A stretch of DNA of 35,423 nucleotides from a virus. This document shows, in pieces, positions 1-35,423 of this stretch. The notes beneath the pieces are model-generated. The model was not told where the DNA came from and did no database searches. It saw nothing but the letters and a program-made list of their open reading frames with translations. The position numbers were made by a program, and so were the translations under genes. Each line of letters opens with the position of its first letter. Within the stretch, counting starts at the first letter, position 1. The DNA lies in IMG/VR virus record IMGVR_UViG_3300035099_000527, positions 1 through 35,423 of that record; one strand, given 5' to 3'.

Positions 1-82
1 TAAGAACTCTAAGAACTCTAAGAACTCATCTTATACTTCTCTTCTTTGTCTTCTTACATACATACTCTTCTTCTATAAGATG
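1..82. repeat. left-end 9-bp tandem repeat and inverted repeat
   Basis: The window opens with three exact tandem copies of TAAGAACTC (1-27). Directly after them an inverted repeat begins: CATCTTATA (27-35) and TATAAGATG (74-82), separated by a 38-base pyrimidine-rich spacer. AGTATAAGA recurs at 107-115. The stretch is AT-rich and holds no gene. It could be a genome-end, origin or regulator-binding region, or the edge of an assembly that stopped in repeats. The repeats are seen directly; the role is inference. Confidence 0.6.
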
Positions 83-248
83 TGGTTATCAAGATGAAGG
101 GTTTTAGTATAAGACACTCTTTAGAAGAGATTTATTATGCGGAAGCGGAAGCTTATAATTATTTACTATGATTGTAACTATGACAAAAAGTGTCAAACCA
201 CAATTTGTAGTGTTTTGCGATTTTATTGGAGTTAGGGCACGAAAATAA

Positions 249-276
249 TTGCAAATTCTTCTGCAAGCCTTATAAT
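249..276 (+). promoter_or_regulatory. sigma70-like promoter for the left-arm plus-strand genes
   Basis: TTGCAA (249-254), a 16-base spacer, and a perfect TATAAT (271-276) lie upstream of the plus-strand genes at 531-1268. A transcript starting near 283 would have a leader of about 250 bases that includes the GCGGCAGAGCCGC hairpin. The boxes are seen; activity is inferred. Confidence 0.45.
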
Positions 277-492
277 TCGCGGCTTACGGGGCGGCAGGAA
301 AATTTCCTATTTTTGATGATTTGCGATTGCGGCAACTACCTGTAGTATGTGGGCGGCTGATTATCCTATATTATCATAATAAATCCGCCTAAATATGAGA
401 GGCGATGAGATTCCGAAAGAGAAGGAGGATTTGAAGAGGCGAAAAAATTTGCGGAGCATTATGAGAAGGATTTTGGGAGAGAAGGTATAATC

Positions 493-505
493 GCGGCAGA
501 GCCGC
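493..505 (+). repeat. intergenic hairpin repeat, copy 1
   Basis: GCGGC-AGA-GCCGC forms a perfect 5-bp hairpin with a three-base loop. The 17-base string including the following AGGG recurs at 725-741, each time just before the Shine-Dalgarno site of a small plus-strand gene. It may act as an RNA-stability or translation element, or as a linker repeat left by recombination. Confidence 0.55.
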
Positions 506-530
506 AGGGATTTAGGAAAGAGGGTATGAG

Positions 531-722
531 ATGGAAAAGAGATATTGCGGTATATGTGGCGAGGTTGAGGTGGTCGCGCCAGCGACACGCTGTGCTGATT
601 GCGAGGCAGCGTATCAGCGTGGCATCATTCGTATCAGTCCAGATGCCAGAAAAGAAATGCAGCGGTTAGGCATCAAAAAGCCCGCTGACTATATGAAACT
701 GGCAAAGAGATTCGGCAAATAA
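531..722 (+). CDS. small zinc-ribbon-like protein
   Basis: This 63-residue protein has two CxxC knuckles (CGIC at residues 6-9 and CADC at 21-24), the usual spacing of a small treble-clef or zinc ribbon. The carboxy half (about 30-63) is basic and helical and ends in KRFGK, which fits nucleic-acid binding. The ATG follows a purine-rich AAAGAGGGT site. It is the first gene of a plus-strand cluster (531-1268) running against the rest of the genome. A similar zinc knuckle protein is encoded on the same strand at 34466-34660. No specific family is recognised; the metal-binding role is inferred from the cysteines. Confidence 0.7.
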   Translation: MEKRYCGICGEVEVVAPATRCADCEAAYQRGIIRISPDARKEMQRLGIKKPADYMKLAKRFGK

Positions 723-724
723 CG

Positions 725-737
725 GCGGCAGAGCCGC
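725..737 (+). repeat. intergenic hairpin repeat, copy 2
   Basis: Second exact copy of GCGGC-AGA-GCCGC, placed just after the stop codon of the zinc-ribbon gene. It runs directly into a tract of nine G (739-747) that serves as the ribosome site of the next gene. Confidence 0.55.
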
Positions 738-753
738 AGGGGGGGGGTAGAGT

Positions 754-1002
754 ATGACGCAGTTGACAAAGACAATCCGCCGGGAACTACCGCATCCTCG
801 GCGGAACTGGATTGTGAGCATCTATCCTGAAAGTGTTATCGGGATACGGGAAAAGGGACGCAGGAAAGAATATCGGCTATCTTTAGAGGCAGTATTCAGT
901 ATGGCGGCGAAAATAGCTGCGGCGGAACTACACAGAGCGCGTATAGAGGCGCGCAAAGCGAGGCGATTAGCAAGAAAAGGCGAGGTGAAATATGACAGTT
1001 GA
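754..1002 (+). CDS. small basic hypothetical protein
   Basis: This 82-residue protein is of unrecognised family. The middle (about 15-45) looks like a small beta-rich fold. The last third is a very basic helix rich in R, A and K, ending GEVKYDS, so RNA or DNA binding is possible. The ATG sits 6 bases after a run of nine G that is the only Shine-Dalgarno candidate. A length change in that tract would alter initiation. The end overlaps the next start by 11 bases, so the two genes are probably translationally coupled. Confidence 0.6.
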   Translation: MTQLTKTIRRELPHPRRNWIVSIYPESVIGIREKGRRKEYRLSLEAVFSMAAKIAAAELHRARIEARKARRLARKGEVKYDS

Positions 1003-1207
1003 GCGGAAGGTGAAGAGCGAGGTTTATCAAGTGTTTGACGCCTTCATAGACACGCTCGTCGACAACCTGGAAGAATGGAGAAATACTATTGACGAAGACG
1101 AAACCGCATTGATGCGGCGGTTCTTTCAGGCGTTAGCAAAGACGCTGGAGGAACTATCAGAGACGAAAGGAGGCGAGTATGAGATGCAAGGCACCTATAG
1201 AGTTTGA
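992..1207 (+). CDS. small acidic helical hypothetical protein
   Basis: This 71-residue, mostly acidic and helical protein (VFDAFIDTLVDNLEEW and a second helix around RRFFQALAKTLEEL) matches no family I know. Its start lies inside the end of the upstream basic gene, preceded by GAGGTGA, so the basic/acidic pair is co-translated and could interact. The carboxy end overlaps the start of the next tiny membrane gene (1179-1268), whose AAAGGAGG ribosome site lies inside this gene. Confidence 0.6.
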   Translation: MTVERKVKSEVYQVFDAFIDTLVDNLEEWRNTIDEDETALMRRFFQALAKTLEELSETKGGEYEMQGTYRV

Positions 1208-1268
1208 AGCCATTTTAGGCGCGATAGTGATTTTCGGACTGTTTCTTTTAGCCTGGTGGCTCACGTAA
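1179..1268 (+). CDS. 29-residue single-span membrane peptide
   Basis: The ATG at 1179 is preceded by AAAGGAGGCGAGT, a near-perfect ribosome site inside the preceding gene, and the frame runs 29 codons to TAA. After a short polar start (MRCKAPIEFE) a single hydrophobic helix covers about residues 11-28 (AILGAIVIFGLFLLAWWL), with two tryptophans near its end. It is too short for automatic calling but has all signs of a real phage membrane peptide. The role is unknown; holin-like or superinfection functions are only possibilities. Confidence 0.55.
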   Translation: MRCKAPIEFEAILGAIVIFGLFLLAWWLT

Positions 1269-1282
1269 TCGGGCGGGCTGTG

Positions 1283-1365
1283 CCGCCTGCGAAAAGGTGA
1301 ACAGGGAGTAGTGTCCCACTGTTCTTTACCGCAGGGTTCGCGGACTGAGTAGCAGGCGGTTTTTT
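1283..1365 (+). terminator. three-way-junction terminator after the plus-strand cluster
   Basis: An 8-bp outer stem (CCGCCTGC 1283-1290 with GCAGGCGG 1352-1359) is followed at once by TTTTTTATTTT, giving a rho-independent terminator for the plus-strand genes. Instead of a plain loop it encloses two further hairpins: GAACA-GGGA...TCCC-TGTTC (1299-1324, with a two-base bulge) and CCGC...GCGG (1329-1343). The same CCGCC segment can also pair with GGCGG at 1272-1276, an alternative that would break the terminator stem. It is therefore either an elaborate terminator or a switch. Pairings are seen directly; function is inferred. Confidence 0.65.
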
Positions 1366-1394
1366 ATTTTCAATGGAGATAGTGATAATGAAGA

Positions 1395-1740
1395 ACAATA
1401 AAGCCTTGCAAATACAAACTGTTCAAGGCTTTGTTGTGTGCACTCGCAACGCCGAACAAAGTAAGCGTTGCGGGGAAGATTACCGAGAACCCTTTGATGG
1501 GACACTGTCCTGTTGCCCGCAAGGGCAGGGGAGTCGCAGAGAGAACAGAGGAGAACCCTCATCCGCGATAACAGCAGACCTCGGCGCGGCAATATCTGCG
1601 AATTATCTGACGGCGAAGGCGAAACAAACAAGAGCGTAAAAGCCTCACCAAGCCGCAAAAGATAATTTTCCCTTTCAAACAAGGGGAGATTATCTTCAGG
1701 CTCGGCTCACACCAAGGGCGTTACGAAAGTCTCTAAATAA
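1395..1740 (+). ncRNA. candidate structured non-coding RNA (plus strand)
   Basis: This convergent intergenic stretch is packed with strong stems: a 14-bp helix (1395-1408 with 1424-1437), a 10-bp helix (1443-1452 with 1465-1474), a 5-bp stem closed by a GCAA tetraloop (1514-1527), a compound hairpin (1563-1613) and a continuous 16-bp helix (1659-1674 with 1681-1696). The 14-, 10- and 16-bp helices include G.U pairs that are pairs only in plus-strand RNA and would be A.C mismatches in minus-strand RNA. Possible pseudoknot pairings (1535-1540 with 1595-1600; 1310-1317 with 1499-1506) also occur. It is not tmRNA, RNase P or a tRNA as far as I can see. Exact ends are unknown. Confidence 0.45.
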
Positions 1741-1751
1741 TAAGGCAATCT

Positions 1752-1985
1752 TTAGGGTTTAGATTTAGATTTGTATTCAGTCATACGAAGTTCATCTTTT
1801 CCTTTTTCTGAATACTCATCGCCTTGTGACCATAAACCCGGTATGATAACAAAGGCAAGCGCAAGTAATCCTGCTCCAGCGAACCAGCCGCTTCCGCCGT
1901 AAAGCGCAAGTAGAACAAATCCTGAAACGGCTATTGCCGCAAGCACATAAAGCAACTTTCCTATAAGCAGTTTATCGTTGTTCAT
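1752..1985 (-). CDS. small membrane protein with two spans
   Basis: This 77-residue product starts at the ATG at 1985, which has an AAAGGAGA ribosome site; an upstream in-frame codon would extend it five residues but lacks one. Two hydrophobic helices follow (about residues 7-28 and 30-50, the second LLALAFVIIPGLW), then a charged tail rich in E, K and S. It is the last gene of the leftward early operon, ending where the plus-strand structured region begins. Small two-span proteins in phages are often holins, but nothing here proves that. Confidence 0.6.
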   Translation of the reverse strand: MNNDKLLIGKLLYVLAAIAVSGFVLLALYGGSGWFAGAGLLALAFVIIPGLWSQGDEYSEKGKDELRMTEYKSKSKP

Positions 1986-1996
1986 AGAATCTCCTT

Positions 1997-2209
1997 TCAC
2001 TCATAACCCTCTGTCCCGTCCGACGGCGCAAAGGCATTCCAGGGGTGTTTCTTTTTGCGATGCGGGTCAAGCGGCACGGCGCGCGGTTTGAATCGCTTGC
2101 ATAAAACCGCCGAGAGTTCTAAATCCACAACCAACGCGCCCTTGCCGTGTTTGCAGAATTCGCAACTCTCAAATGTGAGTTCTCCGATAGCCGCAAGGAT
2201 TCTATGCAT
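1997..2209 (-). CDS. small CxxC hypothetical protein
   Basis: This 70-residue protein has one CxxC (CEFC, about residues 16-19) and a third cysteine near 37, then a basic, proline-containing tail. The ATG at 2209 follows a GGGAG site. The gap to the upstream gene carries a 16-base string (2234-2249) found again at 8749-8764, one of several junction repeats in this genome. The family is not recognised; metal binding is possible. Confidence 0.55.
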   Translation of the reverse strand: MHRILAAIGELTFESCEFCKHGKGALVVDLELSAVLCKRFKPRAVPLDPHRKKKHPWNAFAPSDGTEGYE

Positions 2210-2250
2210 CTAATGCTCCCTGTGCGTTCTTCACCCTTCTACCGCGCCTG

Positions 2251-2499
2251 CTATGTTCGCTTGCCTGTCCCGTGGCAATCGGGACATTTCACAAAATGCC
2301 AGCCGTCATCTGGAAGATTTGGATGCTGCTTCTCGGCTTCTTCCCAAAGTGATTTGAATACAGGGTCGCTCTCTTTTCGTGAAACAGGCACAATCCCTGT
2401 TCCTTCGCATTGCCCTTGACACATCGTCTCAGGGTTAGGTCGCTGAATCCCTAATGCCTGATAACGGTCTGTGATTTCCAATCCTACCTTTTTTGCCAT
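2251..2499 (-). CDS. DnaJ-type zinc-knuckle small protein
   Basis: This 82-residue protein carries two glycine-flanked cysteine knuckles, CQGQCEGTG (about 27-35) and CPDCHGTG near the carboxy end. They resemble the CxxCxGxG repeats of the DnaJ/HSP40 zinc domain; the first has one extra residue between the cysteines. No J domain is present. The start at 2499 is preceded by AAAGGAGAAAGAG; the frame opens further to a TTG at 2532, but that has a poorer site. It follows the RusA gene in the replication block. A zinc-stabilised adaptor role is only a guess. Confidence 0.6.
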   Translation of the reverse strand: MAKKVGLEITDRYQALGIQRPNPETMCQGQCEGTGIVPVSRKESDPVFKSLWEEAEKQHPNLPDDGWHFVKCPDCHGTGKRT

Positions 2500-2554
2500 C
2501 TCTTTCTCCTTTCCTTCCAAAAAGCCCTTCAATCTTGTTATGCCAGTCAGTCAT
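2435..2554 (-). CDS. possible 39-residue overlapping small gene
   Basis: An ATG at 2554, one base before the RusA stop codon, has AGGTGA six bases upstream, and the frame runs 39 codons to TAA at 2435. The product (beginning MTDWHNKIEG) is basic. It overlaps the next gene by 65 bases in another frame. The ribosome site is good, but the overlap and low complexity of the tail leave real doubt. Confidence 0.25.
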   Translation of the reverse strand: MTDWHNKIEGLFGRKGERDGKKGRIGNHRPLSGIRDSAT

Positions 2555-2932
2555 TTATTCACCTGGAAAAAGGCTCTTGCGCGCATCCAATATGACTACC
2601 TGCCTATCGTTCTTGAAGAGTCCGCCTTTCTGAGCGCCGTCGAGAATCGCCTTCACAAGATTATCTATATCCCCGCCCTTCTGTCTATCTGTTGCGTCGC
2701 TTTCCCAGACTCGCGCTTTCCAGCCGCGTTTGCTGAAAATCAACTCTATGGAGATGTCGCCTGTTGCCACTTCGCGGATGCCACAGGATTTGACGAGCCA
2801 AGCCACCCGCTGCTCAAAACGCTTCGTGCGTTCAGGTGTATAGAAATTGCCGCCTCTGCCTTTTCGCGGTCTGCCTTTAGGAACGGCGGCGATGGTGTCC
2901 TCAATAACTGCTATTTGTCGCTATACAGACAT
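2555..2932 (-). CDS. rusA: RusA-type Holliday-junction resolvase with an in-frame amber codon
   Basis: RusA resolves Holliday junctions and branched DNA during phage recombination and packaging. The carboxy part shows the family signature GDIDNLVKAILDG followed by FKNDRQV, with the conserved aspartates. Upstream in the same frame lies the typical RusA amino terminus (PKGRPRKGRGG, then YTPERTKRFE). The ideal start is the ATG at 2932 with AAAGGAG before it, but its fourth codon (2921-2923) is TAG, giving M-S-V-stop. After that stop the frame has no ATG, GTG or TTG until the GTG at 2806, which would remove the conserved amino terminus. Possible explanations are amber readthrough, a non-canonical ATT start at about 2905, a nonsense mutation or a sequence error. 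Family assignment is secure; expression is not. Confidence 0.75.
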
Positions 2933-2949
2933 AGCCTCTCCTTTCAGAA

Positions 2950-3192
2950 TTAGCGGATTGCTCTTCCTGTGGCATCAGACAAGTCCCTGATAAGTTCAAC
3001 CGCAGTTATGAGTCGTTTTCGCAAATCTTCAACCTGAATTTGTAACTCGGCAATTGCTTTACTATGTGGCAAAAGACACGCAGGCAAACTGTCTCGCATC
3101 CACAAATTGATTTGATGCTGAATCTCATAAAACAGCCCCGGCTTACGTATAGTCAGGGGCAATTCCAAACTTGAACCGTCAATAGTTGCCAC
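2950..3192 (-). CDS. hypothetical protein of the replication block
   Basis: This 80-residue protein begins with GTG at 3192 after an AAAGGAGAG site. The first half is mixed. The second half is a likely amphipathic helix or short coiled coil (HSKAIAELQIQVEDLRKRL, then ELIRDL). It sits between the DnaB and RusA genes, so an accessory role in replication or recombination is reasonable, but no family is recognised. Confidence 0.6.
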   Translation of the reverse strand: MATIDGSSLELPLTIRKPGLFYEIQHQINLWMRDSLPACLLPHSKAIAELQIQVEDLRKRLITAVELIRDLSDATGRAIR

Positions 3193-3206
3193 AGCGCTCT
3201 CCTTTC

Positions 3207-4661
3207 TCAGAACGGAACTGTATCATCTGCGAGGAAGTTATTCGTATCCCTTTCTATCTCTTCAGGAAAGTTTACTCGCGATATGCCTTTTGTTTTTTTG
3301 CTTGGGGGATAAGACTTCATTTGCGAGCCATCCATAAATTTCAAAGAGTCCTCCTGATTGTGAACCAGACCATCTGGTTCACCAGCACGGCTCGCTTCAG
3401 GCGGACTTTCACTTGACACAGAGACAAACTTTAGTTTATTGCCGAAGAACCGAACCTCCACTTTGCCTGTTTGCCCGAATCGCTGTTTCGCCACGTGGAT
3501 TATCGCCTTCTCTTTGTTGCGATGGATAATGAGAACCAAATCAGCGTCCTGCTCAAGCGCGCCCGAATCACGAAGGTCTGATAACTTCGGCGTAGAATCT
3601 GCACGCATCTCAATCGCCCGGCTCAACTGCGAAATCGCAATAAGCGGAATGCCGAGTTTGATGGCAAGTCCTTTCAATCGGGCAGAGATAGCGGCGACTT
3701 CCTGTTGCTTTGACTCAACTCTAATTTTCTCTTTTCCCACTTGTAAAAGACCAACATAATCTACAATCACAAGCCCGAATTTGAATCGCACAATATCCGC
3801 AGTTACAAGATTGATAAGTTCCTGAATAGTAGAGCCTGCCCCCGCGTAGAAGTAGATAGGCATAGCCGAGATTTTACTACCTGCTAAGACCAACTTTACT
3901 CGTTCTTCTTGACTGGTAGTTCCTCCCCGTATTTTGTAAAGCGGGACTTCTGCGTGAGACGCAACAAGGGAAATCGCAACCGCTTCTTGCGCCATCTCCA
4001 AACTGTAAAACAAGACGGGAATGCCTGACACTGCTACCTTTTCGGATATGTTCAGGGCAAGTGTTGTCTTGCCCGCCCCGGGCCTACCCGCTATTATCGC
4101 CATTTCTCCCGCGTGGAAGCCGGCAATCATTTTGTCCAAATCTAACAGTCCTGTTTCAAGACCTGCCAGCGGCTTTCTATCTTGCTCAAGATTGAGTTTG
4201 GCAATTACATCTTTTACCGGAATAGAATGTCGCTCGGCAAACGTGGCAGAAAGACCCGCCAGTTCCTGTTGAAGAGTATCTATCAATTCTTGTCTATCCC
4301 TGCCCTTCATAATGCTTTGATAGTTCTGGTCGCACAGTTCAGCAAATCGTCTATTGAGAGATGCATCTTTCACAAGTGGGACATAATGTTCAGGCTCTTC
4401 TACCCACTGTTGCGCTGCCAACAGGTCAAACTGTCTGGTGTCTATCTCCTGAGCAAACTCGCCCATCTCAACCTCAATCGCTGCCACGTCAGGCAAGTTG
4501 CCGCGTTTGACTATCGCCGCGATTGCATTGGCAATCATCTTATTTTGTGGCAGGTAAAAATCTTCTGGTGTAAGTATCCCAAAGATTGTTGCGGCCTTGT
4601 CCGGGTTGGCAAATAGACAGCCAAGCAAACTATTTTCCGCAATCTCGTTGACTATTTTCAT
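3207..4661 (-). CDS. dnaB: replicative DNA helicase (DnaB family)
   Basis: This 484-residue ring helicase unwinds DNA ahead of the phage replication fork. Residues 1-140 match the DnaB amino-terminal domain. The RecA-like domain has Walker A GRPGAGKT (192-199), FYSLEM (218-223), Walker B VIVDY (298-302), QLSR (345-348), SDLRDSGALEQDAD (361-374) and a basic RFGQTG element (394-399). Length and order are normal for the family. Residues after 415 form a polar, probably disordered tail ending in DDTVPF, very like the acidic tip of bacterial SSB proteins (DDDIPF). The start has a GAAAGGAG site. The upstream gene looks like its loader. Function is highly certain; the meaning of the tip is inferred. 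Confidence 0.97.
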   Translation of the reverse strand: MKIVNEIAENSLLGCLFANPDKAATIFGILTPEDFYLPQNKMIANAIAAIVKRGNLPDVAAIEVEMGEFAQEIDTRQFDLLAAQQWVEEPEHYVPLVKDASLNRRFAELCDQNYQSIMKGRDRQELIDTLQQELAGLSATFAERHSIPVKDVIAKLNLEQDRKPLAGLETGLLDLDKMIAGFHAGEMAIIAGRPGAGKTTLALNISEKVAVSGIPVLFYSLEMAQEAVAISLVASHAEVPLYKIRGGTTSQEERVKLVLAGSKISAMPIYFYAGAGSTIQELINLVTADIVRFKFGLVIVDYVGLLQVGKEKIRVESKQQEVAAISARLKGLAIKLGIPLIAISQLSRAIEMRADSTPKLSDLRDSGALEQDADLVLIIHRNKEKAIIHVAKQRFGQTGKVEVRFFGNKLKFVSVSSESPPEASRAGEPDGLVHNQEDSLKFMDGSQMKSYPPSKKTKGISRVNFPEEIERDTNNFLADDTVPF

Positions 4662-4665
4662 CGCA

Positions 4666-5442
4666 CTACTCCTTTCGGCGGGCGATTGTTTCCTTATGCG
4701 CCGCTTCTAATTGTTTTTCAAACGCATCCTCTTGAGACTCTTCAATCCTTCCTTTCTCGCGCTCAAGCCATTGCTCCACTCGCTTATCACTGCTGATGAT
4801 GAGTTCAATTCCCTGTTGCCGATTTTCCTTGTGCCAGACAGATACCGCCATCTTATCTGCACAACTCTTGAGGATTTCAAGGGTGTATTTCTTCAATCGG
4901 GCTTCTATGTTCTGTTGCCAGGTATCAAATCTCAAAAGCGGTTTATTGAGTTTCTGTTTGAAGTATTCAAAGAAAGAAAGCGCGTCAGCGCGTATCTTTG
5001 CTTTAGCCTTTTCTTTCTCTTCTTTGCTATTCTTCTCTTCATCTTCTCTACTCTTTGCGTCCGCTTTTTTGGACGCGATGTCCGTTTTATCGGACGCGGC
5101 GTCCGTTTCAAGCCTTCTCTTATGACGGTCTGAAAGTTCATATTTTTCTGTGCTGCAAACATAAAGCGTCTTATCAGGCATTTCTTGTAACTTTCCAACT
5201 TGTATAGCCTTCTGAATGGTGCGTATCAACAGTTTTTTGGGAACAATAAAGAGACCAGCGAGTTGTTTTAGGGGATAGGGGACTCCCTCATTAGCGCGTA
5301 TAAAACCACCATCTTTTTTAGAGATGGCTATCAAGTCAACCCATACTGACCGTTCTGCGGGAGAAAATTCGTGTTTAGTTGAACCAAAGAACCACTTGTC
5401 AATCCAAAAAGGAAACCAATCATCACCTTTTCTGTGTTTCAT
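4666..5442 (-). CDS. phage replisome organiser / helicase-loader-like protein
   Basis: This 258-residue protein has an amino-terminal region (about 1-110) like phage replisome organiser or DnaD-like winged-helix domains (FWIDKWFFGS, then an SPAERSVWVDLIA stretch). A highly charged linker follows (about 115-150, with repeated SDKTDIASKKADAKS-type units), then a helical carboxy domain with conserved tryptophans. Such proteins bind the origin and load the DnaB helicase, which is encoded immediately downstream, only 4 bases away. I chose the ATG at 5442 because AGGAGG lies six bases before it; the frame opens seven codons earlier without a good site. Function rests on architecture and position. 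Confidence 0.7.
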   Translation of the reverse strand: MKHRKGDDWFPFWIDKWFFGSTKHEFSPAERSVWVDLIAISKKDGGFIRANEGVPYPLKQLAGLFIVPKKLLIRTIQKAIQVGKLQEMPDKTLYVCSTEKYELSDRHKRRLETDAASDKTDIASKKADAKSREDEEKNSKEEKEKAKAKIRADALSFFEYFKQKLNKPLLRFDTWQQNIEARLKKYTLEILKSCADKMAVSVWHKENRQQGIELIISSDKRVEQWLEREKGRIEESQEDAFEKQLEAAHKETIARRKE

Positions 5443-5443
5443 T

Positions 5444-5761
5444 TTAGCCTCCTGTGATTTCAAGGGGAACTATCGCGGAAGGGTCGCCAAGCAACTGTTC
5501 CAGAAATGCGTATTGTCGCCAGAAGGGTTCTATCGCAAGTGCTAAATTACTTAGCGGGCGCGGTGGAACAAAGCCCATCGCGCAACCAAAGGCGACTGGG
5601 AGAACTGGAGCGGATAGAATTTCCGCTCTTATTCCTCGCCAGCCACCGTGGCGGTCACTGATTATATTTTCCCTTTCCAAGTGTTGAAAAGTCCACATCA
5701 TCCCGAATTCAAAGCCTGACCAAATCAACCTCTCCACAAATTCCTGTCGGGTCAGTTTCAC
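5444..5761 (-). CDS. hypothetical protein before the helicase loader
   Basis: This 105-residue protein starts with GTG at 5761 after AGAAGGGC. It has a moderately hydrophobic middle (LSAPVLPVAFGCAMGF) that is probably buried rather than membrane-spanning, and a tryptophan-rich first half. The stop codon lies one base before the next ATG, and the AGGAGG of the loader gene is formed by its last codons, so the two are translationally coupled. The family is not recognised. Confidence 0.6.
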   Translation of the reverse strand: MKLTRQEFVERLIWSGFEFGMMWTFQHLERENIISDRHGGWRGIRAEILSAPVLPVAFGCAMGFVPPRPLSNLALAIEPFWRQYAFLEQLLGDPSAIVPLEITGG

Positions 5762-5773
5762 TTGACTGCCCTT

Positions 5774-5854
5774 CTAACCGAACAGGGGAGAGAGCAGAAC
5801 ACTTGCGAGAAACAAGATATGAGCCCTCTCCCTGTCGGTTTTGTTTTCCTTCAT
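5774..5854 (-). CDS. 26-residue hydrophobic-tailed peptide
   Basis: The ATG at 5854 is preceded by GCGAGGAGCG, an ideal site at ideal distance, and the frame runs 26 codons to TAG. The product has a charged start (MKENKTDRERAH) followed by a short hydrophobic segment ILFLASVLLSPLFG. The gene's two ends are complementary (AACCG.ACAGGG.AGAG at 5776-5792 with CTCT.CCCTGT.CGGTT at 5825-5839), so its mRNA could fold on itself. Confidence 0.5.
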   Translation of the reverse strand: MKENKTDRERAHILFLASVLLSPLFG

Positions 5855-5929
5855 TAGACGCTCCTCGCAAAATGTTCTACCATCACTTTATAGTTTTTGC
5901 GAGAGTCTATCAAGCCTTTGCGCAAGATT

Positions 5930-6196
5930 TTACGAAGATTTATGCAATAATCGTATTCTCGCCTTGCGATAGCATTTGAGTCTTCTTTTCGTTTCCGCCT
6001 TCTTCATTTCTTGCGTCCATAATTCTATTTGGCTCGCAGTCACCCGCCACTGTGCGCCTCGCGTATGCTTGTTAGGGCTGTCAAACTGCACAGCAAATGT
6101 GCCGTCGTCGTAAACCTCCTGAATCGTCCCTTTCAGGCGCGCCTTGAGCCAGTTATCTGCGCAGTCAATAGTTATCACGCGGTCGCCTTTGGTCAT
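5930..6196 (-). CDS. small KOW/SH3-like basic protein
   Basis: This 88-residue protein has a beta-rich first half (GDRVITIDCADNWLKARLKG, then YDDGTFAVQFDSP) that resembles small SH3-like or KOW barrels and an ADNW motif, followed by a very basic helix. The ATG overlaps the stop codon of the upstream Imm-5-like gene (ATGA). A second frame without a start codon is open under its 3' part and continues to 5854 (see findings), so the true carboxy end may differ. The family assignment is tentative. Confidence 0.6.
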   Translation of the reverse strand: MTKGDRVITIDCADNWLKARLKGTIQEVYDDGTFAVQFDSPNKHTRGAQWRVTASQIELWTQEMKKAETKRRLKCYRKARIRLLHKSS

Positions 6197-7023
6197 CGGT
6201 CTCTTTTCAACAGTGAATCCTGCCTAATTTTTTTGAGTCTTATTCTGAAGTGGTTGAACTTCCCCTGGTTATCATAAACCATTTCGTCCTCTAATTTGTT
6301 CTCGTAACAGAAGTCAGCAACTTTTTGCACTATACGATTGAACCACTTGCGTCTTTGTTCTTTGGTCAATTCTTCTCCTTTCTCTTCAACGCCTTTGCGC
6401 GGCTTGGGATATTTCGGAAAATACTTGCGCACAATCTTCGCTTCCCTGAATAATACTGAAGTATAAGCAGCGGTATAGACAATAGAGGCAACACGGGCAG
6501 CAGTGGCCGCGGCACCGGCGGCACGGACAGCACCGATAGCGGCATCGGCAGCACTGGCAGTGGCATAGGCAGCTGCAGCTGCAGCACCGATAGCGGCATA
6601 GCCAGCTGCAGCTGCAGCAACGATAGCGGCACGGGGAGTATCGGCAGCAGTGGCCGCGGCACCGGCGGCATAGGCAGCACCGGTAGTGGCATCGGCAGCA
6701 CTGGCAGTGGCATAGGCAGCTGCAGCTGCGGATTCTACCTCTTTCAGAGTTGCCTGACCTTTTGCCCATCTTTCTGCGATTTCGATTGCTTGTAACGGAC
6801 GTTCCTCACCTTTCGGCACATACTTTAGTGCCAATCGTGCACACTCACAGGCTGCGAGAATCAGTTTTTTGCGGTTTGCATTCCACTTGGCGAGCAACCA
6901 CAACATCCAATCGCCTCGCTCGCAAGCATCCCACGCCTGCTGTGCAGATTCCTGTGTTCGCGCCCATATGACAGCCTCCCCGCAGGCATTTTCGGGCAGG
7001 TCATCGCTCCAATGCTTGCTCAT
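6193..7023 (-). CDS. Imm-5-like alanine-rich repeat protein
   Basis: The first 90 residues of this 276-residue protein match the pattern of the putative immunity (Imm-5-like) family: CERGDWMLWLLA, then CARLALKYVPKGEERPLQAIE and a W-x-KGQ. A low-complexity helical array follows (about 95-200) built of A, Y, G and T blocks such as AYATASAADA that occur twice nearly unchanged. The carboxy end (about 215-276) is basic and different. In bacteria this family accompanies polymorphic toxins; copies in phages have no proven role. The start overlaps the preceding stop (ATGA) with AAGGAGG just before it. The DNA repeats make this gene prone to length change. Confidence 0.65.
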   Translation of the reverse strand: MSKHWSDDLPENACGEAVIWARTQESAQQAWDACERGDWMLWLLAKWNANRKKLILAACECARLALKYVPKGEERPLQAIEIAERWAKGQATLKEVESAAAAAYATASAADATTGAAYAAGAAATAADTPRAAIVAAAAAGYAAIGAAAAAAYATASAADAAIGAVRAAGAAATAARVASIVYTAAYTSVLFREAKIVRKYFPKYPKPRKGVEEKGEELTKEQRRKWFNRIVQKVADFCYENKLEDEMVYDNQGKFNHFRIRLKKIRQDSLLKRDR

Positions 7024-7223
7024 TTCACCTCCTTCTTCTTATTATGCCTTGACGGCAATTTATAAAGTCGCCTTTTTATTCTGTGTTGCCGATAGAAATC
7101 GTTCCAATATTTACACCAATGTTTGGAATTACACAGCCGGCAAGCATACTGGCTCTTGTGTCCACAAGGCGCTATATGTTTGCAATCACTTCGCATCGTA
7201 TATGCACCAAAACTCTTTGCCAT
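7020..7223 (-). CDS. Cys-rich small protein, repeat copy 1
   Basis: This 67-residue protein is rich in C, H and basic residues: CKHIAPCGHKSQYACRLCNSKHWC, then RQHRIKRRLYKLPSRH. The cysteine and histidine spacing suggests one or two zinc sites, similar to small HNH-like or ribosomal zinc folds, but no HNH active site is clear. This copy ends in NKKKEVK and its final codons contain the AAGGAGG site of the next gene. The first 38 bases overlap the end of the upstream 162-residue gene. Compared with copies 2 and 3 it has several substitutions near its 3' half, so it is the older or faster-changing copy. Confidence 0.55.
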   Translation of the reverse strand: MAKSFGAYTMRSDCKHIAPCGHKSQYACRLCNSKHWCKYWNDFYRQHRIKRRLYKLPSRHNKKKEVK

Positions 7224-7674
7224 TCCCGCGCAGATTGTCGCATTGCCAACCTACCCCGCTCCCCCAATCCGTGTTTTTATATCGTTCTCGTTTTGTGCGA
7301 GAGCAGTCACAAATGGTATAGGATGCACATTCCTGGCCTTTGCGTGGACAGTTTGGGTCAGTAAAAAATCCACCTTCTCCATTCCCAAAAAACGTCCATA
7401 TCGGCTCAAACTTTCGCGCGCCTTCACCATAAGTTATCTCTGCCATCATTCTCTCCTTTCCAGCCTTTTCTTTCACAGGCTCACAAGTGCCACCGTAATT
7501 CTTTCGCAGCGCGTGCCATTCGGCGAGGCGATTAGTCAAATCGAATAAGACATTGGAAATAGGAACTTTGTATCCCGGTGTATCTTGAATACATTGAAGA
7601 ACTGCTTGCGCCCGCTCCGCCGCCTCTGCGATCTTCAGCAGGCGGTCAAGTTCGCTCTGTGAGATTTCTAACAT
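7186..7674 (-). CDS. 162-residue hypothetical protein, duplicate copy 1
   Basis: The chosen ATG at 7674 follows AAGGAGAGGGACAAG; the frame opens 21 codons further up (7737) without such a site. Residues 1-70 are helical (ISQSELDRLLKIAEAAERA), then comes YGGTCEPVKE, then a Cys-rich half with CPRKGQECASYTICDC and a final FWCIYDAK. An internal ATG with its own AAAGGAG (before MAEITYG) could give a shorter second product of about 75 residues. The YGGTCEPVKE segment is shared at DNA level with the unrelated gene at 9314-9988. The family is unknown. Confidence 0.6.
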   Translation of the reverse strand: MLEISQSELDRLLKIAEAAERAQAVLQCIQDTPGYKVPISNVLFDLTNRLAEWHALRKNYGGTCEPVKEKAGKERMMAEITYGEGARKFEPIWTFFGNGEGGFFTDPNCPRKGQECASYTICDCSRTKRERYKNTDWGSGVGWQCDNLRGNGKEFWCIYDAK

Positions 7675-7737
7675 CTTGTCCCTCTCCTTCAAATCAATCG
7701 CAGGGCGGACAGCAGGAGGCGCTCCATTCTGAACCAT

Positions 7738-7950
7738 TCAGGATATACTGGAGCCGTGGGGAGCGTCACTATGCCTTGACGGCAATTTATAAAGTCGCCT
7801 TTTTATTCTGTGTTGCCGGTAGAAATCGTTCCAAGGCTTACACCAACGCTTGGAATTACACAGCCGGCAAGCATACTGGCTCTTGTGTCCACAAGGCGCT
7901 ATATGTTTGCAATCACTTCGCATCGTATATGCACCAAAACTCTTTGCCAT
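7738..7950 (-). CDS. Cys-rich small protein, repeat copy 2
   Basis: This 70-residue version of the Cys-rich protein is identical to copy 1 in most of its first 55 residues but ends in SDAPHGSSIS because the repeat junction replaces its 3' end. The stop codon is directly followed by an ATG of the next frame (7737). It overlaps the end of the upstream duplicate gene by 38 bases in another frame, an arrangement preserved in every copy. Confidence 0.5.
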   Translation of the reverse strand: MAKSFGAYTMRSDCKHIAPCGHKSQYACRLCNSKRWCKPWNDFYRQHRIKRRLYKLPSRHSDAPHGSSIS

Positions 7951-8401
7951 TCCCGCGCAGATTGTCGCATTGCCAACCTACCCCGCTCCCCCAATCCGTG
8001 TTTTTATATCGTTCTCGTTTTGTGCGAGAGCAGTCACAAATGGTATAGGATGCACATTCCTGGCCTTTGCGTGGACAGTTTGGGTCAGTAAAAAATCCAC
8101 CTTCTCCATTCCCAAAAAACGTCCATATCGGCTCAAACTTTCGCGCGCCTTCACCATAAGTTATCTCTGCCATCATTCTCTCCTTTCCAGCCTTTTCTTT
8201 CACAGGCTCACAAGTGCCACCGTAATTCTTTCGCAGCGCGTGCCATTCGGCGAGGCGATTAGTCAAATCGAATAAGACATTGGAAATAGGAACTTTGTAT
8301 CCCGGTGTATCTTGAATACATTGAAGAACTGCTTGCGCCCGCTCCGCCGCCTCTGCGATCTTCAGCAGGCGGTCAAGTTCGCTCTGTGAGATTTCTAACA
8401 T
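7913..8401 (-). CDS. 162-residue hypothetical protein, duplicate copy 2
   Basis: The protein sequence is identical to that of the gene at 7186-7674, with the same AAGGAGAGGG ribosome site before the ATG at 8401 (the frame opens to 8464). No disabling change is seen. Both copies being intact implies a recent event or a dosage benefit. Confidence 0.6.
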   Translation of the reverse strand: MLEISQSELDRLLKIAEAAERAQAVLQCIQDTPGYKVPISNVLFDLTNRLAEWHALRKNYGGTCEPVKEKAGKERMMAEITYGEGARKFEPIWTFFGNGEGGFFTDPNCPRKGQECASYTICDCSRTKRERYKNTDWGSGVGWQCDNLRGNGKEFWCIYDAK

Positions 8402-8464
8402 CTTGTCCCTCTCCTTCAAATCAATCGCAGGGCGGACAGCAGGAGGCGCTCCATTCTGAACCAT

Positions 8465-8767
8465 TCAGGATATACTGGAGCCGTGGGGAGCGTCACTATG
8501 CCTTGACGGCAATTTATAAAGTCGCCTTTTTATTCTGTGTTGCCGGTAGAAATCGTTCCAAGGCTTACACCAACGCTTGGAATTACACAGCCGGCAAGCA
8601 TACTGGCTCTTGTGTCCACAAGGCGCTATATGTTTGCAATCACTTCGCATCGTATATGCACCAAAACTCTTTGCCATTCCCGCGCCATCGCGGTCCCCCT
8701 TTTCGCAAAACCATTCTTTCCCCTCTGGTAATTGCGCTAAACTCTGCGCCCTTCTACCGCGCCTCAC
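8465..8767 (-). CDS. Cys-rich small protein, copy 3 with an amino-terminal extension
   Basis: The frame of the Cys-rich protein is open 30 codons further upstream here and can start at GTG 8767 (GGAGGAG ten bases before), giving 100 residues. A start at the ATG at 8677 gives the 70-residue form seen in copy 2. The extension is basic (RRGRRAQSLAQ) and derives from sequence outside the repeat unit, so this copy marks the upstream edge of the duplication. The shared part carries the same CKHIAPCGHK and CRLC elements. Confidence 0.5.
   Translation of the reverse strand: MRRGRRAQSLAQLPEGKEWFCEKGDRDGAGMAKSFGAYTMRSDCKHIAPCGHKSQYACRLCNSKRWCKPWNDFYRQHRIKRRLYKLPSRHSDAPHGSSIS
8640..8714 (-). CDS. 24-residue small gene sharing the RGNGKEFWCIYDAK end
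   Basis: An ATG at 8714 with AGAGGGGAAAGA before it opens a 24-codon frame whose last 14 residues (RGNGKEFWCIYDAK) equal the carboxy end of the 162-residue duplicates. It looks like a deletion derivative of that gene, fused by short homology at GCGCGGGAATGGC, or the ancestor into which the larger gene was inserted. It overlaps the Cys-rich gene in the same manner as the full copies. Confidence 0.4.
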   Translation of the reverse strand: MVLRKGGPRWRGNGKEFWCIYDAK

Positions 8768-9023
8768 GCGGCTTGGTCTCCTCCGTTAGATGAAACCTCA
8801 GTTTTTCGCGACCGCTAATGAGATTGCCTTTCTTATCAATAAACTCTATTTTGCCGAATACTTCCTTTTTCTTTTTACCCTTGACTCGAAGGCTAATAAA
8901 TCGCACCCAACCATAATAAAGCGCTATCTTTTGGTCGTAATTGCTCAGAAAAGTGCCGCTTGTAACTCTGGGCATTGGCTTGCCATCGACAATAATATGC
9001 CAACCAGAAATACGCGTGTTCAT
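8754..9023 (-). CDS. hypothetical beta-rich protein
   Basis: This 89-residue protein has alternating hydrophobic and charged strands (WHIIVDGKPMPRV, ALYYGWVRFISLRVKGKKKKEVFGKIEFIDKK is broken by turns) suggesting a small beta barrel. The ribosome site before 9023 is a purine-rich GAGAAAAGAAAA rather than a clear AGGAG. The 3' end contains the CGCGGTAGAAGGG junction repeat. No family is recognised. Confidence 0.55.
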   Translation of the reverse strand: MNTRISGWHIIVDGKPMPRVTSGTFLSNYDQKIALYYGWVRFISLRVKGKKKKEVFGKIEFIDKKGNLISGREKLRFHLTEETKPREAR

Positions 9024-9056
9024 TTTTTTCTTTTCTCTTCAGCGCCTTGCGCCTTT

Positions 9057-9317
9057 CTACCGCCTGTCATAGCAACTCCTATGAGGCTTCACCTGCCCGT
9101 CCTCTTGCTCTTCCTTATTTGCTCCCTCTATTTGGCAATCCAGACAGAAATGTTGTCCATCGCTTTCTATCCAATCATCCTCAGGCAATATTTCCGCATC
9201 TTCCTGCTTTTCGTAGAAAAATACTTCGTGTGTATAGGTCTCGTCGTTCCCGTTTGGAAAAATATTGCCACAACCATCGCAAACTATTTGCCAAACCTCA
9301 ACTTTTTTGATACTCAT
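9057..9317 (-). CDS. small zinc-binding-like acidic protein
   Basis: The 86-residue product contains two separated CxxC pairs (CDGCG at about 13-17 and CLDC at about 58-61), the layout of a discontinuous zinc ribbon with an acidic insert (EKQEDAEILPEDDW) between. The ATG overlaps the stop codon of the upstream gene (ATGA), so it is translated by coupling. No defined family; a role as a small regulator or host-factor binder is conjecture. Confidence 0.6.
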   Translation of the reverse strand: MSIKKVEVWQIVCDGCGNIFPNGNDETYTHEVFFYEKQEDAEILPEDDWIESDGQHFCLDCQIEGANKEEQEDGQVKPHRSCYDRR

Positions 9318-9988
9318 TTTTCACCTGCCTTTCGCTTCAGCGCCTCTTCGGCGGCGCGAACTCGCTCCATAAATTCGGCTGCCAATTCGCTCACAGGAGA
9401 AGTTCCTTGCATTACCAATCCCATATAATGTTGCAAGCAAAAATCAATCAAATCTTGCAGCGCGTCCTTGTCAGGCGCTTTCTCGCCTTCTTTCACAGGC
9501 TCACAAGTGCCACCGTAACAGCAAGGTTTATCACAACCGGGATAGCGGTCTTGTGCCGTATGCTTGTGGATAATTTTGTGCTTGCACTCTTCGTCGTCGC
9601 ACTGTTTCGCCTTTCTGCAAATCCAGAGGACTGGCGGCGCAGGCTTCTGATATTCTGTCTCGCGTTCTCCGGCGAGTTTGGCAGGCAGAAGTGGCTCAAG
9701 ATAATATTCTGCCTTCAACGGTCGTTTCCTGTCGCAACGAGAAAACTTGCCGATGCGATAAAACTCACCATCAATCCTCCGCACATCCCCGCCTTCTATG
9801 ACCTCAAGTTTGTTGGTCGGAACCCAATGCCCCCAACCCCCTGTAATGGTATCCTCAAATAACCAGCCCCAATCGTTATTCTTGCCTGTATAATCGCCTA
9901 TAAAGATTCCCCTTGTCTGTCCGAATTGACAATGCCCTCCAAAAACTCGCACTCCCGCCGCAAGCAAATCCGCAATCGTAATCGCCAT
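9314..9988 (-). CDS. 224-residue hypothetical Cys-rich protein
   Basis: The first 60 residues look like a small barrel (GVRVFGGHCQFGQTRGIFIGDY), the middle has clustered cysteines and histidines (CRKAKQCDDEECKHKIIHKH, then CDKPCCYGGTCEPVKE), and the end is a helix finishing EEALKRKAGEK. The ATG at 9988 follows AAGGAGGCGTAAA, a strong site. A 29-base segment coding for YGGTCEPVKE (9490-9518) is identical to one inside the duplicated genes at 7470-7498 and 8197-8225, and the 3' end carries the GCGCTGAAG junction repeat. Both suggest assembly by short-homology recombination. The function is unknown. Confidence 0.6.
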   Translation of the reverse strand: MAITIADLLAAGVRVFGGHCQFGQTRGIFIGDYTGKNNDWGWLFEDTITGGWGHWVPTNKLEVIEGGDVRRIDGEFYRIGKFSRCDRKRPLKAEYYLEPLLPAKLAGERETEYQKPAPPVLWICRKAKQCDDEECKHKIIHKHTAQDRYPGCDKPCCYGGTCEPVKEGEKAPDKDALQDLIDFCLQHYMGLVMQGTSPVSELAAEFMERVRAAEEALKRKAGEK

Positions 9989-10012
9989 TTTACGCCTCCT
10001 TTCTCTTCAGCG

Positions 10013-10195
10013 CTATTTCTTCATTCCTTTCTGCCACGTAAGCCGATAGGAATACCTCCCATACATTTTCCCTGCCTCTCTGTGAACGCTTTTGTGTCCC
10101 GCAGGCTTCTCACAATGAAAAGTGCAACGATTATCGCCGAAATCATCACCGAAAATCATTATGCTCTTACACTTTTTTATCTTGACTTTGTTCAC
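10013..10195 (-). CDS. small basic Cys/His protein
   Basis: The 60-residue protein begins with GTG at 10195, overlapping the stop codon of the 31-codon gene upstream (GTGA). It has C/H residues in the centre (NRCTFHCEKPAGHKSVHRE) compatible with one zinc site, and basic ends. Its ribosome site (AAGGAG) is supplied by the last codons of the upstream gene. The family is not known. Confidence 0.55.
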   Translation of the reverse strand: MNKVKIKKCKSIMIFGDDFGDNRCTFHCEKPAGHKSVHREAGKMYGRYSYRLTWQKGMKK

Positions 10196-10287
10196 TTTTT
10201 CTCCTTTCGCTTCAGCGCCTCTTTCTTCAGTGCGTAGATGGCACGCTTGACGCTCTCCACGGCTAAAGCCAGGGGCTTTCTCGGCAT
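10192..10287 (-). CDS. 31-residue basic peptide gene
   Basis: The ATG at 10287 follows TAAGAGAG and the frame runs 31 codons (starting MPRKPLALAVESVKRAIYAL and ending in a K/R/E helix) to a TGA that overlaps the next GTG. The product is a single basic amphipathic helix. The GAAAGCC...GGCTTT hairpin visible here is explained by the coding sequence. Just upstream sits a 12-bp inverted repeat that could control its expression. Confidence 0.5.
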   Translation of the reverse strand: MPRKPLALAVESVKRAIYALKKEALKRKEKK

Positions 10288-10296
10288 CTCTCTTAT

Positions 10297-10364
10297 AAGG
10301 GGGTTGCCAAGGAGGTTCTGTTGCTGGAACGCAGACAACAGATTTTCAATTCGGCAACCCCCTT
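10297..10364 (-). promoter_or_regulatory. 12-bp inverted repeat with nested hairpin before the 31-codon gene
   Basis: AAGGGGGTTGCC (10297-10308) pairs with GGCAACCCCCTT (10353-10364), and inside the 44-base loop TCTGTTG (10317-10323) pairs with CAACAGA (10336-10342). On the transcribed strand the structure begins within the last codons of the 45-codon gene and ends eight bases before the next ATG. There is no T run, so an attenuator, RNA-processing site or translational coupler is more likely than a terminator. Confidence 0.5.
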
Positions 10365-10483
10365 GATTTCCAAAGAGGCGCGAACGGTCCGTCTTGGCGC
10401 AGGAATATTACGCGGAAACGCGAAGGCGTAAGCGACGGAACTTTTCTCGCGTCCAGGTCCGCAACCTGTCTTTTTTTTGCCAT
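10346..10483 (-). CDS. 45-residue basic peptide gene
   Basis: The ATG at 10483 has AAAGGGG nine bases upstream, right after the stop of the annealing-protein gene, and the frame runs 45 codons to TGA. The product starts MAKKRQVADLDARK and is basic throughout; no family. The start is followed by a run of eight A (codons 3-5), a site where polymerase or ribosome slippage could occur. The last codons form part of a 12-bp inverted repeat. Confidence 0.5.
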   Translation of the reverse strand: MAKKRQVADLDARKVPSLTPSRFRVIFLRQDGPFAPLWKSRGLPN

Positions 10484-10497
10484 CACCGCGCGCCCCT

Positions 10498-11724
10498 TTA
10501 GTTTGAGTCCGGTTCTGCGGGTTCTTCTATTTTTTCTTTTGTTCCTGCGACTTTGTGTTTCTGCGTCATCTGCTTTTTGGCGATATATCTATTGAAACGC
10601 TCTATGCAATCATCTGCTTGTTGAACAGTCAGGTCTGCTGTAGAGGACGCCTTGTATTCATCCGCAAGCAGACTAACAAACATATCCTGGCTCATCCCCG
10701 ATTGTGCGAATAACAGGGCAATCGCCTTCAATTGCACTTGTGTTGCCTTCTCATCTGTGTCAGGATTATAGTCCTCATCTTCTACTACGTAGGTATTAGC
10801 GGGCTTTGCCTGTTCTGCGGAATGCACGAGGTCTTCATCTTGACTGAATCTGTCAGAGGTTGCGGTTGCGGTGCGGATTGCTTTTACATAGGCTCGCTTC
10901 TGCGCCATCATTTCAACCGTGTGATAGACATCAGCGAGGTCAGGATTTTCAATCCGCCCGACTTGCTGTTCTGTTATCCTGACATCATCCCTATTGAAAT
11001 TCGCGCCACATCCACCTCGTTTCAGCCAGCAATACCACCCTCCGCCGCGTTCCTGTTTGCTCTTGAAAATCGTCTCTTTCCCACAGACTGGACACTTTCG
11101 GTTGGCATCCCGATAGCGGTATTTTGATTCCATCGTGCTGCAAACAGCAAGCCCCTCACACCACGGTTGCCCCGTGACAAGTGAATAGAGCCTGCATCGA
11201 ATGCGAACTTCGCGGTGTCCCCCCTCCAACGGAACGATTTCCGGGTCATCATAAGCGCACCGGAATCGCACCCGCCGCCCGAGTTTCTCTGCGCCCGGCT
11301 GCGCCATAAATGGCTTTGGCACACCGGGGACTTCCACAAAATCTACTCCTTTCACGAAATGCGATATTTCGTCCTCTACCGCACTTGTGAATTGCCGCAG
11401 AACCTCTACGGTCATCGGCAAGTGTTCAACTGGCACAAGAGCGATTCCCGTTTTCACGGGTGCGGTCTCCTTTGCCTGCGGAACTTCCGCTGTCTGCTTC
11501 ACTTCTAACTTTTCCATCTCATACCCCCTTCCTTCTAAATTCCAGCCTGGTGGTGGTGGCGGACCCACCGGTCTGGCTTTTACCCTATCCCAATAACATC
11601 TCCAAAACGTCCTACAGTATTTCCCGTGGTCAACATTGCAACCCTCTTCTGTGCGAACGCAATGCTCGCAAAGAATGTAATAAACATCGTCAATTATCCT
11701 TGCATTCCAACCTATTATTCGCAT
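10498..11724 (-). CDS. phage single-strand annealing / Rad52-RecT-like protein (putative)
   Basis: The core (about residues 90-300) carries the pattern of phage annealing-type proteins: a KGVDF-x-GVPKPFMAQPGAEKL segment, an inserted four-cysteine zinc ribbon (CPVCGKET...WYCWLKRGGCG, about 213-245), then YHTVEMMAQKRAYVKAIRTATATSDRFSQD, the helix typical of these families. A carboxy region with a small helical domain (about 325-385) and a charged tail follows. Such proteins anneal DNA during phage recombination. The frame opens at 11724, adding a Cys-rich 69-residue head ending in PPPPPGW. A start at the ATG at 11517 has a much better AAGGGGG site and would give 339 residues. Family assignment is moderate; the start is uncertain. 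Confidence 0.6.
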   Translation of the reverse strand: MRIIGWNARIIDDVYYILCEHCVRTEEGCNVDHGKYCRTFWRCYWDRVKARPVGPPPPPGWNLEGRGYEMEKLEVKQTAEVPQAKETAPVKTGIALVPVEHLPMTVEVLRQFTSAVEDEISHFVKGVDFVEVPGVPKPFMAQPGAEKLGRRVRFRCAYDDPEIVPLEGGHREVRIRCRLYSLVTGQPWCEGLAVCSTMESKYRYRDANRKCPVCGKETIFKSKQERGGGWYCWLKRGGCGANFNRDDVRITEQQVGRIENPDLADVYHTVEMMAQKRAYVKAIRTATATSDRFSQDEDLVHSAEQAKPANTYVVEDEDYNPDTDEKATQVQLKAIALLFAQSGMSQDMFVSLLADEYKASSTADLTVQQADDCIERFNRYIAKKQMTQKHKVAGTKEKIEEPAEPDSN

Positions 11725-12091
11725 TTTCCTCGGGACAGATAAACTTTATCTTTTTGACCGTTCTGTTTATCATTTTGCCCGTTGGTTGCATTTCGGGCTC
11801 TTCCACTTCCTCTTCGGTCTCGACACGGACGCATCTGGCTATATGTGCCAATTCAATTTCTATCCCTTCCTCGGTATTTGCGTCTGCCCAAATTTCATCA
11901 TTACCAACACGATGACGTTTCAAGCGAGGGACATACTTCAAGGCTTTTGCAATTCGCTCATCTGTTGTGCTATAAAAACTAAAAACCAATATTTTCAACT
12001 TCGGTTTCTCGCCTGTGCGAAAGTCAATACTCAAACAGCAATCTCCAAAGTCCCGTCCTATCTCAATCGCCTTCTCTATTATCGCGTCCAT
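11690..12091 (-). CDS. hypothetical protein upstream of the annealing gene
   Basis: The 133-residue protein starts at an ATG preceded by AAAGGGGGTGTGAG. It mixes short strands and helices (KAIEIGRDFGDCCLSIDFRT, then KPKLKILVFSFYSTTDERIAKAL) with an acidic stretch (ETEEEVEEPE) and a basic end. It overlaps the opening of the next frame by 35 bases. No family is recognised; the operon position suggests a replication or recombination accessory. Confidence 0.6.
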   Translation of the reverse strand: MDAIIEKAIEIGRDFGDCCLSIDFRTGEKPKLKILVFSFYSTTDERIAKALKYVPRLKRHRVGNDEIWADANTEEGIEIELAHIARCVRVETEEEVEEPEMQPTGKMINRTVKKIKFICPEENANNRLECKDN

Positions 12092-12092
12092 C

Positions 12093-12251
12093 TCACACCC
12101 CCTTTCTCTCCAGCCTCACTGCTATCAGCAACGCCGCCATCGCGCCTATCAGACAGCAGAACTGCGTGTTAGGCGTATCCAGCGCCATCGCCGCAAATCC
12201 GCCGCACACGAGAATCAAAGTCACCACGTAAAAGAAAATACTGTTTGTCAT
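12093..12251 (-). CDS. 52-residue two-span membrane protein
   Basis: From the ATG at 12251 the frame encodes two hydrophobic helices (about 4-23, IFFYVVTLILVCGGFAAMAL, and 31-46, FCCLIGAMAALLIAVRL) with a short loop and a basic end (RLERKGV). The same frame stays open much further upstream only because it crosses the repeats of the neighbouring LRR gene; that extension is not credible. The ribosome site is weak (GGCAAGG adjacent to the ATG), so coupling with the LRR gene 15 bases upstream is likely. Confidence 0.55.
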   Translation of the reverse strand: MTNSIFFYVVTLILVCGGFAAMALDTPNTQFCCLIGAMAALLIAVRLERKGV

Positions 12252-12265
12252 CCTTGCCTCGGCTA

Positions 12266-12961
12266 TTATTGAATTACGGTACACTGTGCAGGTAATTCCA
12301 CGCCCTTCAAGTCGCAACCGTTGGCATATAGCCGCTCCAGGTTTGCAGGTAACTTGACATCCTTCAGGTTGCAACCGTTGGCATATAGCCACTTCAGGTT
12401 TGCAGGTAACTTGACATCCTTCAGGTTGCAACCGTTGGCATTCAGTGACTTCAGGTTTGCAGGTAACTTGACATCCTTCAGGTTGCAACCGTTGGCATAT
12501 AGCCACGTCAGGTTTGCAGGTAACTTGACATCCTTCAGGTTGCAACCGTTGGCATTCAGTGACTCCAGGCTTGCAGGTAATTCCACGCCCTTCAAGTCGC
12601 AACCGTCGGCATCCAGTAACTCCAGGTTTACAGGTAATTCCATGTCCTTCAAGTCCCAACCGTTGACATCCAAAGAGATTAGGGGAACTATTTCCTCTGT
12701 TTGCGCCCAGTTGAAGAAATCAACGAAACGTGGGAATCTCGCTCGAATTGCCGATTCGCATTGTGAAGCGGTAAATTCATCAGTTTCCAATACACGGCAA
12801 CTTACCTTCCCCTTCGGCGTATAATGGAACTCGCGCCATCCATTAGGTGCGGTTCCGTCTATCAACTTCAGTTTTTCCGCCGTTTCAGAATGCGAATTGA
12901 GGTCATAGACTTTCAGTTCCATTGTGTCTGGCTTGAAAAAACCACTTGCAAATTCACACAT
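12266..12961 (-). CDS. leucine-rich-repeat protein with 19-residue repeats
   Basis: The ATG at 12961 has a perfect AAAGGAGGGG site; 19 further upstream codons are open but unsupported. Residues 1-105 form a non-repetitive domain. From about residue 108 to the end come seven 19-residue units of the form L-x-A-N-G-C-N-L-K-D-V-K-L-P-A-N-L-x-x, a leucine-rich repeat with an invariant cysteine resembling the short bacterial LPxxL type. At DNA level the unit is 57 bp and nearly identical between copies, alternating LYANGC and LNANGC forms. The solenoid would present a regular cysteine ladder. A binding role (host protein or nucleic acid) is inferred; no catalytic motif is seen. Confidence 0.75.
   Translation of the reverse strand: MCEFASGFFKPDTMELKVYDLNSHSETAEKLKLIDGTAPNGWREFHYTPKGKVSCRVLETDEFTASQCESAIRARFPRFVDFFNWAQTEEIVPLISLDVNGWDLKDMELPVNLELLDADGCDLKGVELPASLESLNANGCNLKDVKLPANLTWLYANGCNLKDVKLPANLKSLNANGCNLKDVKLPANLKWLYANGCNLKDVKLPANLERLYANGCDLKGVELPAQCTVIQ
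12300..12672. repeat. 57-bp tandem repeats inside the LRR gene
   Basis: About seven 57-base units can be followed by the recurring string GCAACCGTTGGCA. Since 57 is a multiple of three, unit gain or loss keeps the frame. Inner units differ by only a few bases while the first and last have drifted, the mark of recent expansion. This is not a CRISPR array: there are no unique spacers. Confidence 0.85.
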
Positions 12962-12986
12962 CTTACCCCTCCTTTGCGGCTCTGCG

Positions 12987-13184
12987 CTATTCCTTTGTTG
13001 CGCCGATGAAATCATCATACGCTTTGGTGAGAGCGTTTATCGCTGCCTGTATTTCTTCAATCGCTAAAAGATTTCCCAGATTTGCCTTTCGCTCTTTGCG
13101 TAACAACATCAATAGCGCCAACGCCATTTCGCGCAATAGCGTCGTTTCCGCCATTTCCCGCACTTCAGCATTTTTCTCTGTCAT
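12987..13184 (-). CDS. 65-residue helical protein, first gene of the early operon
   Basis: The ATG at 13184 follows AAAGGGGGTGAGGCGCG and is the first start codon downstream of the strong promoter at 13325-13353. The product is almost entirely helical with leucine- and alanine-rich faces (TLLREMALALLMLLRKERK, then NLLAIEEIQAAINAL), so it may form a coiled coil or dimer. Being first in the early block, it could act against the host or as a regulator; this is inference from position only. Confidence 0.6.
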   Translation of the reverse strand: MTEKNAEVREMAETTLLREMALALLMLLRKERKANLGNLLAIEEIQAAINALTKAYDDFIGATKE

Positions 13185-13300
13185 CGCGCCTCACCCCCTT
13201 TGAGAAAAGCACAGGCGCTGCCGGGCAAGCGGGCAGTCTTTGAGGGCAGGGAATTAGCCCACCTGTGCGAGTCATTTTGTTTGTCTTGCCCATTTTGCCC

Positions 13301-13319
13301 TTCTTGCCTTTTTCAACTA
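13301..13319 (-). promoter_or_regulatory. shared operator-like motif, early copy
   Basis: The 19-base plus-strand string TTCTTGCCTTTTTCAACTA recurs with one change at 34329-34347. Here it covers the expected transcription start of the early promoter; at the late end it contains the -35 box. Two near-identical copies, each at an operon head, suggest binding of one regulator. The identity is seen; the role is inferred. Confidence 0.5.
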
Positions 13320-13324
13320 TGAGA

Positions 13325-13353
13325 AGTATATTCTACGGTCAGAAGTTTGTCAA
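13325..13353 (-). promoter_or_regulatory. strong sigma70-like promoter of the early operon
   Basis: On the minus strand TTGACA (13348-13353), a 17-base spacer and TATACT (13325-13330) form an almost ideal vegetative promoter. It lies in the 344-base gap between the lysis-region gene (stop at 13529) and the first early gene (start 13184). Transcription would begin near 13318 and run through the replication block. Confidence 0.75.
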
Positions 13354-13528
13354 CAAGAAAATAGTTTTGAGCGCAAAATAAATGCAAATAGTTGACGAAT
13401 CAAAATCTGTTTCTTTCTGAAATTCTCTCAATTTCACATTCGCATTCAGCAAACCAGAAGTCCTCGTATGGAGCGCGTGCGCGACAGCGCGAGCGGGTCT
13501 CATTTTGCCGCTGTGCTCTATCGGTAAC

Positions 13529-14080
13529 TTACTTTGTGGTCTTTTTCACAATTTCGTGGAACTTAGGTTCAAGTCCGGCGCTGGTCATTTTCTTCTGAAT
13601 AAGTCCTTTGAGTTGCTCCTGCGTTATACCGTCAGGCATATTCTCTACCGTCTGTATCTGCGCGGTTATCATCTTTTGTTTCTGTCGCGCGCGGTAGAAC
13701 TGCCACGCAGCCAATAGAAGCCCTGCCAAGCCACCCAGCAGCCCGTCAGTGCCACTCAAACCTGAAAACAGTCCTCCGATGCCAGAGAAGAGACTGCGAA
13801 GCCCCTGCGCCTCTTCTGTGAGCCTGTAAGTGTCAATCTCAAACTCGTCTATCTGTGGCTCGCGTTCAGGCATCCCTGTCCAGAAGGAAATAGCGGATGC
13901 ACCCTTCGCCGCCCGCTGCGCTTCTGGCGACTCATCTCTTGCGGCTATGATTCCCGTATCGCGCTTCAGATGAAATGCCTCGCGTTTGAGATTTTCACTT
14001 GCACAGCCGCAGTGCAGCAGAATCGCCAGTGCCGCCAGCAAAATGAGAGTAACCCAGAAAACAACTTTCTGCTTGTTCAC
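13529..14080 (-). CDS. lysis-region protein with signal/anchor segment (lipoprotein-like)
   Basis: The GTG at 14080 overlaps the stop codon of the upstream gene (GTGA) and follows GGAGGCGAGAAA; the frame opens 39 codons higher without support. The 183-residue product begins NKQKVVFWVTLILLAALAILLHCGCAS, a signal-anchor or lipoprotein-type leader with cysteines at its end but no classic lipobox. A polar stretch follows, then a glycine- and leucine-rich hydrophobic helix (about 112-132, GTDGLLGGLAGLLLAAWQF) and a basic carboxy half. Together with the upstream TM protein it makes a membrane cassette after the tail fibre, where phages keep holin and spanin genes. An exact role cannot be assigned. 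Confidence 0.6.
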   Translation of the reverse strand: MNKQKVVFWVTLILLAALAILLHCGCASENLKREAFHLKRDTGIIAARDESPEAQRAAKGASAISFWTGMPEREPQIDEFEIDTYRLTEEAQGLRSLFSGIGGLFSGLSGTDGLLGGLAGLLLAAWQFYRARQKQKMITAQIQTVENMPDGITQEQLKGLIQKKMTSAGLEPKFHEIVKKTTK

Positions 14081-14403
14081 TTTCTCGCCTCCCACAATCC
14101 TATGACAAGTCCTATCACCGCTGCTATGATTGTCCCGATAATCGAAAGAACCGTCCAGGTCTGCTTCAGCCGCGTATGCGAATCCCGGAGTTCGCATACG
14201 TTCTTTTCTATCTTGCCTATGCGTTCACCGTTCAGTTTGCCAAGTTCGTTTTCAATCTTTGCAAAACGCGCGAATATTTCTGCTTTGAATTCAGGTATTG
14301 TCCAGTCTTTCAATTGTTGTCTAACTTCGCCCATTTTGACCGATAGGTCAGTCAAGGTTGCGAAAATCCGCGTCTTCTCATCTATACTAAAATCGGGTCT
14401 CAT
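14077..14403 (-). CDS. XhlA/holin-like protein with a carboxy-terminal membrane anchor
   Basis: The 108-residue protein has a long amphipathic helix or coiled coil (about 25-78, FKAEIFARFAKIENELGKL and IGKIEKNVCELRDSHTRLK) followed by one membrane helix (about 81-103, TWTVLSIIGTIIAAVIGLVIGLW) and EARK. This layout matches haemolysin XhlA-type and related phage lysis accessory proteins. The start has AAAGGGGGGCGGGG. It is coupled by a four-base overlap to the next gene. The family call is by architecture only. Confidence 0.6.
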   Translation of the reverse strand: MRPDFSIDEKTRIFATLTDLSVKMGEVRQQLKDWTIPEFKAEIFARFAKIENELGKLNGERIGKIEKNVCELRDSHTRLKQTWTVLSIIGTIIAAVIGLVIGLWEARK

Positions 14404-14638
14404 CCCCGCCCCCCTTTCGTCCGCAACATTTGCAATTTCCTAAATCTGTATGCACCGTTGTCGTAGCGCAATCATAGCACCATTTTTCTACTTCACCTGG
14501 ATTTTTGAACGGCTGCCCGATTGCCGTTTCGCACGATGGGCAGTAGAAGAAATCCATTCCTATTGATGTTTGCCGCTGTTCTAAAATCACGGATTTGTGT
14601 TCCATAATCGCACAAAAGGGACATTCCTTTTTATCCAT
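14387..14638 (-). CDS. small double zinc-ribbon protein
   Basis: The 83-residue protein carries four CxxC pairs: CPFC (6-9), CPSC (about 33-36), CYDC (about 54-57) and CKCC (about 69-72), enough to bind two zinc ions as tandem ribbons. It ends RKGGGDETRF. The start at 14638 has a weak GGAGATAAAAG site. Its position between the virion genes and lysis genes says little; it may bind nucleic acid or a host protein. Confidence 0.65.
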   Translation of the reverse strand: MDKKECPFCAIMEHKSVILEQRQTSIGMDFFYCPSCETAIGQPFKNPGEVEKWCYDCATTTVHTDLGNCKCCGRKGGGDETRF

Positions 14639-14712
14639 CTTTTATCTCCAGAGAGGGCGCGATTGTGAGACTGTCTTAGGCAGCCGAGATTGTTTTCAAC
14701 CGCGCCCTCGGT

Positions 14713-15090
14713 TCATACTTGCCCTCTGCGAAATTTTTGTAATGAGATATAGGCGTTCCAGAGAATCTTCTGTCCTGCGCCACCTGCAACTTTTATCTTT
14801 ACGCGATTCTCTGCGGCATTCAGGGCAAATTGGCACTGCCAAGATGCATCAGTCTTTTCGTCCACCAAAACCTTCTGCAGGATGACCTGAACGTTCTGCC
14901 CTGGACGGCGGCAAATTTCGCCTATCGCTTTCCAGTATAATCCTCTCGCGCCATTCGCTTGAAGTCCAATTACAGTCACTTCGGCGACAAGCGCTGTGTT
15001 TTCTTCAACAAGCAGAGAGAACAGGACAGTTAGTGTATTTCCATCAGTTCTCAACTGCTCCATCTCTATCGGAATATAGACTCGCATCAT
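14713..15090 (-). CDS. virion-associated hypothetical protein
   Basis: The 125-residue protein is mostly beta strands with regular hydrophobic alternation (TLTVLFSLLVEENTALVAEVTVIGLQ, broken by short turns; NRVKIKVAGGAGQKILWNAYISLQ). The start (two adjacent ATG codons at 15090 and 15087) overlaps the stop of the tail-fibre gene, so it is co-translated with the fibre. A small fibre-tip or fibre-assembly (chaperone-like) protein is a reasonable guess; no family is recognised. Confidence 0.55.
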   Translation of the reverse strand: MMRVYIPIEMEQLRTDGNTLTVLFSLLVEENTALVAEVTVIGLQANGARGLYWKAIGEICRRPGQNVQVILQKVLVDEKTDASWQCQFALNAAENRVKIKVAGGAGQKILWNAYISLQKFRRGQV

Positions 15091-16880
15091 TCCTTCCTTG
15101 CAACAAATAGATTTACCTGCTTGAATATAGCCGCGAGCCGCGTTAGACTTCCAACCGTCTCAACATCTCCTGCAATAATAAAACCCTCGCTTTTGGATAC
15201 TGTCGTTGCGCTCGTATAAGTATTTGCAGCAACGCCAGCCGCATTAGACGCACCTATGCCTGGATAATCGGACATCTGCTCCCACCTGCCATATGGAGAC
15301 CCTACAGTTGGTGGGTAAAACTTATAGAAACTGCCCAGCGTTCCGCGTGTTATATTATAGCCCGCGCCGACCACCGCGTAGTTTTCGTCTTCATTCACAT
15401 AGGAGATTGGATATGCGCGTCCGATGTCGGGAGAATCAGCCATTCGCGTCCACTCCCAAATCCAGCCTAATTCCCCTTTATAATACTGCCCCAGTCGCCA
15501 AACAGTTCTGGCTCCGACATCCCACCCCCCATTAGTGCCGTAGGCAATATAAAATCTTTTATGACCTTCGGCATCCGCAAGAGAGAATCCCGTTGCCCAG
15601 CGCCGTAAGTTTCCCTCAAACCCCGTTGGAAGAGTAATATTCTCCCAAGTTTCTCTGCCGTTTCCCACATAGACCTTGAAAGTGTCATAATAGCCGCAGA
15701 CGACAAATTTCTCTTCGGCGTCATTCTTATCATAGATAACTCCGCCGAAGGCAGGCGCTAATTCTACTGGCAAATCGATGACTGGGCTTATGGGGTTGCC
15801 ACCAGTTTTTTTCCAAAAATGTCCTTCAGCGTCATAAGGATTGTAAAGATAAACAGTCTTTGTTGGAGTAAGGAATCCATCTGGGTCTACGTAATAGCCA
15901 CCTGCGGCAATCCCGCTGACATTCCATCGAAGATTTACAGCGTCCCAACTAATCTTTCTTGATGCGCAGGCGAACTCAAGTTTCGCAAAGAAGGGTTCGG
16001 AAAACCAATAAGGCGGCGTGTATTTGTCGTAATACCACACCTTATCCTCGCCTCGTTGCACCACATTGCAATCCGGAGTATCAAACTCCACCTTCCACCA
16101 TTCGTAAAGATTCTCATAATCAGGAAAATAATTCGTTATTCCGCCAATGATTACAACCTTGCCGTTGTAAAGTTCAAACGCTCTGCGACCTGCCCCTTCA
16201 GTGAAGTAACATCTGTCAATTATTCTTCCAGCAATCCTGAATTTCTTATTGGTGCAAGTAGCATTGCCATCTACACGGATTGATATTTGAGTATAATAGT
16301 CAGAAACCGTAAAAGTGCCAATATCCTCAATGATGAGTTGCTCACCTACATCTGACCCCTGAAAACTGCTATGACTCGCAGTTATAGTAGTCTTGAGAGT
16401 CCCGGGGTTATAGACCCCTGTAACAGTAACCTCTGGTTGCGTAGCATCGTATGGACGATAGCACGGCAGCCAGTTAGCCAGCATTCCTACAAGAGAATAG
16501 TCTGTAGGAATCTCCTCTTTGGAGTTGAAGAGAATCTTTGCGCCAGTAGGCAGACCGCCGCCAGTAGCGGGTTTATTCTGCCATTTTGCATCGGTATAAG
16601 TCAGAACTTCAGTTTCAGCAGGTGAGACTATGAGAGTATCAGTCAAATCTGCTAAAGTATCGTGCGGTGGCGTCCCGTGGGTATGGTCTTTTCGGCTAAA
16701 ATCAGTTGATGTTCCTTGCCCCGCGTTTTGATTATAGGTTTGCTCAGTTACTACCGTATCACCAGCGGTAGGCACTTCCACCTTCCCCTGATTGAATATC
16801 TTCCATAGTATCCGCCGCAACGAAAAATCCCCTATCGTTGAGAACTCCTCACGCGGATATTTGACTGGAGATGTGGTCAT
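15087..16880 (-). CDS. tail fibre / receptor-binding protein with kelch-like propeller
   Basis: The 597-residue protein begins with a short virion-anchor region. It then has AGQGTSTDFSRKDHTHGTP (about 53-71), the shaft motif common in phage fibres, and a small beta domain around 150-210. The large carboxy part (about 215-590) has repeated strands with AFELYNGKVVIIGG, KFVVCGYYD, RFYIAYGTNGGW, NYAVVGAGYN and EGFIIAGDV, spaced as blades of a kelch-like beta-propeller. Propeller heads bind carbohydrate or protein receptors, so this is the best candidate for host recognition. The start overlaps the stop of the 1119-residue gene (ATGA). Confidence 0.75.
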   Translation of the reverse strand: MTTSPVKYPREEFSTIGDFSLRRILWKIFNQGKVEVPTAGDTVVTEQTYNQNAGQGTSTDFSRKDHTHGTPPHDTLADLTDTLIVSPAETEVLTYTDAKWQNKPATGGGLPTGAKILFNSKEEIPTDYSLVGMLANWLPCYRPYDATQPEVTVTGVYNPGTLKTTITASHSSFQGSDVGEQLIIEDIGTFTVSDYYTQISIRVDGNATCTNKKFRIAGRIIDRCYFTEGAGRRAFELYNGKVVIIGGITNYFPDYENLYEWWKVEFDTPDCNVVQRGEDKVWYYDKYTPPYWFSEPFFAKLEFACASRKISWDAVNLRWNVSGIAAGGYYVDPDGFLTPTKTVYLYNPYDAEGHFWKKTGGNPISPVIDLPVELAPAFGGVIYDKNDAEEKFVVCGYYDTFKVYVGNGRETWENITLPTGFEGNLRRWATGFSLADAEGHKRFYIAYGTNGGWDVGARTVWRLGQYYKGELGWIWEWTRMADSPDIGRAYPISYVNEDENYAVVGAGYNITRGTLGSFYKFYPPTVGSPYGRWEQMSDYPGIGASNAAGVAANTYTSATTVSKSEGFIIAGDVETVGSLTRLAAIFKQVNLFVARKE

Positions 16881-19800
16881 TCTTCTTCAGTTTCTTCTAC
16901 GGTTTCCTTTGGCATTTCTAAACTCTGACGTTTCCGCAATGCTTTCTTTTTATAAGATTCTTCCAAACGGCGTTCGTATAATTTTGCCTTCTTCAATTTT
17001 GCTTCGCGGACAGGATAGACGGAAAATCCGAGAAGAGTACGTAACGCTCTTGCTGTAATGCCCGCGCGTTCACCTTTTTCTTTTTCTAATTCCCTGAAAA
17101 AGAGTCTGTCTATCTCATTTAGTGCCCTGATATTCCGAAGGAAGTATATTGTTTTTTGCCTCAGCGGAATCCCCATCCAAGTTCCAGTTTCGCCTGCATA
17201 TCGTTCTATCGGTCTTTCAAAGAAGAAAGAATACCCGCCTTTGCCCATATTTTGTTCTATGAGCGCTTTTGCAACAGGATTGAGCGCGCGGAAAAACTCA
17301 GCCGGAAAACGTTCCAAAGTTTTCAATTCGGCTGGACTGAAATAGTTGCCAAGAACAAAGTATTGCCGTTTCCCCTCTTTGTAAGCAACGGGAATTCCCG
17401 TTTCCTCAAGCACCCAATCGGGAACAGTATCAATATCTGTTGGCACTGCACCAAAAGCCTTACCTGTGCCCTGTATGATGTTCTCATAAATTCTATATGC
17501 TCGCGGATTGTCCATAAATGCTTTTCCCATCTGAAACCATAAGTTGGATAAATACCATCGGGGAAAAAGAAGAACCCGTTTTACCCATCTATATGATATA
17601 GGTATTTTCTTAGGGTCATAAGTGAAAAGCGTTTTTTCAACTCTCAATGCCGCCCTGCTTGGTTCAAGCCCTTTTTCCAAACTATCGGCAAATACCGCTA
17701 AACGGTCGCCATCTTCTACCCAAGTTCCTATTTTGCGATTTATTTGAAAAAGTATCCAGTTCCGTTGCAATGGGTTCAGACTTGTCCGATACATATCTTT
17801 TATGGAATTAGGCACTGCCTCTGAGGCGATAAATCCTGTGTGCCTTATGCTATATCGGTCCGCCAAATTCAGTATGTCTTGCGTCCTGTATACCTTGCCA
17901 GCGGGACTGATTATTGTAACATTCGCGCCAGTCTGCAACTTCCGTCCCGTTATCATATTTTTCGGATTGACGCCATCGAGAATCATATTCGGCATATTGC
18001 CACCGAGAACATTTCTGACGTGGAAGGAAGGCGCTAAAAGATATTGAGCGCGTAACCAATCCATACTTGAATCAAAGTATTTCCAGATGATCTGTGCTGG
18101 CGGTAAAGTGTTCACAGAACCTATCGCTCTTGTCATCTCTTTTGCTGCATCTTTAGGCATCAAATACGCTTTGATACCACGTCTTGTGGCAACCCCTACG
18201 GTTCCGATATTTTTGAGCATTTCGTCTGTCAATTCTGCCATTCCAGCAGTATTTATGTCCTGTATGATTTTGTCTGGAATTAGTCTTCCCGGGAAAAGGC
18301 GCAATTTTCTATTATCAGGTATGTAGAAAGAATAAGTGGGATTCTCTATCAAAAGATTGCGAATTGTCTTCTCATCACTCAAATCAACTACCGCTTTAGC
18401 AAATCCGCCCTTGCCTTCTGCTCGTGTTACATTCCTGATAAATTCCTGTTTTGCCGCTGCATTAGCGGCACGTTCAACTGTTATATGTGCCTGAACAACA
18501 GGGTCGGTCTCAAAGAACTTTATGCCCTTCCACGCTTCCATTCCCTTTATTTTACCTGCGTAAACCGCCTTGTTCCATTCGGTCAACATCATACCCGCAG
18601 ATGCTTCACGGGGCATCATAGAACGATGCCAGGTGGAATAAGCAGAACGGACACGTCCTATAATTGCAGGACTCATATTATTGTAAATCTTCTGCGCTTC
18701 AGGCGTGGTAAAGCGAACAATATAATCCAGATTACCAGGCAATCCTTTTATGTCTACTCCTGCCTGCTGTTCAATCTTCAATGCCCACTTGCCTATATCT
18801 TTTGAAACTTCACCTGCTTGTTGTGCTTTTGCTACCGCTTCAGGCGATAACTTATTGCGCAAGTCATCCAGAATTGAAAGTCTGGTTGCTTCGGTTGGTA
18901 TGCTTTCAGCGATTCTTGCTTCGCCAAAATTACTTATCAATTCGTTGGCTATTTCTTCTGCTTGTCTTGAGGTTACTTTTTCAGCCGTTTTGGACAAATC
19001 GTCATAAATGTTCTTGCCCAGAACCTTTCTGATTTTCGCTATTTCTTCAATATCTGCCGTTCGTTCCCCTGTAAGAAAGTTCAATTTGTCAACATATTTT
19101 GTATAAGATTTATCCAGTTCGGGAATAAAAGTCGTCCGTTTGAATATCTGTATTACCCCCCTGTTCAACTTGCGTATTTCCGCCATCGTTCCTGCTTTAG
19201 TCAAATCTTCTGGAGCGGTCACCAATTTGGAATAAAGCCAGTCAAGCCCTTTGTAAAAGGCGGGTGATTTCAACTCTATTTTCGCGCCTGCAATACTATA
19301 CTGGATAGGGGCAACTTGTCCTCTTATCCCGCGTTCAATCAAAGTCTCGCCCAATGGCTGCAGAACTTTACCCGCTTGCTCAAAAGCCACTCGTGATTTG
19401 TAGAATTTATCCAGCATAGACATCTTTTGAGCGGCTTTATCAGCAATTCGTAATTGGTCAAATAAAACCGCTTTACTTGCCTTATCGCCAATTTCACTCG
19501 CTGTTTGTAATGCCTTCGCTATTAGAGGTCTCTGTTCTACGAGTTTCTTGAGCATATTTATTCGCATCAAATGCTCACTGCGAGGAATAATTCTACCCGC
19601 TTCAGTCAATCCTTCGGCTAATTTGCCAGCCTCTGTCAGTTTCGTAATAAGAGAAGGCGCGAATACAAAACCTTCTGCAATTTCACCCGCAATTCCCAAC
19701 GGAACAGATAATGGAGTAGGCAGGTGAAGGTCAGTCAATAATTCCATATATGTCGCTGCCCATCGCTTCCCCTTCAGAACGTCCCATACCCGTTGATCCG

Positions 19801-20236
19801 CACTCGGTTGATACATACGGTGTATCTCTTCGGGTGTAAGTGAAGAAGGATTTTCATCAAATCGGGCTCGTAACTTAGCAGATTCCTGTGCGGAAGGCGC
19901 ACCTTGTAACTTGGCTGATGCATATTCTTTTACGATACCGAGTGGCATAAAAAGCCATTGCATCGCATAAGCAGGCACGGAAATCATCCCCTTGAGCGTG
20001 TTTATCCCGCCCGATGCTAAATCCCTGCCTATACTGTAAAGCGCATTTTGTGACTTTTCATCCTCTTCCGCTTCTTCGGCAAGTCTATTGGCAATCTCAA
20101 GAGTTTCCTTTTCGATAATGCGTTCCCCAGTTTCAAATTGCTCTTTGCGTTTTATGTATTCTTCAATTCCCTTGAGTGTATCAGGATTGGGCTGAATAGT
20201 TCCATTACCATTTGGCATATTATCGTCCCATTTCAA
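16877..20236 (-). CDS. large polyvalent virion protein (probable ejection protein)
   Basis: The 1119-residue protein is the largest in the window. An amino-terminal charged helical region is followed by a hydrophobic segment (about 78-100, NTLKGMISVPAYAMQWLFMPLGI), long helical stretches, then the motif APSFHVRNVLGGNMPN (about 735-750) and FTYDPKKIPISYRWVKRVLLFPRWY (about 870-893, written here in part). That motif pair is typical of large polyvalent phage proteins carried in the virion and injected with DNA. The carboxy end is very charged. It follows the coiled-coil gene with a 17-base overlap. An alternative ATG at 20218 sits right after that stop. No transglycosylase or protease active site is recognised. 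Confidence 0.7.
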   Translation of the reverse strand: MKWDDNMPNGNGTIQPNPDTLKGIEEYIKRKEQFETGERIIEKETLEIANRLAEEAEEDEKSQNALYSIGRDLASGGINTLKGMISVPAYAMQWLFMPLGIVKEYASAKLQGAPSAQESAKLRARFDENPSSLTPEEIHRMYQPSADQRVWDVLKGKRWAATYMELLTDLHLPTPLSVPLGIAGEIAEGFVFAPSLITKLTEAGKLAEGLTEAGRIIPRSEHLMRINMLKKLVEQRPLIAKALQTASEIGDKASKAVLFDQLRIADKAAQKMSMLDKFYKSRVAFEQAGKVLQPLGETLIERGIRGQVAPIQYSIAGAKIELKSPAFYKGLDWLYSKLVTAPEDLTKAGTMAEIRKLNRGVIQIFKRTTFIPELDKSYTKYVDKLNFLTGERTADIEEIAKIRKVLGKNIYDDLSKTAEKVTSRQAEEIANELISNFGEARIAESIPTEATRLSILDDLRNKLSPEAVAKAQQAGEVSKDIGKWALKIEQQAGVDIKGLPGNLDYIVRFTTPEAQKIYNNMSPAIIGRVRSAYSTWHRSMMPREASAGMMLTEWNKAVYAGKIKGMEAWKGIKFFETDPVVQAHITVERAANAAAKQEFIRNVTRAEGKGGFAKAVVDLSDEKTIRNLLIENPTYSFYIPDNRKLRLFPGRLIPDKIIQDINTAGMAELTDEMLKNIGTVGVATRRGIKAYLMPKDAAKEMTRAIGSVNTLPPAQIIWKYFDSSMDWLRAQYLLAPSFHVRNVLGGNMPNMILDGVNPKNMITGRKLQTGANVTIISPAGKVYRTQDILNLADRYSIRHTGFIASEAVPNSIKDMYRTSLNPLQRNWILFQINRKIGTWVEDGDRLAVFADSLEKGLEPSRAALRVEKTLFTYDPKKIPISYRWVKRVLLFPRWYLSNLWFQMGKAFMDNPRAYRIYENIIQGTGKAFGAVPTDIDTVPDWVLEETGIPVAYKEGKRQYFVLGNYFSPAELKTLERFPAEFFRALNPVAKALIEQNMGKGGYSFFFERPIERYAGETGTWMGIPLRQKTIYFLRNIRALNEIDRLFFRELEKEKGERAGITARALRTLLGFSVYPVREAKLKKAKLYERRLEESYKKKALRKRQSLEMPKETVEETEEE

Positions 20237-22400
20237 AAATCTCTCTTCTTGCTTCTCTCAACAATCGGTATCGTTCCTGTTCAGGAAGACGAATCCATTT
20301 AGTGCGTTCTTGCACTATTTCTTCACGAGTCAAATTCAACCGCTCAAGTAATTCAGTATAAATATCCGCACCTTCCGCAGACGCTTTCCCGCTTGGCAAA
20401 TTGCGTGCTAATCGCTTGTCCTCCGCTTCTACTCTCTTTTGTGCCATTTCCGTTGCAAGTCTACCTGCTTTTTCAGCCGCAGGGAATTCTTCTTCTACGC
20501 GTTCTTGCATATCCTCTAATGCTTCATCTAACTGTCTATCGCTCCATTGGTCAAAAGTTTTATACTTCCGAAGCCCTAATGAAGCGCCCAATCTATTTAT
20601 TTCTTCTATTTTCATTTCTCTCGTTAGTTTTTTCTCTTGTTGTTCCTTTGTTATCTCCCCTCGAATTTTCCGTCTCTCTAATTCAGGGCTCACCTTATAC
20701 TCTCCCTTACCAATTTCAATATATGGACTGGGCTTTGCTTCTCCTCGTTCTACTTCTTCGAACATATCTTCCAAAACAGTAGCACATTGATTATCTTCTT
20801 CAAGCGGACTCGTTTTGAGGGCTTCATAAACATCAGATATATGTCCAGATAGCCCAACGCCTGTTGCGCCAAATTTCTGTGCGAGAATAGGAAATCTATT
20901 TGCCAATCGCATAGCCAAAGTTATTTCGCGTGGGTCATTAGTTAGTGTCCAATTCTTCAAACGCCAACTTATATCAAATGTTCTTTTTTCCTCATCTTCA
21001 GTTGTGGGTAAAGCAACACCCCCGGCACCTGCACCACTTGGTTTTTCTTCTTCTTCTTTGCCTTTTATTTCTTCATCTATTTCTTTGAGATAATCACCTT
21101 TCCATTCGTCAAATTCTTTTCGCCTTTCCTTGTTGTATTTATCAGTAATCTTCTCGATTGTCTTGTAATTTTTCTCTAATTGTTTTGTTACTGCTTGTAA
21201 GTCCTGACGTAGTCCTGCTGCTTTCTCAGGGTCAGTTTCCTCGCTTAGCTCTTTGTCAAGTCTTCTTTGTCGGGCTCGTAAGTATTTGTTATCATCAATC
21301 ACAGGGTTCATCTCTTCTTTCTCGCGATCTTTTATTTGTACCTGTGTCAGTTTCCAGGAAGCATCCAGAATCTTGTCTTGTCTCTTTATCTGCTCTGAAG
21401 TTAGCCTTTCTTTTGTGCGCATCTTTGCTAACTCGACCTTGTAAATCTGTAATTGCGCATCCCGTTGCTGATATATATTCTGTATTACCAGCGTTTCCCT
21501 CAATTTCTCAGCCAATTTCCTGTCTGCTTCCTCTTCGCGTGTTTCAGGAGGACGCAACTGACCCGTTGTTATCTTTTCGGTTAGCGCTCTTGTTTTCTCT
21601 GCTGCATCCACTATCTTTTGTTCTTGTTCTGCAATTGCCCCTCCATAAGTTACACGCTGCAATTCCGCAGTTCTTTGCTGCTTTGCATAAGCGGCTTCAG
21701 GCGCTTCTTTGGGTTGCGTTGCCCATTGTGCCTGCATATCTTCCCAACGACGCATCAATCCGCGTTTCTCATCTCCCAATAGATTTAGTTGCTCTATCAG
21801 TTTTGGATTTTTTTCCGCGCCGCCTAATTTATCAATCTCTATGTTGCGTCTATACATTTCTTCATTTATTTGTTGAACTCTTCGTGCTATCGCGCCCATT
21901 TCTTGCGACCGTGTTTCTCGTTCTTCAGGCGACCAGACGCCTTCAGTTTCACCGAGAGGCTCTAATCCCACCTCGCGTCTCTTTTTTTCTATATCGGATT
22001 CTTCTTTGATACCTGCTTTGGTTTGGGCTAATTCTTTTGCTCGTGCTAATTTTTCTTCTGGCGTTTCTGGTTTTACCTTTGCAGCCGTGCCTGCACCTCT
22101 TGTAGGTGCTGCTTTACTTATTGCAGCTGCGAATTTCGCGCCCGCCAAATTCTTTGCCAATTCCGCTGCCATCTGTGACAAAGTAATTTGAGGTGCTAAT
22201 TGCTGATAAATTTTCTCCTGCCAAGCGGCTAACCGTTCCGATTCTTGCCTTCTGCGAGTAGGTGAAGTGCCCATAGCAAGAATAGTGCCGCCATCAGAAG
22301 GGATATTTAGCGGCGGTTCGTTTCTCATCCGTTCAGTCGCTTGTGCCAATAATTTGCGCAAGAGAAGATACGGGTCTTGCTCTTCTTTGTCTGTAGCCAT
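20220..22400 (-). CDS. coiled-coil internal virion protein
   Basis: The 726-residue protein is dominated by charged helices with heptad-like spacing (about 90-470, rich in E, K, R and Q), an Ala/Gly linker near AAPTRGAGTAAK, and a short glycine linker (GAGAGGVALPTTEDEEK, about 478-494). A more globular carboxy third follows, with a WSDRQLDEALEDMQ helix and PLPSGKASAEGADIY-type turns. The start is the ATG at 22400 after GGGGAGGAATTTGATA; the TTG at 22406 is less likely. Position between tail nozzle and the large polyvalent protein suggests an injected core protein comparable in role to internal virion proteins of T7-like phages. Confidence 0.6.
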   Translation of the reverse strand: MATDKEEQDPYLLLRKLLAQATERMRNEPPLNIPSDGGTILAMGTSPTRRRQESERLAAWQEKIYQQLAPQITLSQMAAELAKNLAGAKFAAAISKAAPTRGAGTAAKVKPETPEEKLARAKELAQTKAGIKEESDIEKKRREVGLEPLGETEGVWSPEERETRSQEMGAIARRVQQINEEMYRRNIEIDKLGGAEKNPKLIEQLNLLGDEKRGLMRRWEDMQAQWATQPKEAPEAAYAKQQRTAELQRVTYGGAIAEQEQKIVDAAEKTRALTEKITTGQLRPPETREEEADRKLAEKLRETLVIQNIYQQRDAQLQIYKVELAKMRTKERLTSEQIKRQDKILDASWKLTQVQIKDREKEEMNPVIDDNKYLRARQRRLDKELSEETDPEKAAGLRQDLQAVTKQLEKNYKTIEKITDKYNKERRKEFDEWKGDYLKEIDEEIKGKEEEEKPSGAGAGGVALPTTEDEEKRTFDISWRLKNWTLTNDPREITLAMRLANRFPILAQKFGATGVGLSGHISDVYEALKTSPLEEDNQCATVLEDMFEEVERGEAKPSPYIEIGKGEYKVSPELERRKIRGEITKEQQEKKLTREMKIEEINRLGASLGLRKYKTFDQWSDRQLDEALEDMQERVEEEFPAAEKAGRLATEMAQKRVEAEDKRLARNLPSGKASAEGADIYTELLERLNLTREEIVQERTKWIRLPEQERYRLLREARREIFEMGR

Positions 22401-22415
22401 TATCAAATTCCTCCC

Positions 22416-22844
22416 CTACCATCCAATTGCCCATCCGGGGTTATTTACGACTGCGGGCGCGGGTGCGGGCGCGGGTGCGGGCGCGGGTGCGGGTTTCCGA
22501 GGAGTTGGTTCTCCAAGCATTCCACCTGTCCATCCGCCTCTCTTTCTGAGTGCCTCTTTCAGCAATTCCCACAATTGTTGATAAATCATTCCCTCTTGTA
22601 ATTTCTGTTCTATTTGCGCTTCTTTTCGCGCCTGAATATTGCCTAAGAATCCACGTCCAGCCAATGCACCTGCCCGCTCTTCTGTGCCTCTGGCTAACTT
22701 TTGTTTCAATTCCGCTTCCGCCAGCGAGAACTCAGGCGAAGTGCTGTATGGTCGGCGGAAATATCGCGCCGCTTCCTGAAATCTGCGAAAGAAATCCGCC
22801 ATTGGATACTCTTGTCCCCATTCCTTTTCCCAACCATTAGACAT
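22416..22844 (-). CDS. small virion protein with Pro-Ala tail
   Basis: The 142-residue protein has a strong AGGAGATTATT site. Residues 1-105 are helical and charged. About 115-132 is an (AP)n tract encoded by GGTGCGGGCGC-type tandem DNA repeats (about 22445-22496), followed by VVNNPGWAIGW. Pro-Ala rods are extended linkers, so the conserved-looking tip may reach a partner. The family is unknown; position suggests a tail or ejection component. Confidence 0.6.
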   Translation of the reverse strand: MSNGWEKEWGQEYPMADFFRRFQEAARYFRRPYSTSPEFSLAEAELKQKLARGTEERAGALAGRGFLGNIQARKEAQIEQKLQEGMIYQQLWELLKEALRKRGGWTGGMLGEPTPRKPAPAPAPAPAPAPAVVNNPGWAIGW

Positions 22845-22857
22845 AATAATCTCCTGT

Positions 22858-24603
22858 CTATATTTGTCCTTGCAGTTCCGCGTCCAGTCTTATGCTTTTC
22901 ACTGAAAGCGCTTTTGTTTCTATGAAACGCAAATCCATCTTGAGCACACGTGCACGAATCCCAAGTGGAATGTGAATGTATCGGGTTGTATAACTTCTTC
23001 TTATTGTTCTTGTAATTGTAGAAGACCAGTCTGTGTAAATATCAAGTTCGTAATAACCCGTATTCGCAGTATCAGTGTCCAACTCAATTCGCAGGTCTTT
23101 GAATCTCTTGAATCGCTCTGTATCGCCTGATGAAATCCACGGCGAAACAAATCTGCCCCTGACTGCGCCTACTATGTAGGTATCACCTATTGCCCATCCT
23201 GGCGCCGCATCTTCAATAGTTATTGTTGTTGTAGTATTTTCTTTTATTACTCCACTTACGCCAGCTGCTTTTCCTTCTACTATGTAAATTGGCATTTGTC
23301 TCAGACCATAACCATTTACGGGAAAATTTCCAGAATCGTCAGTCATAGTGAATGAAGTAACAGCATCAATAATTCCATTATAGCATACTCCTGCAACCGT
23401 TCCTGTATGATGCCGCCAAATACGAGGCACAATTCCACCAGTAGGAACTTCTACGGGATTATACTGTCCCATAAGCAATCCCCTGCCTGCTCCTCGCAGA
23501 TTTACCATTTGACCACAAGAGCGAATCGGCAATATTATTTCCTTTTCCCAGTGATTATCCTTGAAATGATAAGTCCATAATTCATCGTTTCGAGCCACAC
23601 CGTCGATAACAGTTCCTGTTGGCACAAGTAGGTTATATGTGTCTTCAACATCGTCATACCAAGCATAAGAATTGGCTCTGGCTCCGCCTGCTTCATAGAG
23701 ATTGTCCCACGATTTCGTTATTGGCGCGCTCAAGAGAACATTGCCAGGGAACAGGCGAATCCCTCCCTGACTGCAACAGACCAATCCGTGAACACCACAG
23801 CGGCGCAGACTGTGAGGTGCGATGCAACCCCATCGTGTTGCCATATCCACCTCTCTGAAATCCTCTGCCAAATCAGCATACGGAATACAAACAATGTTGT
23901 GTGTCAAGAAAACATACAGATTTCCTTCCCAGGTCTCCATAGAGGAAAACTGTCCACCTGGAGACAGCAAATAGAATTTATAACCATTGGTAAAATCTTC
24001 CACATTAGGTGCAGGTTCGGAATAAATCAATTGCTTCTTGTCTGGTCTGCCTGCCCAGAATCTGCCCGCGTGCATACGCAAAACTGTGTAATTATTCAAT
24101 GTAGTAAATGTGGAGATATACCAGGTATTACTAGCCTTCCTTATTTTTCTTGCGGCTTCACCATTGACTCCATACCAAGCACTTATCGGTGTCACATCAG
24201 TAGTATCATATCGTGCCCATTCCCAATAATTCGCATAATCTTGTGATGGCGGGGAAATGTCAACTCTGCCTGTAATCCCATCCTGCCAAGGAGATAGTGG
24301 AACTCCATTAGCATCTATCTCGTGAACTACGAGATATTTCCCGATTGCATAGATAATTCCTACTACTACTACACCAGTAATGGAAGAAATCTCAATATCG
24401 GAAATGCACTTGCAATTGTATAAAATCCCCGTTGTTCCACCCATATAAACAGGGAAATTCACATATCCCTTTTTTAGAGTAAGTGAATCAGCGTATCGGG
24501 CAGAGAAGTTCTCTACGTTAGATAACACTTCCATAGTGGCAGGCACAGCCGCATCTACATCCTGCCATCCAGCACGCATAAGATTTTGAAAATTCAGTTC
24601 CAT
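22858..24603 (-). CDS. tail nozzle / tail-tube-B-like beta-propeller protein
   Basis: The 581-residue protein carries RMHAGRFWAGRPDKKQLIYSEPAPNVEDF (about 178-206, motif seen in many podovirus nozzle proteins), then GQFSSMETWEGNLYVFL and VCCSQGGIRLFPGNVLLSAPITKSW, typical propeller strands. A carboxy beta domain ends with SVKSIRLDAELQGQI. It follows the adaptor gene directly (stop TAA, then ATG). In short-tailed phages this protein forms the distal tail tube through which DNA leaves. The assignment rests on motif pattern plus gene order. Confidence 0.7.
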   Translation of the reverse strand: MELNFQNLMRAGWQDVDAAVPATMEVLSNVENFSARYADSLTLKKGYVNFPVYMGGTTGILYNCKCISDIEISSITGVVVVGIIYAIGKYLVVHEIDANGVPLSPWQDGITGRVDISPPSQDYANYWEWARYDTTDVTPISAWYGVNGEAARKIRKASNTWYISTFTTLNNYTVLRMHAGRFWAGRPDKKQLIYSEPAPNVEDFTNGYKFYLLSPGGQFSSMETWEGNLYVFLTHNIVCIPYADLAEDFREVDMATRWGCIAPHSLRRCGVHGLVCCSQGGIRLFPGNVLLSAPITKSWDNLYEAGGARANSYAWYDDVEDTYNLLVPTGTVIDGVARNDELWTYHFKDNHWEKEIILPIRSCGQMVNLRGAGRGLLMGQYNPVEVPTGGIVPRIWRHHTGTVAGVCYNGIIDAVTSFTMTDDSGNFPVNGYGLRQMPIYIVEGKAAGVSGVIKENTTTTITIEDAAPGWAIGDTYIVGAVRGRFVSPWISSGDTERFKRFKDLRIELDTDTANTGYYELDIYTDWSSTITRTIRRSYTTRYIHIPLGIRARVLKMDLRFIETKALSVKSIRLDAELQGQI

Positions 24604-25758
24604 TTAGGCAGTCACTCCCTTTCCCCATTCTATGTTCAAAACCCATTCCTCAATATCCCTGTAAGTCAGCGGGATAGGTCTGGTATCAGTATGCTTTGGT
24701 AGATTTTCGCACAATGTTTGCATTTCAAGTAAGATACCCTGTTTTTGTAAGGCATCGCCAAACTTCTGCACGATAAGCAGTTTTGAGAGGCAACGCCAAT
24801 ATTCTTCCCAATCAGCGGGTAGTTCAACTTTCTGGTCATCAGTCCACAGTTCGGATGGTTTCGCTCTATAAGTGAATTCAATTGGAAGCGCAGTTGCAGT
24901 TGAAGCATTGAACCAGAGCAAGGGCTGTGGCGCAGGTGAAACTGCATAAGCCAACGTGCTTCCATCTGCGCGTTGGACTGCTGGCGAAACTGTTATATTC
25001 GGCGTGGCATACGCGATAATCTTGTATTTGATTGAATCACCGGCTATCCACATAAATTTACCAATATCAAGTTCTGTCAAAAGATTGCCCGTGGTCATTT
25101 CTATTATTGGGCTTCCATTTGTCACGGTTTTGAGTGTGCTGCTGTCCATCTCCGGGAATGTTGTAATCCCATCTATACAACAACGTGTTGGAGTGCTGAC
25201 CGAATAGGCGATTGGATATTGTCTGCGGAATGTCCCCTTATCCTGAAGTTCGATGTTGCTTGAATTCTCAAGGTTTGTTATATCTCTATCTGAAAGAGGC
25301 GCGAGGAAATCATTTGGCAGAGGTATCGCCCAAACGCCTATCTTATAGGTTTTATTGTTGCCTGTTGCGCCACCATAAGGTGTGGATAACGTCCAATGTG
25401 TTCCATCTGTCACGCTACGAATAAAATATGGTCTCTCGTGTCCTGAAACGAGCATCTGGCGCATTTGCATCGTTGCAGTCACAGATGTGTCTGTTCCTAC
25501 TACCGCCGTGCTACCCTGCACAACATCAACTGTTCCTGTCGTATAATGTGCAGGCAAAACAATAACACGTTTGACTGTGAACCATTCAGAGGGCAACTTT
25601 CGTATAGTGGTCAGGTAAGCCGAATTGATGAGTCTTTTCATCAACTTTTGATTAGGCTTATTTATAGTATCCGAGTCGATGTTTGTGGCACTGGAAGAGT
25701 TATAATAATAACCCAATTCCGTTGCGACATCCGAAAGCAAATCAGCGAGCCGTAACAC
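24604..25758 (-). CDS. head-tail adaptor / tail-tube-A-like protein
   Basis: The 384-residue protein begins with GTG after AAAGGAGTGCC. The amino part (MLRLADLLSDVATELGY, then NSAYLTTIRKLPSEWF) is a helical adaptor-type fold. The middle has the beta module HYTTGTVDVVQGSTAVVGTDT with RPYFIRSVTDGTHWTLSTPYGGAT, common in phage neck proteins. The end (DWEEYWRCLSKLLIVQKFGDALQKQG) is helical, as in gp11/gp4-type adaptors. It joins portal and nozzle in the mature particle. Gene order (capsid, then adaptor, then nozzle) supports the call. Confidence 0.7.
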   Translation of the reverse strand: MLRLADLLSDVATELGYYYNSSSATNIDSDTINKPNQKLMKRLINSAYLTTIRKLPSEWFTVKRVIVLPAHYTTGTVDVVQGSTAVVGTDTSVTATMQMRQMLVSGHERPYFIRSVTDGTHWTLSTPYGGATGNNKTYKIGVWAIPLPNDFLAPLSDRDITNLENSSNIELQDKGTFRRQYPIAYSVSTPTRCCIDGITTFPEMDSSTLKTVTNGSPIIEMTTGNLLTELDIGKFMWIAGDSIKYKIIAYATPNITVSPAVQRADGSTLAYAVSPAPQPLLWFNASTATALPIEFTYRAKPSELWTDDQKVELPADWEEYWRCLSKLLIVQKFGDALQKQGILLEMQTLCENLPKHTDTRPIPLTYRDIEEWVLNIEWGKGVTA

Positions 25759-25984
25759 TTGGCACTCCTTTACTCTGTTTGAATCCTTTTCTAATTTTCG
25801 TCAATATCCGAAAAGGCAATACCCAGAAATGAACCTTTCTGAATCCGGTGCATAGCCGCGTTGTGTGTATATCGTGGAGAACTGTGTCAAAGAAGGCGCA
25901 GAACCAGCCAATATCATCTTTGTGCAATGTTCGGCAAAAATAACAAAGGGTTTTCTTTCCGCCCAATGGTTCAAGCAATTCCAT
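25742..25984 (-). CDS. small Cys-rich protein
   Basis: The 80-residue protein contains CYFCRTLHKDDIGWFC (about 14-29) and a further cysteine near 45, compatible with a zinc site, and a basic carboxy half. It overlaps the methyltransferase end by 14 bases and the adaptor start by 17, so it is squeezed into the operon by coupling. GAGGG lies nine bases before the ATG. No family is recognised. Confidence 0.5.
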   Translation of the reverse strand: MELLEPLGGKKTLCYFCRTLHKDDIGWFCAFFDTVLHDIHTTRLCTGFRKVHFWVLPFRILTKIRKGFKQSKGVPSVTAR

Positions 25985-26564
25985 CTTTTATTGCCCTCAA
26001 AGTTGCGGCTATAAAAAGATTATTTAGCGAAAGATGCGGAACGACCAGGAACTCAAAGTCGCATTGAATATCATACTGAGTCATCGGTGAAGTCATATCA
26101 ACATTCATTTGATATATCTTCTTACTTAGAAAACACAAAGTTTGTGGAGTAATTGCACGACAATGCCCCGGGTCACCCCAAGTTTGCTCGTTGTTGATAT
26201 TGGGTGCAATAAACTGAACAAGTCCACCTGGTTTTAGGACGCGCCAGATTTCATTCCAGAACTCAAAAAACCATTTCACATAAGGTTTTTTTATCAACCA
26301 GGGGTCACCAAGATGCTCAAAGATATGTATGAGATTCACGCGGTCAAATTTGTTATCTTCAAAAGGCAGCGGTAGTTGATTCAAATCCCATACAAGGTCG
26401 GGTTCGCAGGCAGGGTCAATATCAACATTTATGCCGTTGCTGATCTTTGCAAATTTACCGCAACCCAGATTCAGGACATAATGTTTGTCCCAACCTTCTT
26501 GGGACGGCTCTATGTATAGTTGAACCCGTTGCGGTTGTTCCTGCGTTTGAATCTCCTCCACCAT
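25971..26564 (-). CDS. class I SAM-dependent methyltransferase
   Basis: The 197-residue enzyme has motif I LNLGCG (31-36), an acidic ribose-binding end NVDID (46-50), LPLPFEDNKFDRV and HIFEHL (about 64-84), and WRVLKPGG after it, the layout of Methyltransf_11-type class I enzymes. The substrate is unknown. Next to a glycosyltransferase it most likely modifies a sugar or a virion or host surface component rather than DNA, since no DNA-methylase motif IV is present. The ATG has AAGGAG ten bases upstream. It overlaps the glycosyltransferase gene by 110 bases in another frame. Confidence 0.85.
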   Translation of the reverse strand: MVEEIQTQEQPQRVQLYIEPSQEGWDKHYVLNLGCGKFAKISNGINVDIDPACEPDLVWDLNQLPLPFEDNKFDRVNLIHIFEHLGDPWLIKKPYVKWFFEFWNEIWRVLKPGGLVQFIAPNINNEQTWGDPGHCRAITPQTLCFLSKKIYQMNVDMTSPMTQYDIQCDFEFLVVPHLSLNNLFIAATLRAIKDGIA

Positions 26565-27225
26565 TGCCTTGCAACTCCTTGTAGTTATCTGGTGTAACGA
26601 TAACGGGAATATCTGTTATGTGTCCAACCTTGACTGTTGGGTCAATCCATATTTCTATACCTGCTTTGTGAGCCTGAAGGCAAAAATAGACATCTTCTCC
26701 CATAAGTTTATCGGTGAATTCCGAACCGACAAGAAACCAAGGTTTGGGAATCCTGCTCAGCACTTCCGTCTTGATAAGAGCGCAGCCCATCCCGATACAG
26801 CCGACCTTGATTGGTTTTTCATCCAAATCGCCGCCCAATGGACACATAGAACGGTCAAGCCGAAAATTCTTTGTGTCCAGCACATCACCAGTCCACTGAT
26901 ATGCTATCCGTGTATAGGGAGGCACCCTCTGATGATAGACCCCTGATACAATGTCCTTCTTGTGAGCAAGCAATTTTTCAATTGCGTCAAAGGGCAAAGC
27001 GCTATCAGTATCCACAAAGAAAATATAATCGGCTTTGAGTTCAATTGCGCCTTCGCAGAGTGATTCACGCGCCTGATGTCGATAAGTGCGATTGGACTCA
27101 ATATAGCAACAATCAAATTTCGGATTTTTCAGATTGTTCACGAGGAACTGAATAAACAATCTGCGAAATTCAATTGTCCAAGGACCAAATGAAGGCACAC
27201 AGATTGCTATGTGAGACAAACCCAT
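26455..27225 (-). CDS. GT-A fold glycosyltransferase
   Basis: The 256-residue protein has an amino-terminal AICVPSFGPW strand, the metal-binding FFVDTDSALP (DTD at 72-74), a GVYHQRVPPYT segment, VGCIGMGCALIKTEVL, and GEDVYFCLQAHKAG (acid pair at 177-178) followed by VGHI, all typical of family-2-like GT-A enzymes. It would move a sugar from a nucleotide donor to an unknown acceptor, perhaps capsid or tail glycans. The last 35 codons (glycine- and threonine-rich, then basic) overlap the methyltransferase gene and may not be functionally important. The start has AGGAGGGC. Confidence 0.85.
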   Translation of the reverse strand: MGLSHIAICVPSFGPWTIEFRRLFIQFLVNNLKNPKFDCCYIESNRTYRHQARESLCEGAIELKADYIFFVDTDSALPFDAIEKLLAHKKDIVSGVYHQRVPPYTRIAYQWTGDVLDTKNFRLDRSMCPLGGDLDEKPIKVGCIGMGCALIKTEVLSRIPKPWFLVGSEFTDKLMGEDVYFCLQAHKAGIEIWIDPTVKVGHITDIPVIVTPDNYKELQGNGGGDSNAGTTATGSTIHRAVPRRLGQTLCPESGLR

Positions 27226-27246
27226 ATCTATTTGCCCTCCTAAAGA

Positions 27247-27267
27247 GGGGAGATTTTCTTTCTCCCC
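27247..27267 (-). terminator. weak terminator between decoration and glycosyltransferase genes
   Basis: GGGGAGA and TCTCCCC form a 7-bp stem with a seven-base loop. On the minus strand it is followed by TCTTT. It separates the highly needed capsid and decoration genes from the rest of the late operon and would lower downstream expression by partial termination. Confidence 0.45.
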
Positions 27268-27285
27268 CCTTCGGATTTTTTCTTT

Positions 27286-27819
27286 TTACCACAGCCCTGC
27301 AAAAATCAATGCTTTCCTCGCAGCGGTTGCATCGGTAACGATGTAAGTTTCCAACATTCGCACATAACGAGGTCCAACATTAGTTGTTGGTCCAGCGGTG
27401 ACCGTTGTATCTTCGGTCATATAAGCCGCTGCAGCTACTGGTTTGGCACACCAACCTGCGGTTGATGACGGACCGTTTGTTGCCGTCGCTCGCACAAGAA
27501 CACCCGAAGTATAACCCAGGACTTGCACCCAGCCGTGATAACCAGTCGAAAGCGCAGCCATCGCTATTCCAGCGAACCAAGCGATTGTTGCTGTTGCAGG
27601 TATTTTGACCTGCCAACTTGAGGCAGCCGCTGCAGCAGCATAATCAATTGCCGTTGGTGCTTGTGCTGTCAAGGCGTTGTCGTTATTCTTTACATATTTG
27701 AAGATGCGCGTACCATAAGTCGCATCCCAAATACTGTAAAACCGTCCCAAATCGTTGATTGCGGCTTCAGTATTGGACGTCAACGCCCCCGTTATCGCCT
27801 CCATAAATCCTGCACTCAT
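27286..27819 (-). CDS. capsid decoration-like protein
   Basis: The 177-residue protein follows the major capsid gene, is rich in A, T and G, and has beta-type repeats (WQVKIPATATIAWFAGIAM, GYHGWVQVLGYTSGVLVRAT, GPRYVRMLETYIVTDATAARKALIFAGLW at the end). This fits small head-decoration or outer-capsid proteins that bind capsomers. The start has AGAGAGGAGTAGAAA. No sequence family is certain; the position next to the capsid gene and the composition carry the call. Confidence 0.6.
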   Translation of the reverse strand: MSAGFMEAITGALTSNTEAAINDLGRFYSIWDATYGTRIFKYVKNNDNALTAQAPTAIDYAAAAAASSWQVKIPATATIAWFAGIAMAALSTGYHGWVQVLGYTSGVLVRATATNGPSSTAGWCAKPVAAAAYMTEDTTVTAGPTTNVGPRYVRMLETYIVTDATAARKALIFAGLW

Positions 27820-27833
27820 TTTCTACTCCTCTC

Positions 27834-27869
27834 TTCTGCTATCGCAGAAAGATACCTGCTTTCACAGGT
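27834..27869 (-). promoter_or_regulatory. paired hairpins between capsid and decoration genes
   Basis: Two compact hairpins lie in the 55-base gap: TTCTGC-TATC-GCAGAA (27834-27849) and ACCTG...CAGGT (27854-27869). No T run follows on the coding strand. They probably protect or process the abundant capsid mRNA rather than end it. Confidence 0.45.
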
Positions 27870-27874
27870 GTTTG

Positions 27875-28933
27875 TTATATTGCCGCTATATTCTGAACGC
27901 CCTGAACATTCCGCTTCCAGCAGCACAGGTTACCTTGTGTTACCACGCACATTCCTATGCCTAACTGATTCGGAAGACGAAATTCCTTCATAGGCAAACA
28001 GAAAGCAGCCTTTCCTCCTTCATCCACATACTCTAACACATACCAACCCAAAAACCGAAGGTCAAGGAAGTAGTGCTTTGCTGTCGTTCCCGGATTAGCA
28101 CTATAAGTGTTTTCATCCAAAATCATCGGTATCCCGTGAAATAGAGGATAACCTTTGAAGATGTCCTCACTTGTGCTGGGGATATTCACCAATCCCTTGA
28201 CTGCGCGGAGATAGAAACTGTAACCAGTAGCATCGGTAATGACGCAACTGGGTTTCCCGCCTTTGCCGTGTATCTTGCCCAACAGTTTAGCAAGACCAAC
28301 AATTCCTTTATCATCGGTATTATAGGCGGTTGTGTCCTCATACTGGTTTTGCCAGTTGGGATGCACTGCAGTAGCCCCGTCAAGCCCGCCGCAAATGCCA
28401 GTCGTTGGGTCTGCCTTGATTATCACGGGCAATGGAGTTGGCGTAGTGGTAGAATCCGATGTCGCCCACAATGTTCCTGATGCGGACATACCATTGGCGT
28501 GTCCTATCAACGCCTCTTTCGCCTTCTCTACCATCAGGTCAATTACCGCTTCTTTCCCGTTCACCGCATTGACGTCAAGGTCAAATATCGCTATCGGTGT
28601 GATAAACGTTCTGACCTCATACATCGCTCTGCGCAACAGGTCTTGTTCCAGCGGGTTTACCAGTCCAGCCTTTGTTATTGCTTTGAACGCCCCGGATGCA
28701 TCTTCAAGTTCCACATTGAACGTGAAATTGTATCCACCTGTTTGGTTAGGCGCTTTAGCGCCTTGAGTCGCACCAGGTAGCCGCCACGGGACTTCCAACC
28801 CGTATTTAGAATTGGCACGTGTGAACATATCTATCAGCGGATTTGACCTTATCGCACTGTAATAGACACCTTCACGCACAGCGTCAATTGCGGCTGACTT
28901 GGCTTGAGTCGTATAACTCGTTGTGTCGGCCAT
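27875..28933 (-). CDS. major capsid protein (HK97 fold expected)
   Basis: The 352-residue protein has the features of phage coat subunits: an amino arm, an E-loop-like GATQGAKAPNQTGGYNFTFNVELED stretch near 55-80, the helix DLLRRAMYEVRTFITPIAIFDLDV, and a P-domain with SGTLWATSD. It ends GNLCCWKRNVQGVQNIAAI, like many coat proteins that finish with a G-N-L...R-x-QG strand. It lies between scaffold and decoration genes, with AGGAGG before its ATG. No protease gene is seen upstream, so maturation may depend only on scaffold exit. Confidence 0.85.
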   Translation of the reverse strand: MADTTSYTTQAKSAAIDAVREGVYYSAIRSNPLIDMFTRANSKYGLEVPWRLPGATQGAKAPNQTGGYNFTFNVELEDASGAFKAITKAGLVNPLEQDLLRRAMYEVRTFITPIAIFDLDVNAVNGKEAVIDLMVEKAKEALIGHANGMSASGTLWATSDSTTTPTPLPVIIKADPTTGICGGLDGATAVHPNWQNQYEDTTAYNTDDKGIVGLAKLLGKIHGKGGKPSCVITDATGYSFYLRAVKGLVNIPSTSEDIFKGYPLFHGIPMILDENTYSANPGTTAKHYFLDLRFLGWYVLEYVDEGGKAAFCLPMKEFRLPNQLGIGMCVVTQGNLCCWKRNVQGVQNIAAI

Positions 28934-28964
28934 TTTGTATCAACCTCCTGAGTTTTCAGAACAT

Positions 28965-29630
28965 TTATGTTCCTAAACCCATTTTTTCTTTTGCCATTTG
29001 TTTCGCTTTTGCCACATCCGCCTCTAAACCAGCGGATACTATTTTGCCAACAGGAACAGTAGTGCCAGCGATGGTCTTGGATGGCATTGTCGCACCAGGT
29101 TGACGTTGAGGAGAACGTCTGCGTTCAGCATCGAATGCAAGATACCCCAATTTGTAAAACTCTTTTCGACTGGAGGCTGCTTTTTGCATCCTGTCACCAA
29201 ATTGCTTCCATAAAACAGGGTCTCGTAATTCGGGATGCTCCTTTTTGAAGTCTTCCTCCGTCTGTTTCACCTCTTCTTCTTCCTGCTGTGCAATTCTTTC
29301 TGTATCGCGTTTTTCGTATTCACCCAATCGCTTGAGTATTGTTCCGAATCCGCGATTCATCCATTCCGCAACCTGCTTTTGCCCCGCCCATTCCTCTTCC
29401 TCAGGCACTTCCACAAGCAGTTTGTCTTCCGCTGATGGTTCCTCAGACCCTGATTGTTGCGAAGACCCCTCTGCCAGTTGTGCGAATCTTTCAAGCACAG
29501 CCTCGATTCTGTCCAATCTGTTCGCAACAGATGGAGAACCAGCCTGTGTTTCAGATTCCGCAGTAATCTGCTCAGCAGGTGTTCCGCCCTCTGCGGTCTG
29601 GGAAGATTCTGGAATCTGTTCCTCTACCAT
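28965..29630 (-). CDS. scaffold-like acidic coiled-coil protein
   Basis: The 221-residue protein is acidic and low in aromatic residues in its first half (runs of E, Q, S and T, including VEEQIPESSQTAEGG). It then turns into charged helices (RDTERIAQQEEEEVKQTEED) and ends in a basic helical carboxy tail, the charge pattern expected for a scaffold that binds the capsid lining through its basic end. Position directly upstream of the capsid gene supports the role. The start has AGGAAGG. Confidence 0.65.
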   Translation of the reverse strand: MVEEQIPESSQTAEGGTPAEQITAESETQAGSPSVANRLDRIEAVLERFAQLAEGSSQQSGSEEPSAEDKLLVEVPEEEEWAGQKQVAEWMNRGFGTILKRLGEYEKRDTERIAQQEEEEVKQTEEDFKKEHPELRDPVLWKQFGDRMQKAASSRKEFYKLGYLAFDAERRRSPQRQPGATMPSKTIAGTTVPVGKIVSAGLEADVAKAKQMAKEKMGLGT

Positions 29631-29633
29631 CTT

Positions 29634-29858
29634 CTATTTCCTTCCTTTCTTTTTGCGTCCGTATTTACGGACTTTCTGATATGCCCGTTCGGGCAAACTG
29701 GAATAAGGTCTGCCTTCCTTTTTGCTCATTCGGGCGTGATGTAAGGCTTCACCCTTTTTGAGTTCACCACGCGCTTCCATAGCAAAAAGTTTTCGCCATT
29801 GTCTTTTACTGGCTTCGTGTTTCTTTGTTCTTTCCCCTTTGCAACCAATGCCAGGCAT
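29634..29858 (-). CDS. small very basic protein
   Basis: The 74-residue protein is about one third K and R, with KGEALHHARMSKKEGRPYSSLPE in the middle and RKYGRKKKGRK at the end. Such proteins between portal and capsid genes occur in other phages and may be packaged DNA-binding proteins, but no family name is certain. The start lies eleven bases after the stop of the zinc-ribbon gene, with AGGAGAGCGG. Confidence 0.6.
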   Translation of the reverse strand: MPGIGCKGERTKKHEASKRQWRKLFAMEARGELKKGEALHHARMSKKEGRPYSSLPERAYQKVRKYGRKKKGRK

Positions 29859-29869
29859 ATCCGCTCTCC

Positions 29870-30295
29870 TTACAATCTGCCTTTTCGTTTGGCTTCTACT
29901 AATTCTTTTCGCAACCTATCTGCGTCCCATCTTTCTTCGCGCAATCGTTCCTTTGCGAGATGCTTCGCTTTTGCAGTTGCCGCTTCTATCTTTACCATTC
30001 GTTTTTCTTTTTCCTCTTTTTGTATCGCTTCAACTTCATTGGCATCTACTTCCATCAAACCTGCATTTGCCATTTCGCGTTTCTTTTCAAATGTATCTTT
30101 GACAAATTTTCCCAGACCCGATACATATTCGCCTCCTCCCCGCACACGAGAAACTCCGTATGATATGGAGAAAGGACCATAAAGACTTTTTGCAACCTGC
30201 CTACAAATTAGACACCTCGCTGTCTTATCGCGCTTCGGTAAAAGCAACTCAAATATGCGCCCACAACCATCACACTCGTATGAAAAAAGCGGCAT
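29870..30295 (-). CDS. FmdB-type zinc-ribbon protein
   Basis: The 141-residue protein starts MPLFSYECDGCGRIFELLLP and has CLIC about 20 residues later, the CxxC...CxxC ribbon of the FmdB (putative regulatory protein) family, whose members begin MP-x-Y-x-Y-x-C-x-x-C. A long charged helix follows (about 65-141, KKREMANAGLMEVDANEVE and more). Phages often encode it between portal and capsid genes; the role is unknown, and a small head or DNA-binding protein is likely. It follows the portal stop by three bases. Confidence 0.75.
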   Translation of the reverse strand: MPLFSYECDGCGRIFELLLPKRDKTARCLICRQVAKSLYGPFSISYGVSRVRGGGEYVSGLGKFVKDTFEKKREMANAGLMEVDANEVEAIQKEEKEKRMVKIEAATAKAKHLAKERLREERWDADRLRKELVEAKRKGRL

Positions 30296-30298
30296 CAG

Positions 30299-31945
30299 TT
30301 ATTCCTCCGCAGCCGTCCCTTCTGGCGATGCTGCCACGGTTGCTGGCATATCAATAATAATTGGCGCTTCAATTCCGCTATCAGCCGCTATCCTGTCTGT
30401 TATCGCTCCAAAATCTATTGTTTTTCCTTGCTGACGGAGTAACTCTAAGAGTTCTGGAACTGCCAGAGAACGCATCAACTCCAGCGCCTTATTCCGTCTG
30501 AATTCCGCCGCTCCGTGTATTGGCAAACTCATTCGCACCTTGATGTCTGTATCCATTTCCAACCGTTCCCGCCTGCTTTGTGCCTGTTCATAGGCAATGA
30601 CTTTTGTGGCTAATTCACCACCCAGTATTTCATTGAGCGGTATCTTGTCGTAGTTATATCGCAGTATCCGCCACAGAACCTGTCCAACTTCGGATACGAA
30701 TTGCTCCGCAAGATTCATACGCAATCCAGTGCGCAAATCAGCACTTCTCTGTATATTCCCCGCTTCAGTTGCGGTGCGCGAACTGGCGCGTCCAATATCC
30801 TGATAAGTTATTCCCGTTATAAAATGGAAATATTCTATGAGAAGATTGAGATACTGAATTTCCTCCATATTGAGGATTTTGCCCTGATAAGTCCTAATAG
30901 GGTCGCCTATCCGATGTTCTATGATTTTCCAATTCCCAGAAGATTCCCTGATTGCATTCAGTGATGTTTCATCCGTAACCACATCTACATTTACGCCCAA
31001 TATGTTTGGGCAGTTCTGCCAAGAACTCGCTATCCGCCGCAGGATGTTGGATATTTCCTTTACAATAATATGCGAACGTGCAAAAATTGATTTGCCCCAG
31101 AAACTGTCAAGTTGGGGACAAAACTGAATAGGCACATAGGGGAAGCGATTGAAACTCGGATCGAGAGATTCATTATACAGCGGACGCGGTTCTTTATCGG
31201 CAAAAGTCAATAATTGGATTTGATTTTTAGCAGACCGAAGATGTATCTCATAGAGCGTTTTGAGCCCTTGGTCTTTCGGCAAATCTTTTGCGCTATGAAC
31301 GCGGTCGAGATTTTTTGTCACTGGATAATCAGGCGAGATTTCATCAGGTTCTAATTCAGCAGCAACCGTCATATCGTAATCGATATTAGCCATTATACGA
31401 CCGAGTGTATTTCTGATAATTTCGCCGCAGTATCGCGCATCACTCAATTTGAAATCAGCGATAGTTGCATAAGGGTCAACGAATACTGTTCGTGGATCGG
31501 GAACAGAGAGATAGGGCTTGACTACATCTTTTGAGCCCAATTCATAACTTCCAGGCACGCCAATTTCCGCCGCGCCTTCGCTATTATAGAATCCCACCTT
31601 GATATAACCTGTTCCTGTTTGCAGAGCCCAATCAAACGCGCGCATAACTTTGGTTTGCAATCCCAAATCCATCGCGTAATGACGCAACAATTTCTCTTCG
31701 GCTTCACATATCTTTTCGCCTTCAATATTGAGAGGAACGCAAGTAAATTGCGGTTCTTGAGCCACCAATGCGGCAAGAAGGTTATCCCTGAGCGCGAAAT
31801 TCAGATTACATTCCCAATCGGGCAGTTCGTTATTATAACGGCGCAACATCAAATTGGCGTCTTTGACAAATGCCTTTTTGAGTTGGTCAACTGCACAGCG
31901 AATTTCCATTCGTATCAAATCAGTCTGTGGCGTCGCTTGCGGCAT
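30299..31945 (-). CDS. portal protein
   Basis: The 548-residue protein forms the dodecameric ring at the capsid vertex through which DNA enters. It shows a mixed amino domain with DWALQTGTGYIKVGF (about 104-118) and VPDPRTVFVDPYA (about 147-159), a wing with long helices, then ITGITYQDIGRASSRTATEAGNIQRSADLR (about 375-405, broken here), the ATE-type stem helix pattern of podovirus and related portals. A carboxy helix rich in E and L follows. It sits directly downstream of the terminase gene, as expected. A size near 550 is normal for short-tailed phages. Confidence 0.9.
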   Translation of the reverse strand: MPQATPQTDLIRMEIRCAVDQLKKAFVKDANLMLRRYNNELPDWECNLNFALRDNLLAALVAQEPQFTCVPLNIEGEKICEAEEKLLRHYAMDLGLQTKVMRAFDWALQTGTGYIKVGFYNSEGAAEIGVPGSYELGSKDVVKPYLSVPDPRTVFVDPYATIADFKLSDARYCGEIIRNTLGRIMANIDYDMTVAAELEPDEISPDYPVTKNLDRVHSAKDLPKDQGLKTLYEIHLRSAKNQIQLLTFADKEPRPLYNESLDPSFNRFPYVPIQFCPQLDSFWGKSIFARSHIIVKEISNILRRIASSWQNCPNILGVNVDVVTDETSLNAIRESSGNWKIIEHRIGDPIRTYQGKILNMEEIQYLNLLIEYFHFITGITYQDIGRASSRTATEAGNIQRSADLRTGLRMNLAEQFVSEVGQVLWRILRYNYDKIPLNEILGGELATKVIAYEQAQSRRERLEMDTDIKVRMSLPIHGAAEFRRNKALELMRSLAVPELLELLRQQGKTIDFGAITDRIAADSGIEAPIIIDMPATVAASPEGTAAEE

Positions 31946-31956
31946 CTATTCACCTC

Positions 31957-33693
31957 TCAAATCCACACTGACCCTTTTCGCGGATTGCCCGCTTTTTTCA
32001 AATTGCCCAGCAATTGTTCCCGCAATTCCTTTCCGTAGGCGTCGACAGGACGCGGATTGACTTCTTCAGTCTCGCCTATGAAATAACGGGGATGTTCGTT
32101 GACAATATATTTCAGACAGTCGATACAATGCATCTTGCCACCCTGCGCCACTTTATTATCCTCTGTTTCGGAATACTCGCGCATTTCGCGTCTTAGCATA
32201 CTGCAGCGACGCAAAATATAGAGTTCAGCCTTGCCTTCCCGCACCTGTAACATATTCTGAATCAGCAAAAGCCCTTCACGATGACGACGAGCGATATTGC
32301 AAATAATACCCTGCTTCTCAAGCGCCTTACGTATCGGGTCATTACCAAGCAACTTGATTTTCATCTGGGAGAACGGGTCTATCACGCGATTGATTATCCG
32401 CCAATCCCGTTCTATCATTTTTATCCGTTCAGCCAAACGTTCAACTGTTCCTTTTTCACTGCTTACACTGAATTTCAATTCTTCAATCACATACAAATTG
32501 CCGTCTGAACATTTCGCCGCCCATAGACAAACACAAGGTTTTGTTACGTGCGGGTCAATAGCCATATACACAGGCGTTGCTCTTTGCGGGTCTTGAGTCC
32601 TGGATATAAAAGTTATCGGAAGTTCATCTATTACGTGGACGCCTTCATCATAACTGGGGAATGTCAAACCTTCGATTAGTATTGGTATCTTATCGAATTC
32701 GCAATCCCAATCTTCTTTCTCCATTCTACTTTTCATCTCTTTAGCCCAGTTATCATCGCGTCCGGGCATATCGCGCCAGTGCAATTCGTGTATCTGCCAG
32801 GCAGTTTCACGTCTGCGCGCTTCTTGAACTAATCGCCAGAATTCAGCCCCGATTATCAGCGTGTTTCGCCTCAGAGTTCCTATAACGCATAACTTCCCGT
32901 GCGTGCCCAATGCTGGTTGCAATCCGCCTATCAATTCCCGTAACTTCCGCATCTCGCCGCCTTCGTCTATAATTACATCAGTTGCTGTTATTGATTTGCC
33001 CGAACCTACTGTCGGCGGGTAACTTTTGATGAGAGAACCATTCTTGAACTCTATTTCGTGAGTCAAGGGATGCGCAATACCGTTCTTGCTTTTCTTCCAT
33101 TTCTCAGGCAACCTTTGATATATCTGTGTTATACGCTGCACCAATTCCTTGCTTTCCTTATCGCGTTTGCTTATCACAACTATTATGCGGTTGGGCTTAT
33201 CCATCGCCTTCCATAATGCCAATGCCGCTACCAACCACGTTACTACCATTTGACGCGATTTGAATACGACCAGTAATGGGACATAAAGCAACTTTATTGC
33301 GAGATTGCGTAAGTAAAGCCAGGAAATCGGAAATGGTTTTATCTTGCTATCTGCTATATCCACAGTTCGGACTTGCGTCAGAAACAAAAAGAACCGTTGT
33401 TTATCTTCTAATCTTGTTCCTTCTTTGCCGCCAAATACCAGTTCTGTTCGAGGTATTCGTCCGTTTCCTACATACCCCTGCCAGTCCCAATCTGCTAATC
33501 TCTTCTCCACTGACATTGCCTCTTGCGCCTCTACTACTGCTTTTCCCTTCTCACATTCATATTGCGCGATGGTCATCCCCTTCGGGATGCGTTCCTTAGG
33601 CGGATTCCGTTCCCAGTCCTCCGGCACACGCCGGCTCATCTTCCCCTCCGCTATCAGTTGCTCCATCAATCCCGAAGGTATGTATCTCTTCAT
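31957..33693 (-). CDS. terL: terminase large subunit
   Basis: The 578-residue packaging motor has an ATPase domain with a variant P-loop FKSRQMVVTW (144-153, the KSRQ type of many phages), Walker B VIIDEGG (240-246) and a CVIGT coupling motif (about 269-273). A carboxy RNase-H-like nuclease follows with aspartates in MAIDPH (380), NRVIDP (439) and HCIDCL (525). It cuts and pumps DNA through the portal. The ATG follows AAGGGATAGTGG; four bases upstream ends a 31-codon membrane peptide gene. No classical small terminase is obvious nearby; the gene at 33910-34227 is the only candidate. Confidence 0.95.
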   Translation of the reverse strand: MKRYIPSGLMEQLIAEGKMSRRVPEDWERNPPKERIPKGMTIAQYECEKGKAVVEAQEAMSVEKRLADWDWQGYVGNGRIPRTELVFGGKEGTRLEDKQRFFLFLTQVRTVDIADSKIKPFPISWLYLRNLAIKLLYVPLLVVFKSRQMVVTWLVAALALWKAMDKPNRIIVVISKRDKESKELVQRITQIYQRLPEKWKKSKNGIAHPLTHEIEFKNGSLIKSYPPTVGSGKSITATDVIIDEGGEMRKLRELIGGLQPALGTHGKLCVIGTLRRNTLIIGAEFWRLVQEARRRETAWQIHELHWRDMPGRDDNWAKEMKSRMEKEDWDCEFDKIPILIEGLTFPSYDEGVHVIDELPITFISRTQDPQRATPVYMAIDPHVTKPCVCLWAAKCSDGNLYVIEELKFSVSSEKGTVERLAERIKMIERDWRIINRVIDPFSQMKIKLLGNDPIRKALEKQGIICNIARRHREGLLLIQNMLQVREGKAELYILRRCSMLRREMREYSETEDNKVAQGGKMHCIDCLKYIVNEHPRYFIGETEEVNPRPVDAYGKELREQLLGNLKKAGNPRKGSVWI

Positions 33694-33696
33694 CCA

Positions 33697-33792
33697 CTAT
33701 CCCTTTTTCTTCGCCACCCAGTATCTACCTACGAATCCCACTAACACCCCTATCACAAGCCCTATTGCAAAACCTAACATTCCCGTCAACAT
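33697..33792 (-). CDS. 31-residue single-span membrane peptide before terL
   Basis: The ATG at 33792 lies after AAAGGGGGGAAATGTG and the frame gives 31 codons ending in TAG four bases before the terL start. The product is one glycine/valine-rich membrane helix (about 2-23, LTGMLGFAIGLVIGVLVGFVG) and a basic end (RYWVAKKKG). Charge and length fit a pinholin-like or small regulatory membrane peptide, but its position at the head of the packaging genes is unusual for lysis. Too short for standard gene finders. Confidence 0.55.
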   Translation of the reverse strand: MLTGMLGFAIGLVIGVLVGFVGRYWVAKKKG

Positions 33793-33825
33793 CACATTTC
33801 CCCCCTTTCGCAGTGCAAAGAAAAA

Positions 33826-33883
33826 GGGCTATAGACGATGCGCATCTATAGCCCTGTTCTTTGCTATGCCGGGTGCTACCCGG
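33826..33883 (-). terminator. terminator hairpin plus second hairpin upstream of terL
   Basis: GGGCTATAGA (33826-33835) pairs with TCTATAGCCC (33845-33854). On the minus strand this stem is followed by TTTTTCTTT, a good rho-independent terminator. A second hairpin, CCGGGT-GCT-ACCCGG (33869-33883), lies between it and the stop codon of the gene at 33910. The terminator stands between the first late gene and terL, so terL expression must use readthrough, antitermination or its own promoter. Confidence 0.7.
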
Positions 33884-33909
33884 ACTTCTTGTCTTATTTT
33901 CGCCTTATG

Positions 33910-34227
33910 CTATTTCCCTAATACACTACTCACCTCATATTTCAAACGGCTCAGCAAATTGCATATCCCACGTCTCAACGCATACCAGACAGGCGTATAA
34001 ACCCAACAAGGACGTAGTGTCTTGCCTTGAGGTCTGCCCCAGAACTTATCAAGTGCTGGGTCTTGAACCTTCAACCATAACCATTCCCATTTCTGCCCCA
34101 GAGCATTTGGTTCTTGAGGTTCTAATGCTTCGGGACGCATCTTCTTCCACCATAATTTCGGCGCTTGACGACAGGAATAAACCCTTTGACCTATTCTGTG
34201 TTTTGGTGGAGACCAAATCTCTGGCAT
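33910..34227 (-). CDS. first late gene, hypothetical (possible small-terminase position)
   Basis: The chosen ATG at 34227 follows GGGAGG within a nine-G tract; the frame is open to an ATG at 34296, which lies too close to the predicted promoter for a normal leader. The 105-residue product (MPEIWSPPKHRIGQRVYS...) is basic and rich in W, P and R (KLWWKKMRPEALEPQEP; KWEWLWLKVQDPALDKFWG). Position upstream of terL would suit a small terminase, but no helix-turn-helix is apparent and a terminator follows it. The family is unknown. Confidence 0.55.
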   Translation of the reverse strand: MPEIWSPPKHRIGQRVYSCRQAPKLWWKKMRPEALEPQEPNALGQKWEWLWLKVQDPALDKFWGRPQGKTLRPCWVYTPVWYALRRGICNLLSRLKYEVSSVLGK

Positions 34228-34313
34228 TCCCCCCCCCTCCCTTTTTTCTTCCACCAACTGCTCTGTGAGCCCTTTACTACTGTCCCCAATTGACATTTTT
34301 TGTCACCTGCCCC

Positions 34314-34344
34314 TTTATACGCCCCCTCTTCTTGCCTTTGTCAA
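34314..34344 (-). promoter_or_regulatory. late promoter candidate with shared operator-like motif
   Basis: TTGACA (34339-34344) and TATAAA (34314-34319, spacer 19; or GTATAA with spacer 18) on the minus strand lie just upstream of the first late gene. The -35 box sits inside a 19-base motif (34329-34347) matching 13301-13319 at 18 positions. The long spacer suggests an activated or weak promoter. Confidence 0.5.
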
Positions 34345-34430
34345 CTAAAATCTTGAACCTTTTTTGTATAACTTGTGTAATGTAAAATAACATATCAACT
34401 TCTGTCTTCGTAAGATTCTCAATTTTTTTC

Positions 34431-34459
34431 TTGACTATTACCTTCAAACTATTTATCCT
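34431..34459 (+). promoter_or_regulatory. plus-strand promoter for the right-arm zinc-finger gene
   Basis: TTGACT (34431-34436), 17 bases, TATCCT (34454-34459). The predicted transcription start falls at the GTG at 34466, so the mRNA would be leaderless or nearly so, in line with the lack of a ribosome site there. Confidence 0.45.
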
Positions 34460-34465
34460 GCAACT

Positions 34466-34660
34466 GTGAAAAAATTTTGCTCTATCTGCGGTAAAGAATT
34501 ACCTGACTTCCAATCTAACCCCAATGTTATCGCCCCTGACTTCCCCTTCTCCCGCCACTCCTGTGATTACTGCCATTCTCAATTGAAAAAACTTTATCCC
34601 TCTTCTCTATCCAAAAACCCCCGTAAAATCCCCCAGCGTAAAAATCAATCCCAATCCTAA
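34466..34660 (+). CDS. small zinc-finger protein, possibly leaderless
   Basis: The 64-residue protein (GTG start) has CSIC (5-8) and CDYC (about 33-36) around a polar loop, a treble-clef-like zinc knuckle, and a basic end (KNPRKIPQRKNQSQS). It is divergently placed to the late operon and resembles in layout the protein of 531-722. No Shine-Dalgarno sequence precedes the GTG. A DNA- or RNA-binding regulator of the divergent promoter region is a plausible but unproven role. Confidence 0.55.
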   Translation: MKKFCSICGKELPDFQSNPNVIAPDFPFSRHSCDYCHSQLKKLYPSSLSKNPRKIPQRKNQSQS

Positions 34661-34980
34661 TGTTATACCCCCCTATACTTGCTATCACTTCCCACTTTTC
34701 CCCTAATAACACTTTTTGAAGAGACAGGTGACCATTCCTGCCAGCGTCCGCCTCTGCGGGTATGGGACCCTCGGTCGGGGCGCGTGCAGATTATGCCGAT
34801 TGCGGGGCTCTGGATAGGGCGCAGACAGACGCAGACTATGATATTGGAGGGGTGGATAGGGCACAGACAGCGAGTGGCACTGACGGGCTGCTGGGTGGCT
34901 TGGCAGGGCTATGGTATGACTGACGCTTTTTGACTATAAAGTATAGTTTGCAGGTGCAGGAAGGCAGTCTTTCCACAAAA

Positions 34981-35063
34981 ATGTCCCATCTTTCTGCAAA
35001 GATGTCCCATCTGAAATCCTATCTCCGCTAACTATCAAGGATTACGAGGGTAAAAATGTCCCA
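34981..35063. repeat. ATGTCCCA iterons
   Basis: ATGTCCCA occurs at 34981-34988, 35002-35009 and 35056-35063, each in an A-rich context and followed by TCTTT, TCTGAA or CTTTTT. The first two are 21 bases apart (two helical turns). Similar spacing is found in replication-origin iterons and operator arrays. TGTCCCAC is also present in the left-arm terminator at 1312-1319. Confidence 0.5.
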
Positions 35064-35097
35064 CTTTTTGGCGCTGATGCTTTTTTTGTCCTAATTG

Positions 35098-35205
35098 GTA
35101 GAGAGTTCTTTTGTGGACTCGTATTTACAAACTGACAACTGCAAAAGGCGCTTGTTTCCTGCCTGAATAGGCGGGTTCACAAAAAACTCTCTACAAGCGC
35201 CTTTT
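35098..35205 (+). ncRNA. pseudoknot-like structured element
   Basis: Two long inverted repeats interlock: 35098-35117 pairs with 35176-35194 (19 bp with one bulged C), and 35143-35153 pairs with 35195-35205 (11 bp, AAAAGGCGCTT with AAGCGCCTTTT). Between them a 7-bp hairpin with a GAAT loop (35158-35175) fills exactly the gap. Order A-B-hairpin-A'-B' means an H-type pseudoknot, or two mutually exclusive folds. Two pairs (G35116.U35177 and U35160.G35173) are wobbles on the plus strand only. The B stem is followed by CCTTTTG, so it could also be a terminator that the A stem competes with. Function is inferred. Confidence 0.5.
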
Positions 35206-35382
35206 CCTTTTGACAGTGCAGGGCTGCGGCGGCGGCTGTGAGCGGCTGTTTGACGAAAACTTGACCAATCAGTCCACTTGACGCCTTTGCGCCAATCCTA
35301 ACGCATCCTAACGCGCTTCTTTCGCCATCTTTTCCCGCCAAGGACTCATAAGAAGCCCTGAAAGACTCATTTTGCGCTGTTT

Positions 35383-35423
35383 CGCTTCCGCTTCCGCTTC
35401 CGCTTCCGCTTCCGCTTCCGCTT
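35383..35423. repeat. right-end hexamer array (CGCTTC)n
   Basis: About 6.8 exact copies of CGCTTC run to the last base. The complementary unit occurs twice near the left end (139-152). The window may have been cut or the assembly may have stopped inside this array, so true copy number and what follows are unknown. Confidence 0.8.

Follow-up and report, generated by a model that had tools for sequence, protein, structure and literature searches.

A divergent EGFOA RNA in a phage genome and evidence for an enlarged architecture of the family

By its covariance-model match and its fold, the interval at positions 1395 to 1740 of the DNA analysed here (a 35,423-base record of virus DNA, referred to as the window) encodes a new and divergent EGFOA RNA. 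The best explanation of the data, to which we assign a probability of about one half, is that this EGFOA member is an independent plus-strand non-coding RNA with a loop-based double pseudoknot at its core and a putative action in trans on a host component. Comparison with relatives from other phages provides evidence for an EGFOA architecture larger than the 108-nt model in Rfam, with a family-wide pseudoknot (PK2), a probable second one (PK1), and a 3' domain. A sequence-only reading of the same DNA had proposed that a structured, non-coding RNA is under selection on the plus strand of this phage, between convergent genes, and this observation is confirmed.

The Window and Its Genes

The window carries phage genes for a DnaB-like helicase, a RusA-like resolvase, a major head protein, a P22-like portal, and a very divergent terminase; searches of IMG/VR with the capsid and terminase proteins found no close kin of this phage. 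The RNA interval is preceded by a small cluster of plus-strand genes (531-1207) and followed by minus-strand genes, whose end is at 1752, so that the flanking genes converge on it.

Does the interval encode a conserved protein instead? This possibility had been raised when the interval was first described. The open reading frames (ORFs) that cross it have no protein family match, and the equivalent RNA segment in relatives ranges from 62 to 89 nt, with changes in length that ignore the reading frame. A coding explanation was rejected on the missing family match together with this frame-breaking variation.

Upstream of the interval, at 1264-1366 on the plus strand, a bifurcated stem GCCGCCTGC...GCAGGCGG encloses two hairpins and is followed by TTTTTT (stem and T run 1282-1366; MFE -37 kcal/mol, z -1.0). 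It is probably an elaborate intrinsic terminator that closes the transcript of the small plus-strand cluster. Elsewhere in the window, positions 7123-8685 hold an exact tandem duplication (836 identical bases, offset 727) that gives rise to two identical 183-aa ORFs on the minus strand, 7186-7737 and 7913-8464; this is either a recent duplication or an assembly artefact. A 57-base tandem repeat array of 6.4 copies within minus-strand ORFs (12289-12669) suggests a repeat-protein region. The contig begins with three copies of TAAGAACTC (1-27), and its last bases (35383-35423) form a (CGCTTC)n hexamer array; no direct overlap was seen between its ends, and it is probably a linear fragment.

Folding of the Interval

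All of the helices named in the sequence-only reading were found, with their G-U pairs (Table 1). When both strands of 1380-1740 were folded and compared with shuffled sequence, as had been proposed, the plus strand reached -121.1 kcal/mol (z -5.56, equalled by none of 100 shuffles) and exceeded the minus strand (z -3.65). The excess comes from the two outer parts, with z -4.1 for the 5' one and z -4.7 for the 3' one (-2.7 for the reverse complement of the latter), while the centre alone has a z of only -1.0. This last value is unsurprising because the centre is pseudoknotted and the folding program cannot form pseudoknots, so that its free energy understates this part of the molecule.

Table 1. 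Features of the RNA interval and its surroundings, in window coordinates
Feature	Position	Strand	Basis
Possible -10 element, GATAAT	1384..1389	+	Read from sequence, weak
5' hairpin; 14 bp, 1395-1408/1424-1437, with U1399-G1433 wobble	1395..1437	+	Fold
Second 5' hairpin; 10 bp, 1443-1452/1465-1474, with U1444-G1473 wobble	1443..1474	+	Fold
5' strand of the probable pseudoknot PK1, CCGAG (CCCAG in the family)	1483..1487	+	Relatives
Conserved motif CYGUNC, leading into the PK2 5' strand CUGUU (1510-1514)	1505..1514	+	Relatives, Rfam match
Hairpin with GCAA (GNRA) loop	1515..1526	+	Fold, Rfam consensus
Outer helix 1534-1540/1595-1601 around two hairpins, the first at 1548-1560	1534..1601	+	Fold
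Second inner hairpin; stem 1563-1567/1585-1589, 17-nt loop	1563..1589	+	Relatives, fold
17-nt loop with the 3' strands of PK2 (1573-1577) and of probable PK1 (1580-1584)	1568-1584	+	
3' domain; 16-bp hairpin 1659-1696 (1659-1674/1681-1696) with U-G wobbles 1667/1688 and 1669/1686 and a CCC/GGGG tip, lengthened by 1651-1654/1699-1702	1648..1705	+	Fold, relatives
Tail with CUCAC (1706-1710)	1697..1716	+	Relatives' tails

Identity as EGFOA

To which class of RNA does the interval belong? A search of the whole window (35 kb) against the 4227 families of Rfam 15 gave a sole match, to RF02955 (EGFOA), at 1487-1602 on the plus strand. The match spans model positions 1-108 with 44.2 bits (E 5.5e-5), above the EGFOA gathering cut-off of 37.7 bits, and the earlier statement that the RNA belongs to no known class must be given up. 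The exclusion of tmRNA, RNase P, 6S, and tRNA stands: ARAGORN found neither tRNA nor tmRNA, and covariance models for tmRNA, RNase P, 6S, group I intron, and phi29 pRNA gave no match in the whole window or, at E<=1, in 1200-1900. GOLLD, ROOL, and OLE were likewise absent at gathering thresholds in the window and at E<=1 in 1200-1900. Matches to Flavi_CRE and CRISPR-DR57 fell far under the cut-off and were taken as chance.

The window resembles EGFOA over the entire model, with the leader, the GNRA-type hairpin, the outer multibranch helix, and the loop-bearing stem all present. It differs from the consensus in having CUGUCC in place of CCGUCC in the leader and in its version of the conserved loop (AUAACAGCAGACCUCGG, compared with GUAAAGCUAGACCUgGG in the family), where GACCU is retained but GUAAA has become AUAAC and CUGGG has become CUCGG. 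No blastn match to the window RNA was found among named phages or plasmids. EGFOA is an orphan family, reportedly first described in 2017 in a comparative survey that covered 224 candidate structured RNAs; no discussion of it was found in the openly licensed papers searched, and we know of no function for it.

Relatives in Other Phages

Relatives were collected by scanning IMG/VR with patterns for parts of the EGFOA core and checking the matches with the Rfam model. This yielded 18 distinct relatives from diverse phages: L005 (with a copy in L011), L010, L012, L016, L023, L024, L026, L029, L030, L032, L033, L034, L036, L037, L040, L042, L043, and L044. Fourteen lie above the Rfam cut-off and four below it, L033 and L042 narrowly so; L024 (26.6 bits) and L037 (23.8 bits) keep the core motifs. 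Three early matches (L002, L003, and L004) proved to be coding false positives. A further pattern, CCTHGG, which covers variants of the PK1 loop strand, had nine matches, none of which was EGFOA by the covariance model; thus, the CUCGG variant of the window is rare. When 84,980 cellular genomes were scanned twice with strict patterns, which do not prove absence, no true relative was found, and the contrast between phage and cellular genomes in EGFOA occurrence is clear.

Two Pseudoknots on One Loop

The search for covarying helices in related metagenomic phages, which the sequence-only reading had recommended, was fruitful for two elements of the core. MAFFT misaligned the full cores, and pairs were, instead, counted on segments at fixed offsets from conserved anchors. 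The stem that carries the 17-nt loop is paired in 98.9% of cells and has 33 doubly changed cells among 18 distinct sequences, with covariation at all five of its pairs.

The second covarying element is PK2, a helix between the five bases that follow the CCGUN motif and a five-base stretch of the 17-nt loop. The window has CUGUU/AGCAG here (5/5 pairs) and the Rfam consensus CUAGU/GCUAG, while relatives show such variants as CUAG/CUAG, CUGG/CCAG, CGUG/CACG, and CUCU/AGGG. In all, 85.6% of cells are paired, compared with 64.2% in shuffles, and 18 are doubly changed, compared with 5.2; the covariation score is 0.563 (0.155 shuffled). These values were attained by none of 500 shuffles, and none of the slid registers tested approaches the true one. 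Was this covariation selected by the search itself? The patterns fixed just the outermost C-G of PK2 in most members, and in L005, L010, L012, and L016 they fixed the loop side and left the other side free; the covariation is therefore not a product of the search. These comparisons show PK2, as judged from its substitutions, to be an evolutionarily preserved, family-wide pseudoknot between loop and leader that is absent from the covariance model, and the "possible pseudoknot pairs" of the sequence-only reading are borne out in this part.

The other end of the loop probably takes part in a second long-range helix, PK1 (1483-1487/1580-1584). Its strands are nearly invariant in the family, and the one double change occurs in the window, where CCCAG/CUGGG has become CCGAG/CUCGG, so that the altered loop is matched by a change in the opposite strand. 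The Rfam alignment of the window starts at 1487 and omits most of the 5' strand. PK1 is regarded as probable because this strand was chosen by eye and lies at varying distances from the core. A third pairing, between CCGUC and a GACGG located downstream, was also assessed by eye; it occurs in only about one third of members and was dropped.

The 3' Domain and the 5' Hairpins

Does the RNA extend beyond the Rfam model? In most relatives, a strong hairpin tipped by runs of C and G lies 3' of the core, and its right arm ends 91-120 nt downstream in 11 of 15. The stem sequences vary between lineages. In 13 of the 19 members, the z of the 3' domain is at most -2.5, whereas 57 control windows from the same loci have a mean z of -0.25, with 4% below -2. 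The tails after the hairpin contain CUCAC or CACUC in seven of 14 cases, compared with 1.7 expected (1/2000 shuffles). Recurrence of the 3' hairpin in the family is shown by these folds. EGFOA RNAs in relatives would, thus, reach well past the 108-nt model, which contains neither the 3' domain nor the pseudoknots. Since the hairpin is found both in relatives and in the window, the interval given by the sequence-only reading is nearer to the true RNA than the boundaries in Rfam.

The situation differs at the 5' end. The two 5' hairpins of the window are predicted to be strong but are not conserved in general: the 5' domain of relatives has no family-wide folding excess, despite the z of -4.1 in the window. 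One group (L029, L042, L032, and L030) has a covarying 5' hairpin of its own, in a place comparable to that of the second 5' hairpin of the window. A long-range helix between the 5' domain and the 3' tail gave no excess over shuffles (mean z -0.36) and was rejected.

Transcription and Extent

Exact consensus promoters (TTGACA-17-TATAAT) are found upstream of the RNA in L010 and L036, and near-consensus promoters in L030, L032, and L033; the predicted starts in these five lie 138-240 nt before the core. In L029, L030, and L032, there are promoter-like sequences after the RNA and before the next gene. At 8867-8916, between its promoter and the core, L010 has, in addition, a strong ribosome-binding site, GGGAGGAGG, followed by a very short ORF, the 11-codon frame MCMELMSGKPV.

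In the window itself, a consensus scan gave no sigma-70 promoter at 1384-1389. The GATAAT found there is a suggestion only; with it, the RNA would begin near 1396, at the base of the first helix. Judging by the distances from promoter to tail, the RNA is most likely about 330-450 nt long. That the window encodes an independent plus-strand non-coding RNA running from about 1395 to 1710-1740 is supported by thinner evidence, with both of these ends predicted.

What Might the RNA Do?

The genes next to EGFOA vary from member to member and include terminase, capsid/portal, PhoH, endolysin, ParA, DNA polymerase III, and helicases. In the proposed mechanism, the 17-nt loop, held on its short variable stem, pairs back through PK2 to the strand just past CCGUN, and PK1 would probably join it to a CCCAG-like strand that lies nearer the 5' end. 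The resulting double pseudoknot would expose the nearly invariant GUAAA and GAC nucleotides, and the core would be followed by the separate 3' hairpin with its C/G-rich tip and by the CUCAC-type tail. The RNA probably acts in trans during lytic infection, with the invariant loop docking on a broadly conserved host component. Candidate targets are the translation, transcription, or RNA-processing machinery, for which the RNA might serve as a scaffold or decoy. Action in trans on a host component is suggested because the neighbours differ, because the RNA often has its own promoter or lies between convergent gene ends, and because it was not found in cellular genomes. The choice of a host component rests on the lack of a fixed phage partner, from which we infer a target that is shared by all hosts.

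Several alternatives have to be considered. The RNA might be a counter-defence factor that mimics or absorbs a bacterial immune component, for example a sensor of nucleotide signals or a nuclease sensor. Occurrence in phages only in the scans made, the differing neighbours, and the compact conserved loop are consistent with this idea, but no defence or anti-defence gene was found among the scanned neighbours and nothing connects the loop with a known sensor; counter-defence is unlikely.

It is slightly more doubtful that the pseudoknotted RNA self-associates into a homo-oligomer as an RNA-only assembly. ROOL and GOLLD are often located near tRNA islands. Both are phage RNAs that form nanocages (PMC12286853). 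EGFOA resembles them in being a phage-borne orphan RNA with pseudoknots. In contrast to them, it is much smaller, its loci contain no tRNA gene, and the window has no Rfam match to GOLLD, ROOL, or OLE.

Alternatively, the interval could be a cis-acting element, such as a riboswitch, attenuator, or bidirectional terminator of adjacent genes. The convergent position in the window fits such an element, as do the TTTT that comes after the 3' hairpin when it is read on the minus strand and a plus-strand terminator-like site that overlaps the hairpin. However, the downstream genes vary and are separated from the RNA by promoter-like sequences in three loci, the strong hairpin recurs across gene orientations, and a terminator would not need covariation in a pseudoknot; a role in cis is very improbable.

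The least probable role is that of a packaging RNA, which would form part of the DNA-packaging motor in the manner of phi29 pRNA, likewise a phage-encoded structural RNA: the gene for the terminase large subunit directly adjoins EGFOA in L005, L024, and L044, and capsid/portal genes are near it in L012 and L026, but on longer contigs the terminase match is 14-30 kb away (G013, G016, G026, and G002, the last with a match below the cut-off), other members lie beside PhoH, endolysin, or replication genes, and no other Rfam family is matched. A general link to packaging is rejected by the terminase distances.

Under the preferred reading of a trans-acting RNA, a wider proposal can be made tentatively for the family. 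What is catalogued as EGFOA would be only the middle part of bigger RNAs (about 330-450 nt) that form an independently transcribed class, have a separate 3' domain besides the double-pseudoknot core, are carried by diverse lytic phages, and putatively dock on a conserved host machine. PK2, the probable PK1, the 3' domain, and the promoter positions provide concrete boundaries and mutants for tests of expression, folding, and the binding partner. That phages of very different gene content share one conserved RNA suggests that it may perform a general service to infection.
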